A stretch of 39,275 nt of DNA, from assembly GCA_949298535.1 (NCBI GenBank), contig CASFXA010000065.1, forward strand, positions 1 through 39,275, given 5' to 3'. This DNA comes from an uncultured Oscillospiraceae bacterium. Lineage in GTDB: Bacteria; Bacillota; Clostridia; Oscillospirales; Ruminococcaceae. Positions 1-39,275 of this stretch are shown here, one piece after another. The position numbers and the translations under genes were made by a program. Below the pieces are notes generated by a model, which had not been told where the DNA came from, did not search any database, and saw only the letters and a program-made list of their open reading frames with translations. Position 1 is the stretch's first letter; each line of letters starts with the position of its first letter.

Positions 1-2
1 AG

Positions 3-224
3 GCGGCGGTGTCCCGGGATTATCAGGGGCTGGCGGTAATGGCTGCGGCCCTGGTGGTGGCGGTGCTGCTGTGCTTCGCCACAGGAGCGGACTTTTATGC
101 CGCCCTGGGGGTGCAGTTTGCTTACCCATGGGTAGGGGTTCTCCTCACCGGGGTGTTTGCAAGCCGGGGGGCGAATTTTGTCAGCGATCTGATTGGGCGG
201 CTCCAAACAGTAAAATCTGATTGA
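3..224 (+). CDS. Small phage-like membrane protein, possibly 5'-truncated by the window edge
   Basis: The frame is open to the left edge (from base 3), so the true start may lie outside; a GTG at 9 would give 71 residues. The product has two hydrophobic segments (about residues 8-28 and 34-52), then a short basic tail beginning with a RGANFVSDLIG stretch. That size and topology are typical of holin-like or other small membrane proteins of prophages and conjugative elements, but I do not recognise a family firmly. It is the last gene before a strong terminator and lies inside the element that ends at the tRNA fragment at 949-996, which supports a mobile-element origin. Confidence 0.5.
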   Translation, partial: AAVSRDYQGLAVMAAALVVAVLLCFATGADFYAALGVQFAYPWVGVLLTGVFASRGANFVSDLIGRLQTVKSD

Positions 225-237
225 TATTGCAGGATAC

Positions 238-289
238 AAAAACCAGTAACCTTTGTGTTTTTATTGGGACAAAGGTTACTGGTTTTTTT
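238..289 (+). terminator. Rho-independent terminator after the phage-like gene
   Basis: An 18-nt arm (238-255) pairs perfectly with 270-287 around a 14-nt loop, and the stem runs into a T stretch at 283-289. It lies 14 bases after the stop of the first gene and before the promoter of the next unit. Confidence 0.9.
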
Positions 290-322
290 ATGAAAAAAAT
301 AGAAAAATATGTAAAATAACTG

Positions 323-351
323 TTGACAAAATACACCAAATGATGTATAAT
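323..351 (+). promoter_or_regulatory. Consensus sigma-A promoter with overlapping operator-like palindrome
   Basis: TTGACA (323-328) and TATAAT (346-351) are separated by exactly 17 bases, a perfect consensus. Between and overlapping them is an inverted repeat, ATACACC (331-337) and GATGTAT (342-348), with six of seven positions complementary around AAAT. A palindrome inside the spacer suits a repressor. The XRE protein encoded at 675-935 in the same unit is the obvious candidate, giving autoregulation (inference). Confidence 0.8.
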
Positions 352-377
352 ATAGACAGTGAAAGGAGGTGAGACCA

Positions 378-494
378 ATGGGAAAGAAAAAAAGGAAATC
401 CACTAAAAAGGTTGACTGGCCTAGCATCCTGGCAACCGGATTAGTAGATTTCCTGATAGGAGCGCTCCTGATACTGCTTGACAAAAAGCTGTAA
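378..494 (+). CDS. 38-residue membrane microprotein of the integrated element
   Basis: ATG at 378 follows an excellent ribosome site (AAAGGAGGT, 362-370) and a perfect promoter, so translation is very likely. The product has a strongly basic N-terminus (about ten Lys/Arg in the first 12 residues) followed by one hydrophobic helix (about residues 17-34) that ends in a charged LDKKL tail. Function is unknown. Possible roles are a small toxin-like membrane peptide, a holin-like peptide or a membrane regulator. It is the first gene of a three-gene unit with 574-678 and the XRE gene 675-935. A GC-rich hairpin (about 504-532) lies between it and the next gene and may adjust their ratio. Confidence 0.65.
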   Translation: MGKKKRKSTKKVDWPSILATGLVDFLIGALLILLDKKL

Positions 495-573
495 GGAGCC
501 GAGGGGGTGGGGCTTCCCACCCTGCCCCCTTGATTTAACCATAAGATTGATAAAAAGTCAAGGAGGCATCAGC

Positions 574-678
574 ATGAAAGGGCCACTGTTTGGTATTGGA
601 ATTGTCTTAATTGTAATAGGCCTGGGCAAAATAATTTATGCCCTTTATCTGCGTCACAAGGAGCGTGATGATGTGTGA
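574..678 (+). CDS. 34-residue membrane microprotein upstream of XRE regulator
   Basis: ATG at 574 sits eight bases after AGGAGG (561-566). A longer reading from 478 has no ribosome site and runs through a GC hairpin, so I prefer the short form. The protein is one hydrophobic helix (about residues 4-23, rich in Ile, Val and Gly) followed by a basic, then acidic tail (LRHKERDDV). Its stop codon overlaps the GTG start of the XRE gene by two bases, which indicates translational coupling. Function is unknown. Pairing two single-helix microproteins with a DNA-binding regulator is reminiscent of small toxin/immunity or element-maintenance cassettes, but that is inference. Confidence 0.6.
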   Translation: MKGPLFGIGIVLIVIGLGKIIYALYLRHKERDDV

Positions 679-935
679 GCTTACAAGAGGTAAGAAAGCA
701 AAGGAATCTTTCCCAGCGTGAATGTGCAGAACGCTCCGGTGTTAATGTGCGGATTTTGCAGTTTTATGAGCAGGGGATCAGGGATATTAATGGAGCAAAA
801 CTGGTGACCTTACTGAAGCTGTGCAACGCTTTGGACTGTGGGCTGGAAGAGATTTTGACGGATGAGGAAACCCTAAAGGAATTGGACAAATACACGCGGA
901 CTACACTCAAAACAGAAGGAAATACTGATTATTAA
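675..935 (+). CDS. XRE-family helix-turn-helix regulator
   Basis: The 86-residue product carries a classic HTH_3 domain over about residues 3-60: the LRK-x-R-x-LSQ-x-x-x-A-x-x-SGV pattern, a recognition helix with NVRILQFYEQG, then a helical bundle ending ALDCGLEEILTD. This form is common on plasmids and conjugative elements of gut Clostridia. The start is a GTG at 675 that overlaps the upstream stop, with AAGGAG at 658-663; no ATG is in frame nearby. It probably represses its own promoter at 323-351, where a palindrome overlaps the spacer. It is the last gene before the tRNA-fragment junction. Confidence 0.85.
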   Translation: MSLQEVRKQRNLSQRECAERSGVNVRILQFYEQGIRDINGAKLVTLLKLCNALDCGLEEILTDEETLKELDKYTRTTLKTEGNTDY

Positions 936-948
936 ATATGTTTTTTAA

Positions 949-996
949 TCCTTGGTAGGGACGAGGTCACCAGTTCGATTCTGGTTAGCAGCTCCA
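949..996 (+). other. 3' fragment of tRNA-Thr(GGT): attachment-site scar of an integrated element
   Basis: The 48 bases match the 3' part of a tRNA position by position: anticodon loop with GGT at 954-956, 3' strand of the anticodon stem 959-963, variable loop 964-968, T stem ACCAG/CTGGT (969-973 and 981-985) around TTCGATT, 3' acceptor strand 986-992, discriminator T and encoded CCA. The 5' half is absent; upstream of 949 is AT-rich element DNA. Integrases that enter the 3' end of a tRNA gene rebuild the gene at one end of the element and leave such a fragment at the other. Because the fragment keeps the native terminator downstream, the element should lie to the left, with the intact tRNA beyond the window. 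Confidence 0.85.
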
Positions 997-1027
997 AAAC
1001 CCGATCACTTAGGTGGTCGGGTTTTTT
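997..1027 (+). terminator. Terminator of the original tRNA-Thr gene
   Basis: A 12-bp stem (997-1008 with 1013-1024, one G-T pair) closes a TTAG loop and is followed by a T run to 1027. It begins directly after the CCA of the tRNA fragment, as in a complete tRNA gene, which supports reading this side as native chromosome. From 1028 to the promoter at 1130 I see only an imperfect hairpin at 1059-1084. Confidence 0.85.
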
Positions 1028-1129
1028 GTTATATTTCTATGCTGAGTGATCTAAAAATTGGGGCTGTAAAAAATTACATCCCCATTAGTCTCCATCAATA
1101 TCATCAGAAAAGACAAATAAGGTAAATTC

Positions 1130-1158
1130 GTGACAAGATATATTTTTTAGGCTATAAT
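1130..1158 (+). promoter_or_regulatory. Promoter for the permease-cls operon
   Basis: GTGACA (1130-1135) and TATAAT (1153-1158) are 17 bases apart. The predicted transcript starts about 40 bases before the start codon at 1207. Confidence 0.7.
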
Positions 1159-1206
1159 AAGATTTATCGCCCAGGCCAGCATTTTGAACTTTGGAAGGAG
1201 CGGCAA

Positions 1207-2367
1207 ATGGAGTTGAATCAAAAAAATTGGCGTAAACTGTTGGGGTTGGGAATGATTCTGATCCTCTTCTATTGGGGATTGGAAAATCATTCTCTTTTGG
1301 GAAAAACATATTCTGTTTTATTGGGGCTCATATTTCCGTTTATTTTAGGCGGCTGTATGGCGTTCATTGTGAACGTCCCTATGAGAGGCATTGAAAAACT
1401 TCTTTTTTCTGCGCAAACAGGAAAAAAGAGAAAAATAGCCCGAGGGATCAGCCTGCTGTTAACCTTTTTATTGGTGATCAGCGTCATATTCGTGGTATCT
1501 TTCCTGATCCTTCCCGAGTTGGGAAGAAGTTTGGGAACTTTGGCTGAAACAGTTCCTCAATTTGTTTCAAGGACGGCTGCATGGGCGGCGGAAATGACGA
1601 CAAAGCATCCACAGATTTCTCAATGGCTCTCCAATTTGGAAATCAACTGGAGCAATATTTTGGGACAAACTGCCGCTTTAATCCAAAGCTGGCTGAGCGC
1701 TTTCCTGGGCTCGACTTTGAATATTGCAGCAGGGGTTTTCAGCGGTGTGGTCACATTTTTTCTGGCTTTCGTTTTTTCCATTTATCTATTGCTGGACAAG
1801 GAAAAGCTGGGCGGACAGGTAAAGATGGTACTTCATGCGTGGGTTCCCCGCTGGGCGGATAAGATTTTAGGCGTTGGTGGATTAGCAGCCAAAACCTTTT
1901 CCAGCTTTTTATCCGGACAATGCGCCGAAGCGATCATTTTGGGATTGTTGTTTTTTGTATCGATGACGATTCTCCGCTTTCCCTATGCTTTGATGATCAG
2001 CGTTCTGATCGCTTTTACCGCACTAATTCCCCTGTTTGGCGCTTTTATTGGCTGCTTTGTAGGCGCCTTTTTGATCCTGATGGTTTCACCTATGAAAGCA
2101 TTTTGGTTTATACTGCTGTTTCTTCTGATCCAGCAGCTGGAGGGAAACTTGATTTATCCCAGAGTAGTGGGCAGTTCAGTGGGTCTGCCTGCAATTTGGG
2201 TATTGGTGGCGGTTACCTTAGGCGGAAACACGTTGGGAATCGCGGGAATGTTGCTGAGTATTCCATTGTGTTCGGTATTATATACGCTGTTCAGGCAGGC
2301 TACCAAACAGCGGCTAAGGCAGCTTGAGGAAAAGACGGAGGAGAAAGGAGAGAATGCAGGGGGATGA
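1207..2367 (+). CDS. AI-2E family transporter (PerM/YtvI-like permease)
   Basis: The 386-residue membrane protein has the architecture of the AI-2E/PerM family: two N-terminal helices (about residues 9-27 and 35-57), a third near residue 80, a cytoplasmic segment (about 105-165), then five C-terminal helices with a conserved LFGAFIGCFVG-type stretch near residue 280 and QQLEGNLIYPRVVG near 310-325. Members include the autoinducer-2 exporter TqsA and Na+/H+ exchangers, so substrate cannot be assigned from sequence. ATG at 1207 has GGAAGGAG upstream. Its stop overlaps the start of the cardiolipin synthase gene (ATGA), so the two are coupled. Length is normal. Confidence 0.9.
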   Translation: MELNQKNWRKLLGLGMILILFYWGLENHSLLGKTYSVLLGLIFPFILGGCMAFIVNVPMRGIEKLLFSAQTGKKRKIARGISLLLTFLLVISVIFVVSFLILPELGRSLGTLAETVPQFVSRTAAWAAEMTTKHPQISQWLSNLEINWSNILGQTAALIQSWLSAFLGSTLNIAAGVFSGVVTFFLAFVFSIYLLLDKEKLGGQVKMVLHAWVPRWADKILGVGGLAAKTFSSFLSGQCAEAIILGLLFFVSMTILRFPYALMISVLIAFTALIPLFGAFIGCFVGAFLILMVSPMKAFWFILLFLLIQQLEGNLIYPRVVGSSVGLPAIWVLVAVTLGGNTLGIAGMLLSIPLCSVLYTLFRQATKQRLRQLEEKTEEKGENAGG

Positions 2368-3908
2368 AGGTGCTCAAAGGTTTAGTAAAATTGCTGTTTC
2401 ATCGGGTCGTTATCGTTGGTGTAGCAATTTTGCTTCAGGCGGCTTATTTTATTATCCTCTTATCGAAGTTTCAGGAATTTTTTGCTTTTTCCTATGGAAT
2501 TTTAATGCTGCTGAGCGTGGCAGTGGTACTGCACCTGCTCAATGACCGCTCCAATCCCGCCTATAAATTGGCATGGATCATTCCGATCCTGATTTTTCCC
2601 ATCTTCGGGGGGCTTTTTTATGTTATTTTTGGACACAGCCATCTGAGCAAAAAACAAAAGGAAGAAATGCGGGAAATCGCCCGACAAATTTCCAGCGTGA
2701 TGCCGGATCGTACCCCCAATCTGGACCGTTTGAAAGAAGAAAACCCTGTTGCAGGCCTTCAGGCCCAGTATATTTATCATTTTGCCTATGCTCCCCTTTG
2801 CCGCAATACCTACACGGAATACCTCCCTTTGGGGGAGATCAAATTTGAACGGATGAAGGAAGAATTGAGGAAAGCAAAGCACTATATCTTTCTGGAATAT
2901 TTTATTATTGAAGAAGGAAAGATGTGGAACGAAATCCTGGAGATCCTCCAGGAAAAGGTGGCTGCCGGGGTGGATGTGCGGGTCATTTATGACGATATTG
3001 GTTCCATGATGACCCTCCCTTATGGATATGACCGAAAGCTGGAAGCTATGGGGATCAAGTGCTGTGTCTTTAACCCTCTGGTTCCAATCCTCTCGATCCG
3101 ATTTAACAACAGAGATCACCGAAAGATTTGTGTGATTGATGGCTGGGTGGGATTTACCGGCGGAATCAATCTGGCGGATGAATATATCAACGCCATCGTT
3201 AAGCATGGACACTGGAAGGATACAGCGGTGCTGCTCAAAGGGGACGGGGTTTGGAATCTGACGGTGATGTTCCTCTCCCTGTGGGATTTTTTGCGCCACA
3301 CGCAGGATCACTATGAAGCCTTTCGTCCTCATGTTCATCAGCCGGAGCCTATTCCTTCCCAGGGTTATGTGCAGCCCTTCGGGGACATCCCCCTGGACAA
3401 TGAGGCGGTGGGAGAAACCGTTTATCTGAACCTGATTACTAAAGCGCAGCGCTATGTTCATATCACATCGCCTTATCTGATTATTGACAACGAGATGGTG
3501 ACGGCCCTCTCCAATGCGGCCAAAAGCGGTGTGGATGTGCGGATCATCACGCCCCATATCGCAGACAAGTTTTATGTTCACGCTGTTACCAGGGCCTATT
3601 ATGAAACCTTGCTGGAAGCCGGCGTGAGAATCTTTGAGTATACGCCCGGTTTTATTCATGCCAAAACCTTTGTGGTGGATGACGAATACGCTGTGGTGGG
3701 AACGATCAACCTGGATTACCGCAGCCTGTATCTCCATTTTGAATGTGGATGCTGGATGTACAAAACCCCCAGTGTGGAACAGGTGAAGAAGGATTTCCTG
3801 GAGACCCAGGAGAAAAGTCAGGAGATGACGCTGGCGTCTGTACGGAAACTGCACTGGTTCCAGAGGCTGGGACGGTCCATTTTGCGGGTATTTGCCCCGC
3901 TGATGTGA
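2364..3908 (+). CDS. cls: Cardiolipin synthase
   Basis: This 514-residue phospholipase D-superfamily enzyme condenses two phosphatidylglycerol molecules into cardiolipin and glycerol at the membrane. Two N-terminal helices (about residues 12-33 and 38-58) plus a third near 70-90 form the membrane anchor. Two HxKxxxxD catalytic motifs are intact: H252/K254/D259 (HRKICVIDG) and H432/K434/D439 (HAKTFVVDD), each followed by the expected G-(G/T)-x-N stretch. Length equals the usual ~480-515. The start overlaps the upstream permease stop by four bases. Nothing suggests damage. Confidence 0.95.
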   Translation: MKVLKGLVKLLFHRVVIVGVAILLQAAYFIILLSKFQEFFAFSYGILMLLSVAVVLHLLNDRSNPAYKLAWIIPILIFPIFGGLFYVIFGHSHLSKKQKEEMREIARQISSVMPDRTPNLDRLKEENPVAGLQAQYIYHFAYAPLCRNTYTEYLPLGEIKFERMKEELRKAKHYIFLEYFIIEEGKMWNEILEILQEKVAAGVDVRVIYDDIGSMMTLPYGYDRKLEAMGIKCCVFNPLVPILSIRFNNRDHRKICVIDGWVGFTGGINLADEYINAIVKHGHWKDTAVLLKGDGVWNLTVMFLSLWDFLRHTQDHYEAFRPHVHQPEPIPSQGYVQPFGDIPLDNEAVGETVYLNLITKAQRYVHITSPYLIIDNEMVTALSNAAKSGVDVRIITPHIADKFYVHAVTRAYYETLLEAGVRIFEYTPGFIHAKTFVVDDEYAVVGTINLDYRSLYLHFECGCWMYKTPSVEQVKKDFLETQEKSQEMTLASVRKLHWFQRLGRSILRVFAPLM

Positions 3909-4046
3909 GACCGGGTTTCCCGTGGAGAATCATTGCCTTGTCCGGAAAGCAACAGAGTTTGCAGGAGAGACCATTTATTTTTCCAGCAGGACCTGGAGCG
4001 GATGATTTTCCAGGTGGGAGACGGGCTAAAAATTATTCCATCATCA

Positions 4047-4082
4047 GAGGGCCTTCCGTTCAAATTGAAACGGGAGGCCCTC
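4047..4082. terminator. Bidirectional terminator between convergent genes
   Basis: GAGGGCCT-led arm 4047-4061 pairs with 4067-4082 around a short AT-rich loop. The plus-strand exit is pyrimidine-rich (CTTTCTCT) and the minus-strand exit reaches a T run near 4029-4034. It separates cls from the convergent minus-strand genes. Confidence 0.65.
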
Positions 4083-4126
4083 CTTTCTCTGACGACAGGT
4101 GTGATTCCGGCGTCTCCCACAAGGGA

Positions 4127-4324
4127 TTATCCTTTGGAAAAGATCTCTTCCGCCAAAACGGTTTTCAAACATTCATCACATCCCACAATCTCACCCCAAT
4201 GGTTGAGATATAAGCGGCTGTCCCAATACAGGTATTCTCCGCAGGCGGGACACCGCCAAGTCAAATATTGTGGCGGCGCAGCGCCAGCTTCCGGGCTGGA
4301 TGTTTCCGGTTGGAGCGCCATCAT
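4127..4324 (-). CDS. Small zinc-ribbon protein
   Basis: The 65-residue product has a CPAC (about residues 25-28) and a CDEC (about 49-52) pair with aromatic residues between them, a minimal zinc-ribbon. A longer reading up to 4483 would overlap the upstream coding region; the ATG ATG pair at 4319-4324 follows a GGGGGAT element at 4331-4337 and gives a compact protein. Function is unknown. It sits 76 bases after the stop of the sigma-like gene on the same strand and probably shares its transcript. Small zinc-binding partners of phage-type regulators are common, but no specific role is shown. Confidence 0.6.
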   Translation of the reverse strand: MMALQPETSSPEAGAAPPQYLTWRCPACGEYLYWDSRLYLNHWGEIVGCDECLKTVLAEEIFSKG

Positions 4325-4400
4325 ATTATCATCCCCCGCGTTAGTCCGTTTTATTGGTCTCGTGCTGTGGTATGCTGTAATCCGGGAAAGGGATTTCTCC

Positions 4401-4841
4401 TCAGGACAGAAGATCACCATACATTGCCAGGGTGAATTTTCGCAGACCGGAGTCTTTAATGCGGTAGATTTGGGCTGTTTCACAGCTCAATTCTTCACAT
4501 AAACGGTCCATATAATCCCGGGTGCGCCGGATGAAAAAACGCTCCAGCACCAGACGTTCCTGGGGAGTGAGGACTGACAACCCCCGTTCAATCCGCCGGG
4601 CTTTTTGCCGGGCCAATTCCAGGTTCGCCTGCAGGCGGCCTCGGCGATCAATGTTATCAATTAAATCGCTTTCCCGCCGGGAGCTGCCCCCGTGGACGGG
4701 AAGTTTATCCAGTTGAACGCTGCGGACGGTATAGGCCGCAGCCTCCAAAGCATGGATCTGCTCCGGCAAATTTTCCAGGCTTTCCTGGATCAGAGGATAA
4801 TCCTCCAAATCCTGCGCCGCGTGTTGTTTCCAGTTGACCAT
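4401..4841 (-). CDS. Phage-type sigma-region-4-like transcriptional regulator (ArpU/RinA/DUF1492 type)
   Basis: The 146-residue protein is helical and charged. Its C-terminal half carries a sigma region-4-like segment: LTPQERLVLERFFI near residue 91 followed by a helix-turn-helix (LCEELSCETAQIYRIKDSGLRKF, about 113-136). That order is typical of late-gene activators of Gram-positive phages and of related chromosomal genes. ATG at 4841 has GAAAGGAGAGG directly upstream. The gene is transcribed away from the S24 repressor at 5306, and its transcript probably begins at the minus promoter near 5132-5160, giving a leader of nearly 290 bases. With no other phage genes beside it, it looks like a residual or domesticated prophage control module. 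Family name is tentative. Confidence 0.7.
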   Translation of the reverse strand: MVNWKQHAAQDLEDYPLIQESLENLPEQIHALEAAAYTVRSVQLDKLPVHGGSSRRESDLIDNIDRRGRLQANLELARQKARRIERGLSVLTPQERLVLERFFIRRTRDYMDRLCEELSCETAQIYRIKDSGLRKFTLAMYGDLLS

Positions 4842-4905
4842 ATGGGTCCTCTCCTTTCCAACTACCCTTAGTTTAGTACACTAGATAACTTGATGAAAAA
4901 GCAAT

Positions 4906-5125
4906 CCTCCTTTACTGGAAAAGGAGGTTCCCACAAAAACAGAGGAGAGATAAAATCTCTTCACCATGCAAGCCCCCTCTTTTCCAGCCTGAACAGTGTG
5001 CGACCATTCCCTGAAATGTTCAAAATCTGGCGGAGAGTGAAAAAAGAGGGATGACTTGCTCCCCCGGAGAGGAAAACTGAGGGGCGGCAGCTTTCTTCTC
5101 TTTCGTGTCCCTGTCCTTTGAAGGT
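4906..5125 (-). ncRNA. Structured minus-strand leader or small RNA, long hairpin
   Basis: From a consensus promoter, the minus strand yields a ~190-220-nt RNA before two terminator-like hairpins: 4940-4958 followed by T5 at 4934-4938, and the 8-bp stem 4906-4913/4920-4927. The middle folds into nested arms, all in register: GCAAG/CTTGC (4968-4972, 5055-5059), CCCTCTTTT/AAAAGAGGG (4975-4983, 5042-5050), CCAG/CTGG (4984-4987, 5027-5030) and TGAACA/TGTTCA (4990-4995, 5017-5022), with an 11-nt one-sided bulge. Size and rod shape recall 6S RNA, but I cannot match a 6S consensus. It may equally be an attenuating leader of the gene at 4401-4841. There is no convincing coding region here. Confidence 0.5.
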
Positions 5126-5131
5126 GGTTTC

Positions 5132-5205
5132 AGTGTAGCACGAAAAAAATGAATTGTCAAGCATACTAGAAAAAGCTTGACGAATTATTTAGCGTGCTAT
5201 ATAAT
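5132..5205. promoter_or_regulatory. Divergent promoter pair with nested operator palindromes
   Basis: The minus promoter is TTGACA (5155-5160) and TACACT (5132-5137), spacer 17. The plus promoter is TTGACG (5177-5182) and TATAAT (5200-5205), spacer 17. Two inverted repeats share almost one centre near 5168: GTCAAGC/GCTTGAC (5156-5162, 5175-5181), which overlaps both -35 boxes, and TAGCACG/CGTGCTA (5136-5142, 5193-5199), which overlaps both -10 regions. This is the layout of an operator from which one repressor controls both directions; the S24 repressor encoded at 5306 is the likely ligand (inference). Confidence 0.8.
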
Positions 5206-5305
5206 CAAAGAAAGGAAAACGACGGAAAACAAAAGCAAAGAGAGCATTTTCGGAAAAGGAAATGGAATCGATGGGCGAGCTGCAGAAAAGAAAGGCGGAG
5301 AAAAG

Positions 5306-5971
5306 ATGACCCTGGGACAATTAATTCGGGAATATAGAAGACAGCATCACCAGACTATGGAGGATTTTTCCAAGGCCAGCGGATTGAGCAAGGCTTATAT
5401 TTCTATTTTGGAGCGGAATGTCAACCCGTCCACAGGCCATCCGGCGATTCCCTCGGCAAAAACCATCCGCCTGGTGGCAGAGGCGATGGGTAAACCCTTG
5501 GGAACGGTTGTGGCCTTGCTGGATGAGCAGCAGCGGGGAGAGCTGACGCCGTTGGCTGCCGCTTTCGGAGAACCCTATTTTCCAAAGGGGCAAATGCCCA
5601 TCCTGGGCAAAGTGGCGGCGGGGATGCCGATTTTTGCCCAGGAAAATATTGAGGGGTATGCCGCCAACGATTTCGATGACGGGGAGGAATATTTCGCGCT
5701 GCGGGTTCGGGGAGACAGTATGAATGCAGCAGGAATTGCCGATGGAGATCTGCTGGTGGTTCGCAAGCAGCCGGTGGTGGACAATGGGGAAATTGCCGTG
5801 GTGCTGGTCAATGGCAACGACGCCACCGTAAAGCGTTTCCACCAGGTGGGACAGATGGTGACCCTTTCCCCCCAATCCCTGAATCCTGCCCATCAGATTC
5901 AAATCTACAACACGAAGGAAACCCCCGTCTCGATCTTGGGAAAAGTGGTGGAGGTGCGTAAGCGCTTTTGA
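5306..5971 (+). CDS. XRE-S24 repressor, LexA/CI-type autoprotease
   Basis: The 221-residue protein has an N-terminal helix-turn-helix (about residues 3-67, with SGLSKAYISILERN) and a C-terminal peptidase S24 domain (about 100-215). Catalytic Ser138 lies in GDSM and Lys176 in DATVKRF; an Ala105-Gly106 bond (KVAAGMP) is the expected self-cleavage site. Such proteins bind operators as dimers and are inactivated by RecA-stimulated self-cleavage after DNA damage. I place the start at the ATG at 5306, after AAAGGCGGAG; a reading from 5177 would start inside the -35 box and adds 43 unrelated residues. It probably represses its own promoter and the divergent phage-type gene. Confidence 0.9.
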   Translation: MTLGQLIREYRRQHHQTMEDFSKASGLSKAYISILERNVNPSTGHPAIPSAKTIRLVAEAMGKPLGTVVALLDEQQRGELTPLAAAFGEPYFPKGQMPILGKVAAGMPIFAQENIEGYAANDFDDGEEYFALRVRGDSMNAAGIADGDLLVVRKQPVVDNGEIAVVLVNGNDATVKRFHQVGQMVTLSPQSLNPAHQIQIYNTKETPVSILGKVVEVRKRF

Positions 5972-6166
5972 ACAAAAATCATCCGCCCTTCTGGTGAAGT
6001 TGTTGAAAGAAACAGCGGCGAACCCAAGGCAACAGGACAAAGGGGCGAAAATCAAAAGGAAGAACCTAAAATTAACAAAATGTTTACAATTTTAAGCGGC
6101 CTTTCGTGGTATTCTAGCGTTGCTGTCGGCAATCGGAACCGTTGGGAAAGATCAAAGGAGGAAACA

Positions 6167-6751
6167 ATGAAGCAGGAGAGCCACAAGCTGCTGGGATATT
6201 ATCTGATGAACAGAGCGGGGGAAGGTTATGCGCCCCGTCACCGGGCTGCTTTTTTGTTGGGCTGTGTGGAGCCGGACAGAAACCCGTTGACCTATATCAA
6301 AGGATCCTATCGCGCCCAGTGGATGAGAGGGCATAATTTCCTCAACGCCCAACGATTGATGGCCCGTTTGTGCCGGGGTCTGGAAGGTCGGGAAAACTGG
6401 CGGATGCTGGATTACTATCGCCTGGGCAAGCTGATTCACTATACGGCTGACGCCTTTACCTTTGCCCACAACGCCATGTTCCAGGAGGACATCCGGCAAC
6501 ATCTGGTGTATGAAGGCCATTTGCAGAAGCACTTTAAACAGCTGCTGGAGGAAGAACGGGCTCTGCCCTGCCTTCCCTTTGAAATGGCTGCCTATGACCT
6601 GATTCGGCGGCATCATCAGGATTATGAAACTGCCCAGAGAACGGTGGAAACCGATGCGGAATATATCCTTCTGGTGACAGAGCTGCTGTTCCGTCATCTG
6701 ATGCCCTGTCCCCAGCCGGTTGCAGTTCGTCCGATTCCTGCGGCTGCCTGA
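6167..6751 (+). CDS. Zinc-dependent phospholipase C-like protein
   Basis: The 194-residue product resembles the zinc-dependent phospholipase C/P1 nuclease-like domain proteins of Clostridia: early HKLLGYYL, a DPxxN-like EPDRNPLTY stretch near residue 37, RGHNF near 54, LGKLIHYTADAFTFAHN around 86-102, and a HLVYEGHLQKH region near 112. The histidines and aspartates in these patches are plausible metal ligands. No signal peptide is evident, so it appears cytoplasmic and its substrate is unknown. ATG at 6167 follows AAAGGAGG; the upstream in-frame ATG at 6080 is in the promoter area (extended -10 TGGTATTCT at 6107-6115). It is a monocistronic unit closed by a strong terminator. Confidence 0.75.
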   Translation: MKQESHKLLGYYLMNRAGEGYAPRHRAAFLLGCVEPDRNPLTYIKGSYRAQWMRGHNFLNAQRLMARLCRGLEGRENWRMLDYYRLGKLIHYTADAFTFAHNAMFQEDIRQHLVYEGHLQKHFKQLLEEERALPCLPFEMAAYDLIRRHHQDYETAQRTVETDAEYILLVTELLFRHLMPCPQPVAVRPIPAAA

Positions 6752-6844
6752 GATTTTTCCCCGGGGGGGCCGGAACGACCGAGAAATTTTGGGCGGTGGA
6801 TTTTTGCAGAAAGGCCGTCCAATTTGAAAATTTCAACAACACAG

Positions 6845-6886
6845 AGCGGATACTGTCGGAGAAAGAGAGGACAGTGTCCGCTTTTT
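6845..6886 (+). terminator. Terminator of the phospholipase-like gene
   Basis: AGCGGATACTGTC (6845-6857) pairs with GACAGTGTCCGCT (6870-6882), 12 of 13 positions plus a G-T pair, followed by T5. The rest of the gap 6752-7149 holds only this and the next promoter. Confidence 0.9.
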
Positions 6887-6973
6887 AATTGGCTGTGGAT
6901 TCCAAAAACTGCCGCTGTCTTCACAACAAATATGACGGAAAATCATAAAGTTTGTGACTTTTTTCGGGGGAGA

Positions 6974-7002
6974 TTTACTTTAAAAATGACCTATGGTAGA
7001 AT
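6974..7002 (+). promoter_or_regulatory. Promoter for the DUF3267 gene
   Basis: TTTACT (6974-6979) and TAGAAT (6997-7002) are separated by 17 bases. The leader to 7150 is about 140 bases with no obvious strong structure. Confidence 0.55.
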
Positions 7003-7149
7003 TATTTTAAAAGGAAACGACCTCTTTTCTTCCGCTCCTTTTGGAGAAAAAGGGAAAGAAAACGGGCCAAAAGGAATCTGACATTTTGATGCCTGGGGAG
7101 AAAAGCGGGTCTCACTCCGGCTTTGGAAGCAAAAGGAAAGGGAAACTGG

Positions 7150-7830
7150 ATGCAAAAGCAGGAATTGATGGAGCGTATCACAGCGGAATATCAGCGAACC
7201 TGCGCCGAGATGGAACAAAAGCAGTATGTTCGGGTGGAACACCTGATTCCACGATGGACGGCTACTCTGTTCGGAACGCTGGTCCCTTTGCCTGCCGCTC
7301 TGGGAGTTTATGGGCTTTTCCAGCTGAGATGGAATGGAACTGTGACTGAAATTCCTCTTGGCGTGACTGGGATGTTGGCGACTCTGGGGATCCTTTTTGG
7401 TTCAGTGGCCCTCCACGAATGGCTGCATTGCTTTTTCTGGAGCCTGCGGTGCAAGGAGGGCTGGAAAGGGGTCCATTATGTTTTTATTTGGAGTGCGTTG
7501 ATGCCCCTGAGCCATTGCAGAGAACCGCTGGATTGCAGAAGCTATTCCCTGGGCGTACTGGCTCCCTTTGTCCTGATGGGAGGCGGTTTTTCTGTACTGG
7601 CGTTGCTGTTCCCCAGCAGATTGCTGCTGCTGGCGGCGGTGATGAATCTGTTGTGCGCAGGAGGAGATCTTCTGATTGCGCTGAACCTTATTGGATGCCG
7701 CTACGCCCGTATTTTTGACCATCCCACCCAATGCGGTTTTGCCGCCTTTTTCAGCGGGGAGGACCGCTTGTCTTCCCATCCCCAGTTTTATTCCCGGAAA
7801 GAGGAGGAAGAAGTGGATCATGTGGCCTGA
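7150..7830 (+). CDS. DUF3267 family putative membrane zinc metallopeptidase
   Basis: The 226-residue protein has about four to five hydrophobic segments and a HEWLH (HExxH) zinc motif near residue 92 at the end of the second helix, followed by a SALMPLSHCREPLD loop, further helices and a DHPTQCGF-type C-terminal signature. This combination is the DUF3267 (putative zincin) family, found widely in Firmicutes with unknown substrate; membrane-embedded site-2-type proteolysis is a guess from topology. I use ATG 7150 (AGGAAAGGGA upstream) and not 7123, which would add nine basic residues without a ribosome site. The C-terminus is unusually acidic (EEEEVDHVA). Confidence 0.85.
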   Translation: MQKQELMERITAEYQRTCAEMEQKQYVRVEHLIPRWTATLFGTLVPLPAALGVYGLFQLRWNGTVTEIPLGVTGMLATLGILFGSVALHEWLHCFFWSLRCKEGWKGVHYVFIWSALMPLSHCREPLDCRSYSLGVLAPFVLMGGGFSVLALLFPSRLLLLAAVMNLLCAGGDLLIALNLIGCRYARIFDHPTQCGFAAFFSGEDRLSSHPQFYSRKEEEEVDHVA

Positions 7831-7903
7831 CAGGAGGAAAGATTTTTGGGAGGGCCATGGGTAAGAAGGATATTTTCGCTGCAATGGAGAAAAATTCAGT
7901 TTC

Positions 7904-7950
7904 AAAAGCCTTCCATCACATTGGGCTGAAGCCGGTGATGGAAGGCTTTT
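7904..7950. terminator. Bidirectional terminator between DUF3267 gene and MATE gene
   Basis: A perfect 16-bp stem (7904-7919 with 7935-7950) ends in AAAA on one side and TTTT on the other, so it works for both convergent genes. Confidence 0.9.
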
Positions 7951-8011
7951 GGCTGCAGGAGTTATGTGGAGCGTCCTCCGAAACAGCCGGAATTTCCCTC
8001 GAAACGCGGGA

Positions 8012-9349
8012 TCAGGAGACTTTTTTGCGGCTGCTCTCCAGACGGAAAAAATAGAACAGGCACAGAATCAGACTGGAGAGGGCGGAAACCGGTACGGCGA
8101 TGCTGATGATTCCCATATTGGTGTTTGGCAGACGGCTGAGGTAAATGGACATGGGAATCCGGACCAGAAAAGCGGAAAGCAGCCCCTGGAGCATGACAAA
8201 GGTGGTTTTTCCCAGGCCGTTGAAGTAGCCCAAAAAGCAGAAGCTCAGGGAAAGAATCAAATATTCAAAGGAGCATCCCCGCAGATATTGAGCCGTAGCC
8301 GCGATAACTGCTGGATCCCTGGTAAACAGAGAGGCCGTCGGACCGCCCCAGAAAAAGGTGAGAAGAAACATGGCGACACCGAAGGAAAAGGAGATGCGCT
8401 GAGCGGTATACAGGGCTTTTTTTGCCCGAAGGCGGTTGCCCGCGCCGACGTTTTGAGCCACAAAAGCGGAAAGGGTGGAGAGAAAGGCCATGGGAACAAT
8501 GGAGAGAAAGACAAACATCTTTTCCGCCACCCCTACGCTGGCGGAGGCAATCAGTCCCAGGCTGTTGACGATGCTGGTGATGATGAGAAAAGAAATGTTT
8601 ACGAGTACGTCCTGGAGAGCAATCGGCGCTCCCAGCTTTAAAATGGCGCGGGATGTGTGAGGAATACGGAAGCTCGCCCGGCTTACATCAAAAGGGAGAG
8701 GATGGCGGCGGATATAAGCGGCGGAAAACAGAACGCTGACGCACTGGGCAATCACAGTGGCCAGGGCCGCGCCGGAAGCCGCCATTTCAAAAACTCCCAC
8801 AAAAAGCAGATCCAGCGCCACATTGACGCCGCAGGCGATGGAGACGAAAAGAAAGGGGGAGCGGGAATCCCCGATGCCCCGGAAAATGCCGCTGATGGCA
8901 TTATAGGCAGTGATGAAAATCATCCCGCAGGAACAGATGCGGACGTACTGGATCGTTTCCTCCAGCGCCTCCGCAGGGACGTTCATCAGGAGAGCGGCCT
9001 GGGGGGCGAAAAAAGCCATCATCCCTGTCAGCAGCAGCGCCAATGGCACAAATAAACGGATTTGTCCGGCAATGACGCCTCCCGCTCTGCCGCGCTCTCC
9101 GGCGCCGATGGCCTGTCCCAACAATACGGTCACCCCCATATTCAGGCCGGTGACCAGAACAGTGGCGGACTGCATCACCTGACTGCCTGTCGCAACGGCG
9201 GAGACGCTGGCCGTAGGGGAAAAGTGCCCCACCACGGCAAGGTCCACCCCGCCATAAAGAGCCTGAAGAATTAAAGAGAGCATCAGTGGAATGGAAAAAC
9301 GAATCAGCGGCGGCAAAATCCGACCTTCCAAAAAATTGTTCTGGCCCAT
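8012..9349 (-). CDS. MATE family efflux transporter
   Basis: The 445-residue protein has twelve predicted helices in two homologous halves, as expected for MATE exporters (DinF/NorM superfamily), which expel cationic drugs or metabolites using Na+ or H+. Recognisable points are the N-terminal IRFSIPLMLSLILQALYG segment and the ALYGGVDLAVVGHF region of helix 1/2, followed by the paired halves. The start is ATG 9349 with AGGAGAAG nine bases upstream; the in-frame GTG at 9418 lies in the attenuator hairpin. Its leader contains a terminator-like hairpin (see 9391-9428), so expression may be conditional. Substrate cannot be inferred. Confidence 0.93.
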   Translation of the reverse strand: MGQNNFLEGRILPPLIRFSIPLMLSLILQALYGGVDLAVVGHFSPTASVSAVATGSQVMQSATVLVTGLNMGVTVLLGQAIGAGERGRAGGVIAGQIRLFVPLALLLTGMMAFFAPQAALLMNVPAEALEETIQYVRICSCGMIFITAYNAISGIFRGIGDSRSPFLFVSIACGVNVALDLLFVGVFEMAASGAALATVIAQCVSVLFSAAYIRRHPLPFDVSRASFRIPHTSRAILKLGAPIALQDVLVNISFLIITSIVNSLGLIASASVGVAEKMFVFLSIVPMAFLSTLSAFVAQNVGAGNRLRAKKALYTAQRISFSFGVAMFLLTFFWGGPTASLFTRDPAVIAATAQYLRGCSFEYLILSLSFCFLGYFNGLGKTTFVMLQGLLSAFLVRIPMSIYLSRLPNTNMGIISIAVPVSALSSLILCLFYFFRLESSRKKVS

Positions 9350-9390
9350 GGCCGACTTCTCCTCTCGATGGAATTTGTGAATGGGGCAAA

Positions 9391-9428
9391 AAATAAAAAA
9401 TCGCCAACAAGCATACACTTGTTAGCGA
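9391..9428 (-). promoter_or_regulatory. Attenuator-like terminator hairpin in the MATE leader
   Basis: On the minus strand, 9428-9418 pairs with 9411-9401 (4 + 6 bp around one mismatch) and is followed at once by a T-rich run (9400-9391). It lies about 42 bases before the start codon and within the transcript, not behind any gene. A small competing hairpin, GCGTT/AACGC (9445-9457), precedes it. This is the arrangement of a transcription attenuator; the signal is unknown. Confidence 0.6.
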
Positions 9429-9463
9429 TAATGTATCAAACGAAGCGTTCCCAACGCAGATTG

Positions 9464-9492
9464 ATTGTATCATGACGGGGGACTGCTGTCAA
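9464..9492 (-). promoter_or_regulatory. Consensus promoter for the MATE gene
   Basis: On the minus strand TTGACA (9487-9492) and TACAAT (9464-9469) are separated by 17 bases. The start would fall near 9457, giving a leader of about 110 bases. Confidence 0.8.
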
Positions 9493-9582
9493 GGGAAAAG
9501 AAAGCAAAGAGGCCGGAACCTTTTCTGTGGAGGAAAGGAGAAATCTTTCCGCCGGTTGATGGTTTCCCTCCAGGAAGATTCG

Positions 9583-9770
9583 TGGTATAATAAGCCCGAT
9601 AAGAAAACCTGGGGGTTTTCTTTGCCGCCGGTTCCGGCGGCTCCGTCCTTGGGACGGATCGGTCTTGTGGCGGGACCTCCGCGGCTGCGCCTCCCGCGTA
9701 AGAACAAAGGGAAAGGCTTTTTACAGCTTTTCTCATGGAGAAGCGCTGTTTTTTCGTTGTTCACAGCGCT
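9583..9770 (+). ncRNA. Structured tepA leader with terminator/antiterminator pair
   Basis: An extended -10 box (TGGTATAAT, 9583-9591) should start RNA near 9598. The RNA folds into successive hairpins: 9602-9609/9614-9621, 9624-9629/9636-9641, 9643-9648/9652-9657, and a longer arm with 9662-9666/9700-9705 enclosing 9670-9675/9692-9697. A terminator follows: 9724-9734 pairs with 9738-9748, then T6. Its right arm (9742-9748, AGCGCTG) can instead pair perfectly with 9764-9770. The two folds exclude each other, as in riboswitches and attenuators. I do not recognise a known aptamer. A further 7-bp hairpin (9803-9809/9820-9826) lies just before the ribosome site. Confidence 0.5.
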
Positions 9771-9845
9771 CCTCCGGGCAAAAGTGCATAGATTCCCTTT
9801 CGGTGATGCACAATAAGAAGCATCACAATGGAAGGGAGCGGCATT

Positions 9846-10745
9846 ATGGCCTCAAAAAAAGAAAGCAAACAGCTGGCGGAACAGCCGGAGCTGACTGAGG
9901 ACAATCAGCAGCAGGAACAGATTTATCAGACGGGATCGGTGACCCCTGAGGGGGGACGTCATAAAATTCATTGCCTGACCATCATCGGACAGGTGGAGGG
10001 ACACTACATTTTGCCCCCTCAGAACAAGACCACCAAGTATGAACACGTCATTCCACAGCTGGTGGCCATTGAGCAGGATGAATCCATCCGGGGATTGCTT
10101 ATCATCCTCAACACTGTCGGGGGCGATGTGGAAGCGGGTTTGGCCATCGCGGAGCTGGTTTCCGGGATGAAAACGCCCACCGTCTCCCTGGTGCTGGGCG
10201 GGGGACACTCCATCGGCGTGCCCCTGGCGGTGAGCGCCCGCTATTCCTTTATCGCCCCTACCGCGACCATGACTGTCCATCCGGTGCGGATGAACGGGGT
10301 GATGCTGGGGGTGCCCCAGACCCTTTCCTACTTTGACAAGATGCAGGAACGGATCAGCGGCTTTGTCTGTGAAAATTCCCACATCTCTCCGGAGCGGTTC
10401 CGGCAGCTGATGATGAAAAACGGGGAATTGGTAATGGATATAGGTACCGTTCTGGACGGGGAAAGCGCTGTTTCCGAAGGCCTGATTGACAGCCTGGGAG
10501 GATTGCACGAAGCGGTGGAAAAGCTCTATGAGATGATAGACGCCCAGGATGAGCAGACCTCCGGCCCCAAAGGCCCCGCCAAAAACCAGAAGGGGCCGGG
10601 CAAAACAGCCGCAGGAAAAAAGAACGGAAGATCAGTCCGAAAGCTGGAAAGTCTTCCGGCCTCTCCCGCAGAAACCGTGGAAACGGACGCCTCCGTTAAA
10701 AAGCGGAGCAGGAAAAAACAACCCCAGCCGGAGAGGAGGGCCTGA
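9846..10745 (+). CDS. tepA: TepA/YmfB, ClpP-like serine protease
   Basis: The 299-residue protein is a ClpP-fold peptidase of the TepA family, described in Bacillus as a factor that aids preprotein translocation or degrades small secreted and stored proteins. A GGGHSIG motif holds the nucleophile Ser122, His145 lies in TVHPVRMNG and Asp204 in TVLDGESA, so the triad is intact. Residues 1-35 and about 235-299 are low-complexity additions; the C-terminal tail is very basic and proline-rich and longer than in Bacillus. ATG 9846 follows GGAAGGGAG. The following gene ylzJ starts two bases after the stop, and ftsK/spoIIIE lies nearby, as in Bacillus, which confirms the assignment. Confidence 0.93.
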
Positions 10746-10747
10746 GG

Positions 10748-10972
10748 ATGCCGTTTCAGTCCATTCTGCCTCCCGAGCTGCTGGAACAACCGGCAGAGCT
10801 TCCTCCAAGGGAATGTATTCCTTGGGCAGGGGGATTTCTGGAAGGGGTGCGCAATGACAAGGGACAGCTGGTGATCCAGAGGCTGCTGTCCACCGATCCC
10901 GCGGATTATCTGGATCCCCGATTGAGCCCCGGCAGCCTTTGGGAGCCGTCCCAGGGGCGGGGGACATCCTGA
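10748..10972 (+). CDS. ylzJ: YlzJ-like protein
   Basis: The 74-residue protein carries the YlzJ pattern: an N-terminal ILPPELL, a central short segment ending LVIQRLLSTDPADYLDP and the RLSPGSLW motif near residues 58-65. Function is unknown. In Bacillus, ylzJ lies between tepA (ymfB) and spoIIIE, and here it starts two bases after tepA, so the gene order is conserved. ATG 10748 has GAGGAGGG upstream, inside the end of tepA, so translation is probably coupled. Confidence 0.85.
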   Translation: MPFQSILPPELLEQPAELPPRECIPWAGGFLEGVRNDKGQLVIQRLLSTDPADYLDPRLSPGSLWEPSQGRGTS

Positions 10973-11007
10973 TCGAATCAGAAGAAAGTTCTGTGCTTCA
11001 GCCGAAT

Positions 11008-11044
11008 AGCGGCTTCGTCCCCGCCGGATTTATTGCCGCTTTTT
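11008..11044 (+). terminator. Terminator after tepA-ylzJ
   Basis: AGCGGC (11008-11013) pairs with GCCGCT (11035-11040) followed by TTTT. A second hairpin, CCTGTTC/GAACAGG (11062-11068, 11084-11090), lies in the leader of uppP. Confidence 0.65.
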
Positions 11045-11164
11045 CGGTTGCAGAAAAATGTCCTGTTCTTCTCCGAAAGAAGGGAACAGGGCAAAAAAGG
11101 CACCAATAATAATTTTTCCCCATAACCTGCGACAGTTTTTATTTTTTACACCAGGAGGCTCATT

Positions 11165-12055
11165 ATGTCATTTCTCAGCGCCATTTTCCAGGGCCTGCTC
11201 CAGGGCTTTACCGAATTTTTGCCGGTGTCCAGCTCCGGGCACCTGTCCTTGTTTCAGTATTTTACCGGAGTGAACTCCGAAGGATCGGTTCTCTTCTCGG
11301 TGCTGCTCCATTTCGGCACCCTGGCAGCGGTGATTGTGGCTTTCTGGCCCACCATCTGGGCGCTGCTGGTGGAAGGAGTGCTGCTGCTGCGGGACATTTT
11401 TACCCTCCGGGTGACAAGGGTGAAGCCCAACAGCAAGCGCAGGATGATCTATATGCTGATCCTCTCCTGTGTTCCGCTGCTGTTGGTGCTGCTGGTCCAG
11501 GACCGCATCACCGCCCTCAGCTCCGATAACAGTATTCTGGCCGAAGGGGTCTGCTTTCTGGGAACCGCTTTGCTGCTGACGCTGGCGGACCATGCTGTCC
11601 CGGGAAAGAAGGCCGCCAAAACCATGACCGGTTCGGACGCCCTGGTGATCGGCTTCGCCCAGCTGATGGCCACCCTGCCGGGAATCTCCCGGTCCGGCTC
11701 CACCATCTCCGCCGGGCTGATTATGGGGCTGAGCCGCAGTTATGCGGTGGCTTACTCCTTCATCCTGGGCCTGCCTGCCATTTTGGCCGCGGGCTTGCTG
11801 GATTTGAAGGATCTGATGAGCGGCACCGGCGCTGCCGCTTCCCTGGAGTGGGGTCCGGCATTGGTGGGAGTGGCAGTGGCGGCAGTTTCCGGCTTTTTTG
11901 CCATCAAACTGGTGAACTATATTGTCACTTCCAACAAGTTTCGCATCTTTGCGGTGTATACTGCTATTCTGGGAACCGTGGTAGTGATTCTGGGAATCAT
12001 TGAGATCGCCACCGGAAACGCCATCCAGGGGTTCATTGTTGGACTGCTCAGCTGA
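11165..12055 (+). CDS. uppP: Undecaprenyl-diphosphatase (UppP/BacA)
   Basis: The 296-residue integral membrane enzyme dephosphorylates undecaprenyl diphosphate to recycle the lipid carrier of cell-wall synthesis; overproduction gives bacitracin resistance in known homologues. The family signatures are intact: QGFTEFLPVSSSGHL near residues 14-28 (catalytic Glu/Ser/His) and PGISRSGSTI near 175-184 (Arg/Ser). About eight helices fit the known fold. ATG 11165 follows CCAGGAGG. It lies between ylzJ and ftsK/spoIIIE, an insertion compared with Bacillus gene order. Confidence 0.96.
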   Translation: MSFLSAIFQGLLQGFTEFLPVSSSGHLSLFQYFTGVNSEGSVLFSVLLHFGTLAAVIVAFWPTIWALLVEGVLLLRDIFTLRVTRVKPNSKRRMIYMLILSCVPLLLVLLVQDRITALSSDNSILAEGVCFLGTALLLTLADHAVPGKKAAKTMTGSDALVIGFAQLMATLPGISRSGSTISAGLIMGLSRSYAVAYSFILGLPAILAAGLLDLKDLMSGTGAAASLEWGPALVGVAVAAVSGFFAIKLVNYIVTSNKFRIFAVYTAILGTVVVILGIIEIATGNAIQGFIVGLLS

Positions 12056-12105
12056 TCTGTCTGCTGAAATCAATGGAAACCTTTCGTTAAAAATGGAGTG
12101 TACAT

Positions 12106-14793
12106 ATGGCAACAAAATCCTCATCCCGTTCCAAAACAAAAAAATCCTCCTCCAGAGGCAAGAGAACCACCAAAAAGGAACAGCAGGCCCGCAAGCAGAT
12201 GTATGCGGTGCTCCTCTTTGCTCTGGGGATCCTCCTCTTTTGCCTGGCGGCGGTGCCGGGCGAAAATGTCTGGCTGGCGATCCATCAGTTCCTGCTGGGC
12301 TGCTTTAGCTGGTGCGGCTATCTGGTGGGCCCCATCATTATCTACGCCGCGGTGATGGTGGCGATGGATCAAACCGGCTACCCCATCGCAGCCAAGGTGA
12401 TTTCCTCCCTGCTGCTGATTTTGCTCCTTTGCGGCACCACCCAGGTTTTTTCCAGGGAATATCCTGAAAGCGCCCTGCTGCCCCTGATCCAGGAGCTGTT
12501 TGAGAAGGGCAAGGATCTGGAAGGGGGCGGCGTGGCCGGAATTTTCTTCGGCGTGCCGCTGCTCCATTGGTTCAGCTTCACCGGAGCGGCCATCACCATT
12601 GTGCTGCTGGATTTTGTCGCGGTGATGCTTCTCTCCGGAGGCACTCTGGTGGGGCTTTTCCGCAATACAGTGGTCAAGCCGGTGCAAAAGATGGAGGAGG
12701 TCTATACCAGCGTTTCCGAGGCCCGTGAGACTGCTCGGGCCGCCGCCGCTGCACAGCCTTCGGTCCCAAAGAAAAAGGACCGACTGTTCAATATCAACGT
12801 GGATCTGGAGGGAGGGGACGACACCCAGCCGGCCAGACCTAAAAAGAAAAAAGAGCCCCCTGCCCCCACCACCCAGGAAGATCGGGACAAGCTGCTGGAA
12901 GCTGCCCGGGGGCTGGATGCCCCGACACAGTCCTCCGGGAAAGAGAAAAAGCGGGAGGCCAAAGGGGTTCCCGGGCTGTATGACTTCAATGCTCACGAAC
13001 CAAAGCCCCCTGCCAAGCCGGTGAGCGGCGCGGAACTGCAGCAGGCGGGAGTGGTTCCGGCGCGGCAAACAGAGCCGGATCCCATCCCGGCGGGCGCGCC
13101 GCAAAAAGAGGAGGAGCTGACCCTGGAGGACATCATTACCCGGGCGGTATCCGGGGAGGTCCAGGTGCCCCAGCCCCCGGTTCTGGAAAGCGGCAGCGGT
13201 TTGTTGGATTTCGGCGAGGAGAAGCCGGCTGCTCCGGCGGAGAAGGGGGAAAACAAACCAGAGGAGAAGCAAAGGAGCGGTTCCTCCGGGGAGGCCCCAT
13301 CCGGGCAGGTGCTTCGGCCAGAATATACCTTCCCCCCTATGACGCTGCTGGGGGAGGGGAAGACTCTGCCCCGGGGGGATACCACCAAGGAGCTGAAGGC
13401 CAACGCCGACCGGCTGGTGGATACCCTCAAGAGCTTTGGCGTTCAAACCCGTATTGTAGACATCACCCGGGGCCCTGCGGTGACCCGGTATGAATTGCAG
13501 CCTTCCGCAGGGGTGAAGATCAGCAAAATCACCAACCTGGCTGACGACATCGCCCTGAATCTTGCCGCGGCGGGGGTGCGCATCGAGGCCCCTATCCCCA
13601 ACAAGGCGGCCATCGGTATCGAGGTGCCCAATAAGATCGTCTCCACCGTCCCCATCCGGGAGATTCTGGATTCCCAGGAGTTTGAAGGGGCCTCCAGCCG
13701 CCTGACGGTGGCCCTGGGCAAGGATATTGCCGGCAGTATCGCCCTGGCGGACATTGGCAAAATGCCGCACCTCCTCATTGCCGGCGCTACCGGCAGTGGT
13801 AAGTCGGTGTGTATCAATTCCATCATCATCAGCCTCCTTTATAAGGCGCGGCCAGAAGAGGTGAAGCTGCTGATGGTGGATCCCAAAGTGGTGGAGCTGG
13901 GGGGATACAACGGGATCCCGCACCTGCTTTCCCCTGTGGTCACCGACCCCAAAAAGGCGGCGGGCGCCCTGTGTACCATGGTGGGGGAGATGCTGCGCCG
14001 TTACCAGCTCTTTGCCGACAACAGCGTTCGGGATCTCAAGGGCTATAATCGTCTGGCGGCGGAGCGGGAGGACCTGGAGCCTCTCCCTCAAATTGTTATT
14101 ATTATTGACGAGCTGGCCGACCTGATGATGGCCTCCCCCAAGGATGTGGAGGACTACATCTGCCGTCTGGCCCAGATGGCCCGGGCGGCGGGGATGCACC
14201 TGATTATTGCCACCCAGCGGCCGTCGGTGGACGTCATTACCGGCGTCATCAAAGCCAATATCCCCAGCCGGATCTCCTTTGCCGTCTCCTCCCAGATTGA
14301 CAGCCGCACCATCCTGGATATGGGGGGCGCGGAAAAGCTGCTGGGGAAAGGTGATATGCTCTTTTATCCCGTGGGCAGCCCCAAACCTACCCGAGTTCAG
14401 GGATGCTTCGTCACCGACCAGGAGGTGGAGGCGGTGGTGGATTTCATTAAGGAAAGCTCCACCGCGGCCTATGACCAGCAGCTGATGGAGGAAATTGAAC
14501 GCAACGCCGCCGCTGTAGGCGGAAAAGGCAGCGGTTCCGGCGGCTCCAATAACGCTGACGGCGAAGAGGAAGATGAGCTGCTTCAAAGCGCTATCGAGGT
14601 GGTTATCGAAGGAGGACAGGCCTCCACCTCCCATCTCCAGAGGCGTTTGAAGGTGGGTTATGCCAGGGCAGCCCGTCTGATGGACGAAATGGAGCAGCGG
14701 GGCATTGTAGGGCCTCCGGAAGGGTCCAAACCCCGGCAGATTCTGCTGACCAAAGAGCGGTGGTATGAAATGAAGATGAATCAGGCGGATTGA
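12106..14793 (+). CDS. ftsK: DNA translocase FtsK/SpoIIIE
   Basis: This 895-residue hexameric ATPase pumps chromosomal DNA through the division or sporulation septum. A basic N-terminus (residues 1-32) precedes four helices (about 33-180), then a long charged Pro/Ala/Glu linker (about 195-410), the alpha and beta motor domains with Walker A GATGSGKS at 560-567 and Walker B ending in Asp668-Glu669, and a C-terminal winged-helix gamma domain (about 825-890) that reads KOPS/SRS-like sequences. Position after tepA-ylzJ favours SpoIIIE over a second FtsK, but sequence alone does not separate them. It is closed by a strong terminator. Confidence 0.95.
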
Positions 14794-14823
14794 CGGGAGA
14801 AAGTCCCCCTGCCCCTGGAAACA

Positions 14824-14864
14824 CGCCCCGGTCCCCCTCAACGGACCGGGGCGGTGCTGTTTTT
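14824..14864 (+). terminator. Terminator of ftsK/spoIIIE
   Basis: CGCCCCGGTCC (14824-14834) pairs perfectly with GGACCGGGGCG (14843-14853), followed by a T run at 14859-14864. Confidence 0.9.
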
Positions 14865-14872
14865 GGAAAGAG

Positions 14873-14906
14873 AAAACCAAAGAGAAGGGAAAACCAAAGA
14901 GAAGGG
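14873..14906 (+). repeat. 17-bp perfect tandem duplication
   Basis: The unit AAAACCAAAGAGAAGGG occurs twice in direct succession (14873-14889, 14890-14906), just before the selD promoter. It looks like a slippage duplication; a binding role is possible but unsupported. Confidence 0.85.
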
Positions 14907-14935
14907 AAATAGGACTGGTAAAAAAGGGGAAGGTC

Positions 14936-14994
14936 TGCTACAATAGAGAAAAGCAAAAAATTTTCCAAGTCGTTATATTCTTAAAAATATAACG
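14936..14994 (+). promoter_or_regulatory. selD promoter and leader hairpin
   Basis: An extended -10 element (TGCTACAAT, 14936-14944) is the only good promoter before selD; no clear -35 is present. In the leader, CGTTATATT (14971-14979) pairs perfectly with AATATAACG (14986-14994) about 30 bases before the start codon. It lacks a T run, so it is not a terminator; a role in RNA stability or binding is possible. Confidence 0.5.
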
Positions 14995-15022
14995 GTCCTC
15001 ATCAGGAAAGGAGGATGTTGCC

Positions 15023-16051
15023 ATGGAGCAGGAGATCCTTTTTTGCAAAGGAGGGGGCTGCACCGCGAAGCTGGGACCAGGGATTCTGGAACGGGTTTTG
15101 TCCCGGCTGCCGAAGCCGGACAAGCGGGATGAAAATCTCCTGATCGGTTATGAAAGCTCCGACGATGCGGCGGTGTATCAGGTTTCCCCGGAGGTGGCCA
15201 TTGTGCAGACCCTGGACTTCTTCCCGCCGATGGTGGAGGATCCTTATCTGTTTGGCCAGATCGCAGCGGCCAATGCCCTCAGCGATATTTACGCTATGGG
15301 GGGAGAGGTGCGCACCGCCCTGAATATCGTTTGCTTCCCGGAAAAAATGGACCTGAATATTCTGGGCAGAATTATGCAGGGAGGCTGTGAAAAGGTGATG
15401 GAGGCGGGAGGAACCCTGGTGGGGGGCCATTCCATCGCCGACGCCGATGTAAAATACGGTCTGTCGGTGATGGGGACCATTCATCCGGACCGGATCTTTC
15501 CTAATGACGGCGGCGAAGAAGGGGATGTGCTGCTGCTGACCAAGCCCTTGGGCGTGGGAATTGTCTGCACCGCCAACCGGGTGGGCGCGGCCTCCAGGGA
15601 GGCCATGGACCAGGCGCTGCGTTCCATGACCACCCTCAATCGATGGGGTTCGGAGATCTTGCGGAAATACCAGGTTCATGGCTGCACTGACGTCACTGGC
15701 TTCGGCTTCCTGGGACATTTGAAGGAAATGCTGGGCCGGGGGCTGAGCGCTGAAATAGACAGCCTGCGGATTCCACGGATCCCGGAGGCGCTGGGGTACG
15801 CGGAGGAATTTTATCTGACCGCGGCGGCCCAGAGAAACCGGAACCATGTGGGAGAGCTGGTGGAATTCCGGGGAGTCCCCTTTGCCATGGAGGAGCTGCT
15901 GTTTGATCCCCAGACCTCAGGAGGATTGCTGGCGGCTCTGCCCCGGGAGGAGGGGGAGAAGGCGCTGGCGGAATTGAAACGGCTGGGACTGCCCTGCGAC
16001 ATGGTAGGAAAGCTGACCAGAAATGAAGAACAGAAAATCATTGTGGCGTGA
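15023..16051 (+). CDS. selD: Selenide, water dikinase (selenophosphate synthase)
   Basis: SelD makes selenophosphate from selenide and ATP; it is the selenium donor for every known biological use. The 342-residue protein has normal length with AIRS/PurM-type ATP-binding and C-terminal domains. The active-site loop reads GGGCTAK: Cys13 and Lys16 match the essential Cys17 and Lys20 of the E. coli enzyme, while the second Cys (Cys19) is replaced by Ala, as in many Firmicutes. The active residue is Cys, not Sec, so no recoding is needed. ATG 15023 follows AAAGGAGG. It leads an operon with yedF, yqeB, a desulfurase, DUF3343 and yqeC. No selA, selB or selC is in this window, consistent with use in molybdenum hydroxylases. 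Confidence 0.95.
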
Positions 16052-16068
16052 GCCGGGAGGAAGAAAAA

Positions 16069-16674
16069 ATGAAACAGGTGGATGCGAGAGGCAAGGCTTG
16101 CCCATTGCCGGTTATCGAGACCAAAAAAGCGCTGGAAGGGATGAAGGAAGGCGCTGTGGAGGTGCTGGTGGACAACTTTATCGCGGTACAGAACCTGTGC
16201 AAAATGGCGGAACAGAAAAAATTGCAGACTTCCAGTGAAAAGCTGGAGGAGGACCTTTACCGGGTGGTGATCACTGTCACCCATCAGCAGGCCCCTTCCG
16301 CTCCGGCAGAGGAGACCTGTGTCCCTGATGCCAGGAGCGCCGGAACCGTGGTGGTGCTCTCCTCCGATAAAATGGGGGAAGGGGACGAGGTGCTGGGGAA
16401 AATTTTGATGAAGGGCTTTGTCTATGCCCTCACTGAGCAGGAGACCCTGCCCCAGACGGTGCTGCTGTATAATGGCGGGGCCAAACTCTCCATCCAGGGG
16501 GCGGAAACACTGGCGGATCTGAAGCTGCTGGAGGCCCAGGGGGTGGAGATCCTCACCTGCGGCACCTGCCTGAACCATTATGGCATCAGCGACCAGCTGG
16601 CAGTGGGGGAAGTGACCAATATGTACCGGATCACGGAGGTGCTCACAGCGGCAAAGAAGGTGATTCGTCCATGA
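16069..16674 (+). CDS. yedF: Selenium-metabolism protein YedF (TusA-like + DsrE-like)
   Basis: The 201-residue protein fuses a TusA-like sulfurtransferase domain (about residues 1-70, with DARGKACPLPVIETKKAL and the Cys in CPLP) to a DsrE-like domain (about 88-195) with a CGTC pair near the C-terminus. This fusion marks selenium-utilising genomes; its exact reaction is not settled, but persulfide or perselenide relay to SelD is the usual proposal. ATG 16069 has GGGAGGAAG upstream; a GTG at 16048 in the same frame overlaps the selD stop but lacks a ribosome site. Its stop overlaps the yqeB start. Confidence 0.92.
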   Translation: MKQVDARGKACPLPVIETKKALEGMKEGAVEVLVDNFIAVQNLCKMAEQKKLQTSSEKLEEDLYRVVITVTHQQAPSAPAEETCVPDARSAGTVVVLSSDKMGEGDEVLGKILMKGFVYALTEQETLPQTVLLYNGGAKLSIQGAETLADLKLLEAQGVEILTCGTCLNHYGISDQLAVGEVTNMYRITEVLTAAKKVIRP

Positions 16675-17492
16675 AAGCCGTTTTCCCTGTAGTGGTGCGG
16701 GGTGGGGGAGACCTTGCCACCGGCACCATCCACAAGCTCCATCAGGCGGGGATTCCGCTGCTGGTGCTGGAAGCGGAGCATCCCTCCGCCATCCGCCGCT
16801 ATGTCTCTTACTGCGAGGCGGTGTATGAGGGTCGCTGGACGGTGGAAGAAACCACCGCCGTACAGGTGAAAAACCTGGAGGAGGCTGCCGCCGCTGTCGT
16901 CAGGGGGGAAATTCCGGTGCTGGTGGATCCCCGGGGAGCGGTACTCCGGCAGTTCCGGCCCCAGGTGCTGATCGACGCCATCCTGGCCAAAACAAACCTG
17001 GGCACCACAAAGGAGATGGCGGAGCTGGTGATCGGATTGGGGCCGGGCTTCACCGCCGGCGAGGATGTTCATCTGGTGGTGGAGACACAGCGGGGACACC
17101 GCCTGGGAAGGGTCATCACCCAAGGAACCGCCGCTGCCAATACGGGGGTTCCCGGCATCATCGGCGGTTACGGAAAGGAGCGGGTGATCCACTCCCCGGC
17201 GGAGGGAAAGGTCCACTGCCAAAAAGCCATCGGGGATCTGGTGCATCAGGGGGAGATTATCGCCCGGGTGGGGGATGTCTCTGTCGCAGCCACCATCGAC
17301 GGAGTGCTCCGGGGATTGATCCGGGAGGGATATCCGGTGACAAGGGGCTTTAAAATGGCGGACATCGACCCACGGCTGTCAGAACAGAAAAACTGTTTTA
17401 CCATCTCCGACAAGGCCCGGTGCATCGCCGGTGGGGTGCTGGAAGGGATGCTTCATTACGCGCCGGACCGCCAGGGACTGTGGCGGTTCTGA
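16671..17492 (+). CDS. yqeB: Selenium-dependent molybdenum hydroxylase maturation protein YqeB (EF2563 family)
   Basis: The 273-residue protein begins with VVRGGGDLATG, a glycine-rich nucleotide-binding-type loop, and ends with a lipoyl/biotinyl-like segment (HSPAEGKVHCQKAIGDLVHQGEIIARV). It is the marker of the labile-selenium pathway for molybdenum hydroxylases, described from Enterococcus and Clostridium gene neighbourhoods. Its precise reaction is unknown. It overlaps yedF by four bases and is followed 17 bases later by the cysteine desulfurase. Confidence 0.92.
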   Translation: MKAVFPVVVRGGGDLATGTIHKLHQAGIPLLVLEAEHPSAIRRYVSYCEAVYEGRWTVEETTAVQVKNLEEAAAAVVRGEIPVLVDPRGAVLRQFRPQVLIDAILAKTNLGTTKEMAELVIGLGPGFTAGEDVHLVVETQRGHRLGRVITQGTAAANTGVPGIIGGYGKERVIHSPAEGKVHCQKAIGDLVHQGEIIARVGDVSVAATIDGVLRGLIREGYPVTRGFKMADIDPRLSEQKNCFTISDKARCIAGGVLEGMLHYAPDRQGLWRF

Positions 17493-17509
17493 CAAAGGGG
17501 GAAAAGAGG

Positions 17510-18652
17510 ATGATCTATCTGGACAGCGCCGCCACCAGCTTCCACAAACCGCCCTGCGTGGCGGAGGCTGTTTTTAAGGCCATGGGACAGATGGGCAACA
17601 GCGGCAGAGGCGGCCACCCCATCTCTTTGGAGACGGGGCGGGTTATCTACGGCGCCCGGAAAAAGCTGGCCGCCCTTTTTGGGGTCCCCGATCCATCCCG
17701 GGTGATCTTCACCGCCAACTCCACCCAGAGCCTCAATATGGCCATCAGCGGTCTGTTCCATCCGGGGGATCATGTCATTACCACCGTGCTGGAACACAAC
17801 AGCGTTCTGCGACCCCTCTTTCGGCTGGAAGACCAGGGGATGGCGCTGACCATCCTCCCCTGCGACCAAAAGGGCCGTTTGGATCCACGGCAGCTGGAAC
17901 AGGCGTTGCGTCCGGAAACCAAAGGGGTGGTGTGTACCCATGCCTCCAATCTTACGGGAAACATGGTGGACATCCCCCAGGTGGGGCGTTTTTGCCGGGA
18001 TCATCATTTGTTGCTGGTGGTGGACGCCTCCCAGACAGCGGGGGCCTTTCCCATCCGGATGGAGGAAATGGGAATCCATGTCCTTTGCTTCACCGGACAT
18101 AAATCCCTCCTGGGACCCCAGGGAACGGGAGGACTGTGCCTTGCCCCTGGAGTGGAGCTGCCCAGCTTCTGCGTGGGAGGCAGCGGAATCCACAGCTACA
18201 GCCGGACCCAGCCGGATCAGCTTCCGGAGCGTTTGGAGGCAGGGACCCTCAACGGCCACGGCATTGCAGGACTTTCCGCCGCGCTGGATTGGTTGGCGGA
18301 AACAGGAATCGAAAAAATTGGATTGCGGGAACAACAACTGGCCCGCCGTTTTTATCAACAGGTGAAGGAGGTTCCAGACGTCAAAATTTATGGGGATCTG
18401 GAGCAGCATACCCGGGCGCCCATTGTTGCGTTGAATATTGGAGACAATGACTCCCAGGAGGTTTGCGACCATCTGGCCCAACGATATGGCATTGCGGTGC
18501 GGGGCGGAGCCCACTGCGCGCCGCTGATGCACAAGGCCCTGGGAACCCAGGAGCAGGGGGCGGTGCGCTTCAGCTTCTGCTGGTTCAACACAGAGGACGA
18601 GGTGGATCAGGCGGCCCGGGCGGTGGCGGAGACAGCGGAGGAATGGACATGA
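17510..18652 (+). CDS. Cysteine desulfurase/selenocysteine lyase family protein
   Basis: The 380-residue PLP enzyme of aminotransferase class V frees sulfur (or selenium) from cysteine (or selenocysteine). It opens with IYLDSAATS, carries Asp172 in VVDASQ, the PLP lysine Lys198 in FTGHKSLLG and the catalytic loop Cys336 in RGGAHCAPL; an RFSFCWFNT C-terminal signature is present. ATG 17510 follows AAAGAGG; a longer frame from 17420 overlaps the end of yqeB. In this operon the enzyme probably supplies selenium or sulfur to SelD or directly to the hydroxylase cofactor. Confidence 0.93.
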   Translation: MIYLDSAATSFHKPPCVAEAVFKAMGQMGNSGRGGHPISLETGRVIYGARKKLAALFGVPDPSRVIFTANSTQSLNMAISGLFHPGDHVITTVLEHNSVLRPLFRLEDQGMALTILPCDQKGRLDPRQLEQALRPETKGVVCTHASNLTGNMVDIPQVGRFCRDHHLLLVVDASQTAGAFPIRMEEMGIHVLCFTGHKSLLGPQGTGGLCLAPGVELPSFCVGGSGIHSYSRTQPDQLPERLEAGTLNGHGIAGLSAALDWLAETGIEKIGLREQQLARRFYQQVKEVPDVKIYGDLEQHTRAPIVALNIGDNDSQEVCDHLAQRYGIAVRGGAHCAPLMHKALGTQEQGAVRFSFCWFNTEDEVDQAARAVAETAEEWT

Positions 18653-18885
18653 GGCCCAGGGAAACTTGTCTGGTGGTGGCCTTTGAGACCACCACTCAGG
18701 CATTGACGATGGAGGAAGCGGCCCGGGAAGCGGGTCTGGAGGGGAGATTGATTCCCATTCCCAGGGTCATCACCGCAGGGTGCGGACTGGCTTGGCGGAC
18801 GCCTTTGGTTCGGGCCCAGGAGACCCGGGACCTTTTACAGCGGCGGCAGCTGGCTTTCCAGGGCTGTTATGAACTGGAAATTTAG
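18649..18885 (+). CDS. DUF3343 putative Se/S carrier protein
   Basis: The 78-residue product matches the DUF3343 family: LVVAFETTTQALTMEEAAREAG, then GRLIPIPRVITAGCGLAWR with a conserved Cys (about residue 45). Members are found in selenium operons and are thought to carry selenium or sulfur on that Cys; experimental proof is thin. ATG 18649 overlaps the stop of the desulfurase (ATGA), seven bases after GGAGG; a second ATG lies at 18643. A weak GC hairpin lies at 18895-18927 behind it. Confidence 0.88.
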   Translation: MRPRETCLVVAFETTTQALTMEEAAREAGLEGRLIPIPRVITAGCGLAWRTPLVRAQETRDLLQRRQLAFQGCYELEI

Positions 18886-19025
18886 GATCCCCTTAAAAAA
18901 ATCGGGGCGGTATTCCCCCCAATTTTGAAACGGAAAAGCCCTGGCGGAAAAACCGGAACAGTTTAAACAAAAGTCTCGGAATCCGCGCCTGTCAGACCGG
19001 CGGAGAAAGGGAGGAAGGAGCAAAG

Positions 19026-19724
19026 ATGGAGCAGCTGCGGAAAGCCCTGGGGCTGAAGGAAGAAAAAATCATCTGCGCGGTGGGGGGCGGCGGAAAAACC
19101 AGTCTGCTCTTCCGCTTGGGGGAGGAATACCGTCGGGAAGGAAAGCGGGTGCTGCTGACCACCACCACCAAGATGGCGCTCCCGGAGAAATATGGAGCGC
19201 TGGACCGCACCGGAAAGGAGATCATCCAGCAGCTGGACCGGGACGGTTTTGTGGTGGCGGGAACCACCTGGGAAGGAATCAAAATGTCGGAGCTGCCACT
19301 GGAAATCTACCGGCAGGTATCGGCGGAGGCGGATGTGGTGCTGATCGAGGCGGACGGCTCCAAACGGCTGCCGCTGAAGATGCCCCGGGAGGGGGAGCCG
19401 GTGCTGCCGGAAAGGTATGATTTCCTGGTGACGGTGCTGGGGCTGACAGGACTGAACAAGCCGTTGGAGGAGGTCTGCCACCGGTGGGAGCTGGCAAGGG
19501 AGGCTTTGGGCTGGCAGGAGGGCAGAAGGGTGACGCCGGAGGACGCGGCCCTGCTGCTGCGGACCGGCTATGGTTCCTGGTGGCGGCGGAGCCGGGGCTG
19601 CGTTTTTCTCAATCAGGCGGACGCCGCCGGAGAGACGGCGGCCCGGCAGACAGCGGCGGCGCTGGGAGAAGTTCCCTGCCTTTGGGGCAGCCTTCAGGAG
19701 GGATGGTACCGTTCTGCCCTGTGA
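19026..19724 (+). CDS. yqeC: Selenium cofactor biosynthesis protein YqeC
   Basis: The 232-residue protein starts with a phosphate-binding loop AVGGGGKTSLL near residues 19-29, then VLLTTTTKM and later LIEADGSKRLPLK near 105-118, the typical YqeC layout. The family always accompanies YqeB and molybdenum hydroxylases and is thought to help install labile selenium; its reaction is unknown. ATG 19026 follows AGGAAGGAG. It ends the selenium-donor group. From 19725 to the lysine promoter at 19877 I see no gene, only a hairpin at 19817-19833. Confidence 0.9.
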   Translation: MEQLRKALGLKEEKIICAVGGGGKTSLLFRLGEEYRREGKRVLLTTTTKMALPEKYGALDRTGKEIIQQLDRDGFVVAGTTWEGIKMSELPLEIYRQVSAEADVVLIEADGSKRLPLKMPREGEPVLPERYDFLVTVLGLTGLNKPLEEVCHRWELAREALGWQEGRRVTPEDAALLLRTGYGSWWRRSRGCVFLNQADAAGETAARQTAAALGEVPCLWGSLQEGWYRSAL

Positions 19725-19876
19725 GAAAGAGGCGGAGAAAGAAGCCGGAGGCAAGATGTCAGGCCGCTTGAAGACTGAAAGGGGAAGGAAGCGGGGAGAT
19801 GTCTTTTTCCCTCTTCGGGGAACGGCTGTCCCCATCGAAGGCGGCAGGAGAAAATTTTGGTTTCGCCTTTCAGCCA

Positions 19877-19904
19877 TTGCTTTTTTTCAAAAAGGTGCTA
19901 CAAT
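19877..19904 (+). promoter_or_regulatory. Promoter of the lysine-transporter unit
   Basis: TTGCTT (19877-19882) and an extended -10 TGCTACAAT ending at 19904 are separated by 16 bases. Transcription would start about 25 bases before the riboswitch. Confidence 0.7.
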
Positions 19905-19934
19905 GAATATCAGCCGTTCGGAGCAGCGAGCGGC

Positions 19935-20093
19935 AGCGATAGAGGCGCAGTTCTCAGAATACCCCGAAGATTCGGCCGGGCAGCCGACGGGGGAAGGGGT
20001 GAACTGCCGAAGGTCCTTTCCCCGCCCGGGGGCAGGGTCCTGGGCCGGCGCAGGAGATGCGCCGGACTGTCACGAAAGTGGAGCGCTATCGTT
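19935..20093 (+). promoter_or_regulatory. Lysine riboswitch (L-box)
   Basis: The P1 helix pairs CGATAG (19937-19942) with CTATCG (20086-20091). Inside lie the L-box landmarks: AGAGGCGCAG just after P1, a CTGCCGAAGG element near 20003-20013, and the highly conserved ACTGTCACGAAAGTGGAGCG run just before the 3' P1 strand (20066-20085). The element binds L-lysine and normally stops transcription when lysine is plentiful. A terminator follows (20131-20176), and the next gene is an NhaC-type transporter known from lysine-riboswitch regulons. Confidence 0.95.
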
Positions 20094-20130
20094 CATCGGC
20101 TTCAGAGCGGAGAAAGATCCTTTCTCATTT

Positions 20131-20176
20131 GCCATGGACAGGCGCGTCATCTTTCGGCGCGGTCCGTGGCGTTTTT
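20131..20176 (+). terminator. Expression-platform terminator of the lysine riboswitch
   Basis: GCCATGGAC (20131-20139) pairs with GTCCGTGGC (20162-20170) followed by T5; an upstream hairpin 20110-20126 may contribute to switching. Another perfect 10-bp hairpin, CCCCGGAAAA/TTTTCCGGGG (20267-20276, 20290-20299), lies in the leader before the gene. Confidence 0.85.
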
Positions 20177-20332
20177 GTTTTTCGGCCCTCTTTTCCCGGC
20201 GCGGCTGCCCGGATATTGTATAAGGCCCACCGAAGCGGCGATTGCTGCGGTTTGGCGGATGAAGGTCCCCGGAAAAAGCGGAACGGGGATTTTCCGGGGC
20301 CGGAGAAAAGATGAAAGAGAGAGGATTCACAG

Positions 20333-21943
20333 ATGAGAAATCTATCCTGCCGCAGATGCGCCTGGTTTTTGCTGATGGCGGTGCTGCTGTCGGCGGCGCT
20401 GGCTGTTCCTGCCTTTGCCCAGGAAGCGGAAGCGGTCCAGCCCTCCTTGTATGCCACTGTATGGTCGCTGGTGCCGCCGGTGGTTGCCATTGGTCTGGCC
20501 CTCATTACCAAAGAGGTTTACAGCTCTTTGTTTTGCGGCATCCTGGTGGGCGGCCTGTTTTATTCCGGTTTTTCTGCCGAAGGCACCATGATGCATATTT
20601 TTGAGGACGGTTTTATTGCGGTTCTTACCGATTCCGACAACATGGGGATTCTGATCTTCCTGGTGATTCTGGGCGCTATTGTGGCGCTGATGAACAAGGC
20701 GGGCGGTTCCGCCGCCTTTGGCCAGTGGGCCTCCAAGCATATCAAAACCAGAGCAGGAGCGCAGCTGGCCACCATGATGCTGGGCGTGCTGATCTTCATT
20801 GACGATTACTTCAATTGCCTGACTGTGGGCAGCGTCATGCGTCCGGTCACCGATAAGCATCAGATTTCCAGGGCAAAGCTGGCTTATCTCATCGACGCTA
20901 CTGCCGCCCCTGTGTGCATCATTGCCCCCATCTCCTCCTGGGCCGCTGCTGTGTCCGGCTATGTAAAAGGGGAGGACGGCCTGGCGCTGTTTATCAGTTC
21001 CATTCCCTTTAATTTCTATGCCCTGCTCACTCTGCTGATGATGGTGCTTATCGCTGTGCTTCATGTGGATTACGGTCCCATGGCCATCCATGAGCGCAAT
21101 GCGATGGCGGGAGATCTGTTCACCAGCGGCAGCGTCTCCGCCTCCGACGTCAGCGATGAGGTGAAAGGCAAGGGCACTGTGGCCGATCTGGTGCTGCCCA
21201 TCGCCGTTCTGATTGTCTTCTGTGTGGCGGGGATGCTGTATAGCGGCGGATTCTTTTCCGGTACCGATTTGGTCACCGCCTTCTCCGACGCCAATGTTTC
21301 CGTGAGCTTGGCTTTGGGCAGCTTCTTCGGCTTTGTGGCGACGGTGGTCCTCTACAAGCTCCGGGGAGTGCTTGGCCTCCGTCATTCCATGGACTGTGTG
21401 GCCGAAGGCTTCCGGGCGATGGTTCCCGCCATTCTCATCCTCACCTTTGCCTGGACCCTGAATGCCATCACCGGCAGTCTGGGCGCGGCGGACTTTGTCC
21501 AGGCGGCGATGGAACAAAGCTCCAGGGGGCTGATGGTCCTTCTCCCCGCCATAATCTTCTTAGTGGGCTGTTTTCTGGCCTTCGCCACCGGCACCTCCTG
21601 GGGAACCTTCGGCATCCTCATCCCCATTGTGGTGGCGGTGTTCAACGGCATCGACCATCAGATGATGGTCATCTCCATCTCCGCCTGTATGGCCGGCGCT
21701 GTCTGCGGCGACCACTGCTCTCCCATCTCCGACACCACCATTATGGCGTCCGCCGGGGCCCAGTGCGATCATGTCAACCATGTCTCCACCCAGCTGCCCT
21801 ATGCCATTACAGTGGCAGTCATCTCCTTTGTTGCCTATATTGTGGCTGGACTGACCCATTCCGCCCTCATCTCCTTTGCTGCAGGCGCGGCGCTGCTGCT
21901 GGGCTTCCTGCTGGTGATGCGGCAATTTGATCGCAACAGATGA
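20333..21943 (+). CDS. lysW: NhaC-superfamily transporter, probable lysine importer (LysW type)
   Basis: The 536-residue protein has an N-terminal hydrophobic helix resembling a signal sequence (ending ALAVPAFAQ) and about 11-12 further helices. Features of the NhaC/YuiF superfamily are clear: GVLIFIDDYFNCLTVGSVMRP near residue 145-165, TSWGTFGILIP near 423 and CGDHCSPISDTT near 461-472. The superfamily includes Na+/H+ antiporters, but comparative work on lysine riboswitches proposed members under L-box control as lysine transporters (LysW). The riboswitch directly upstream is the main reason for the call; sequence alone would give only Na+/H+ antiporter family. Confidence 0.85.
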   Translation: MRNLSCRRCAWFLLMAVLLSAALAVPAFAQEAEAVQPSLYATVWSLVPPVVAIGLALITKEVYSSLFCGILVGGLFYSGFSAEGTMMHIFEDGFIAVLTDSDNMGILIFLVILGAIVALMNKAGGSAAFGQWASKHIKTRAGAQLATMMLGVLIFIDDYFNCLTVGSVMRPVTDKHQISRAKLAYLIDATAAPVCIIAPISSWAAAVSGYVKGEDGLALFISSIPFNFYALLTLLMMVLIAVLHVDYGPMAIHERNAMAGDLFTSGSVSASDVSDEVKGKGTVADLVLPIAVLIVFCVAGMLYSGGFFSGTDLVTAFSDANVSVSLALGSFFGFVATVVLYKLRGVLGLRHSMDCVAEGFRAMVPAILILTFAWTLNAITGSLGAADFVQAAMEQSSRGLMVLLPAIIFLVGCFLAFATGTSWGTFGILIPIVVAVFNGIDHQMMVISISACMAGAVCGDHCSPISDTTIMASAGAQCDHVNHVSTQLPYAITVAVISFVAYIVAGLTHSALISFAAGAALLLGFLLVMRQFDRNR

Positions 21944-21964
21944 TCGGTCCCTGCTGACGTAAAA

Positions 21965-22007
21965 AAGTCCCCGGTTCCCGTTTGAAAAGAGCGGAAACCG
22001 GGGACTT
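21965..22007. terminator. Bidirectional terminator between lysW and the amidase gene
   Basis: Arm 21965-21980 pairs with 21992-22007 apart from one mismatch, with A-rich and T-rich flanks. It serves the two convergent genes. Confidence 0.85.
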
Positions 22008-22069
22008 GCTGCGTCTTTGTTTTTCAGGGGATGAGACCAGAGGCAGGAAAAGCGGCAGAATAGGCTCCC

Positions 22070-22969
22070 TCAGGGAAGGAGGACCTCCAAAGCGTCAATG
22101 ACCCTCCGGGGCAGCTCCATGCGGCAGGTAATCATGGGATCTACCGCCTGGCAGATCCGCAGGCTGCCGGAAAGGGACAGCAAAATGCCCGCGTCGGCGC
22201 TGGGCAGGGAGGAAAAATCCAGCAGAAACTGCCGCATCCGGCAGGTAGCGCCCCGGGCGGCTTCCTCCATGGTTTTGGCGGAGAAGATGGCCGCTGCCAG
22301 GTCTTCCCGGATGAGGAAGGGAGTGGGGAGAGGGCAATTCTTCAAAACGGTGACGCGAACGGTAACAGCGCCGGAGATTTCCGCTCCGCAGACGCAGACC
22401 TCCCCATCCCCCATAATGGCGTGGAGGTCTCCCATGGCCAGCAGGGCTCCGGGAACGTTGACCGGCAGGTACAGGGTGGAGCCGGCACAGATCCGATTGC
22501 AGTCCATATTGCCGCCGTGGCTGTCCGGGGTTCCGGTGAGGACAGAGCCTTCCGCCGGGGCCACGCCGATCACCCCGATCATCGGCTCCACCGGAAAGGT
22601 GAGATGGTCATTGAAGGTAAGGATGCCATCCTTGACGGGGAAAATCCGGGTGGTTTCTTGGGTCAGCAGGTGGCCGTACACCCCTTCGCCCGGCATTTCC
22701 ACCGCAGTGGCGTGATCCGCCAGGGAGATGTCCAGAATTTCCACCTTCAGCACGTCCCCCGGCTGGGCGCCCTCCACATACAAAGGGCCGGTGGCGGGAT
22801 TGATCCGTTCCCAATCGATGGCCCCCACCTTTTGGTCCTCCCGGGTCAGCTGGCAGCCGAAACAGTCGCTGGTTTCAAAATGGATGGTTTCCCCATCGGC
22901 CACATGGGCTGCAGGGGGGTTGTCCGGAGACATGGCGTAAACCGCCTGCGTTCTTGGAATGATAACCAT
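22070..22969 (-). CDS. Acetamidase/formamidase family protein
   Basis: The 299-residue protein belongs to the FmdA/AmdA family, which releases ammonia from formamide or acetamide. Typical parts are an N-terminal GETIHFETSDCFGCQL, NPATGPLYVEGAQPGDVLKVEI near 56-77, GVIGVAP near 129, SHGGNMDCNRI near 147-157, DLHAIMGDGEVCVCG near 181-195 and a C-terminal swap-like region. ATG 22969 follows AAAGGAGGA. It is divergent from the xanthine-dehydrogenase operon, so it may use an amide from purine or other nitrogen catabolism, but the substrate is not shown. Length is normal for the short bacterial subfamily. Confidence 0.92.
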   Translation of the reverse strand: MVIIPRTQAVYAMSPDNPPAAHVADGETIHFETSDCFGCQLTREDQKVGAIDWERINPATGPLYVEGAQPGDVLKVEILDISLADHATAVEMPGEGVYGHLLTQETTRIFPVKDGILTFNDHLTFPVEPMIGVIGVAPAEGSVLTGTPDSHGGNMDCNRICAGSTLYLPVNVPGALLAMGDLHAIMGDGEVCVCGAEISGAVTVRVTVLKNCPLPTPFLIREDLAAAIFSAKTMEEAARGATCRMRQFLLDFSSLPSADAGILLSLSGSLRICQAVDPMITCRMELPRRVIDALEVLLP

Positions 22970-23016
22970 GGCAGAATCCTCCTTTATCTCTGGGGCAAAG
23001 CCCCTGTGCTGAGTTT

Positions 23017-23046
23017 ATTGTAGCCTGTGGGCTGCCGCCATGTCAA
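23017..23046 (-). promoter_or_regulatory. Promoter of the amidase gene
   Basis: On the minus strand TTGACA (23041-23046) and TACAAT (23017-23022) lie 18 bases apart. The leader is about 40 bases. Confidence 0.75.
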
Positions 23047-23167
23047 TGAAGCTGGGTTTGCCTCTGGGAAAAAGGGATGAATCCACAAAGAAAACCGGAA
23101 TTTTTTTGCTTTTTCTCACAAAGACTTGTTTTTCCCCCTCCCCTGTATAGGAAAAAGCGCGGAAACA

Positions 23168-23176
23168 TGATATAGT
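23168..23176 (+). promoter_or_regulatory. Extended -10 promoter of the molybdenum-hydroxylase operon
   Basis: TGATATAGT (23168-23176) is an extended -10 element without a clear -35 box. It would start RNA near 23183, about 70 bases before the purine aptamer and 240 before the first start codon. Confidence 0.5.
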
Positions 23177-23250
23177 AAAGAAAAGGAGAAAAACGGATTT
23201 TTTGGGGAGATGGTCCCCTCACAAGGGAAGGCGGTTTTCTCCACAAAAAA

Positions 23251-23313
23251 CCGTATATTTTCAGCGGAATGGGCTGTCAGTTTCTACCCTCCGGCCACCC
23301 CGGGGGACTACGG
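23251..23313 (+). promoter_or_regulatory. Purine riboswitch, guanine class, with atypical L3 loop
   Basis: The 63 bases align without gaps to positions 17-79 of the Bacillus xpt guanine aptamer. P1 is CCGTA/TACGG; the ligand-core bases U22, U47, U48, U51, A52 and C74 are all present (TTTCTACC in J2/3, GGACTACGG at the end). C74 specifies guanine or hypoxanthine rather than adenine. P2 has only four solid pairs (CAGC/GCTG); L2 keeps the two Gs (positions 37-38). P3 is strong, but L3 reads GCCACCC instead of the usual CCnnAAA, so loop-loop contacts must differ. Terminator hairpins follow. Confidence 0.8.
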
Positions 23314-23318
23314 GAAAG

Positions 23319-23386
23319 CAGGTTGGCGCGATCTGGCGCCCGCCTGTTTTTCCGCGCCGCCCTTCCGTTTTTGGGGCGGGCTTTTT
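23319..23386 (+). terminator. Tandem terminators in the purine-riboswitch expression platform
   Basis: First hairpin: 23319-23329 pairs with 23336-23346 (one G-T pair and one mismatch) and is followed by T5. Second: 23356-23362 pairs with 23374-23381 (one bulge), followed by T5-A-T4. CGGG at the 3' side of P1 (23311-23314) can pair with CCCG (23339-23342) in the first terminator, which would let P1 formation and termination go together. The direction of control is therefore inferred, not proven. Confidence 0.7.
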
Positions 23387-23422
23387 ATTTTCGCCCCCGG
23401 AAAGGAAAGGAGAGAGCAGGAT

Positions 23423-24181
23423 TTGTATACGGCGTCCAATTATGTTTTGGCACAATCCCTGGAACAGGCGTTGGAGCTGAATCGGAAAAAAAGCTCCGCC
23501 GTCATCGGCGGCGGCTGCTGGCTGCGGTTGGGAAATCGGAGAATCGGCACCCTCATTGATCTGTCCGCCCTGGGTTTGGACAAGATCCAGGAGAAGGAGG
23601 AAGAAATTTCTCTGGGAGCGATGGTGACCTTGCGGCAGCTGGAAACCAGCAAGGAGTTGGCGGCGGCTTTCGGTCCTCTCTTTCAGGAGATGGTCCGGCA
23701 TATTGTGGGGGTTCAGTTCCGCAACTGTGCCACTCTGGGGGGAAGCATTGTTTCCCGATTCGGTTTTTCCGACGTCCTCACCGGGCTGATGGCGCTGGAC
23801 TGCCAGGTGGAACTGGCGCAAAAGGGCCGGATGCCCTTGGAAGAATACGCCCGCCTTTCCCCGGACCGGGATATTCTCACCGCAGTGGTGGTAAAAAAGG
23901 ATGGACGAAAGGCGGCTTATCAATCTGTCCGAAACGCCAGCACCGACCTGCCGGTGCTGACCTGTGCCCTTTCCCGGAAGGGGGACCTTTGGAGGCTTGT
24001 TCTGGGGGCCCGCCCCGGAAAGGCTATGGCGGCGGAGACCGATGATGCCGGCAGGCTGGAGGAGCTGGCACGGGACTTCTCCTTTGGAAGCAATATGAGG
24101 GGAAGCGAAGAATACCGGCGGCATTTGGCGGAAGTCCTCACCCGCCGGGCGCTGGCACAGCTGGAGGGAGAACAAGTATGA
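23423..24181 (+). CDS. xdhB: Molybdenum hydroxylase FAD-binding subunit (XdhB/CoxM type)
   Basis: The 252-residue protein has the FAD domain of CO dehydrogenase/xanthine dehydrogenase medium subunits: VIGGGCWLRLG near residue 28-38 as the FAD pyrophosphate loop, IVGVQFRNCATLGGSIV near 94-110, and a C-terminal FAD-linked domain. The only start with a ribosome site (AAAGGAGAGAG, 23407-23417) is the TTG at 23423; the frame stays open upstream through the riboswitch, so a longer start must be rejected. Its stop overlaps the next gene's ATG. It passes electrons from the iron-sulfur subunit to NAD+ or another acceptor. Confidence 0.9.
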   Translation: MYTASNYVLAQSLEQALELNRKKSSAVIGGGCWLRLGNRRIGTLIDLSALGLDKIQEKEEEISLGAMVTLRQLETSKELAAAFGPLFQEMVRHIVGVQFRNCATLGGSIVSRFGFSDVLTGLMALDCQVELAQKGRMPLEEYARLSPDRDILTAVVVKKDGRKAAYQSVRNASTDLPVLTCALSRKGDLWRLVLGARPGKAMAAETDDAGRLEELARDFSFGSNMRGSEEYRRHLAEVLTRRALAQLEGEQV

Positions 24182-24642
24182 CAGTGACCATCACGCTCAA
24201 TGGCATCCGCCGCACCGGGGAGGTTCAGGCGGATACCAGCTTATATACCTTTCTGCGGCAGCAGGGATGTCTGTCGGTGAAATGCGGCTGCGAGACCAGC
24301 AACTGCGGTTTGTGTACGGTACACATGGATGGACATCCGGTGCTGTCCTGTTCGGTGCCCGCCTTCCGGGCCGACGGCCATGAGGTGACCACCCTGGAAG
24401 GGCTCCAAAAGGAAGCGGAGGAGTTCGGCGCCTTCCTGGCGGATGAGGGAGGCGAGCAGTGCGGTTTTTGCAGCCCTGGGTTTGTGATGTCGGTACTGGC
24501 CATGGTGCGGGAGCTGCCGGATCCCACCGATGAGGAGATCCGGGAATATCTGGCGGGAAACCTCTGCCGCTGCACCGGCTATCAGAGCCAGCTGCGGGCC
24601 ATTAAAAAATGGCTGGCCGCCAGAAAGGAGGGGGACAAATGA
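24178..24642 (+). CDS. xdhC: Molybdenum hydroxylase [2Fe-2S] subunit (XdhC/CoxS type)
   Basis: The 154-residue subunit holds two iron-sulfur clusters. The ferredoxin-like cluster uses Cys38, Cys43, Cys46 and Cys58 (GCETSNCGLC...SC); the helical-domain cluster uses Cys95, Cys98, Cys130 and Cys132 (QCGFCSPG and LCRCTGY). All eight ligands are present and length is normal. It overlaps xdhB by four bases and xdhA by four bases, so the three are translated together. Confidence 0.95.
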   Translation: MTVTITLNGIRRTGEVQADTSLYTFLRQQGCLSVKCGCETSNCGLCTVHMDGHPVLSCSVPAFRADGHEVTTLEGLQKEAEEFGAFLADEGGEQCGFCSPGFVMSVLAMVRELPDPTDEEIREYLAGNLCRCTGYQSQLRAIKKWLAARKEGDK

Positions 24643-26918
24643 GCTATGTCAGCAAGCCCATCCGCAAGCGGGACGCCATGAGCCTGGTGACAGGCAAGCC
24701 GGTGTACACCGGGGATCTGTGTCCGGCGGGGGCGCTGCAGGTTTGTCTGCTCCGCAGCCCCCATGCCCACGCTTTGGTGGAATCGGTGGATAAGACAGCT
24801 GCCCTCCGGGTACCTGGGGTGGTGGCCATCTATACCTGGGAGGATGCCCCCCAAAGCCGCTTTACCACGGCGGGACAGACCTGGCCGGAGCCCAGCCCCT
24901 ATGACCGGCTGATCCTGGACCGGCGTCTGCGGTGCGTGGGGGACCCGGTGGCCATCATCGCCGCCGAGACGGAGGAAAGCGCCCAAAAAGCCAGACAGCT
25001 CCTAAAGGTGAAATACCAGGTGCTGGAGCCGCTGCTGGACTTCACCAAGGCCCTGGACAATCCCATCATCGTTCACCCGGAGGAGAATTTCCGTGCGCTG
25101 TGCGATGTGGGCACCGACGCCGCCCGCAACCTGTGCAGCCAGGAGGAAATGACGGTAGGGGATGTGGAAGGGGAACTGGCCCAGAGCGAAGTGGTGTTGG
25201 AGCGGGTTTATCACAGCCGGGCCAACAGCCAGGCCATGATGGAAACCTTCCGCACCTACAGCTATATTGACGAATATGGCCGCCTCAACGTGGTCAGCTC
25301 CACCCAGGTGCCCTTCCATGTGCGGCGTATCCTGGGCAACGCCCTGGAAATGTCCCGTCGGGACATCAGGATTGTAAAACCCCGCATCGGCGGTGGTTTT
25401 GGCGCAAAGCAGAGCGTGGTCAGCGAGATTTTCCCCGCCTTTGTCACCAAAATGACCGGGCGGCCCGCCTATATCTGTTACACCCGCCAGGAGAGCTTTA
25501 CCAACGGCTCCCCCCGCCATGAGATGGAAATGCGGGTGCGCATCGGCGCGGACCGGGACGGGACCATCCGGGTCATTGATCTGTTTGCCCTCTCCAACGC
25601 CGGAGCCTATGGGGACCATGGTCCCACCACCATCGGCCTGGTGGGCCATAAAGCCCTTTCCCTTTACGGCACCCTCAAGGCCGCCCGGTTTGGCTGCCAG
25701 GTGGTGTATACCAATACTATGGGGGCGGGAGCTTATCGGGGCTACGGCGCCACCCAGGGCATCTTCGCGGTGGAGACTGCCGTCAATGAGCTGGCGGCGC
25801 AGCTGGGAATGGATCCCTGCCTGCTGCGGGAGAAGAACATGGTGCGCCAGGGGCAGATCATGGCCACCTATTATAACGAGCCCTGCAACAGCTGCGCCCT
25901 GGACCGGTGCATGGAAAAAGCCAAAAAAATGATGAACTGGGAGGAGAAGTATCCCCGCCGGGTGCTGGAAAACGGGCATATCCGCAGCGTCGGCGTGGCA
26001 ATGGCCATGCAGGGCAGCGGTATTTCCGGGGTGGACATCGGCAGCGTGGAGATCCGCCTCAATGATGATGGATTCTATACCCTTCTGGTGGGCTGCACCG
26101 ATATGGGAACAGGCTGCGACACTATCCTTTCCCAGATGGCGGCGGACTGCCTGGAATGTGATCTGGACCGGATCGCCGTGCGGGGCGTGGATACCGACCA
26201 GTCCCCCTATGATACCGGTTCCTACGCCTCCTCCACCACCTACATCACCGGCATGGCGGTAGTGCGCACCTGTCAGGAGCTGCGGGAAAAGATCCTGGAT
26301 ATGGGAGCGCAGATGATGGGCGTTCCGGTGGAGCAGGCGGAATTTGACGGCAGACGGGTGTTTGTGCCGGGAGGAAAAGAAATTTCTCTGGCAGAGATCG
26401 GGTCCGCCAGTTTTGAGGGGCACAACCACTGTTTGTCCTCCTGTATCTCCCACTCCTCGCCCATCTCTCCCCCTCCCTTTATGGTGGGTATGGCGGAGAT
26501 CGACCTGGATCCCGAGACCGGCGCTGTACAGGTGGTGGATTACGCTGCCGCTGTGGACTGCGGTACGGTGGTCAACACCAATCTGGCCCGGGTGCAGACC
26601 GAAGGGGGAATCGCCCAGGGAATCGGCATGACCCTTTACGAGGAGGTGCTCCATACTCCCCAGGGGCGTTTGGTAAACGATTCCTTCCTCCAATACAAAA
26701 TTCCCAGCCGTCTGGATCTGGGGACCATCCGGGTGGAGTTTGAGAGCAGCTACGAGCCCTCGGGTCCCTTTGGCGCCAAATCCATCGGGGAGCTGGTGAT
26801 TAACACCCCGGCGCCGGCCATTCTGGGAGCGATCCTCAATGCCACCGGCAAAGCCTTCCACACTCTGCCGGTGAAACCGGAGGATGTGGCCATGGCGCTG
26901 CTGGAAGACAAGAAATAA
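24639..26918 (+). CDS. xdhA: Molybdopterin-binding catalytic subunit, xanthine dehydrogenase family (probable selenium-dependent hydroxylase)
   Basis: The 759-residue subunit carries the hallmark motifs of the xanthine oxidase family: RIGGGFGAKQ near residue 248, GAYRGYGATQG near 364, GSVEIRLNDDGFYTLLVGCTDMGTG near 468-492, and EPSGPFGAKSIGELV near 706-720 with the catalytic Glu. These enzymes hydroxylate heterocycles such as xanthine, hypoxanthine or nicotinate with water as the oxygen source. Presence of selD, yqeB, yqeC and MocA on both sides points to a selenium-dependent form with Se in place of the terminal sulfur on Mo. A purine riboswitch upstream favours a purine substrate. Substrate is still inferred. 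Confidence 0.92.
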   Translation: MSYVSKPIRKRDAMSLVTGKPVYTGDLCPAGALQVCLLRSPHAHALVESVDKTAALRVPGVVAIYTWEDAPQSRFTTAGQTWPEPSPYDRLILDRRLRCVGDPVAIIAAETEESAQKARQLLKVKYQVLEPLLDFTKALDNPIIVHPEENFRALCDVGTDAARNLCSQEEMTVGDVEGELAQSEVVLERVYHSRANSQAMMETFRTYSYIDEYGRLNVVSSTQVPFHVRRILGNALEMSRRDIRIVKPRIGGGFGAKQSVVSEIFPAFVTKMTGRPAYICYTRQESFTNGSPRHEMEMRVRIGADRDGTIRVIDLFALSNAGAYGDHGPTTIGLVGHKALSLYGTLKAARFGCQVVYTNTMGAGAYRGYGATQGIFAVETAVNELAAQLGMDPCLLREKNMVRQGQIMATYYNEPCNSCALDRCMEKAKKMMNWEEKYPRRVLENGHIRSVGVAMAMQGSGISGVDIGSVEIRLNDDGFYTLLVGCTDMGTGCDTILSQMAADCLECDLDRIAVRGVDTDQSPYDTGSYASSTTYITGMAVVRTCQELREKILDMGAQMMGVPVEQAEFDGRRVFVPGGKEISLAEIGSASFEGHNHCLSSCISHSSPISPPPFMVGMAEIDLDPETGAVQVVDYAAAVDCGTVVNTNLARVQTEGGIAQGIGMTLYEEVLHTPQGRLVNDSFLQYKIPSRLDLGTIRVEFESSYEPSGPFGAKSIGELVINTPAPAILGAILNATGKAFHTLPVKPEDVAMALLEDKK

Positions 26919-26938
26919 AACAACACCTTTGGATCAAA

Positions 26939-26985
26939 GGGGCGGTTCCGTTTTCTCAGGAGGTGGGCCGCCCCATTGGTTTTTT
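26939..26985 (+). terminator. Terminator after xdhBCA
   Basis: GGGGCGG (26939-26945) pairs with CCGCCCC (26968-26974), then a T run at 26980-26985. Read-through to the MocA gene is possible, since no clear promoter precedes that gene. Confidence 0.7.
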
Positions 26986-27079
26986 GGGTGGCAGACAGAG
27001 AGAACACAGAGGCTGTCTGTCAGTCGGTTCCGGCAGCGGAAGGGCCGCCGGAGAAGAAAAACAGGGAGGAGCGGGAAAA

Positions 27080-27619
27080 ATGACCAGAATCATTCTGCTG
27101 GCGGCAGGGGCTTCCCGCCGGTTCGGCAGCCAGAAATTGTTGGCCACTTTTCAGGGAAAACCCCTTTACACCTGGGCTTTTCAGGCAGCGGCGGATTCCG
27201 GATGTCCTGTAACAGTGGTGACCCGACAGGGACTATTGGATCAGCAAGCAAAAGAATGGGGGTTTGCCTGCGTGCTGGCTCCCGAAGGGGAGGGCCAGGC
27301 AGTTTCGGTCCGCCTGGGAACCGCTTCTGCCTGTAAAGGGGAAAACCTTTGCTTCTTTGTCTGCGATCAGCCCCACTTTCCCGGCTGCGCTTTGAGACAA
27401 TTTATAGAGGGATTTGAAAAAAGCGGTCTGCCTCTGGGGCGGGTCCGGGCGGAAGGAAAGATGGGCAGCCCCACTGTTTTTTCCCCCTCCCTGGCCGAAG
27501 AGCTGATGGCTCTCACGGGGGATGAAGGGGGACGGTCTGTTTTCAAAGGCAGAGAAGGGGAAACCTATTATCATGAAGTGCCTGTCCAGTGGCTGCAGGA
27601 TTATGATCGTCCCTGGTAA
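27080..27619 (+). CDS. mocA: MocA-like molybdenum cofactor cytidylyltransferase
   Basis: The 179-residue nucleotidyltransferase begins with LLAAGASRRFGSQKLL, the LAAGxSxRxGxxK signature of the MobA/MocA family, and has FVCDQPHF near residue 93-100 as the metal-binding site. MocA-type enzymes add CMP to molybdopterin for xanthine-dehydrogenase-family enzymes, and the position right after xdhA supports that over MobA (GMP for DMSO-reductase types). ATG 27080 follows GGGAGGA. The protein is slightly shorter than E. coli MocA, as is usual for the version in EF2563-type selenium clusters. Confidence 0.88.
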   Translation: MTRIILLAAGASRRFGSQKLLATFQGKPLYTWAFQAAADSGCPVTVVTRQGLLDQQAKEWGFACVLAPEGEGQAVSVRLGTASACKGENLCFFVCDQPHFPGCALRQFIEGFEKSGLPLGRVRAEGKMGSPTVFSPSLAEELMALTGDEGGRSVFKGREGETYYHEVPVQWLQDYDRPW

Positions 27620-27709
27620 AATACTTAAAGTATATAAAATCTATATTATACTAAAAATAGACTTTCTTCGACATTTTGCAGGATGCTGACAGGAAAGCAA
27701 TGAGATTTG

Positions 27710-27756
27710 AAATATACGAATTGTATATTTGATACAAAAAATTCTGTTTGTACATA
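27710..27756 (+). promoter_or_regulatory. Palindromic operator-like region before the AAC(3)-like gene
   Basis: A perfect palindrome AAATATAC/GTATATTT (27710-27717, 27723-27730, spacer 5) is followed by TACAAA/TTTGTA (27733-27738, 27747-27752, spacer 8). A plausible promoter overlaps them: TTGATA (27729-27734) and TACATA (27751-27756), spacer 16. The whole gap 27620-27786 is strikingly AT-rich against GC-rich neighbours and begins with another symmetric AT stretch (27629-27652). Confidence 0.6.
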
Positions 27757-27786
27757 GGGATAGAACTGTGATGTTGGAGGTGCCCA

Positions 27787-28557
27787 ATGCTGACACAACA
27801 GCAGATTGAGGATGGGCTCCGGGCGCTGGGGGTAATGTCCGGGATGATGCTGGAGGTCCATACTTCCCTGAGCAGCTTCGGACCGGTGGAGGGTGGAGCG
27901 GAGACGGTCATCCGTGCGCTGAAAAAATGCTGCGGCCCTGAGGGGAGCATCTTTATGCCGGCCTTGCGCCTGGGCCGGGAGCAGCAGCTGACAGAGAGGG
28001 ACCGGGCGTTGGGAATCACCACCAAAATTCCCATTCTGCCGGAGAACTGTGAGCGCAGCGCCATGGGGCTGATCGCAGACACTTTTCGGCGCCAGCCGGA
28101 TACCTGGGTGGGAACCGGTGTGTTCCGGATCGCGGGATGGGGCCTCCATGGAAAGGAGGCCGTGGAGGACGGCTTGGAATACCCTCTTCGCCGCGGCGGC
28201 AAAGGGCTGCTGCTGGGGGTGGACATTTATAAGCTGACGGCGATGCACTATGTGGAGGAGGATCTTCCTGAGGAGATCCGGCATATTTTTGCCCCCAGCG
28301 AGGAAGCGAGAGCCCTTTATCCGGCTGAAAAGTGGTTCATAGAAGGGGGAAAACCGCCGGTGAAGCCCTGGTATACGGTCCAAAGGCTGGCAATGGAGCA
28401 AGGAAAAATCAAAACGGGAGAAATCGGAGCGTGCAAGGCGATGCTTTTTGACCTGTGGGATGTGGTGGGGCTGTATCAACAGCTGCTGCGGCAATGTCCC
28501 TATCAGCTGTACGGCCTCCAACCCTGGGAAAAGGTGAAAGAGCCGGATTGCTGCTGA
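27787..28557 (+). CDS. AAC(3)-family N-acetyltransferase-like protein
   Basis: The 256-residue protein matches the aminoglycoside 3-N-acetyltransferase (YokD/AAC(3)) fold: LEVHTSLSSFGPVEGGAETVIRALKKCCGPEGSIFMP near residues 22-58 is the acetyl-CoA-binding signature, and LLGVDIYKLTAMHYVEE near 139-155 corresponds to the LLGxxxxxxTxxHxxE active-site region. Whether it acetylates aminoglycosides is uncertain; several chromosomal members act on other amines. ATG 27787 follows TGGAGG. It forms a unit with the next zinc-ribbon gene. Confidence 0.8.
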   Translation: MLTQQQIEDGLRALGVMSGMMLEVHTSLSSFGPVEGGAETVIRALKKCCGPEGSIFMPALRLGREQQLTERDRALGITTKIPILPENCERSAMGLIADTFRRQPDTWVGTGVFRIAGWGLHGKEAVEDGLEYPLRRGGKGLLLGVDIYKLTAMHYVEEDLPEEIRHIFAPSEEARALYPAEKWFIEGGKPPVKPWYTVQRLAMEQGKIKTGEIGACKAMLFDLWDVVGLYQQLLRQCPYQLYGLQPWEKVKEPDCC

Positions 28558-28575
28558 CAGAAAGGAGAGATCCCA

Positions 28576-28788
28576 ATGAAATGTCCCTATTGCGGTAAAG
28601 AGATGGAACAGGGTTATATCCAGTGTCGGGATGGTGTGATCTGGAACAACAAAACGGTGCCGGTGGCAGTTTTGGGGAGCCTCTCTTTCAGCGCTCTCAG
28701 GCTGGGAGAATATCGTGGCCCCTGGGGCGGCCATGCGGTGGTGGCATGGAACTGTACTGATTGCCAAAAAATTATAATTGATTACTGA
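28576..28788 (+). CDS. Zinc-ribbon domain protein (DUF6487/PF20097 type)
   Basis: The 70-residue product has CPYCGKEM at its start and CTDC near the end, with QGYIQCRDGVIWNNK between, the pattern of small PF20097 zinc-ribbon proteins of Firmicutes. Function is unknown. ATG 28576 follows AAAGGAGAG and lies 18 bases after the AAC(3)-like gene, so both are probably cotranscribed. Confidence 0.82.
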   Translation: MKCPYCGKEMEQGYIQCRDGVIWNNKTVPVAVLGSLSFSALRLGEYRGPWGGHAVVAWNCTDCQKIIIDY

Positions 28789-28825
28789 AGGATGAAAATG
28801 CTGCGGGCCCGCAGACTACAAAAGA

Positions 28826-29017
28826 CCTTGTTTCAAGGAATACATAAAATTCAAAATCATAAAAATCAGGACATGTGCCTGATTTTTATACCACGACCCG
28901 CGCCCACAGGGTCGGGAAACCGGGGGTATCGCCGCCGGTTTCGTCAGGAACCAGGCGGCGTATCCAGGGGGTATTGGATACCCCCTGGAAGCGTGTCGAA
29001 TTTTTTCGACACGCTCA
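28826..29017 (+). repeat. Dispersed structured repeat, copy A
   Basis: About 190 bases match copy B (36161-36349) over the full length with scattered changes. Conserved folds are H1 AAAAATCAGG/CCTGATTTTT (28861-28870, 28878-28887), a terminator-like hairpin; an arm with GGTT-TCGTCAGG-AACC at its tip (about 28930-28960); H4, a perfect 12-bp stem 28963-28974/28978-28989; and H5, an 11-bp stem 28990-29000/29005-29015. The copy is preceded by a perfect 14-bp palindrome (28801-28814). It lies between convergent genes. Any open frame in it is a by-product of composition. Confidence 0.85.
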
Positions 29018-29019
29018 GG

Positions 29020-29056
29020 GCCCGGCAGATCAGTTTTTCTGGTCTGCCGGGCACGA
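29020..29056 (+). terminator. GC-rich hairpin closing repeat copy A
   Basis: GCCCGGCAGA (29020-29029) pairs perfectly with TCTGCCGGGC (29043-29052) around a T-rich loop. Copy B ends with a hairpin of the same shape but different sequence. Confidence 0.7.
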
Positions 29057-29097
29057 TTTTGTGACGATATGAAGTTAGGTTGAAAAAATAAAATGCG

Positions 29098-29144
29098 CTT
29101 TGCCTTTGCGGGGAATAAGCGCCAGAGACAAGAAAAGGGCAAAG
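29098..29144 (-). terminator. Terminator of the BtuF-like gene
   Basis: On the minus strand CTTTGCC (29144-29138) pairs with GGCAAAG (29104-29098), and a T-rich run follows (TTTTATTTTTT, 29095-29085). Confidence 0.7.
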
Positions 29145-29147
29145 GTA

Positions 29148-30098
29148 TTAATCGGCGGTTGTGTTCTGCTCCCCAAAGGCAAACTCCGCCATCTCCACCG
29201 CCAAATCAAACATCCGGGGGCTCTGCCGCTCCAGAATGGAGAAATCCACCTGGAGGATCAGATCGTTTTTCGCCGCCCCAACCACGCTGTAGACCCAGCT
29301 GGTGGCCACCTTTTCCGGCTGGATGGACAGGTCGCAGAAAATTACATCCGGCTCCAGAATGGCCACCTGTTCCTCAGGGAAGAGCCAATCGGTGTAATCA
29401 GCGGCGTCATTGACAAAACCAATGCGCTCCAGCAGCCGGCTTTCAAAGGTCTCTCCCGTAGCCATATGGTAGTCCATCTCCCGCAGGAAAATCGCCCGGA
29501 GAATCTGTCCGTCATGGGCGCTGGCCCAGCTTTGGGAGAGAGCCAGAGCGTCATCCAGCTTTTCCTCCAGGGAGGCGTAGTATTCCTCCCCACGGGTGGC
29601 CCCTGAGGTTTGGCCGCTCATGGCCAGGGCCAGGTCCAGGTAATTGGCCTCCAGCTCCTCAAAGGTTTGCGCACGGGGCAAAATCAGCACCGGAATGTCC
29701 TGCTGCTGAAACCAGATCAGGTCATCCTCCTGAAGGGTCACCGACGACACCACCAGATCTACCGGACGGCGGGCGATCATCTCCCGGTCCAGGGAAAGAG
29801 GGGAGCCGCAGGGGGTCTTTTGTTCCACCTCCTGGGGCCAGTCGCAATAATCGCTTACCCCCACCACGCGGCTGCCGTAACCCATGTCAAAGAGCATCTC
29901 GGTGGTGCCTGGGGTGAGGGAGAGGACCCCTTTGGGGGCATCCTCAATGATGGTGTCCCGCACCTCCACCGGAAACTCCGGAACGGTTTCACTCTCAGAG
30001 GAAGAGGAGGATTCCGCCTCCTCCAAAACGGCGTCGCAGGCTGCCATAATCAGCGCCATCACCATGGCCAGCGCAAAGGCCAGAAATCGTTTCTTCAT
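29148..30098 (-). CDS. BtuF/FepB-like periplasmic-binding lipoprotein
   Basis: The 316-residue protein has a lipoprotein signal ending LIMAAC with Cys21, a Ser/Glu-rich linker (to about residue 45), then a helical-backbone metal receptor domain of the BtuF/FepB type: SLTPGTTEMLFDMGYGSRVVGVSDYCDWP near 60-88, a DLVV segment near 115 and long central helix after about 140. Such proteins capture cobalamin, haem or ferric siderophores outside the membrane. No permease or ATPase genes lie beside it, so it is an orphan. Its ATG overlaps the stop of dus (TAATG), with AAAGGAGCC upstream, so the two are coupled. Confidence 0.85.
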   Translation of the reverse strand: MKKRFLAFALAMVMALIMAACDAVLEEAESSSSSESETVPEFPVEVRDTIIEDAPKGVLSLTPGTTEMLFDMGYGSRVVGVSDYCDWPQEVEQKTPCGSPLSLDREMIARRPVDLVVSSVTLQEDDLIWFQQQDIPVLILPRAQTFEELEANYLDLALAMSGQTSGATRGEEYYASLEEKLDDALALSQSWASAHDGQILRAIFLREMDYHMATGETFESRLLERIGFVNDAADYTDWLFPEEQVAILEPDVIFCDLSIQPEKVATSWVYSVVGAAKNDLILQVDFSILERQSPRMFDLAVEMAEFAFGEQNTTAD

Positions 30099-31078
30099 TA
30101 CAGGCTCCTTTCCTGCCGGGACAGCGCCACCGCCATCTCTGCCAGACGTTCCCCGTCGCTGTAGGTGGACAGGGTCCCCGCCTGACGGCGAAGGGCCGCC
30201 GCGCCCCGGACGCCGGTCATGTACCAGCCGCAGTGCTTCCGGGCCTCCCGCATCCCCACATTTTCTCCTTTGTACCGGATCAGCAGCCGCAGATGACGGA
30301 GCATCACTTCCATCCGCTCTTCCATAGGCGGGGTGGGGGTGTAGCTGCCGGTGGTGAGATAGTCCCGGATCTGTCCAAACAGCCAGGGCGCGCCCAATGC
30401 CCCCCGGCCCACCATCACCAGGTCGCAGCCGGTTTGCTCATACATGGCCTTGGCCTTTTCGGGAGTGTCCACATCCCCGTTGCCGATGACCGGGATGGAA
30501 ACCGCCTCTTTTACCTGCCGGATATAGTCCCAGTCCGCCGAGGGAGCATACATTTGCGCCCGGGTTCTGCCGTGGATGGTAATGGCGTCGGCGCCGCTGG
30601 CCTCTGCCATCCGGGCAAACTCCACACCGTTGATGTGGGCGTCATCCCAGCCCTTGCGGAACTTGACCGTCACGGGAACGGGAGAGGCATCCTTCACCGC
30701 CCGGATGATCCGGGAAGCAAGCTCCGGGTCCTTCATTAAGGCGCTGCCGCCGCCGTTCCCCGCGATTTTGGGGGCGGGACAGCCCATATTGATGTCGATG
30801 ATGTCCGGGTGATAGTCCATGGCCAGGGCTACCGCCTCTCCCATGGCGGCGGGGTCCCCCCCAAACAGCTGCACCGCGCAGGGATGCTCCGTTTCTCCCA
30901 GCTCCAGCAGCTGGGCGGATTTCCGGCTTCCTTGCCCCAGGCCCTTGGCGCTGACCATCTCGCCCACCAGGTAAGCCGCGCCAAAATCTTTGCACAGCTC
31001 CCGGAAAGCCCGGTCCCCTACTCCCGCCATGGGGGCCAGTGCGGCAGTAGGTTCTATGGATATGGTTCCGATTTTCAT
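30098..31078 (-). CDS. dusB: tRNA-dihydrouridine synthase (DusB type)
   Basis: The 326-residue flavoenzyme reduces uridines in the D-loop of tRNA. A TIM barrel starts with [13 protein letters not shown]; the catalytic Cys100 lies in [45 protein letters not shown] and [15 protein letters not shown] follow in the expected order. ATG 31078 has AAAGGAGAT upstream. The promoter is at 31135-31163. It is followed by the BtuF-like gene with overlap. Confidence 0.94.
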
Positions 31079-31134
31079 GGGATCTCCTTTGCATTTTAAC
31101 GATAAAGCTCCCTCTGGGGAGCCTGATGAAATGA

Positions 31135-31163
31135 ATTATACACGAAAGTTGCCTCAACTACAA
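31135..31163 (-). promoter_or_regulatory. Promoter of dusB-lipoprotein operon
   Basis: On the minus strand TTGTAG (31158-31163) and TATAAT (31135-31140) are 17 bases apart. A divergent extended -10 (TGATATACT, 31192-31200) probably serves polA. Confidence 0.75.
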
Positions 31164-31336
31164 GTTTACAGGGGACGAAAGGAAAGATTTGTGATATACT
31201 AATCTCGTTGCGTGGGAACGCGGCTGCGGACAGAAGAAAAACGTCCCGAAAGCCGCGCCCGTGTCCCGGAAAAATGCCGGGCCTCTGAAAAAATTTTCCC
31301 AGGTCGTTGGGCTTTTATCTCAAACGGAGGTATTCC

Positions 31337-33907
31337 ATGAAAATATTGGTCGTCGATTCCAACAGCATCCTCAACCGGGCCTTTTACGGCATCAAACTCC
31401 TGACCACCAAGGACGGCAGCTACACCAACGGCATTTACGGCTTTTTCAATATCGTCCTCAAGCTCATCGAGGACAACGCCCCGGACCGGGTGATTTTTGC
31501 CTTTGACCTGAAGGCCCCCACCTTCCGTCACAAGATGTACGAGGGCTACAAGGCCCAGCGGAAGGGGATGCCCCCGGAACTGGCCCAGCAGCTGCCGGTG
31601 GTCAAAGAACTCATCGGCCAGCTGGGCTATGAGATCATTGAGCGGGAGGGCTACGAGGCGGACGACATCCTGGGCACCATCGCCCGGCAGGGAGAGGAAG
31701 CGGGGGACCAGGTTCTGCTGGCCACCGGAGACCGGGATTCCCTCCAGCTGGTGACCCACCAGGTGACGGTGATTCTGGCCACCACCAAAGCGGGAGGGGC
31801 CCAGTATCTTCCCATGACCCCCGAGGCGGTGCGGGAAAAGTATGGCGTGGAACCCCGGCAGCTGATCGAGACCAAAGCGCTGATGGGGGACAGCTCCGAC
31901 AATATCCCGGGCGTACCGGGCATCGGGGAAAAGACTGCCTTTTCCCTCATTCAGAAATACGGCACCGTGGAGCGGCTGTATGAAGATGTGGACGCTTTGG
32001 AAACCACCCCGTCGGTGAAGAAAAAACTGGCGGCAGGGAAGGAAATGGCGGAGCTTTCCCGGAAGCTGGGGGAAATCTGCTGCGAGGCGCCGGTGGGGGA
32101 CTTCCGCCGGGACAGCCTGCGGAAGGAACCGGATCGGGACGGCCTGTACCGCACCCTCAGCCGTCTGGAGCTCCATACTCTCATCCGGCGGCTGGATTTG
32201 CAGCCTCCCGCCGAGGGAGAGGCCCCTGCCCGGGAGGAGCGGACAGAGGAAAAGGTTATCGCCGTCAAAGAAGAATGGCCGGAGGCATTGCCGGAACGGT
32301 TTGTTCTGCTGACCCGGGGAGAGAATGTCACTTCCGCCGCCATTGTGACGGAGGATACCATTTGGTACCTGCCCCAGCTGACAAGGGAGCAGCTGAAACA
32401 GCTGGCGGAGGCTCCGGGAGAGAAGCTGCTGGACGATTCCAAGCCGGTCCACAAGGCGGCTCTGGCTATGGGCAGCCGTCTGAACGGGGTGACCTTTGAT
32501 ATCCGGCTGGCGGGATACCTCCTCAGCCCCAATTCCACCGCCTACACCGTGGAGCGGCTGGCGGGAGAATATGGGGCGGCCTCCCTTCATTCTGACTGGA
32601 ACGGGGAGGAGATGCCGGAGCTGGTGCGGGACGGCCTGCTGGCGCTGCCGCTAATCCGGCAGCTGGAGGAGGCTATTGACCAGAACGGACAGCGGAAGCT
32701 GCTGACGGAGATGGAGATCCCCCTGGCGGAGGTGCTGGCCTCTATGGAGCTGGAGGGTTTCTATATCGATCTGGAGGGCCTGCGGGCCTTCGGTGAGGAG
32801 CTTTCCGAGCTGCTCGCCGGGCTGGAGGAAGAGATTTATCAGCTGGCAGGGCATCCCTTCAACATCAATTCCCCCAAGCAGCTGGGAGAGGTGCTTTTTG
32901 ACCAGCTGGGACTGCCCACCGGCAAAAAGACCAAGAGCGGCTATTCCACCAATGCCGAGGTGTTGGAGGGCCTCACACCCTATCACCCCATTATTTCAAA
33001 AATTCTGGATTACCGGAAATATATGAAGCTCCGCTCCACCTATGTGGAGGGGCTGGACAAGGCGGCGGGACCGGACAGCGTCATCCGCAGCTCCTTCAAT
33101 CAGACGGAAACCCGCACCGGCCGCATCAGCTCCGCGGAACCCAATATGCAGAACATTCCCATCCGCACCGAACCGGGGAGCAGGATGAGAAAGTTCTTTG
33201 CCGCCCGTCCCGGTAATCTTCTCATTGACGCCGACTATTCTCAGATCGAGCTGCGGGTGCTGGCGGCCATCGCAGAGGATAAAAATATGATCGATGCCTT
33301 CCTGGCGGGGGAGGACATCCACACCAACACCGCCGCCCAGGTCTTTGATATGCCGCCGCTGTTCATCACCCCTCTGATGCGCAGCCGGGCAAAAGCGGTT
33401 AACTTCGGCATCGTTTACGGCATCGGCGCCTTCTCCCTGTCCAAAGACATTGGAGTGTCGGTGGCGGAAGCGGATCAGTATATCAAAAATTATCTCAAGA
33501 CCTTCAGCGGTGTGCGGGACTATATGGAGCGCACGGTGGAGGATGCCAAGGAAAAGGGCTATGTTTCCACCCTCTTTGGCCGCAGAAGGTATCTGCCGGA
33601 GCTGAAAAGCAGCAACCACAACCTGCGCAGCTTTGGTCAGCGGGTGGCGATGAATATGCCCATTCAGGGCACCGCCGCCGACATTATCAAGATCGCCATG
33701 GTGCGGGTCTACCAGCGGCTCCGGGAGGAAGGGCTGAAAGCCAAGCTGATCCTCCAGGTCCATGACGAACTGATTGTGGAAGCGCCGGAAAAGGAAGCAA
33801 GCCGGGCGGCGGAAATCGTCCGGGACGCCATGACCCATGCGGTGAATCTGGCAGTGCCCATGGAGGTGGACCTGAAGATCGGTAAAGACTGGGCCGAGGC
33901 CCACTGA
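31337..33907 (+). CDS. polA: DNA polymerase I
   Basis: The 856-residue protein has a 5'-3' exonuclease domain (about residues 1-290, with GYEADDILG and GDSSDNIPGVPGIGEKTA), a middle domain (about 300-480) that looks degenerate as a 3'-5' exonuclease, and a complete polymerase domain with motif A LIDADYSQIELRVLA, motif B RSRAKAVNFGIVYGIG and motif C LQVHDELI. It fills gaps and removes primers in replication and repair. ATG 31337 has ACGGAGG upstream; a reading from 31307 adds ten residues with no ribosome site. It is followed closely by rimI. The loss of proofreading residues is common in Firmicutes. Confidence 0.96.
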   Translation: MKILVVDSNSILNRAFYGIKLLTTKDGSYTNGIYGFFNIVLKLIEDNAPDRVIFAFDLKAPTFRHKMYEGYKAQRKGMPPELAQQLPVVKELIGQLGYEIIEREGYEADDILGTIARQGEEAGDQVLLATGDRDSLQLVTHQVTVILATTKAGGAQYLPMTPEAVREKYGVEPRQLIETKALMGDSSDNIPGVPGIGEKTAFSLIQKYGTVERLYEDVDALETTPSVKKKLAAGKEMAELSRKLGEICCEAPVGDFRRDSLRKEPDRDGLYRTLSRLELHTLIRRLDLQPPAEGEAPAREERTEEKVIAVKEEWPEALPERFVLLTRGENVTSAAIVTEDTIWYLPQLTREQLKQLAEAPGEKLLDDSKPVHKAALAMGSRLNGVTFDIRLAGYLLSPNSTAYTVERLAGEYGAASLHSDWNGEEMPELVRDGLLALPLIRQLEEAIDQNGQRKLLTEMEIPLAEVLASMELEGFYIDLEGLRAFGEELSELLAGLEEEIYQLAGHPFNINSPKQLGEVLFDQLGLPTGKKTKSGYSTNAEVLEGLTPYHPIISKILDYRKYMKLRSTYVEGLDKAAGPDSVIRSSFNQTETRTGRISSAEPNMQNIPIRTEPGSRMRKFFAARPGNLLIDADYSQIELRVLAAIAEDKNMIDAFLAGEDIHTNTAAQVFDMPPLFITPLMRSRAKAVNFGIVYGIGAFSLSKDIGVSVAEADQYIKNYLKTFSGVRDYMERTVEDAKEKGYVSTLFGRRRYLPELKSSNHNLRSFGQRVAMNMPIQGTAADIIKIAMVRVYQRLREEGLKAKLILQVHDELIVEAPEKEASRAAEIVRDAMTHAVNLAVPMEVDLKIGKDWAEAH

Positions 33908-33924
33908 CCGGGAAGGGGTACGCC

Positions 33925-34389
33925 ATGGAAAACGGACGGATTGTGCCTATGGAGCGGCGGCACCTGGATGAGCTGGCCCAACTGGAGAAAATTTGTTTTT
34001 CTCACCCCTGGAGCCGGGATGGACTGGAGGAGGAGCTGAGGCGGCCCGGTTCCCTCTTTCTGGTGGCGGAGGCCCCGGACGGCCAGGTAATGGGCTATGT
34101 GGGGTGCCAGTATGTGCTGGATGAAGGATATATCACCAACGTAGCGGTATTTCCCCAATATCGCAGACAGGGAGCGGCCAAGGCTTTGCTGGAGGCCCTG
34201 GAGCAGGAAGGCCGGCGATTGGGCCTTTCCTTCCTCTCCCTGGAGGTACGGGAGAGCAATGCTTCCGCTCAAAATTTGTATGAAAAATCAGGCTATCGCC
34301 AGGAGGGGCGGCGGAAAAATTTTTATACCGACCCACGGGAGGACGGTCTGATTTTAACCAAAAGATTCAAACAGGAGGAAGTAAGATGA
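33925..34389 (+). CDS. rimI: Ribosomal protein S18 alanine N-acetyltransferase
   Basis: The 154-residue GNAT protein has QYRRQGAAKALLEAL near residues 74-88 as the acetyl-CoA loop and LEVRESNASAQNLYEKSGY near 109-127, the RimI-type C-terminal motif. It starts 17 bases after polA and overlaps the HAD gene by four bases. Its place with tsaD, as in many bacteria, supports RimI over a generic GNAT. Confidence 0.9.
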   Translation: MENGRIVPMERRHLDELAQLEKICFSHPWSRDGLEEELRRPGSLFLVAEAPDGQVMGYVGCQYVLDEGYITNVAVFPQYRRQGAAKALLEALEQEGRRLGLSFLSLEVRESNASAQNLYEKSGYRQEGRRKNFYTDPREDGLILTKRFKQEEVR

Positions 34390-35054
34390 TCGAAGGAGTT
34401 TTGTTTGACATGGATGGACTGCTGGTGGATACCGAGCCCATCTACCACAATGCCAATACCGAGGCTATCGCCAGCATGGGCTATGAGCCGGACGATGCCT
34501 ATCTCCGGCAGTGCATGGGTCTGTCGGTGCAGGCCTGGGGAGACGCCCTCTATGCCCATTACGGCAAGGATTTTCCCCTGGACGAGATGCGCCGCCGGAT
34601 GGACAAGATCCGTACCCGAATTTTTGAGGAGAAGGGCATCCAGAGCATGAAGGGGGCCAAGGAACTGCTGGATTATCTGGATGAAAAGGGTATCCCCAAG
34701 GCGGTGGCCAGTTCCACCCCCAAGGAGCGGGCTCAGTACATATTGGGACAGGCGGGCCTGGGAGGCCGGTTTGAAGTGGAAGTATACGGCGACATGGTCA
34801 AGCGCAGCAAGCCCAATCCCGACATCTTCCTCCTGGCCGCTTCCTTGTTGGGCAAAGAGCCGGAGAAGTGCATGGGTCTGGAAGATTCCCAGAATGGGAT
34901 CCGGGCCTGCCGGGCAGCCAATCTCTTTACCGTCTGGGTGCCGGATCTGGCTCCGGTGACCCCCGAGCTGCTGACTTTGGCGGACCGGAAGGTGGACAGT
35001 CTGCTGGATGTCATCCCCCTGCTGGAGGAGCTGAACAAGGCGGAAGCAAAATAA
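34386..35054 (+). CDS. HAD-superfamily phosphatase (beta-phosphoglucomutase-like)
   Basis: The 222-residue hydrolase has motif I FDMDGLLVDTEP (nucleophile Asp8, Asp10), a helical cap, AVASSTPK as motif II near residue 117-124, KPNPDIFL as motif III with Lys near 140, and GLEDSQNGI as motif IV. Substrate is a small phosphorylated compound, not specified by sequence. It overlaps rimI by four bases and precedes tsaD. Confidence 0.92.
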   Translation: MIEGVLFDMDGLLVDTEPIYHNANTEAIASMGYEPDDAYLRQCMGLSVQAWGDALYAHYGKDFPLDEMRRRMDKIRTRIFEEKGIQSMKGAKELLDYLDEKGIPKAVASSTPKERAQYILGQAGLGGRFEVEVYGDMVKRSKPNPDIFLLAASLLGKEPEKCMGLEDSQNGIRACRAANLFTVWVPDLAPVTPELLTLADRKVDSLLDVIPLLEELNKAEAK

Positions 35055-35076
35055 GCGCTGCAAAGGATGGAACAAG

Positions 35077-36087
35077 ATGCGGATACTGAGTATTGAAAGC
35101 TCCTGTGACGAGACCGCCGCCGCGGTGGTGGAGGACGGCAGGAAGGTGCTTTCCTCGGTGGTGTATACCCAGATCGAGGAGCATCGGAAATATGGCGGAG
35201 TGGTGCCGGAGATCGCCTCCCGCCGCCATGTGGAGCATATGGTGGATGTGGTGGAGGAGGCCATCCGGCAGGCGTCCATGACCAAGGAAGAGCTGGATGC
35301 CGTAGCGGTAACGGCGGCCCCCGGCCTCATCGGCGCGGTGCTGGTGGGAGTGAATTTCGCCAAGGGACTGGCCCTTTCCCTGGGCAAGCCCCTCATCCCG
35401 GTTCATCATATCCGGGGCCATGTGGCGGCAAACTATCTCACCCATCCGGAGCTTACGCCCCCCTTCCTCTGCCTCATTGTCTCCGGCGGTCACAGCCATA
35501 TTGCCCAGGTGCTGGACTATACCCATTACCACATCATTGGACGGACCCGGGATGACGCCGCAGGGGAGGCCTTTGACAAGGCCGCCAGATGTTTGGGATT
35601 CCCTTATCCCGGCGGGGTGGAGCTGGACCGCATCTCCCATGAGGGAGACCCGCGCCGGTATCAGCTGCCTACCCCAAAGATCGATACCCCTTATGATTTC
35701 AGCTTTTCGGGGCTGAAAACAGCGGTGGTCAATATGACCCACAACGCCCAGCAAAAGGGGGAGACCATCGATGTCAAGGATATGGCCGCCAGCTTCTGCT
35801 GCAAGGTGACCGACATCCTCTGGGGCCGGTTTGAAAAGGCGGCGGAGGATCTGGGAGCCACGTCGGTGGCATTGGCGGGAGGCGTTTCCGCCAACAGCTG
35901 GCTCCGTGCCAGGGCCCAGGAGCGGTGTGCCCAAAAGGGCTGGAAGCTGTATCTGCCGGAGCTGAAGCTGTGCGGCGATAACGCTGCTATGATCGGTTCC
36001 CAGGCTTACTATGAATTCCAGGCGGGAAATCTGGCCGGTATGGACCTCAACGGCAGGCCCTATATGGAGCTGGACGATCATTTTTAA
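35077..36087 (+). CDS. tsaD: tRNA N6-adenosine threonylcarbamoyltransferase
   Basis: TsaD transfers the threonylcarbamoyl group to A37 of ANN-decoding tRNAs together with TsaB and TsaE, which are not in this window. The 336-residue protein begins with ILSIESSCDETAAAV, holds the metal motif HHIRGH (His111, His115), LIVSGGHSH near 128-136, and the GEAFDKAARCLGFPYPGG stretch. Length is normal. ATG 35077 follows AAAGGATGG. Confidence 0.96.
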   Translation: MRILSIESSCDETAAAVVEDGRKVLSSVVYTQIEEHRKYGGVVPEIASRRHVEHMVDVVEEAIRQASMTKEELDAVAVTAAPGLIGAVLVGVNFAKGLALSLGKPLIPVHHIRGHVAANYLTHPELTPPFLCLIVSGGHSHIAQVLDYTHYHIIGRTRDDAAGEAFDKAARCLGFPYPGGVELDRISHEGDPRRYQLPTPKIDTPYDFSFSGLKTAVVNMTHNAQQKGETIDVKDMAASFCCKVTDILWGRFEKAAEDLGATSVALAGGVSANSWLRARAQERCAQKGWKLYLPELKLCGDNAAMIGSQAYYEFQAGNLAGMDLNGRPYMELDDHF

Positions 36088-36114
36088 GTTTTCAGATTCA
36101 ATAAAGGCGCAGAA

Positions 36115-36146
36115 AGGCCCCGGACAGATTGTCTGTCCGGGGCCTT
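36115..36146 (+). terminator. Terminator of the polA-tsaD operon, left partner of repeat B
   Basis: AGGCCCCGGACAG (36115-36127) pairs with CTGTCCGGGGCCT (36133-36145) around a 5-nt loop, followed by T. Almost the same hairpin appears again right after repeat copy B. Confidence 0.8.
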
Positions 36147-36160
36147 CGGTTGTAGAAAAA

Positions 36161-36349
36161 CCTGGTTTAAGGAACAAATAAAATTCAAAATCATAAAAAT
36201 CAGGACAGGTGCCTGATTTTTATACCACGACCCGCGCCCACCGGGGCGCGAAACCGGGGGTATCGTCGGTGGTTTCGTCAGGAACCAGCGGCGTATCCAG
36301 GGGGACGGGGTCCCCCTGGAAGCGTGTCGAATTTTTTTCGACACGCTCA
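36161..36349 (+). repeat. Dispersed structured repeat, copy B
   Basis: This copy matches copy A from 36161 to 36349. Its H1 hairpin arms are identical to copy A; H4 is TCCAGGGGGAC/GTCCCCCTGGA (36296-36306, 36310-36320), where the inner pairs differ from copy A on both sides together, keeping the stem. In the middle arm a U-A pair replaces a C-G pair. H5 is conserved with one extra T in the loop. The copy is framed by two near-identical terminator hairpins (36115-36145 and 36350-36381) and again lies between convergent genes. Confidence 0.85.
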
Positions 36350-36382
36350 AGCCCCGGACAGATTGGCTGTCCGGGGCTTTGG
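36350..36382 (+). terminator. Terminator hairpin closing repeat copy B
   Basis: AAGCCCCGGACAG (36350-36362) pairs with CTGTCCGGGGCTT (36368-36380), followed by T. Its stem is nearly the same as the hairpin left of the repeat. Confidence 0.8.
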
Positions 36383-36426
36383 TGCGTGAAATCATTTGTC
36401 AGCAAACACGATATGGGAGATGCAAG

Positions 36427-36515
36427 AGGGCGGCGGCGGTTTATCCGACGCCGCCCTTGGCCGCCCTTGGGCGGCTGTTTTTCCCGCCAAGGCTGGAGGC
36501 TTTGGCGGGCGTTTA
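36427..36515 (+). terminator. Hairpin cluster between repeat B and recD2
   Basis: Three stems follow each other: AGGGCGGCG/CGCCGCCCT (36427-36435, 36449-36457); GCCGCCC/GGGCGGC (36460-36466, 36469-36475) with T6 directly after; CCCGCCAA/TTGGCGGG (36483-36490, 36502-36509) before a TTTATTTAT run. The T runs point to plus-strand termination, in front of the convergent recD2. I see no equally good minus-strand terminator for recD2. Confidence 0.65.
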
Positions 36516-36516
36516 T

Positions 36517-38739
36517 TTATCCCAGCACCTGTTGGGGACTTACTGCTTCCCGCAGCATCTCTTTCAGATTGGTGTATCGTAGGGTCCGGCGGTCATTTTC
36601 CACCATTTCCGCCACAGTGCCGGGGTCGCCGTCCATTACCAGCAGGCTTCTGGCCCGGGTGACGCCGGTGTACAACAGGTTCCGGTAATGGAGCTTGGGA
36701 TGGCGCTGCATCAGGGGCATCACCACCGCCTGAAATTCGCTGCCCTGGCTCTTGTGGACAGTGATGGCGTAGGCGTGCTCCAGCTGGTCGGCATGATCAA
36801 AGCTGTACTGAGCCACCCGGTCATCAAAGCGAACCAAAATGGTTTTGGAGCTGGGATCCAGCATCTCAATGACCCCGATGTCACCATTGAAGATGCCCAT
36901 TCCTTCCTCACCGCTGTCCATCCGGTAGGTGATGTCGTAGTTGTTGCGGATCTGCATCACCTTGTCCCCCTCCCGGAGAATCCGGCCCAGGGAATTGAGC
37001 TGAGACTTGTTCCGGTCCGGAGGATTGAGGGCCTCCTGCATCCGGCGGTTCAGCTCCTGGGTGCCCAGGGGTCCCTTCTTGCCGGGAACAATGATCTGAA
37101 TATCCCACAGGGGAGAATAGTGGTAGCTGTTGGGCAGGCGGCGGACACACAGATCCACCGTCAGGTCCTGGGCCTGCTGCTGGCTCTGACACCGGAGAAA
37201 AAAGAAGTCCTTGTCCCTTCGGTCCAGCACCGGCAGTTCTCCATGAACGATGGCGTGGGCGTTGGTGACGATAAGGCTTTCCGCGGCCTGGCGGAACACC
37301 CGGTCCAGATGGACGGTGGGGACCACATCGCTGTCAATGAGGTCCTTGAGCACATTCCCTGCCGCCACCGACGGAAGCTGGTCGCTGTCTCCCACCAGAA
37401 TCAGCTTGCTGCTCAGCTTCATTCCCCGGAACAGACTTTCCAGAATCAGGGTGTCCACCATGGACATCTCGTCAATGATCACCGCGTCCACAGGCAGGGG
37501 ATTGCGCTCGTTGCGCTTGAAGGTAAGGCTGTCCCGTCCTGGGTCCACCTCCAGCAGGCGATGGATGGTTTTTGCCTCCCGGCCGGTCACCTCGGTCATC
37601 CGCTTGGCCGCCCGACCGGTGGGGGCCGCCAGGGCCACCTTCATTCCCTGGCGCTCCAGCAGGGTAAGGATACCATTGAGGGTGGTGGTTTTACCAGTAC
37701 CGGGGCCGCCGGTGAGAATAAAGAGATTGTTGGCAAGGGCCTCGCCGATGGCCTTTTTTTGCAGCTGATCGTACTGGATTCCCAGTTCCGCTTCCAATTG
37801 GTCAATCTCGAAAGTGTGATCCTCCGGCTCCGGATTTTGCAGCTGGAACAGCAAAGCGATCCGCCCGGCGATATAGCTTTCCGCCCCGTACAATTCCGCC
37901 AGATAGACAAAATGCCGTCCATCCCGGTCATAGAGGGCCAGCGTATTGTCCTCTGCCATGGACTGGATGGCGTCCTCCACCTGATGGCGGGGGACGTCCA
38001 GATATTGGGCGGTGAGGTCCGACAGCTTTTCCAGAGGCAGACAGACATGGCCGTTGTGGGTGTTGTGGCGCAGCACATAGGCTATCCCCGCGCTCACCCG
38101 ACAGTAGCCGTCCCGGGGGATGCCGAACTCCTCCGCCATCAGGTCAGCGGACTGGAAATCCAGCCCCACCTCCTCACAGCAAAGGACGTAAGGGTTATTG
38201 CGCACCGTTTCCTCGGTGACGTTTCCCCAGCGCTTCCAGACCCGGATGGCCATGGCCGGCTGGATGCCGTACCGGCTGAGAAACAGCATGACGCTGCGGA
38301 TGCCGTAGAGACGCACAAATTCTTCGTTGATGGATTTTGCCTTGGCGGGGGAGATGCCCCGGACGGCGGTGAGGGCCTCCGGCTGCTTTTCCATCACTTC
38401 CAGGGTGCGGTCTCCAAACTGGGCAACCAGCCGCTTGGCCAGGGCGGGCCCCACCCCCTTGATGGCTCCGGAGGCCAGATATTTTCCGATGGCGGCAGCG
38501 GTGCTGGGGAGGGTCCGCTCAATGGTTTGGGCTTTGAACTGACTGCCGTAGGTGGGATGAGAGGTGAAATAGCCGGTGACGGCAATCTCCTCCCCCTCTC
38601 CCACCAGGGAAGTTTCCCCCACGACGGTAATCAGTTCATCCCCCACCCCCACCGCCAATACAGTGAAGCCGGTGTCCTCATTGTGAAAGATAATATCTTC
38701 CACCGAGCCCTCCAGTCGCTGGATCTCCTTTTCCGCCAT
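36517..38739 (-). CDS. recD2: RecD2 family SF1B DNA helicase
   Basis: The 740-residue ATPase is a RecD2-type 5'-3' helicase. An N-terminal OB-like region (to about residue 85) is followed by helix-hairpin-helix repeats (GAIKGVGPALAKRLV near 90-105; AVRGISPAKAKSI near 125-137), then motor motifs: Walker A GGPGTGKTTT, Walker B VIIDEMSMVDT, GDSDQLPSVAAGNVL, and C-terminal VHKSQGSEF and YTGVTRAR. It acts in DNA repair without RecB or RecC. ATG 38739 has AAAGGAC upstream; the longer frame to 38799 overlaps the upstream gene's end and lacks a ribosome site. Length is normal. Confidence 0.95.
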   Translation of the reverse strand: MAEKEIQRLEGSVEDIIFHNEDTGFTVLAVGVGDELITVVGETSLVGEGEEIAVTGYFTSHPTYGSQFKAQTIERTLPSTAAAIGKYLASGAIKGVGPALAKRLVAQFGDRTLEVMEKQPEALTAVRGISPAKAKSINEEFVRLYGIRSVMLFLSRYGIQPAMAIRVWKRWGNVTEETVRNNPYVLCCEEVGLDFQSADLMAEEFGIPRDGYCRVSAGIAYVLRHNTHNGHVCLPLEKLSDLTAQYLDVPRHQVEDAIQSMAEDNTLALYDRDGRHFVYLAELYGAESYIAGRIALLFQLQNPEPEDHTFEIDQLEAELGIQYDQLQKKAIGEALANNLFILTGGPGTGKTTTLNGILTLLERQGMKVALAAPTGRAAKRMTEVTGREAKTIHRLLEVDPGRDSLTFKRNERNPLPVDAVIIDEMSMVDTLILESLFRGMKLSSKLILVGDSDQLPSVAAGNVLKDLIDSDVVPTVHLDRVFRQAAESLIVTNAHAIVHGELPVLDRRDKDFFFLRCQSQQQAQDLTVDLCVRRLPNSYHYSPLWDIQIIVPGKKGPLGTQELNRRMQEALNPPDRNKSQLNSLGRILREGDKVMQIRNNYDITYRMDSGEEGMGIFNGDIGVIEMLDPSSKTILVRFDDRVAQYSFDHADQLEHAYAITVHKSQGSEFQAVVMPLMQRHPKLHYRNLLYTGVTRARSLLVMDGDPGTVAEMVENDRRTLRYTNLKEMLREAVSPQQVLG

Positions 38740-38795
38740 GGTACACGTCCTTTCCCTCCGCCGGGCACAGTGCCGGGCGGGATGCGCCCTAAAAT

Positions 38796-39161
38796 TCAAC
38801 AGGATTCATTATAATCCATTTTTTCTTCCTTTTCAAACCCTTCAGCCAGGCTGCGCCAGCTTTTGGCAAGGGGCAGATTGTGGTCCTGGCAAAACCGCAG
38901 GCATACCTCCCGGGAGCAGCCCCCCTCAGGGCAGAGAACTGCCAGCGATACCGGCCCCAGCTCCGGTCGGTTCCGAAGAGCCTCCAGCAGACCGGACAGC
39001 CGGCTTTCCGCAGCGGGATCGTCGGGACGGATCTCTACCACCAGCATTGCTTGCTCCGCCCTTGCCCCCTGCGTCAGCCATCGCCAACAGCCAAGCAGCA
39101 ATTGAGTAAGGCCCAAGGCGGCCAGCAATATCACCAGACCCCACAGAAACAACGCTTCCAT
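38796..39161 (-). CDS. Small membrane-anchored protein of unknown function
   Basis: The 121-residue product has one N-terminal helix (about residues 4-27) and a soluble remainder with a short beta-alpha pattern (AMLVVEIRPDD near 38-48; VSLAVLCPEGGCSREVCLRFC near 71-91). The Cys-rich patch (three Cys within about 14 residues) could bind metal, but no family is recognised. GGAGG lies upstream of the ATG at 39161. It is cotranscribed with recD2, 56 bases apart, so a role near the same process is possible but unproven. The remaining 114 bases to the window edge hold its presumed promoter region (TAGAAT-type -10 near 39218 on the minus strand) and no gene. Confidence 0.75.
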   Translation of the reverse strand: MEALFLWGLVILLAALGLTQLLLGCWRWLTQGARAEQAMLVVEIRPDDPAAESRLSGLLEALRNRPELGPVSLAVLCPEGGCSREVCLRFCQDHNLPLAKSWRSLAEGFEKEEKMDYNESC

Positions 39162-39275
39162 CCATGACCCCTCCGTTTCAGAACAATGTCTCTTTGCAGA
39201 AAATTGCTGCCTTATTCTATGAAAAGAGGAAAATGAGGGTGAAAAAATCTTTGGCTTGGGGAAGAAAAATAAAAT

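What the first reader, a model, noticed from the sequence alone, without database searches (positions are those of the whole stretch)
28826..29017. Two copies of a ~190-bp hairpin-rich element with compensatory base changes
Copies at 28826-29017 and 36161-36349 align end to end. The loops and linkers are nearly identical, and the changes fall in helices in a paired way. In the fourth hairpin, copy A has GTAT/ATAC where copy B has GAC/GTC next to the same outer stem; in the middle arm a C-G pair becomes U-A. This pattern suggests selection for RNA (or cruciform) shape. Both copies are in the same orientation, both sit between convergent genes, and both carry a terminator-like hairpin at each end. 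It could be a non-autonomous mobile element, a REP-like repeat or a small-RNA family. Open frames in it have probably been annotated as hypothetical proteins elsewhere.
Basis: partly seen in the sequence, partly recalled or inferred. Interest (0 to 1): 0.85.

Follow-up and report, generated by a model that had tools for sequence, protein, structure and literature searches.

The report
Mobile repeats that duplicate terminator hairpins
The two similar hairpin-rich stretches are copies of a small, gene-less mobile DNA element that inserts itself into the stop signals of genes and often doubles the stop signal as it lands, probably using the enzyme of a known type of jumping gene.

Summary
The repeat is real: about 42 places in the window's own genome (an Angelakisella MAG) and 74 unit matches in Angelakisella massiliensis. 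It is best read as a non-autonomous transposon (MITE), not a regulatory RNA. A copy is a leader plus one ~150-bp hairpin unit, or an array of 2-10 units. It has imperfect terminal inverted repeats (CAGACTGTMGAAAAA / GAGCGTGTCGAAAAA) and sits at an intrinsic terminator. In 51 of 75 copies with both flanks the terminator stem-loop (17-43 bp) is directly duplicated, against 9 of 5550 mismatched flank pairs; 48 of the 51 repeats are one hairpin filling the repeat. IS1182-family insertion sequences in the same bacterial family have the same type of ends; 3 of 6 with both ends also lie in an exactly duplicated terminator hairpin. One end of such an IS is assembled in the own genome. In the papers found, IS1182 relatives (IS1272/TnSha1) target terminators but delete the stem-loop; its duplication appears there only as a model. 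Paired substitutions are confirmed, but do not separate RNA from DNA hairpins. Clean empty sites, a live autonomous partner and function were not shown.

The parts
28811..29016 (+). Copy A of the element (leader plus one unit)
   Evidence: alignment and HMM extent; same site occupied in A. massiliensis, flanks 94-96% identical
28859..28889 (+). Hairpin H1 of copy A, ATAAAAATCAGGACATGTGCCTGATTTTTAT; its arms are near-invariant in 51 copies
28930..28960 (+). Hairpin H3 of copy A (about four paired arm types across copies)
28964..28988 (+). Hairpin H4 of copy A
28990..29015 (+). 3'-terminal hairpin H5 of copy A; its outer arm is the right terminal inverted repeat (29002-29015 on the minus strand)
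29020..29052 (.). Host terminator stem-loop right of copy A
   Evidence: sequence; fold
28801..28814 (.). Short palindrome left of copy A, perhaps what remains of a left terminator copy (no direct repeat detectable: score 4)
   Evidence: inference
36146..36348 (+). Copy B of the element (leader plus one unit); the same site in A. massiliensis holds three units
36193..36223 (+). Hairpin H1 of copy B
36264..36293 (+). Hairpin H3 of copy B
36297..36319 (+). Hairpin H4 of copy B
36321..36347 (+). 3'-terminal hairpin H5 of copy B, carrying the right terminal inverted repeat (36334-36347 on the minus strand)
36117..36143 (.). Left copy of the duplicated terminator stem-loop of copy B
   Evidence: 27 bp, 26 identical to the right copy (score 23)
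36351..36377 (.). Right copy of the duplicated terminator stem-loop of copy B

Best explanation
A family of miniature, non-autonomous transposons (MITEs) of Angelakisella. Anatomy: left terminal repeat CAGACTGTMGAAAAA, a variable leader, the near-invariant hairpin H1, further hairpins H2 (with two alternative pairings, by reading), H3 and H4, and a terminal hairpin H5 whose outer arm is the right terminal repeat. Proposed mechanism, inferred: an IS1182-family DDE transposase recognises both ends and joins them to the feet of an extruded intrinsic-terminator stem-loop, at the 5' foot on each strand. Gap repair then leaves the whole stem-loop on both sides of the insert. Because the terminator is doubled rather than destroyed, and lies at a gene's 3' end, insertion should cost the host little. 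The 150-bp unit behind H1's left arm has expanded in some copies into tandem arrays (2-10 units, mostly seen in A. massiliensis) between the same ends, and unit number changes at fixed sites. Shown: copies, ends, hairpin-sized duplications, matching IS ends, array structure, covariation. Inferred: that this transposase moves these elements, the order of strand events, and the low cost.
For: 51 of 75 copies have direct flank repeats scoring 15 or more, against 9 of 5550 mismatched flank pairs; 48 of the 51 are one hairpin filling the repeat. Two of these sites are counted twice, being shared by both genomes. The predicted stem starts at the very edge of the repeat in 37 of 51 (5' side) and 26 of 51 (3' side). 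IS1182-family transposases (NF033551, E 3e-116 to 1e-118, three tested) lie inside 1508-1581-bp elements with ends CAGYYTGTMGAAAAA (one end of L132 reads GAATAA). L130, L132 and L136 are flanked by exact 39-, 31- and 29-bp duplications that are terminator-like hairpins. The own genome holds an IS end (C128, 253 bp, 90% identical to L136) directly after a terminator hairpin; the identical 29-bp hairpin, on the other strand, precedes a MITE copy at the end of C20. The A. massiliensis MITE end CAGACTGTAGAAAAACCTG matches the IS end CAGCCTGTAGAAAAACCTG at 18 of 19 bases. 0 of 47 placed insertions lie between divergent genes. 10 of 15 multi-unit elements are flanked as a whole by one duplicated hairpin.
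Against: 24 of 75 copies show no strict duplication, copy A among them. Some are arrays that my chaining ended early, or have changed or inverted loops; others simply lack it. No clean empty site was obtained; intergenic sequence between the two genomes is too diverged. A. massiliensis (97% complete) has no close IS1182 transposase: its eight 329-aa ORFs pass the PF13751 cut-off but are only 22% identical to L136's, and the one fetched (L153) has no such ends; its copies may be relics. Three of six IS or IS-derived loci with both ends (L133, L138, L151) have no duplication but different hairpins on the two sides. The MITE's two ends match each other at only 11-12 of 15 bases. Strong conservation of H1 is not explained by transposition at the ends alone.
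Confidence: 0.83

Rival explanations
1. A structured non-coding RNA family (3'-UTR or small RNA) kept for a host function, spread by duplication.
For: Stable folds, covariation above 500 shuffles, near-invariant H1 with loop ACATGYG found also in elements of other genera, always at gene 3' ends where placed, one H3 pair U.G in 49 of 51 copies.
Against: Whole-terminator duplications mark insertion events. No strand preference among tandem-gene sites, 10 same and 13 opposite. One-sided departures are 9 G.U versus 6 A.C cells in H3-H5 outside the ambiguous pair 159-177 (counted). H5's loop occurs as CTTT and, in 4 of 51, as its reverse complement AAAG. No Rfam match at gathering thresholds.
Confidence: 0.06
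2. REP/BIME-like elements moved by a Y1 (RAYT) transposase acting on single-stranded hairpins.
For: Hairpin-rich, many copies, intergenic, hairpin-carrying right end.
Against: Terminal inverted repeats and hairpin-length target duplications are not REP features (recalled), and the IS with matching ends encodes a DDE transposase. Y1 transposases were not searched for.
Confidence: 0.04
3. Retro-insertion: an RNA-derived element, for example moved by a group IIC intron reverse transcriptase, which is recalled to home downstream of terminators.
For: Terminator targeting and strong RNA structure.
Against: Terminal inverted repeats, duplication of the full stem-loop rather than insertion beside it, and matching IS1182 ends. 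Reverse transcriptases were not searched for.
Confidence: 0.02
4. Plain segmental duplication or minisatellite spread by recombination, without transposition.
For: Tandem arrays exist and unit number changes in place.
Against: Sharp ends, unrelated flanks, and a locus-specific duplication in 51 of 75 copies.
Confidence: 0.02

Closest known systems
IS1272 and TnSha1/TnSha2 (IS1182 family) of staphylococci, PMC5678879 and PMC4923244
   Same: IS1182-family transposase; target chosen by stem-loop structure without primary sequence specificity; for TnSha1, five of seven sites were confirmed as terminators (passages of PMC4923244)
   Different: There the stem-loop is deleted wholly or partly and no target duplication forms. 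Here the whole stem-loop is duplicated, the outcome drawn as a possible pathway b in the PMC5678879 discussion; and here a MITE family appears to use the pathway
BrickBuilt MITE of Porphyromonas gingivalis, PMC4596501
   Same: Leader, tandem repeats in variable number, tail; intergenic
   Different: 23-nt unit; in the passages read, one element lies near a terminator but does not disrupt it, and no terminator duplication is described
BOX elements of Streptococcus pneumoniae, PMC3049150
   Same: Modular A-Bn-C layout, structured, MITE-like
   Different: Different modules; not described as duplicating terminators in the passages read
REP/BIME elements
   Same: Intergenic hairpins in many copies
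   Different: No such TIR and duplication signature; associated with Y1 transposases (recalled)

Membership tests
MITE | Short, multi-copy, no conserved coding frame | tested here: met
   198-225 bp in 51 single-unit copies; length from H1 to the 3' end falls in all three frames (23/22/6)
MITE | Terminal inverted repeats | tested here: met
   Imperfect, 11-12 of 15: CAGACTGTAGAAAAA or CAGGCTGTCGAAAAA / GAGCGTGTCGAAAAA
MITE | Target-site duplication | tested here: met
   51 of 75
MITE | Related autonomous IS with the same type of ends | tested here: met
   IS1182-family IS in the same bacterial family; one end in the own genome; none close in A. massiliensis
MITE | Moved in trans by that IS | not testable with these tools
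   needs an experiment
IS1182-dependent element | Targets stem-loops or terminators | tested here: met
   48 of 51 duplications are a single hairpin
IS1182-dependent element, as described for IS1272 | Stem-loop replaced, no duplication | tested here: not met
   stem-loop duplicated in 51 of 75 MITE copies and 3 of 6 IS loci
Structured RNA family | Covariation | tested here: met
   11 of 41 pairs with double changes, 0 of 500 shuffles; cells are not independent events
Structured RNA family | Discrete transcript | not testable with these tools
   no RNA data
REP/RAYT | Associated Y1 transposase | not tested
   no Y1 search was run

The most novel reading that the evidence does not exclude
Besides its ends, the element carries a conserved recognition module, hairpin H1 with loop ACATGYG, shared by otherwise different terminator-borne elements in other genera. 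The transposase or a host factor would read this folded module as single-stranded DNA or RNA, coupling transcription read-through of terminators to cruciform-targeted transposition. The tandem arrays would then be satellites that multiply the unit behind this module.
Probability: 0.15. Interest if true: 0.85.

Novelty: new variant of a known kind. Interest (0 to 1): 0.55.

Why it matters
In the papers I could find, structure-guided transposition by the IS1182 family is described from staphylococcal cases in which the target hairpin is lost. Here are about 50 natural insertions in which the hairpin is copied, often with edges readable to about a base. That gives a data set for where such transposases cut. 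It also suggests a low-cost strategy for a selfish element: entering a gene's stop signal and doubling it. And it explains a class of hairpin-rich repeats that break assemblies and can be mistaken for regulatory RNAs.

Tried and rejected
Rfam at gathering thresholds: no match for the window element or for the element in ten related loci (only riboswitches and tRNAs elsewhere). The own-genome pattern had a wrong spacing and found only two places. An autonomous element was sought by pairing ends in A. massiliensis and in nine other genomes (places were listed for six of the nine and the list was cut): I saw only short elements and arrays. PF13751 in the own genome first gave only a sub-threshold fragment, later recognised as the IS end. 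Empty sites: alignments of three loci were too diverged. The distribution scan over 394 genomes of the order is uninformative: its gap limit of 42 was too short and it missed the own copies; its one hit, L236, is a similar element. Gene orientation by longest ORF misassigned a known window gene and was replaced by a codon-usage model. The first array-chaining scripts missed units; still ends some arrays early, so 15 multi-unit elements is a lower bound. Literature: searches listed no paper on IS1182-linked MITEs that duplicate terminators, judged from titles, abstract starts and the passages read; two returned nothing. Subscription journals and ISfinder were not searchable. My recollection that ISfinder lists variable duplications for IS1182 members comes from no call.

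Full report
Observation. The two copies are real, about 90% identical, same orientation, both between convergent genes. By element ends they span 28811-29016 and 36146-36348. Both fold far better than shuffles, copy A on either strand. The genome that holds the window (G000, 2.54 Mb, 180 contigs, 86% complete) has 46 matches, four of them short palindromic self-matches, so about 42 places; 40 of 72 first-look candidates were scored, so this is a lower bound. Many lie at contig ends, as repeats do in assemblies.

Host. Of ten same-genus genomes, own included, two have the element. The second, G001, has 74 matches (array units counted singly) and is Angelakisella massiliensis Marseille-P3217T by its contig lengths; NCBI places it in Oscillospiraceae. 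The window is therefore taken to be an Angelakisella MAG. Window copies A and B and copy L030 occupy the same sites in A. massiliensis with 92-96% identical flanks.

Target. Reading the flanks showed the same terminator stem-loop left and right of most copies that had both flanks. Test: of 78 unique full hits with flanks (129 partial hits were not used), 75 non-redundant elements entered the final test; two were dropped at edges. Three sites are shared by both genomes and so counted twice, two of them among the positives. 51 of 75 have an ungapped direct repeat of score 15 or more, 17-43 bp long, against 9 of 5550 flank pairs taken from different elements. In the earlier run 6 of 5256 such pairs reached 15, four of them from shared or nested sites and two from similar GC-rich hairpins. 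In 48 of 51 the repeat folds into one hairpin reaching within 4 nt of both edges; the 5' overhang is zero in 37 and the 3' overhang in 26. Four or more T in the 8 nt after the right copy occur in 32 of 51, and four or more A before the left copy in 37 of 51, as in bidirectional terminators. Copy B has its 27-bp repeat (26 identical); copy A does not reach the threshold. In L061, L201 and L236 the two terminator copies appear, by reading, to carry the loop in opposite orientation.

Genes. With a codon-usage gene finder, 47 of the 51 sites could be placed (two sites counted in both genomes): 24 between convergent genes, 10 and 13 between tandem genes with the element on the same or opposite strand, 0 between divergent genes. 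This is expected from a terminator target and gives no sign of a strand-specific RNA.

Mobiliser. The ends form an imperfect inverted repeat. PF13751 was searched in 247 genomes of the bacterial family; 40 matched at the loose threshold, 35 above cut-off. Among 30 fetched loci, IS1182-type genes are enclosed by ends of the same type in L130 (1560 bp), L132 (1508 bp), L136 (1581 bp) and L138 (1579 bp); L133 and L151 are shorter derivatives with both ends. Three proteins tested (L130, L132, L136) hit NF033551 IS1182 at E 3e-116 to 1e-118 and PF05598, PF13751 and PF01609. L130, L132 and L136 lie in exact duplications of 39, 31 and 29 bp, each one hairpin; L133, L138 and L151 have hairpins on both sides but different ones and no duplication, which would fit recombination between copies. 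The own genome has one such IS end at a contig end, 253 bp, 90% identical to L136, its 74-aa protein part 89% identical, directly after a terminator hairpin. The same 29-bp hairpin in reverse orientation precedes a MITE at the end of contig C20, so both elements may have used one target. A decayed relative lies on C36. A. massiliensis has eight 329-aa ORFs over the PF13751 cut-off, but only 22% identical to L136's transposase, and the one examined (L153) lacks these ends; no close IS1182 copy was found there.

Arrays. In A. massiliensis at least 15 of the 55 elements have 2-10 units, and 10 of these 15 are flanked as a whole by one duplicated terminator. In L072 and L073, read in full, the inner units share one 3' hairpin type and the last unit has another. 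Inner units lack the left arm of H1. The own genome shows adjacent matches on C155 and C15. At copy B's site G000 has one unit and A. massiliensis three; at L030/L182 one and four. Unit number therefore changes in place.

Structure. Of 58 distinct single-unit copies I aligned 51, leaving out seven that were degenerate or first units of arrays. Four helices, 41 pairs: 99.1% of cells paired, 11 pairs with double changes, covariation 0.115 against 0.043 in shuffles, none of 500 reaching it; sliding the partner destroys it. Cells are not independent events; helix H3 shows about four arm types. H1 arms hardly vary (diversity 0.002), stems of H3-H5 0.095, unpaired positions of the unit 0.129, leader 0.27. 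One-sided changes to G.U (9 cells) and A.C cells (6) in H3-H5 are similar in number outside the ambiguous pair 159-177 (counted), and H5's loop is AAAG, the reverse complement of the common CTTT, in four copies. I read this as hairpins maintained or copied at DNA level. Against that, RNAalifold's H3 contains one pair that is U.G in 49 of 51 copies, so selection on RNA is not excluded.

Wider family. Of 297 genomes of the bacterial family searched with an A. massiliensis copy, 12 matched, eight of them only at the 3' end of the element. Reading these loci shows other elements, 186-239 bp in the seven that carry the motif below, with the same type of ends and different interiors, some in duplicated terminators. 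Of 15 such loci, 8 had both ends by a strict rule and 7 of these 8 carry ACATGYG near the 5' end; one of the seven, L106, is a full-length relative of the window family. Only 1 of the 8 (L110) passed the strict duplication score; L108 and L119 show imperfect copies by eye, and L120, which failed the strict rule for ends, an exact one. The motif was not found inside the IS elements L130, L132, L136 and L138. Its role is open.

Known work. PMC5678879 (abstract, section 22, first part of section 29 read) and PMC4923244 (passages) describe IS1272/TnSha1, IS1182 family, which target stem-loops and lose the stem-loop wholly or partly. [quoted passage not shown] PMC4596501, PMC3049150 and PMC10969869 (passages) give the nearest modular MITEs; a word search of the last found no IS1182. 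So the kind is known, and the variant, a terminator-duplicating, array-forming MITE family with IS1182-type ends, appears new within the searches named.

Noticed in passing
window as a whole; L010, L011, L012, L013, L016, L018: The window contig and C167 are 92-96% identical to A. massiliensis at the compared flanks, while other contigs of the same MAG are about 74-87% identical: mixed strains in the MAG, or recent transfer.
   Followed up: partly
19932-20096 and 23231-23330: Lysine and purine riboswitches.
   Followed up: no
L006, L047, L016, L018 (H5 loop); L061, L201, L236 (flanking terminators): Hairpin loops present in inverted orientation, suggesting flipping of hairpin loops at DNA level.
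   Followed up: partly
L108, L110, L114, L115, L119, L121; also L236 in another family of the order: Elements with unrelated interiors in other genera share the ends and a hairpin loop ACATGYG.
   Followed up: partly
L153 and seven more places in A. massiliensis: Eight copies of a 329-aa transposase-like ORF, three pairs about 1.39 kb apart.
   Followed up: no
28576-28788: A 70-codon open frame with CxxC pairs (MKCPYCGKEM...CTDCQK) ends just before copy A; read by eye.
   Followed up: no
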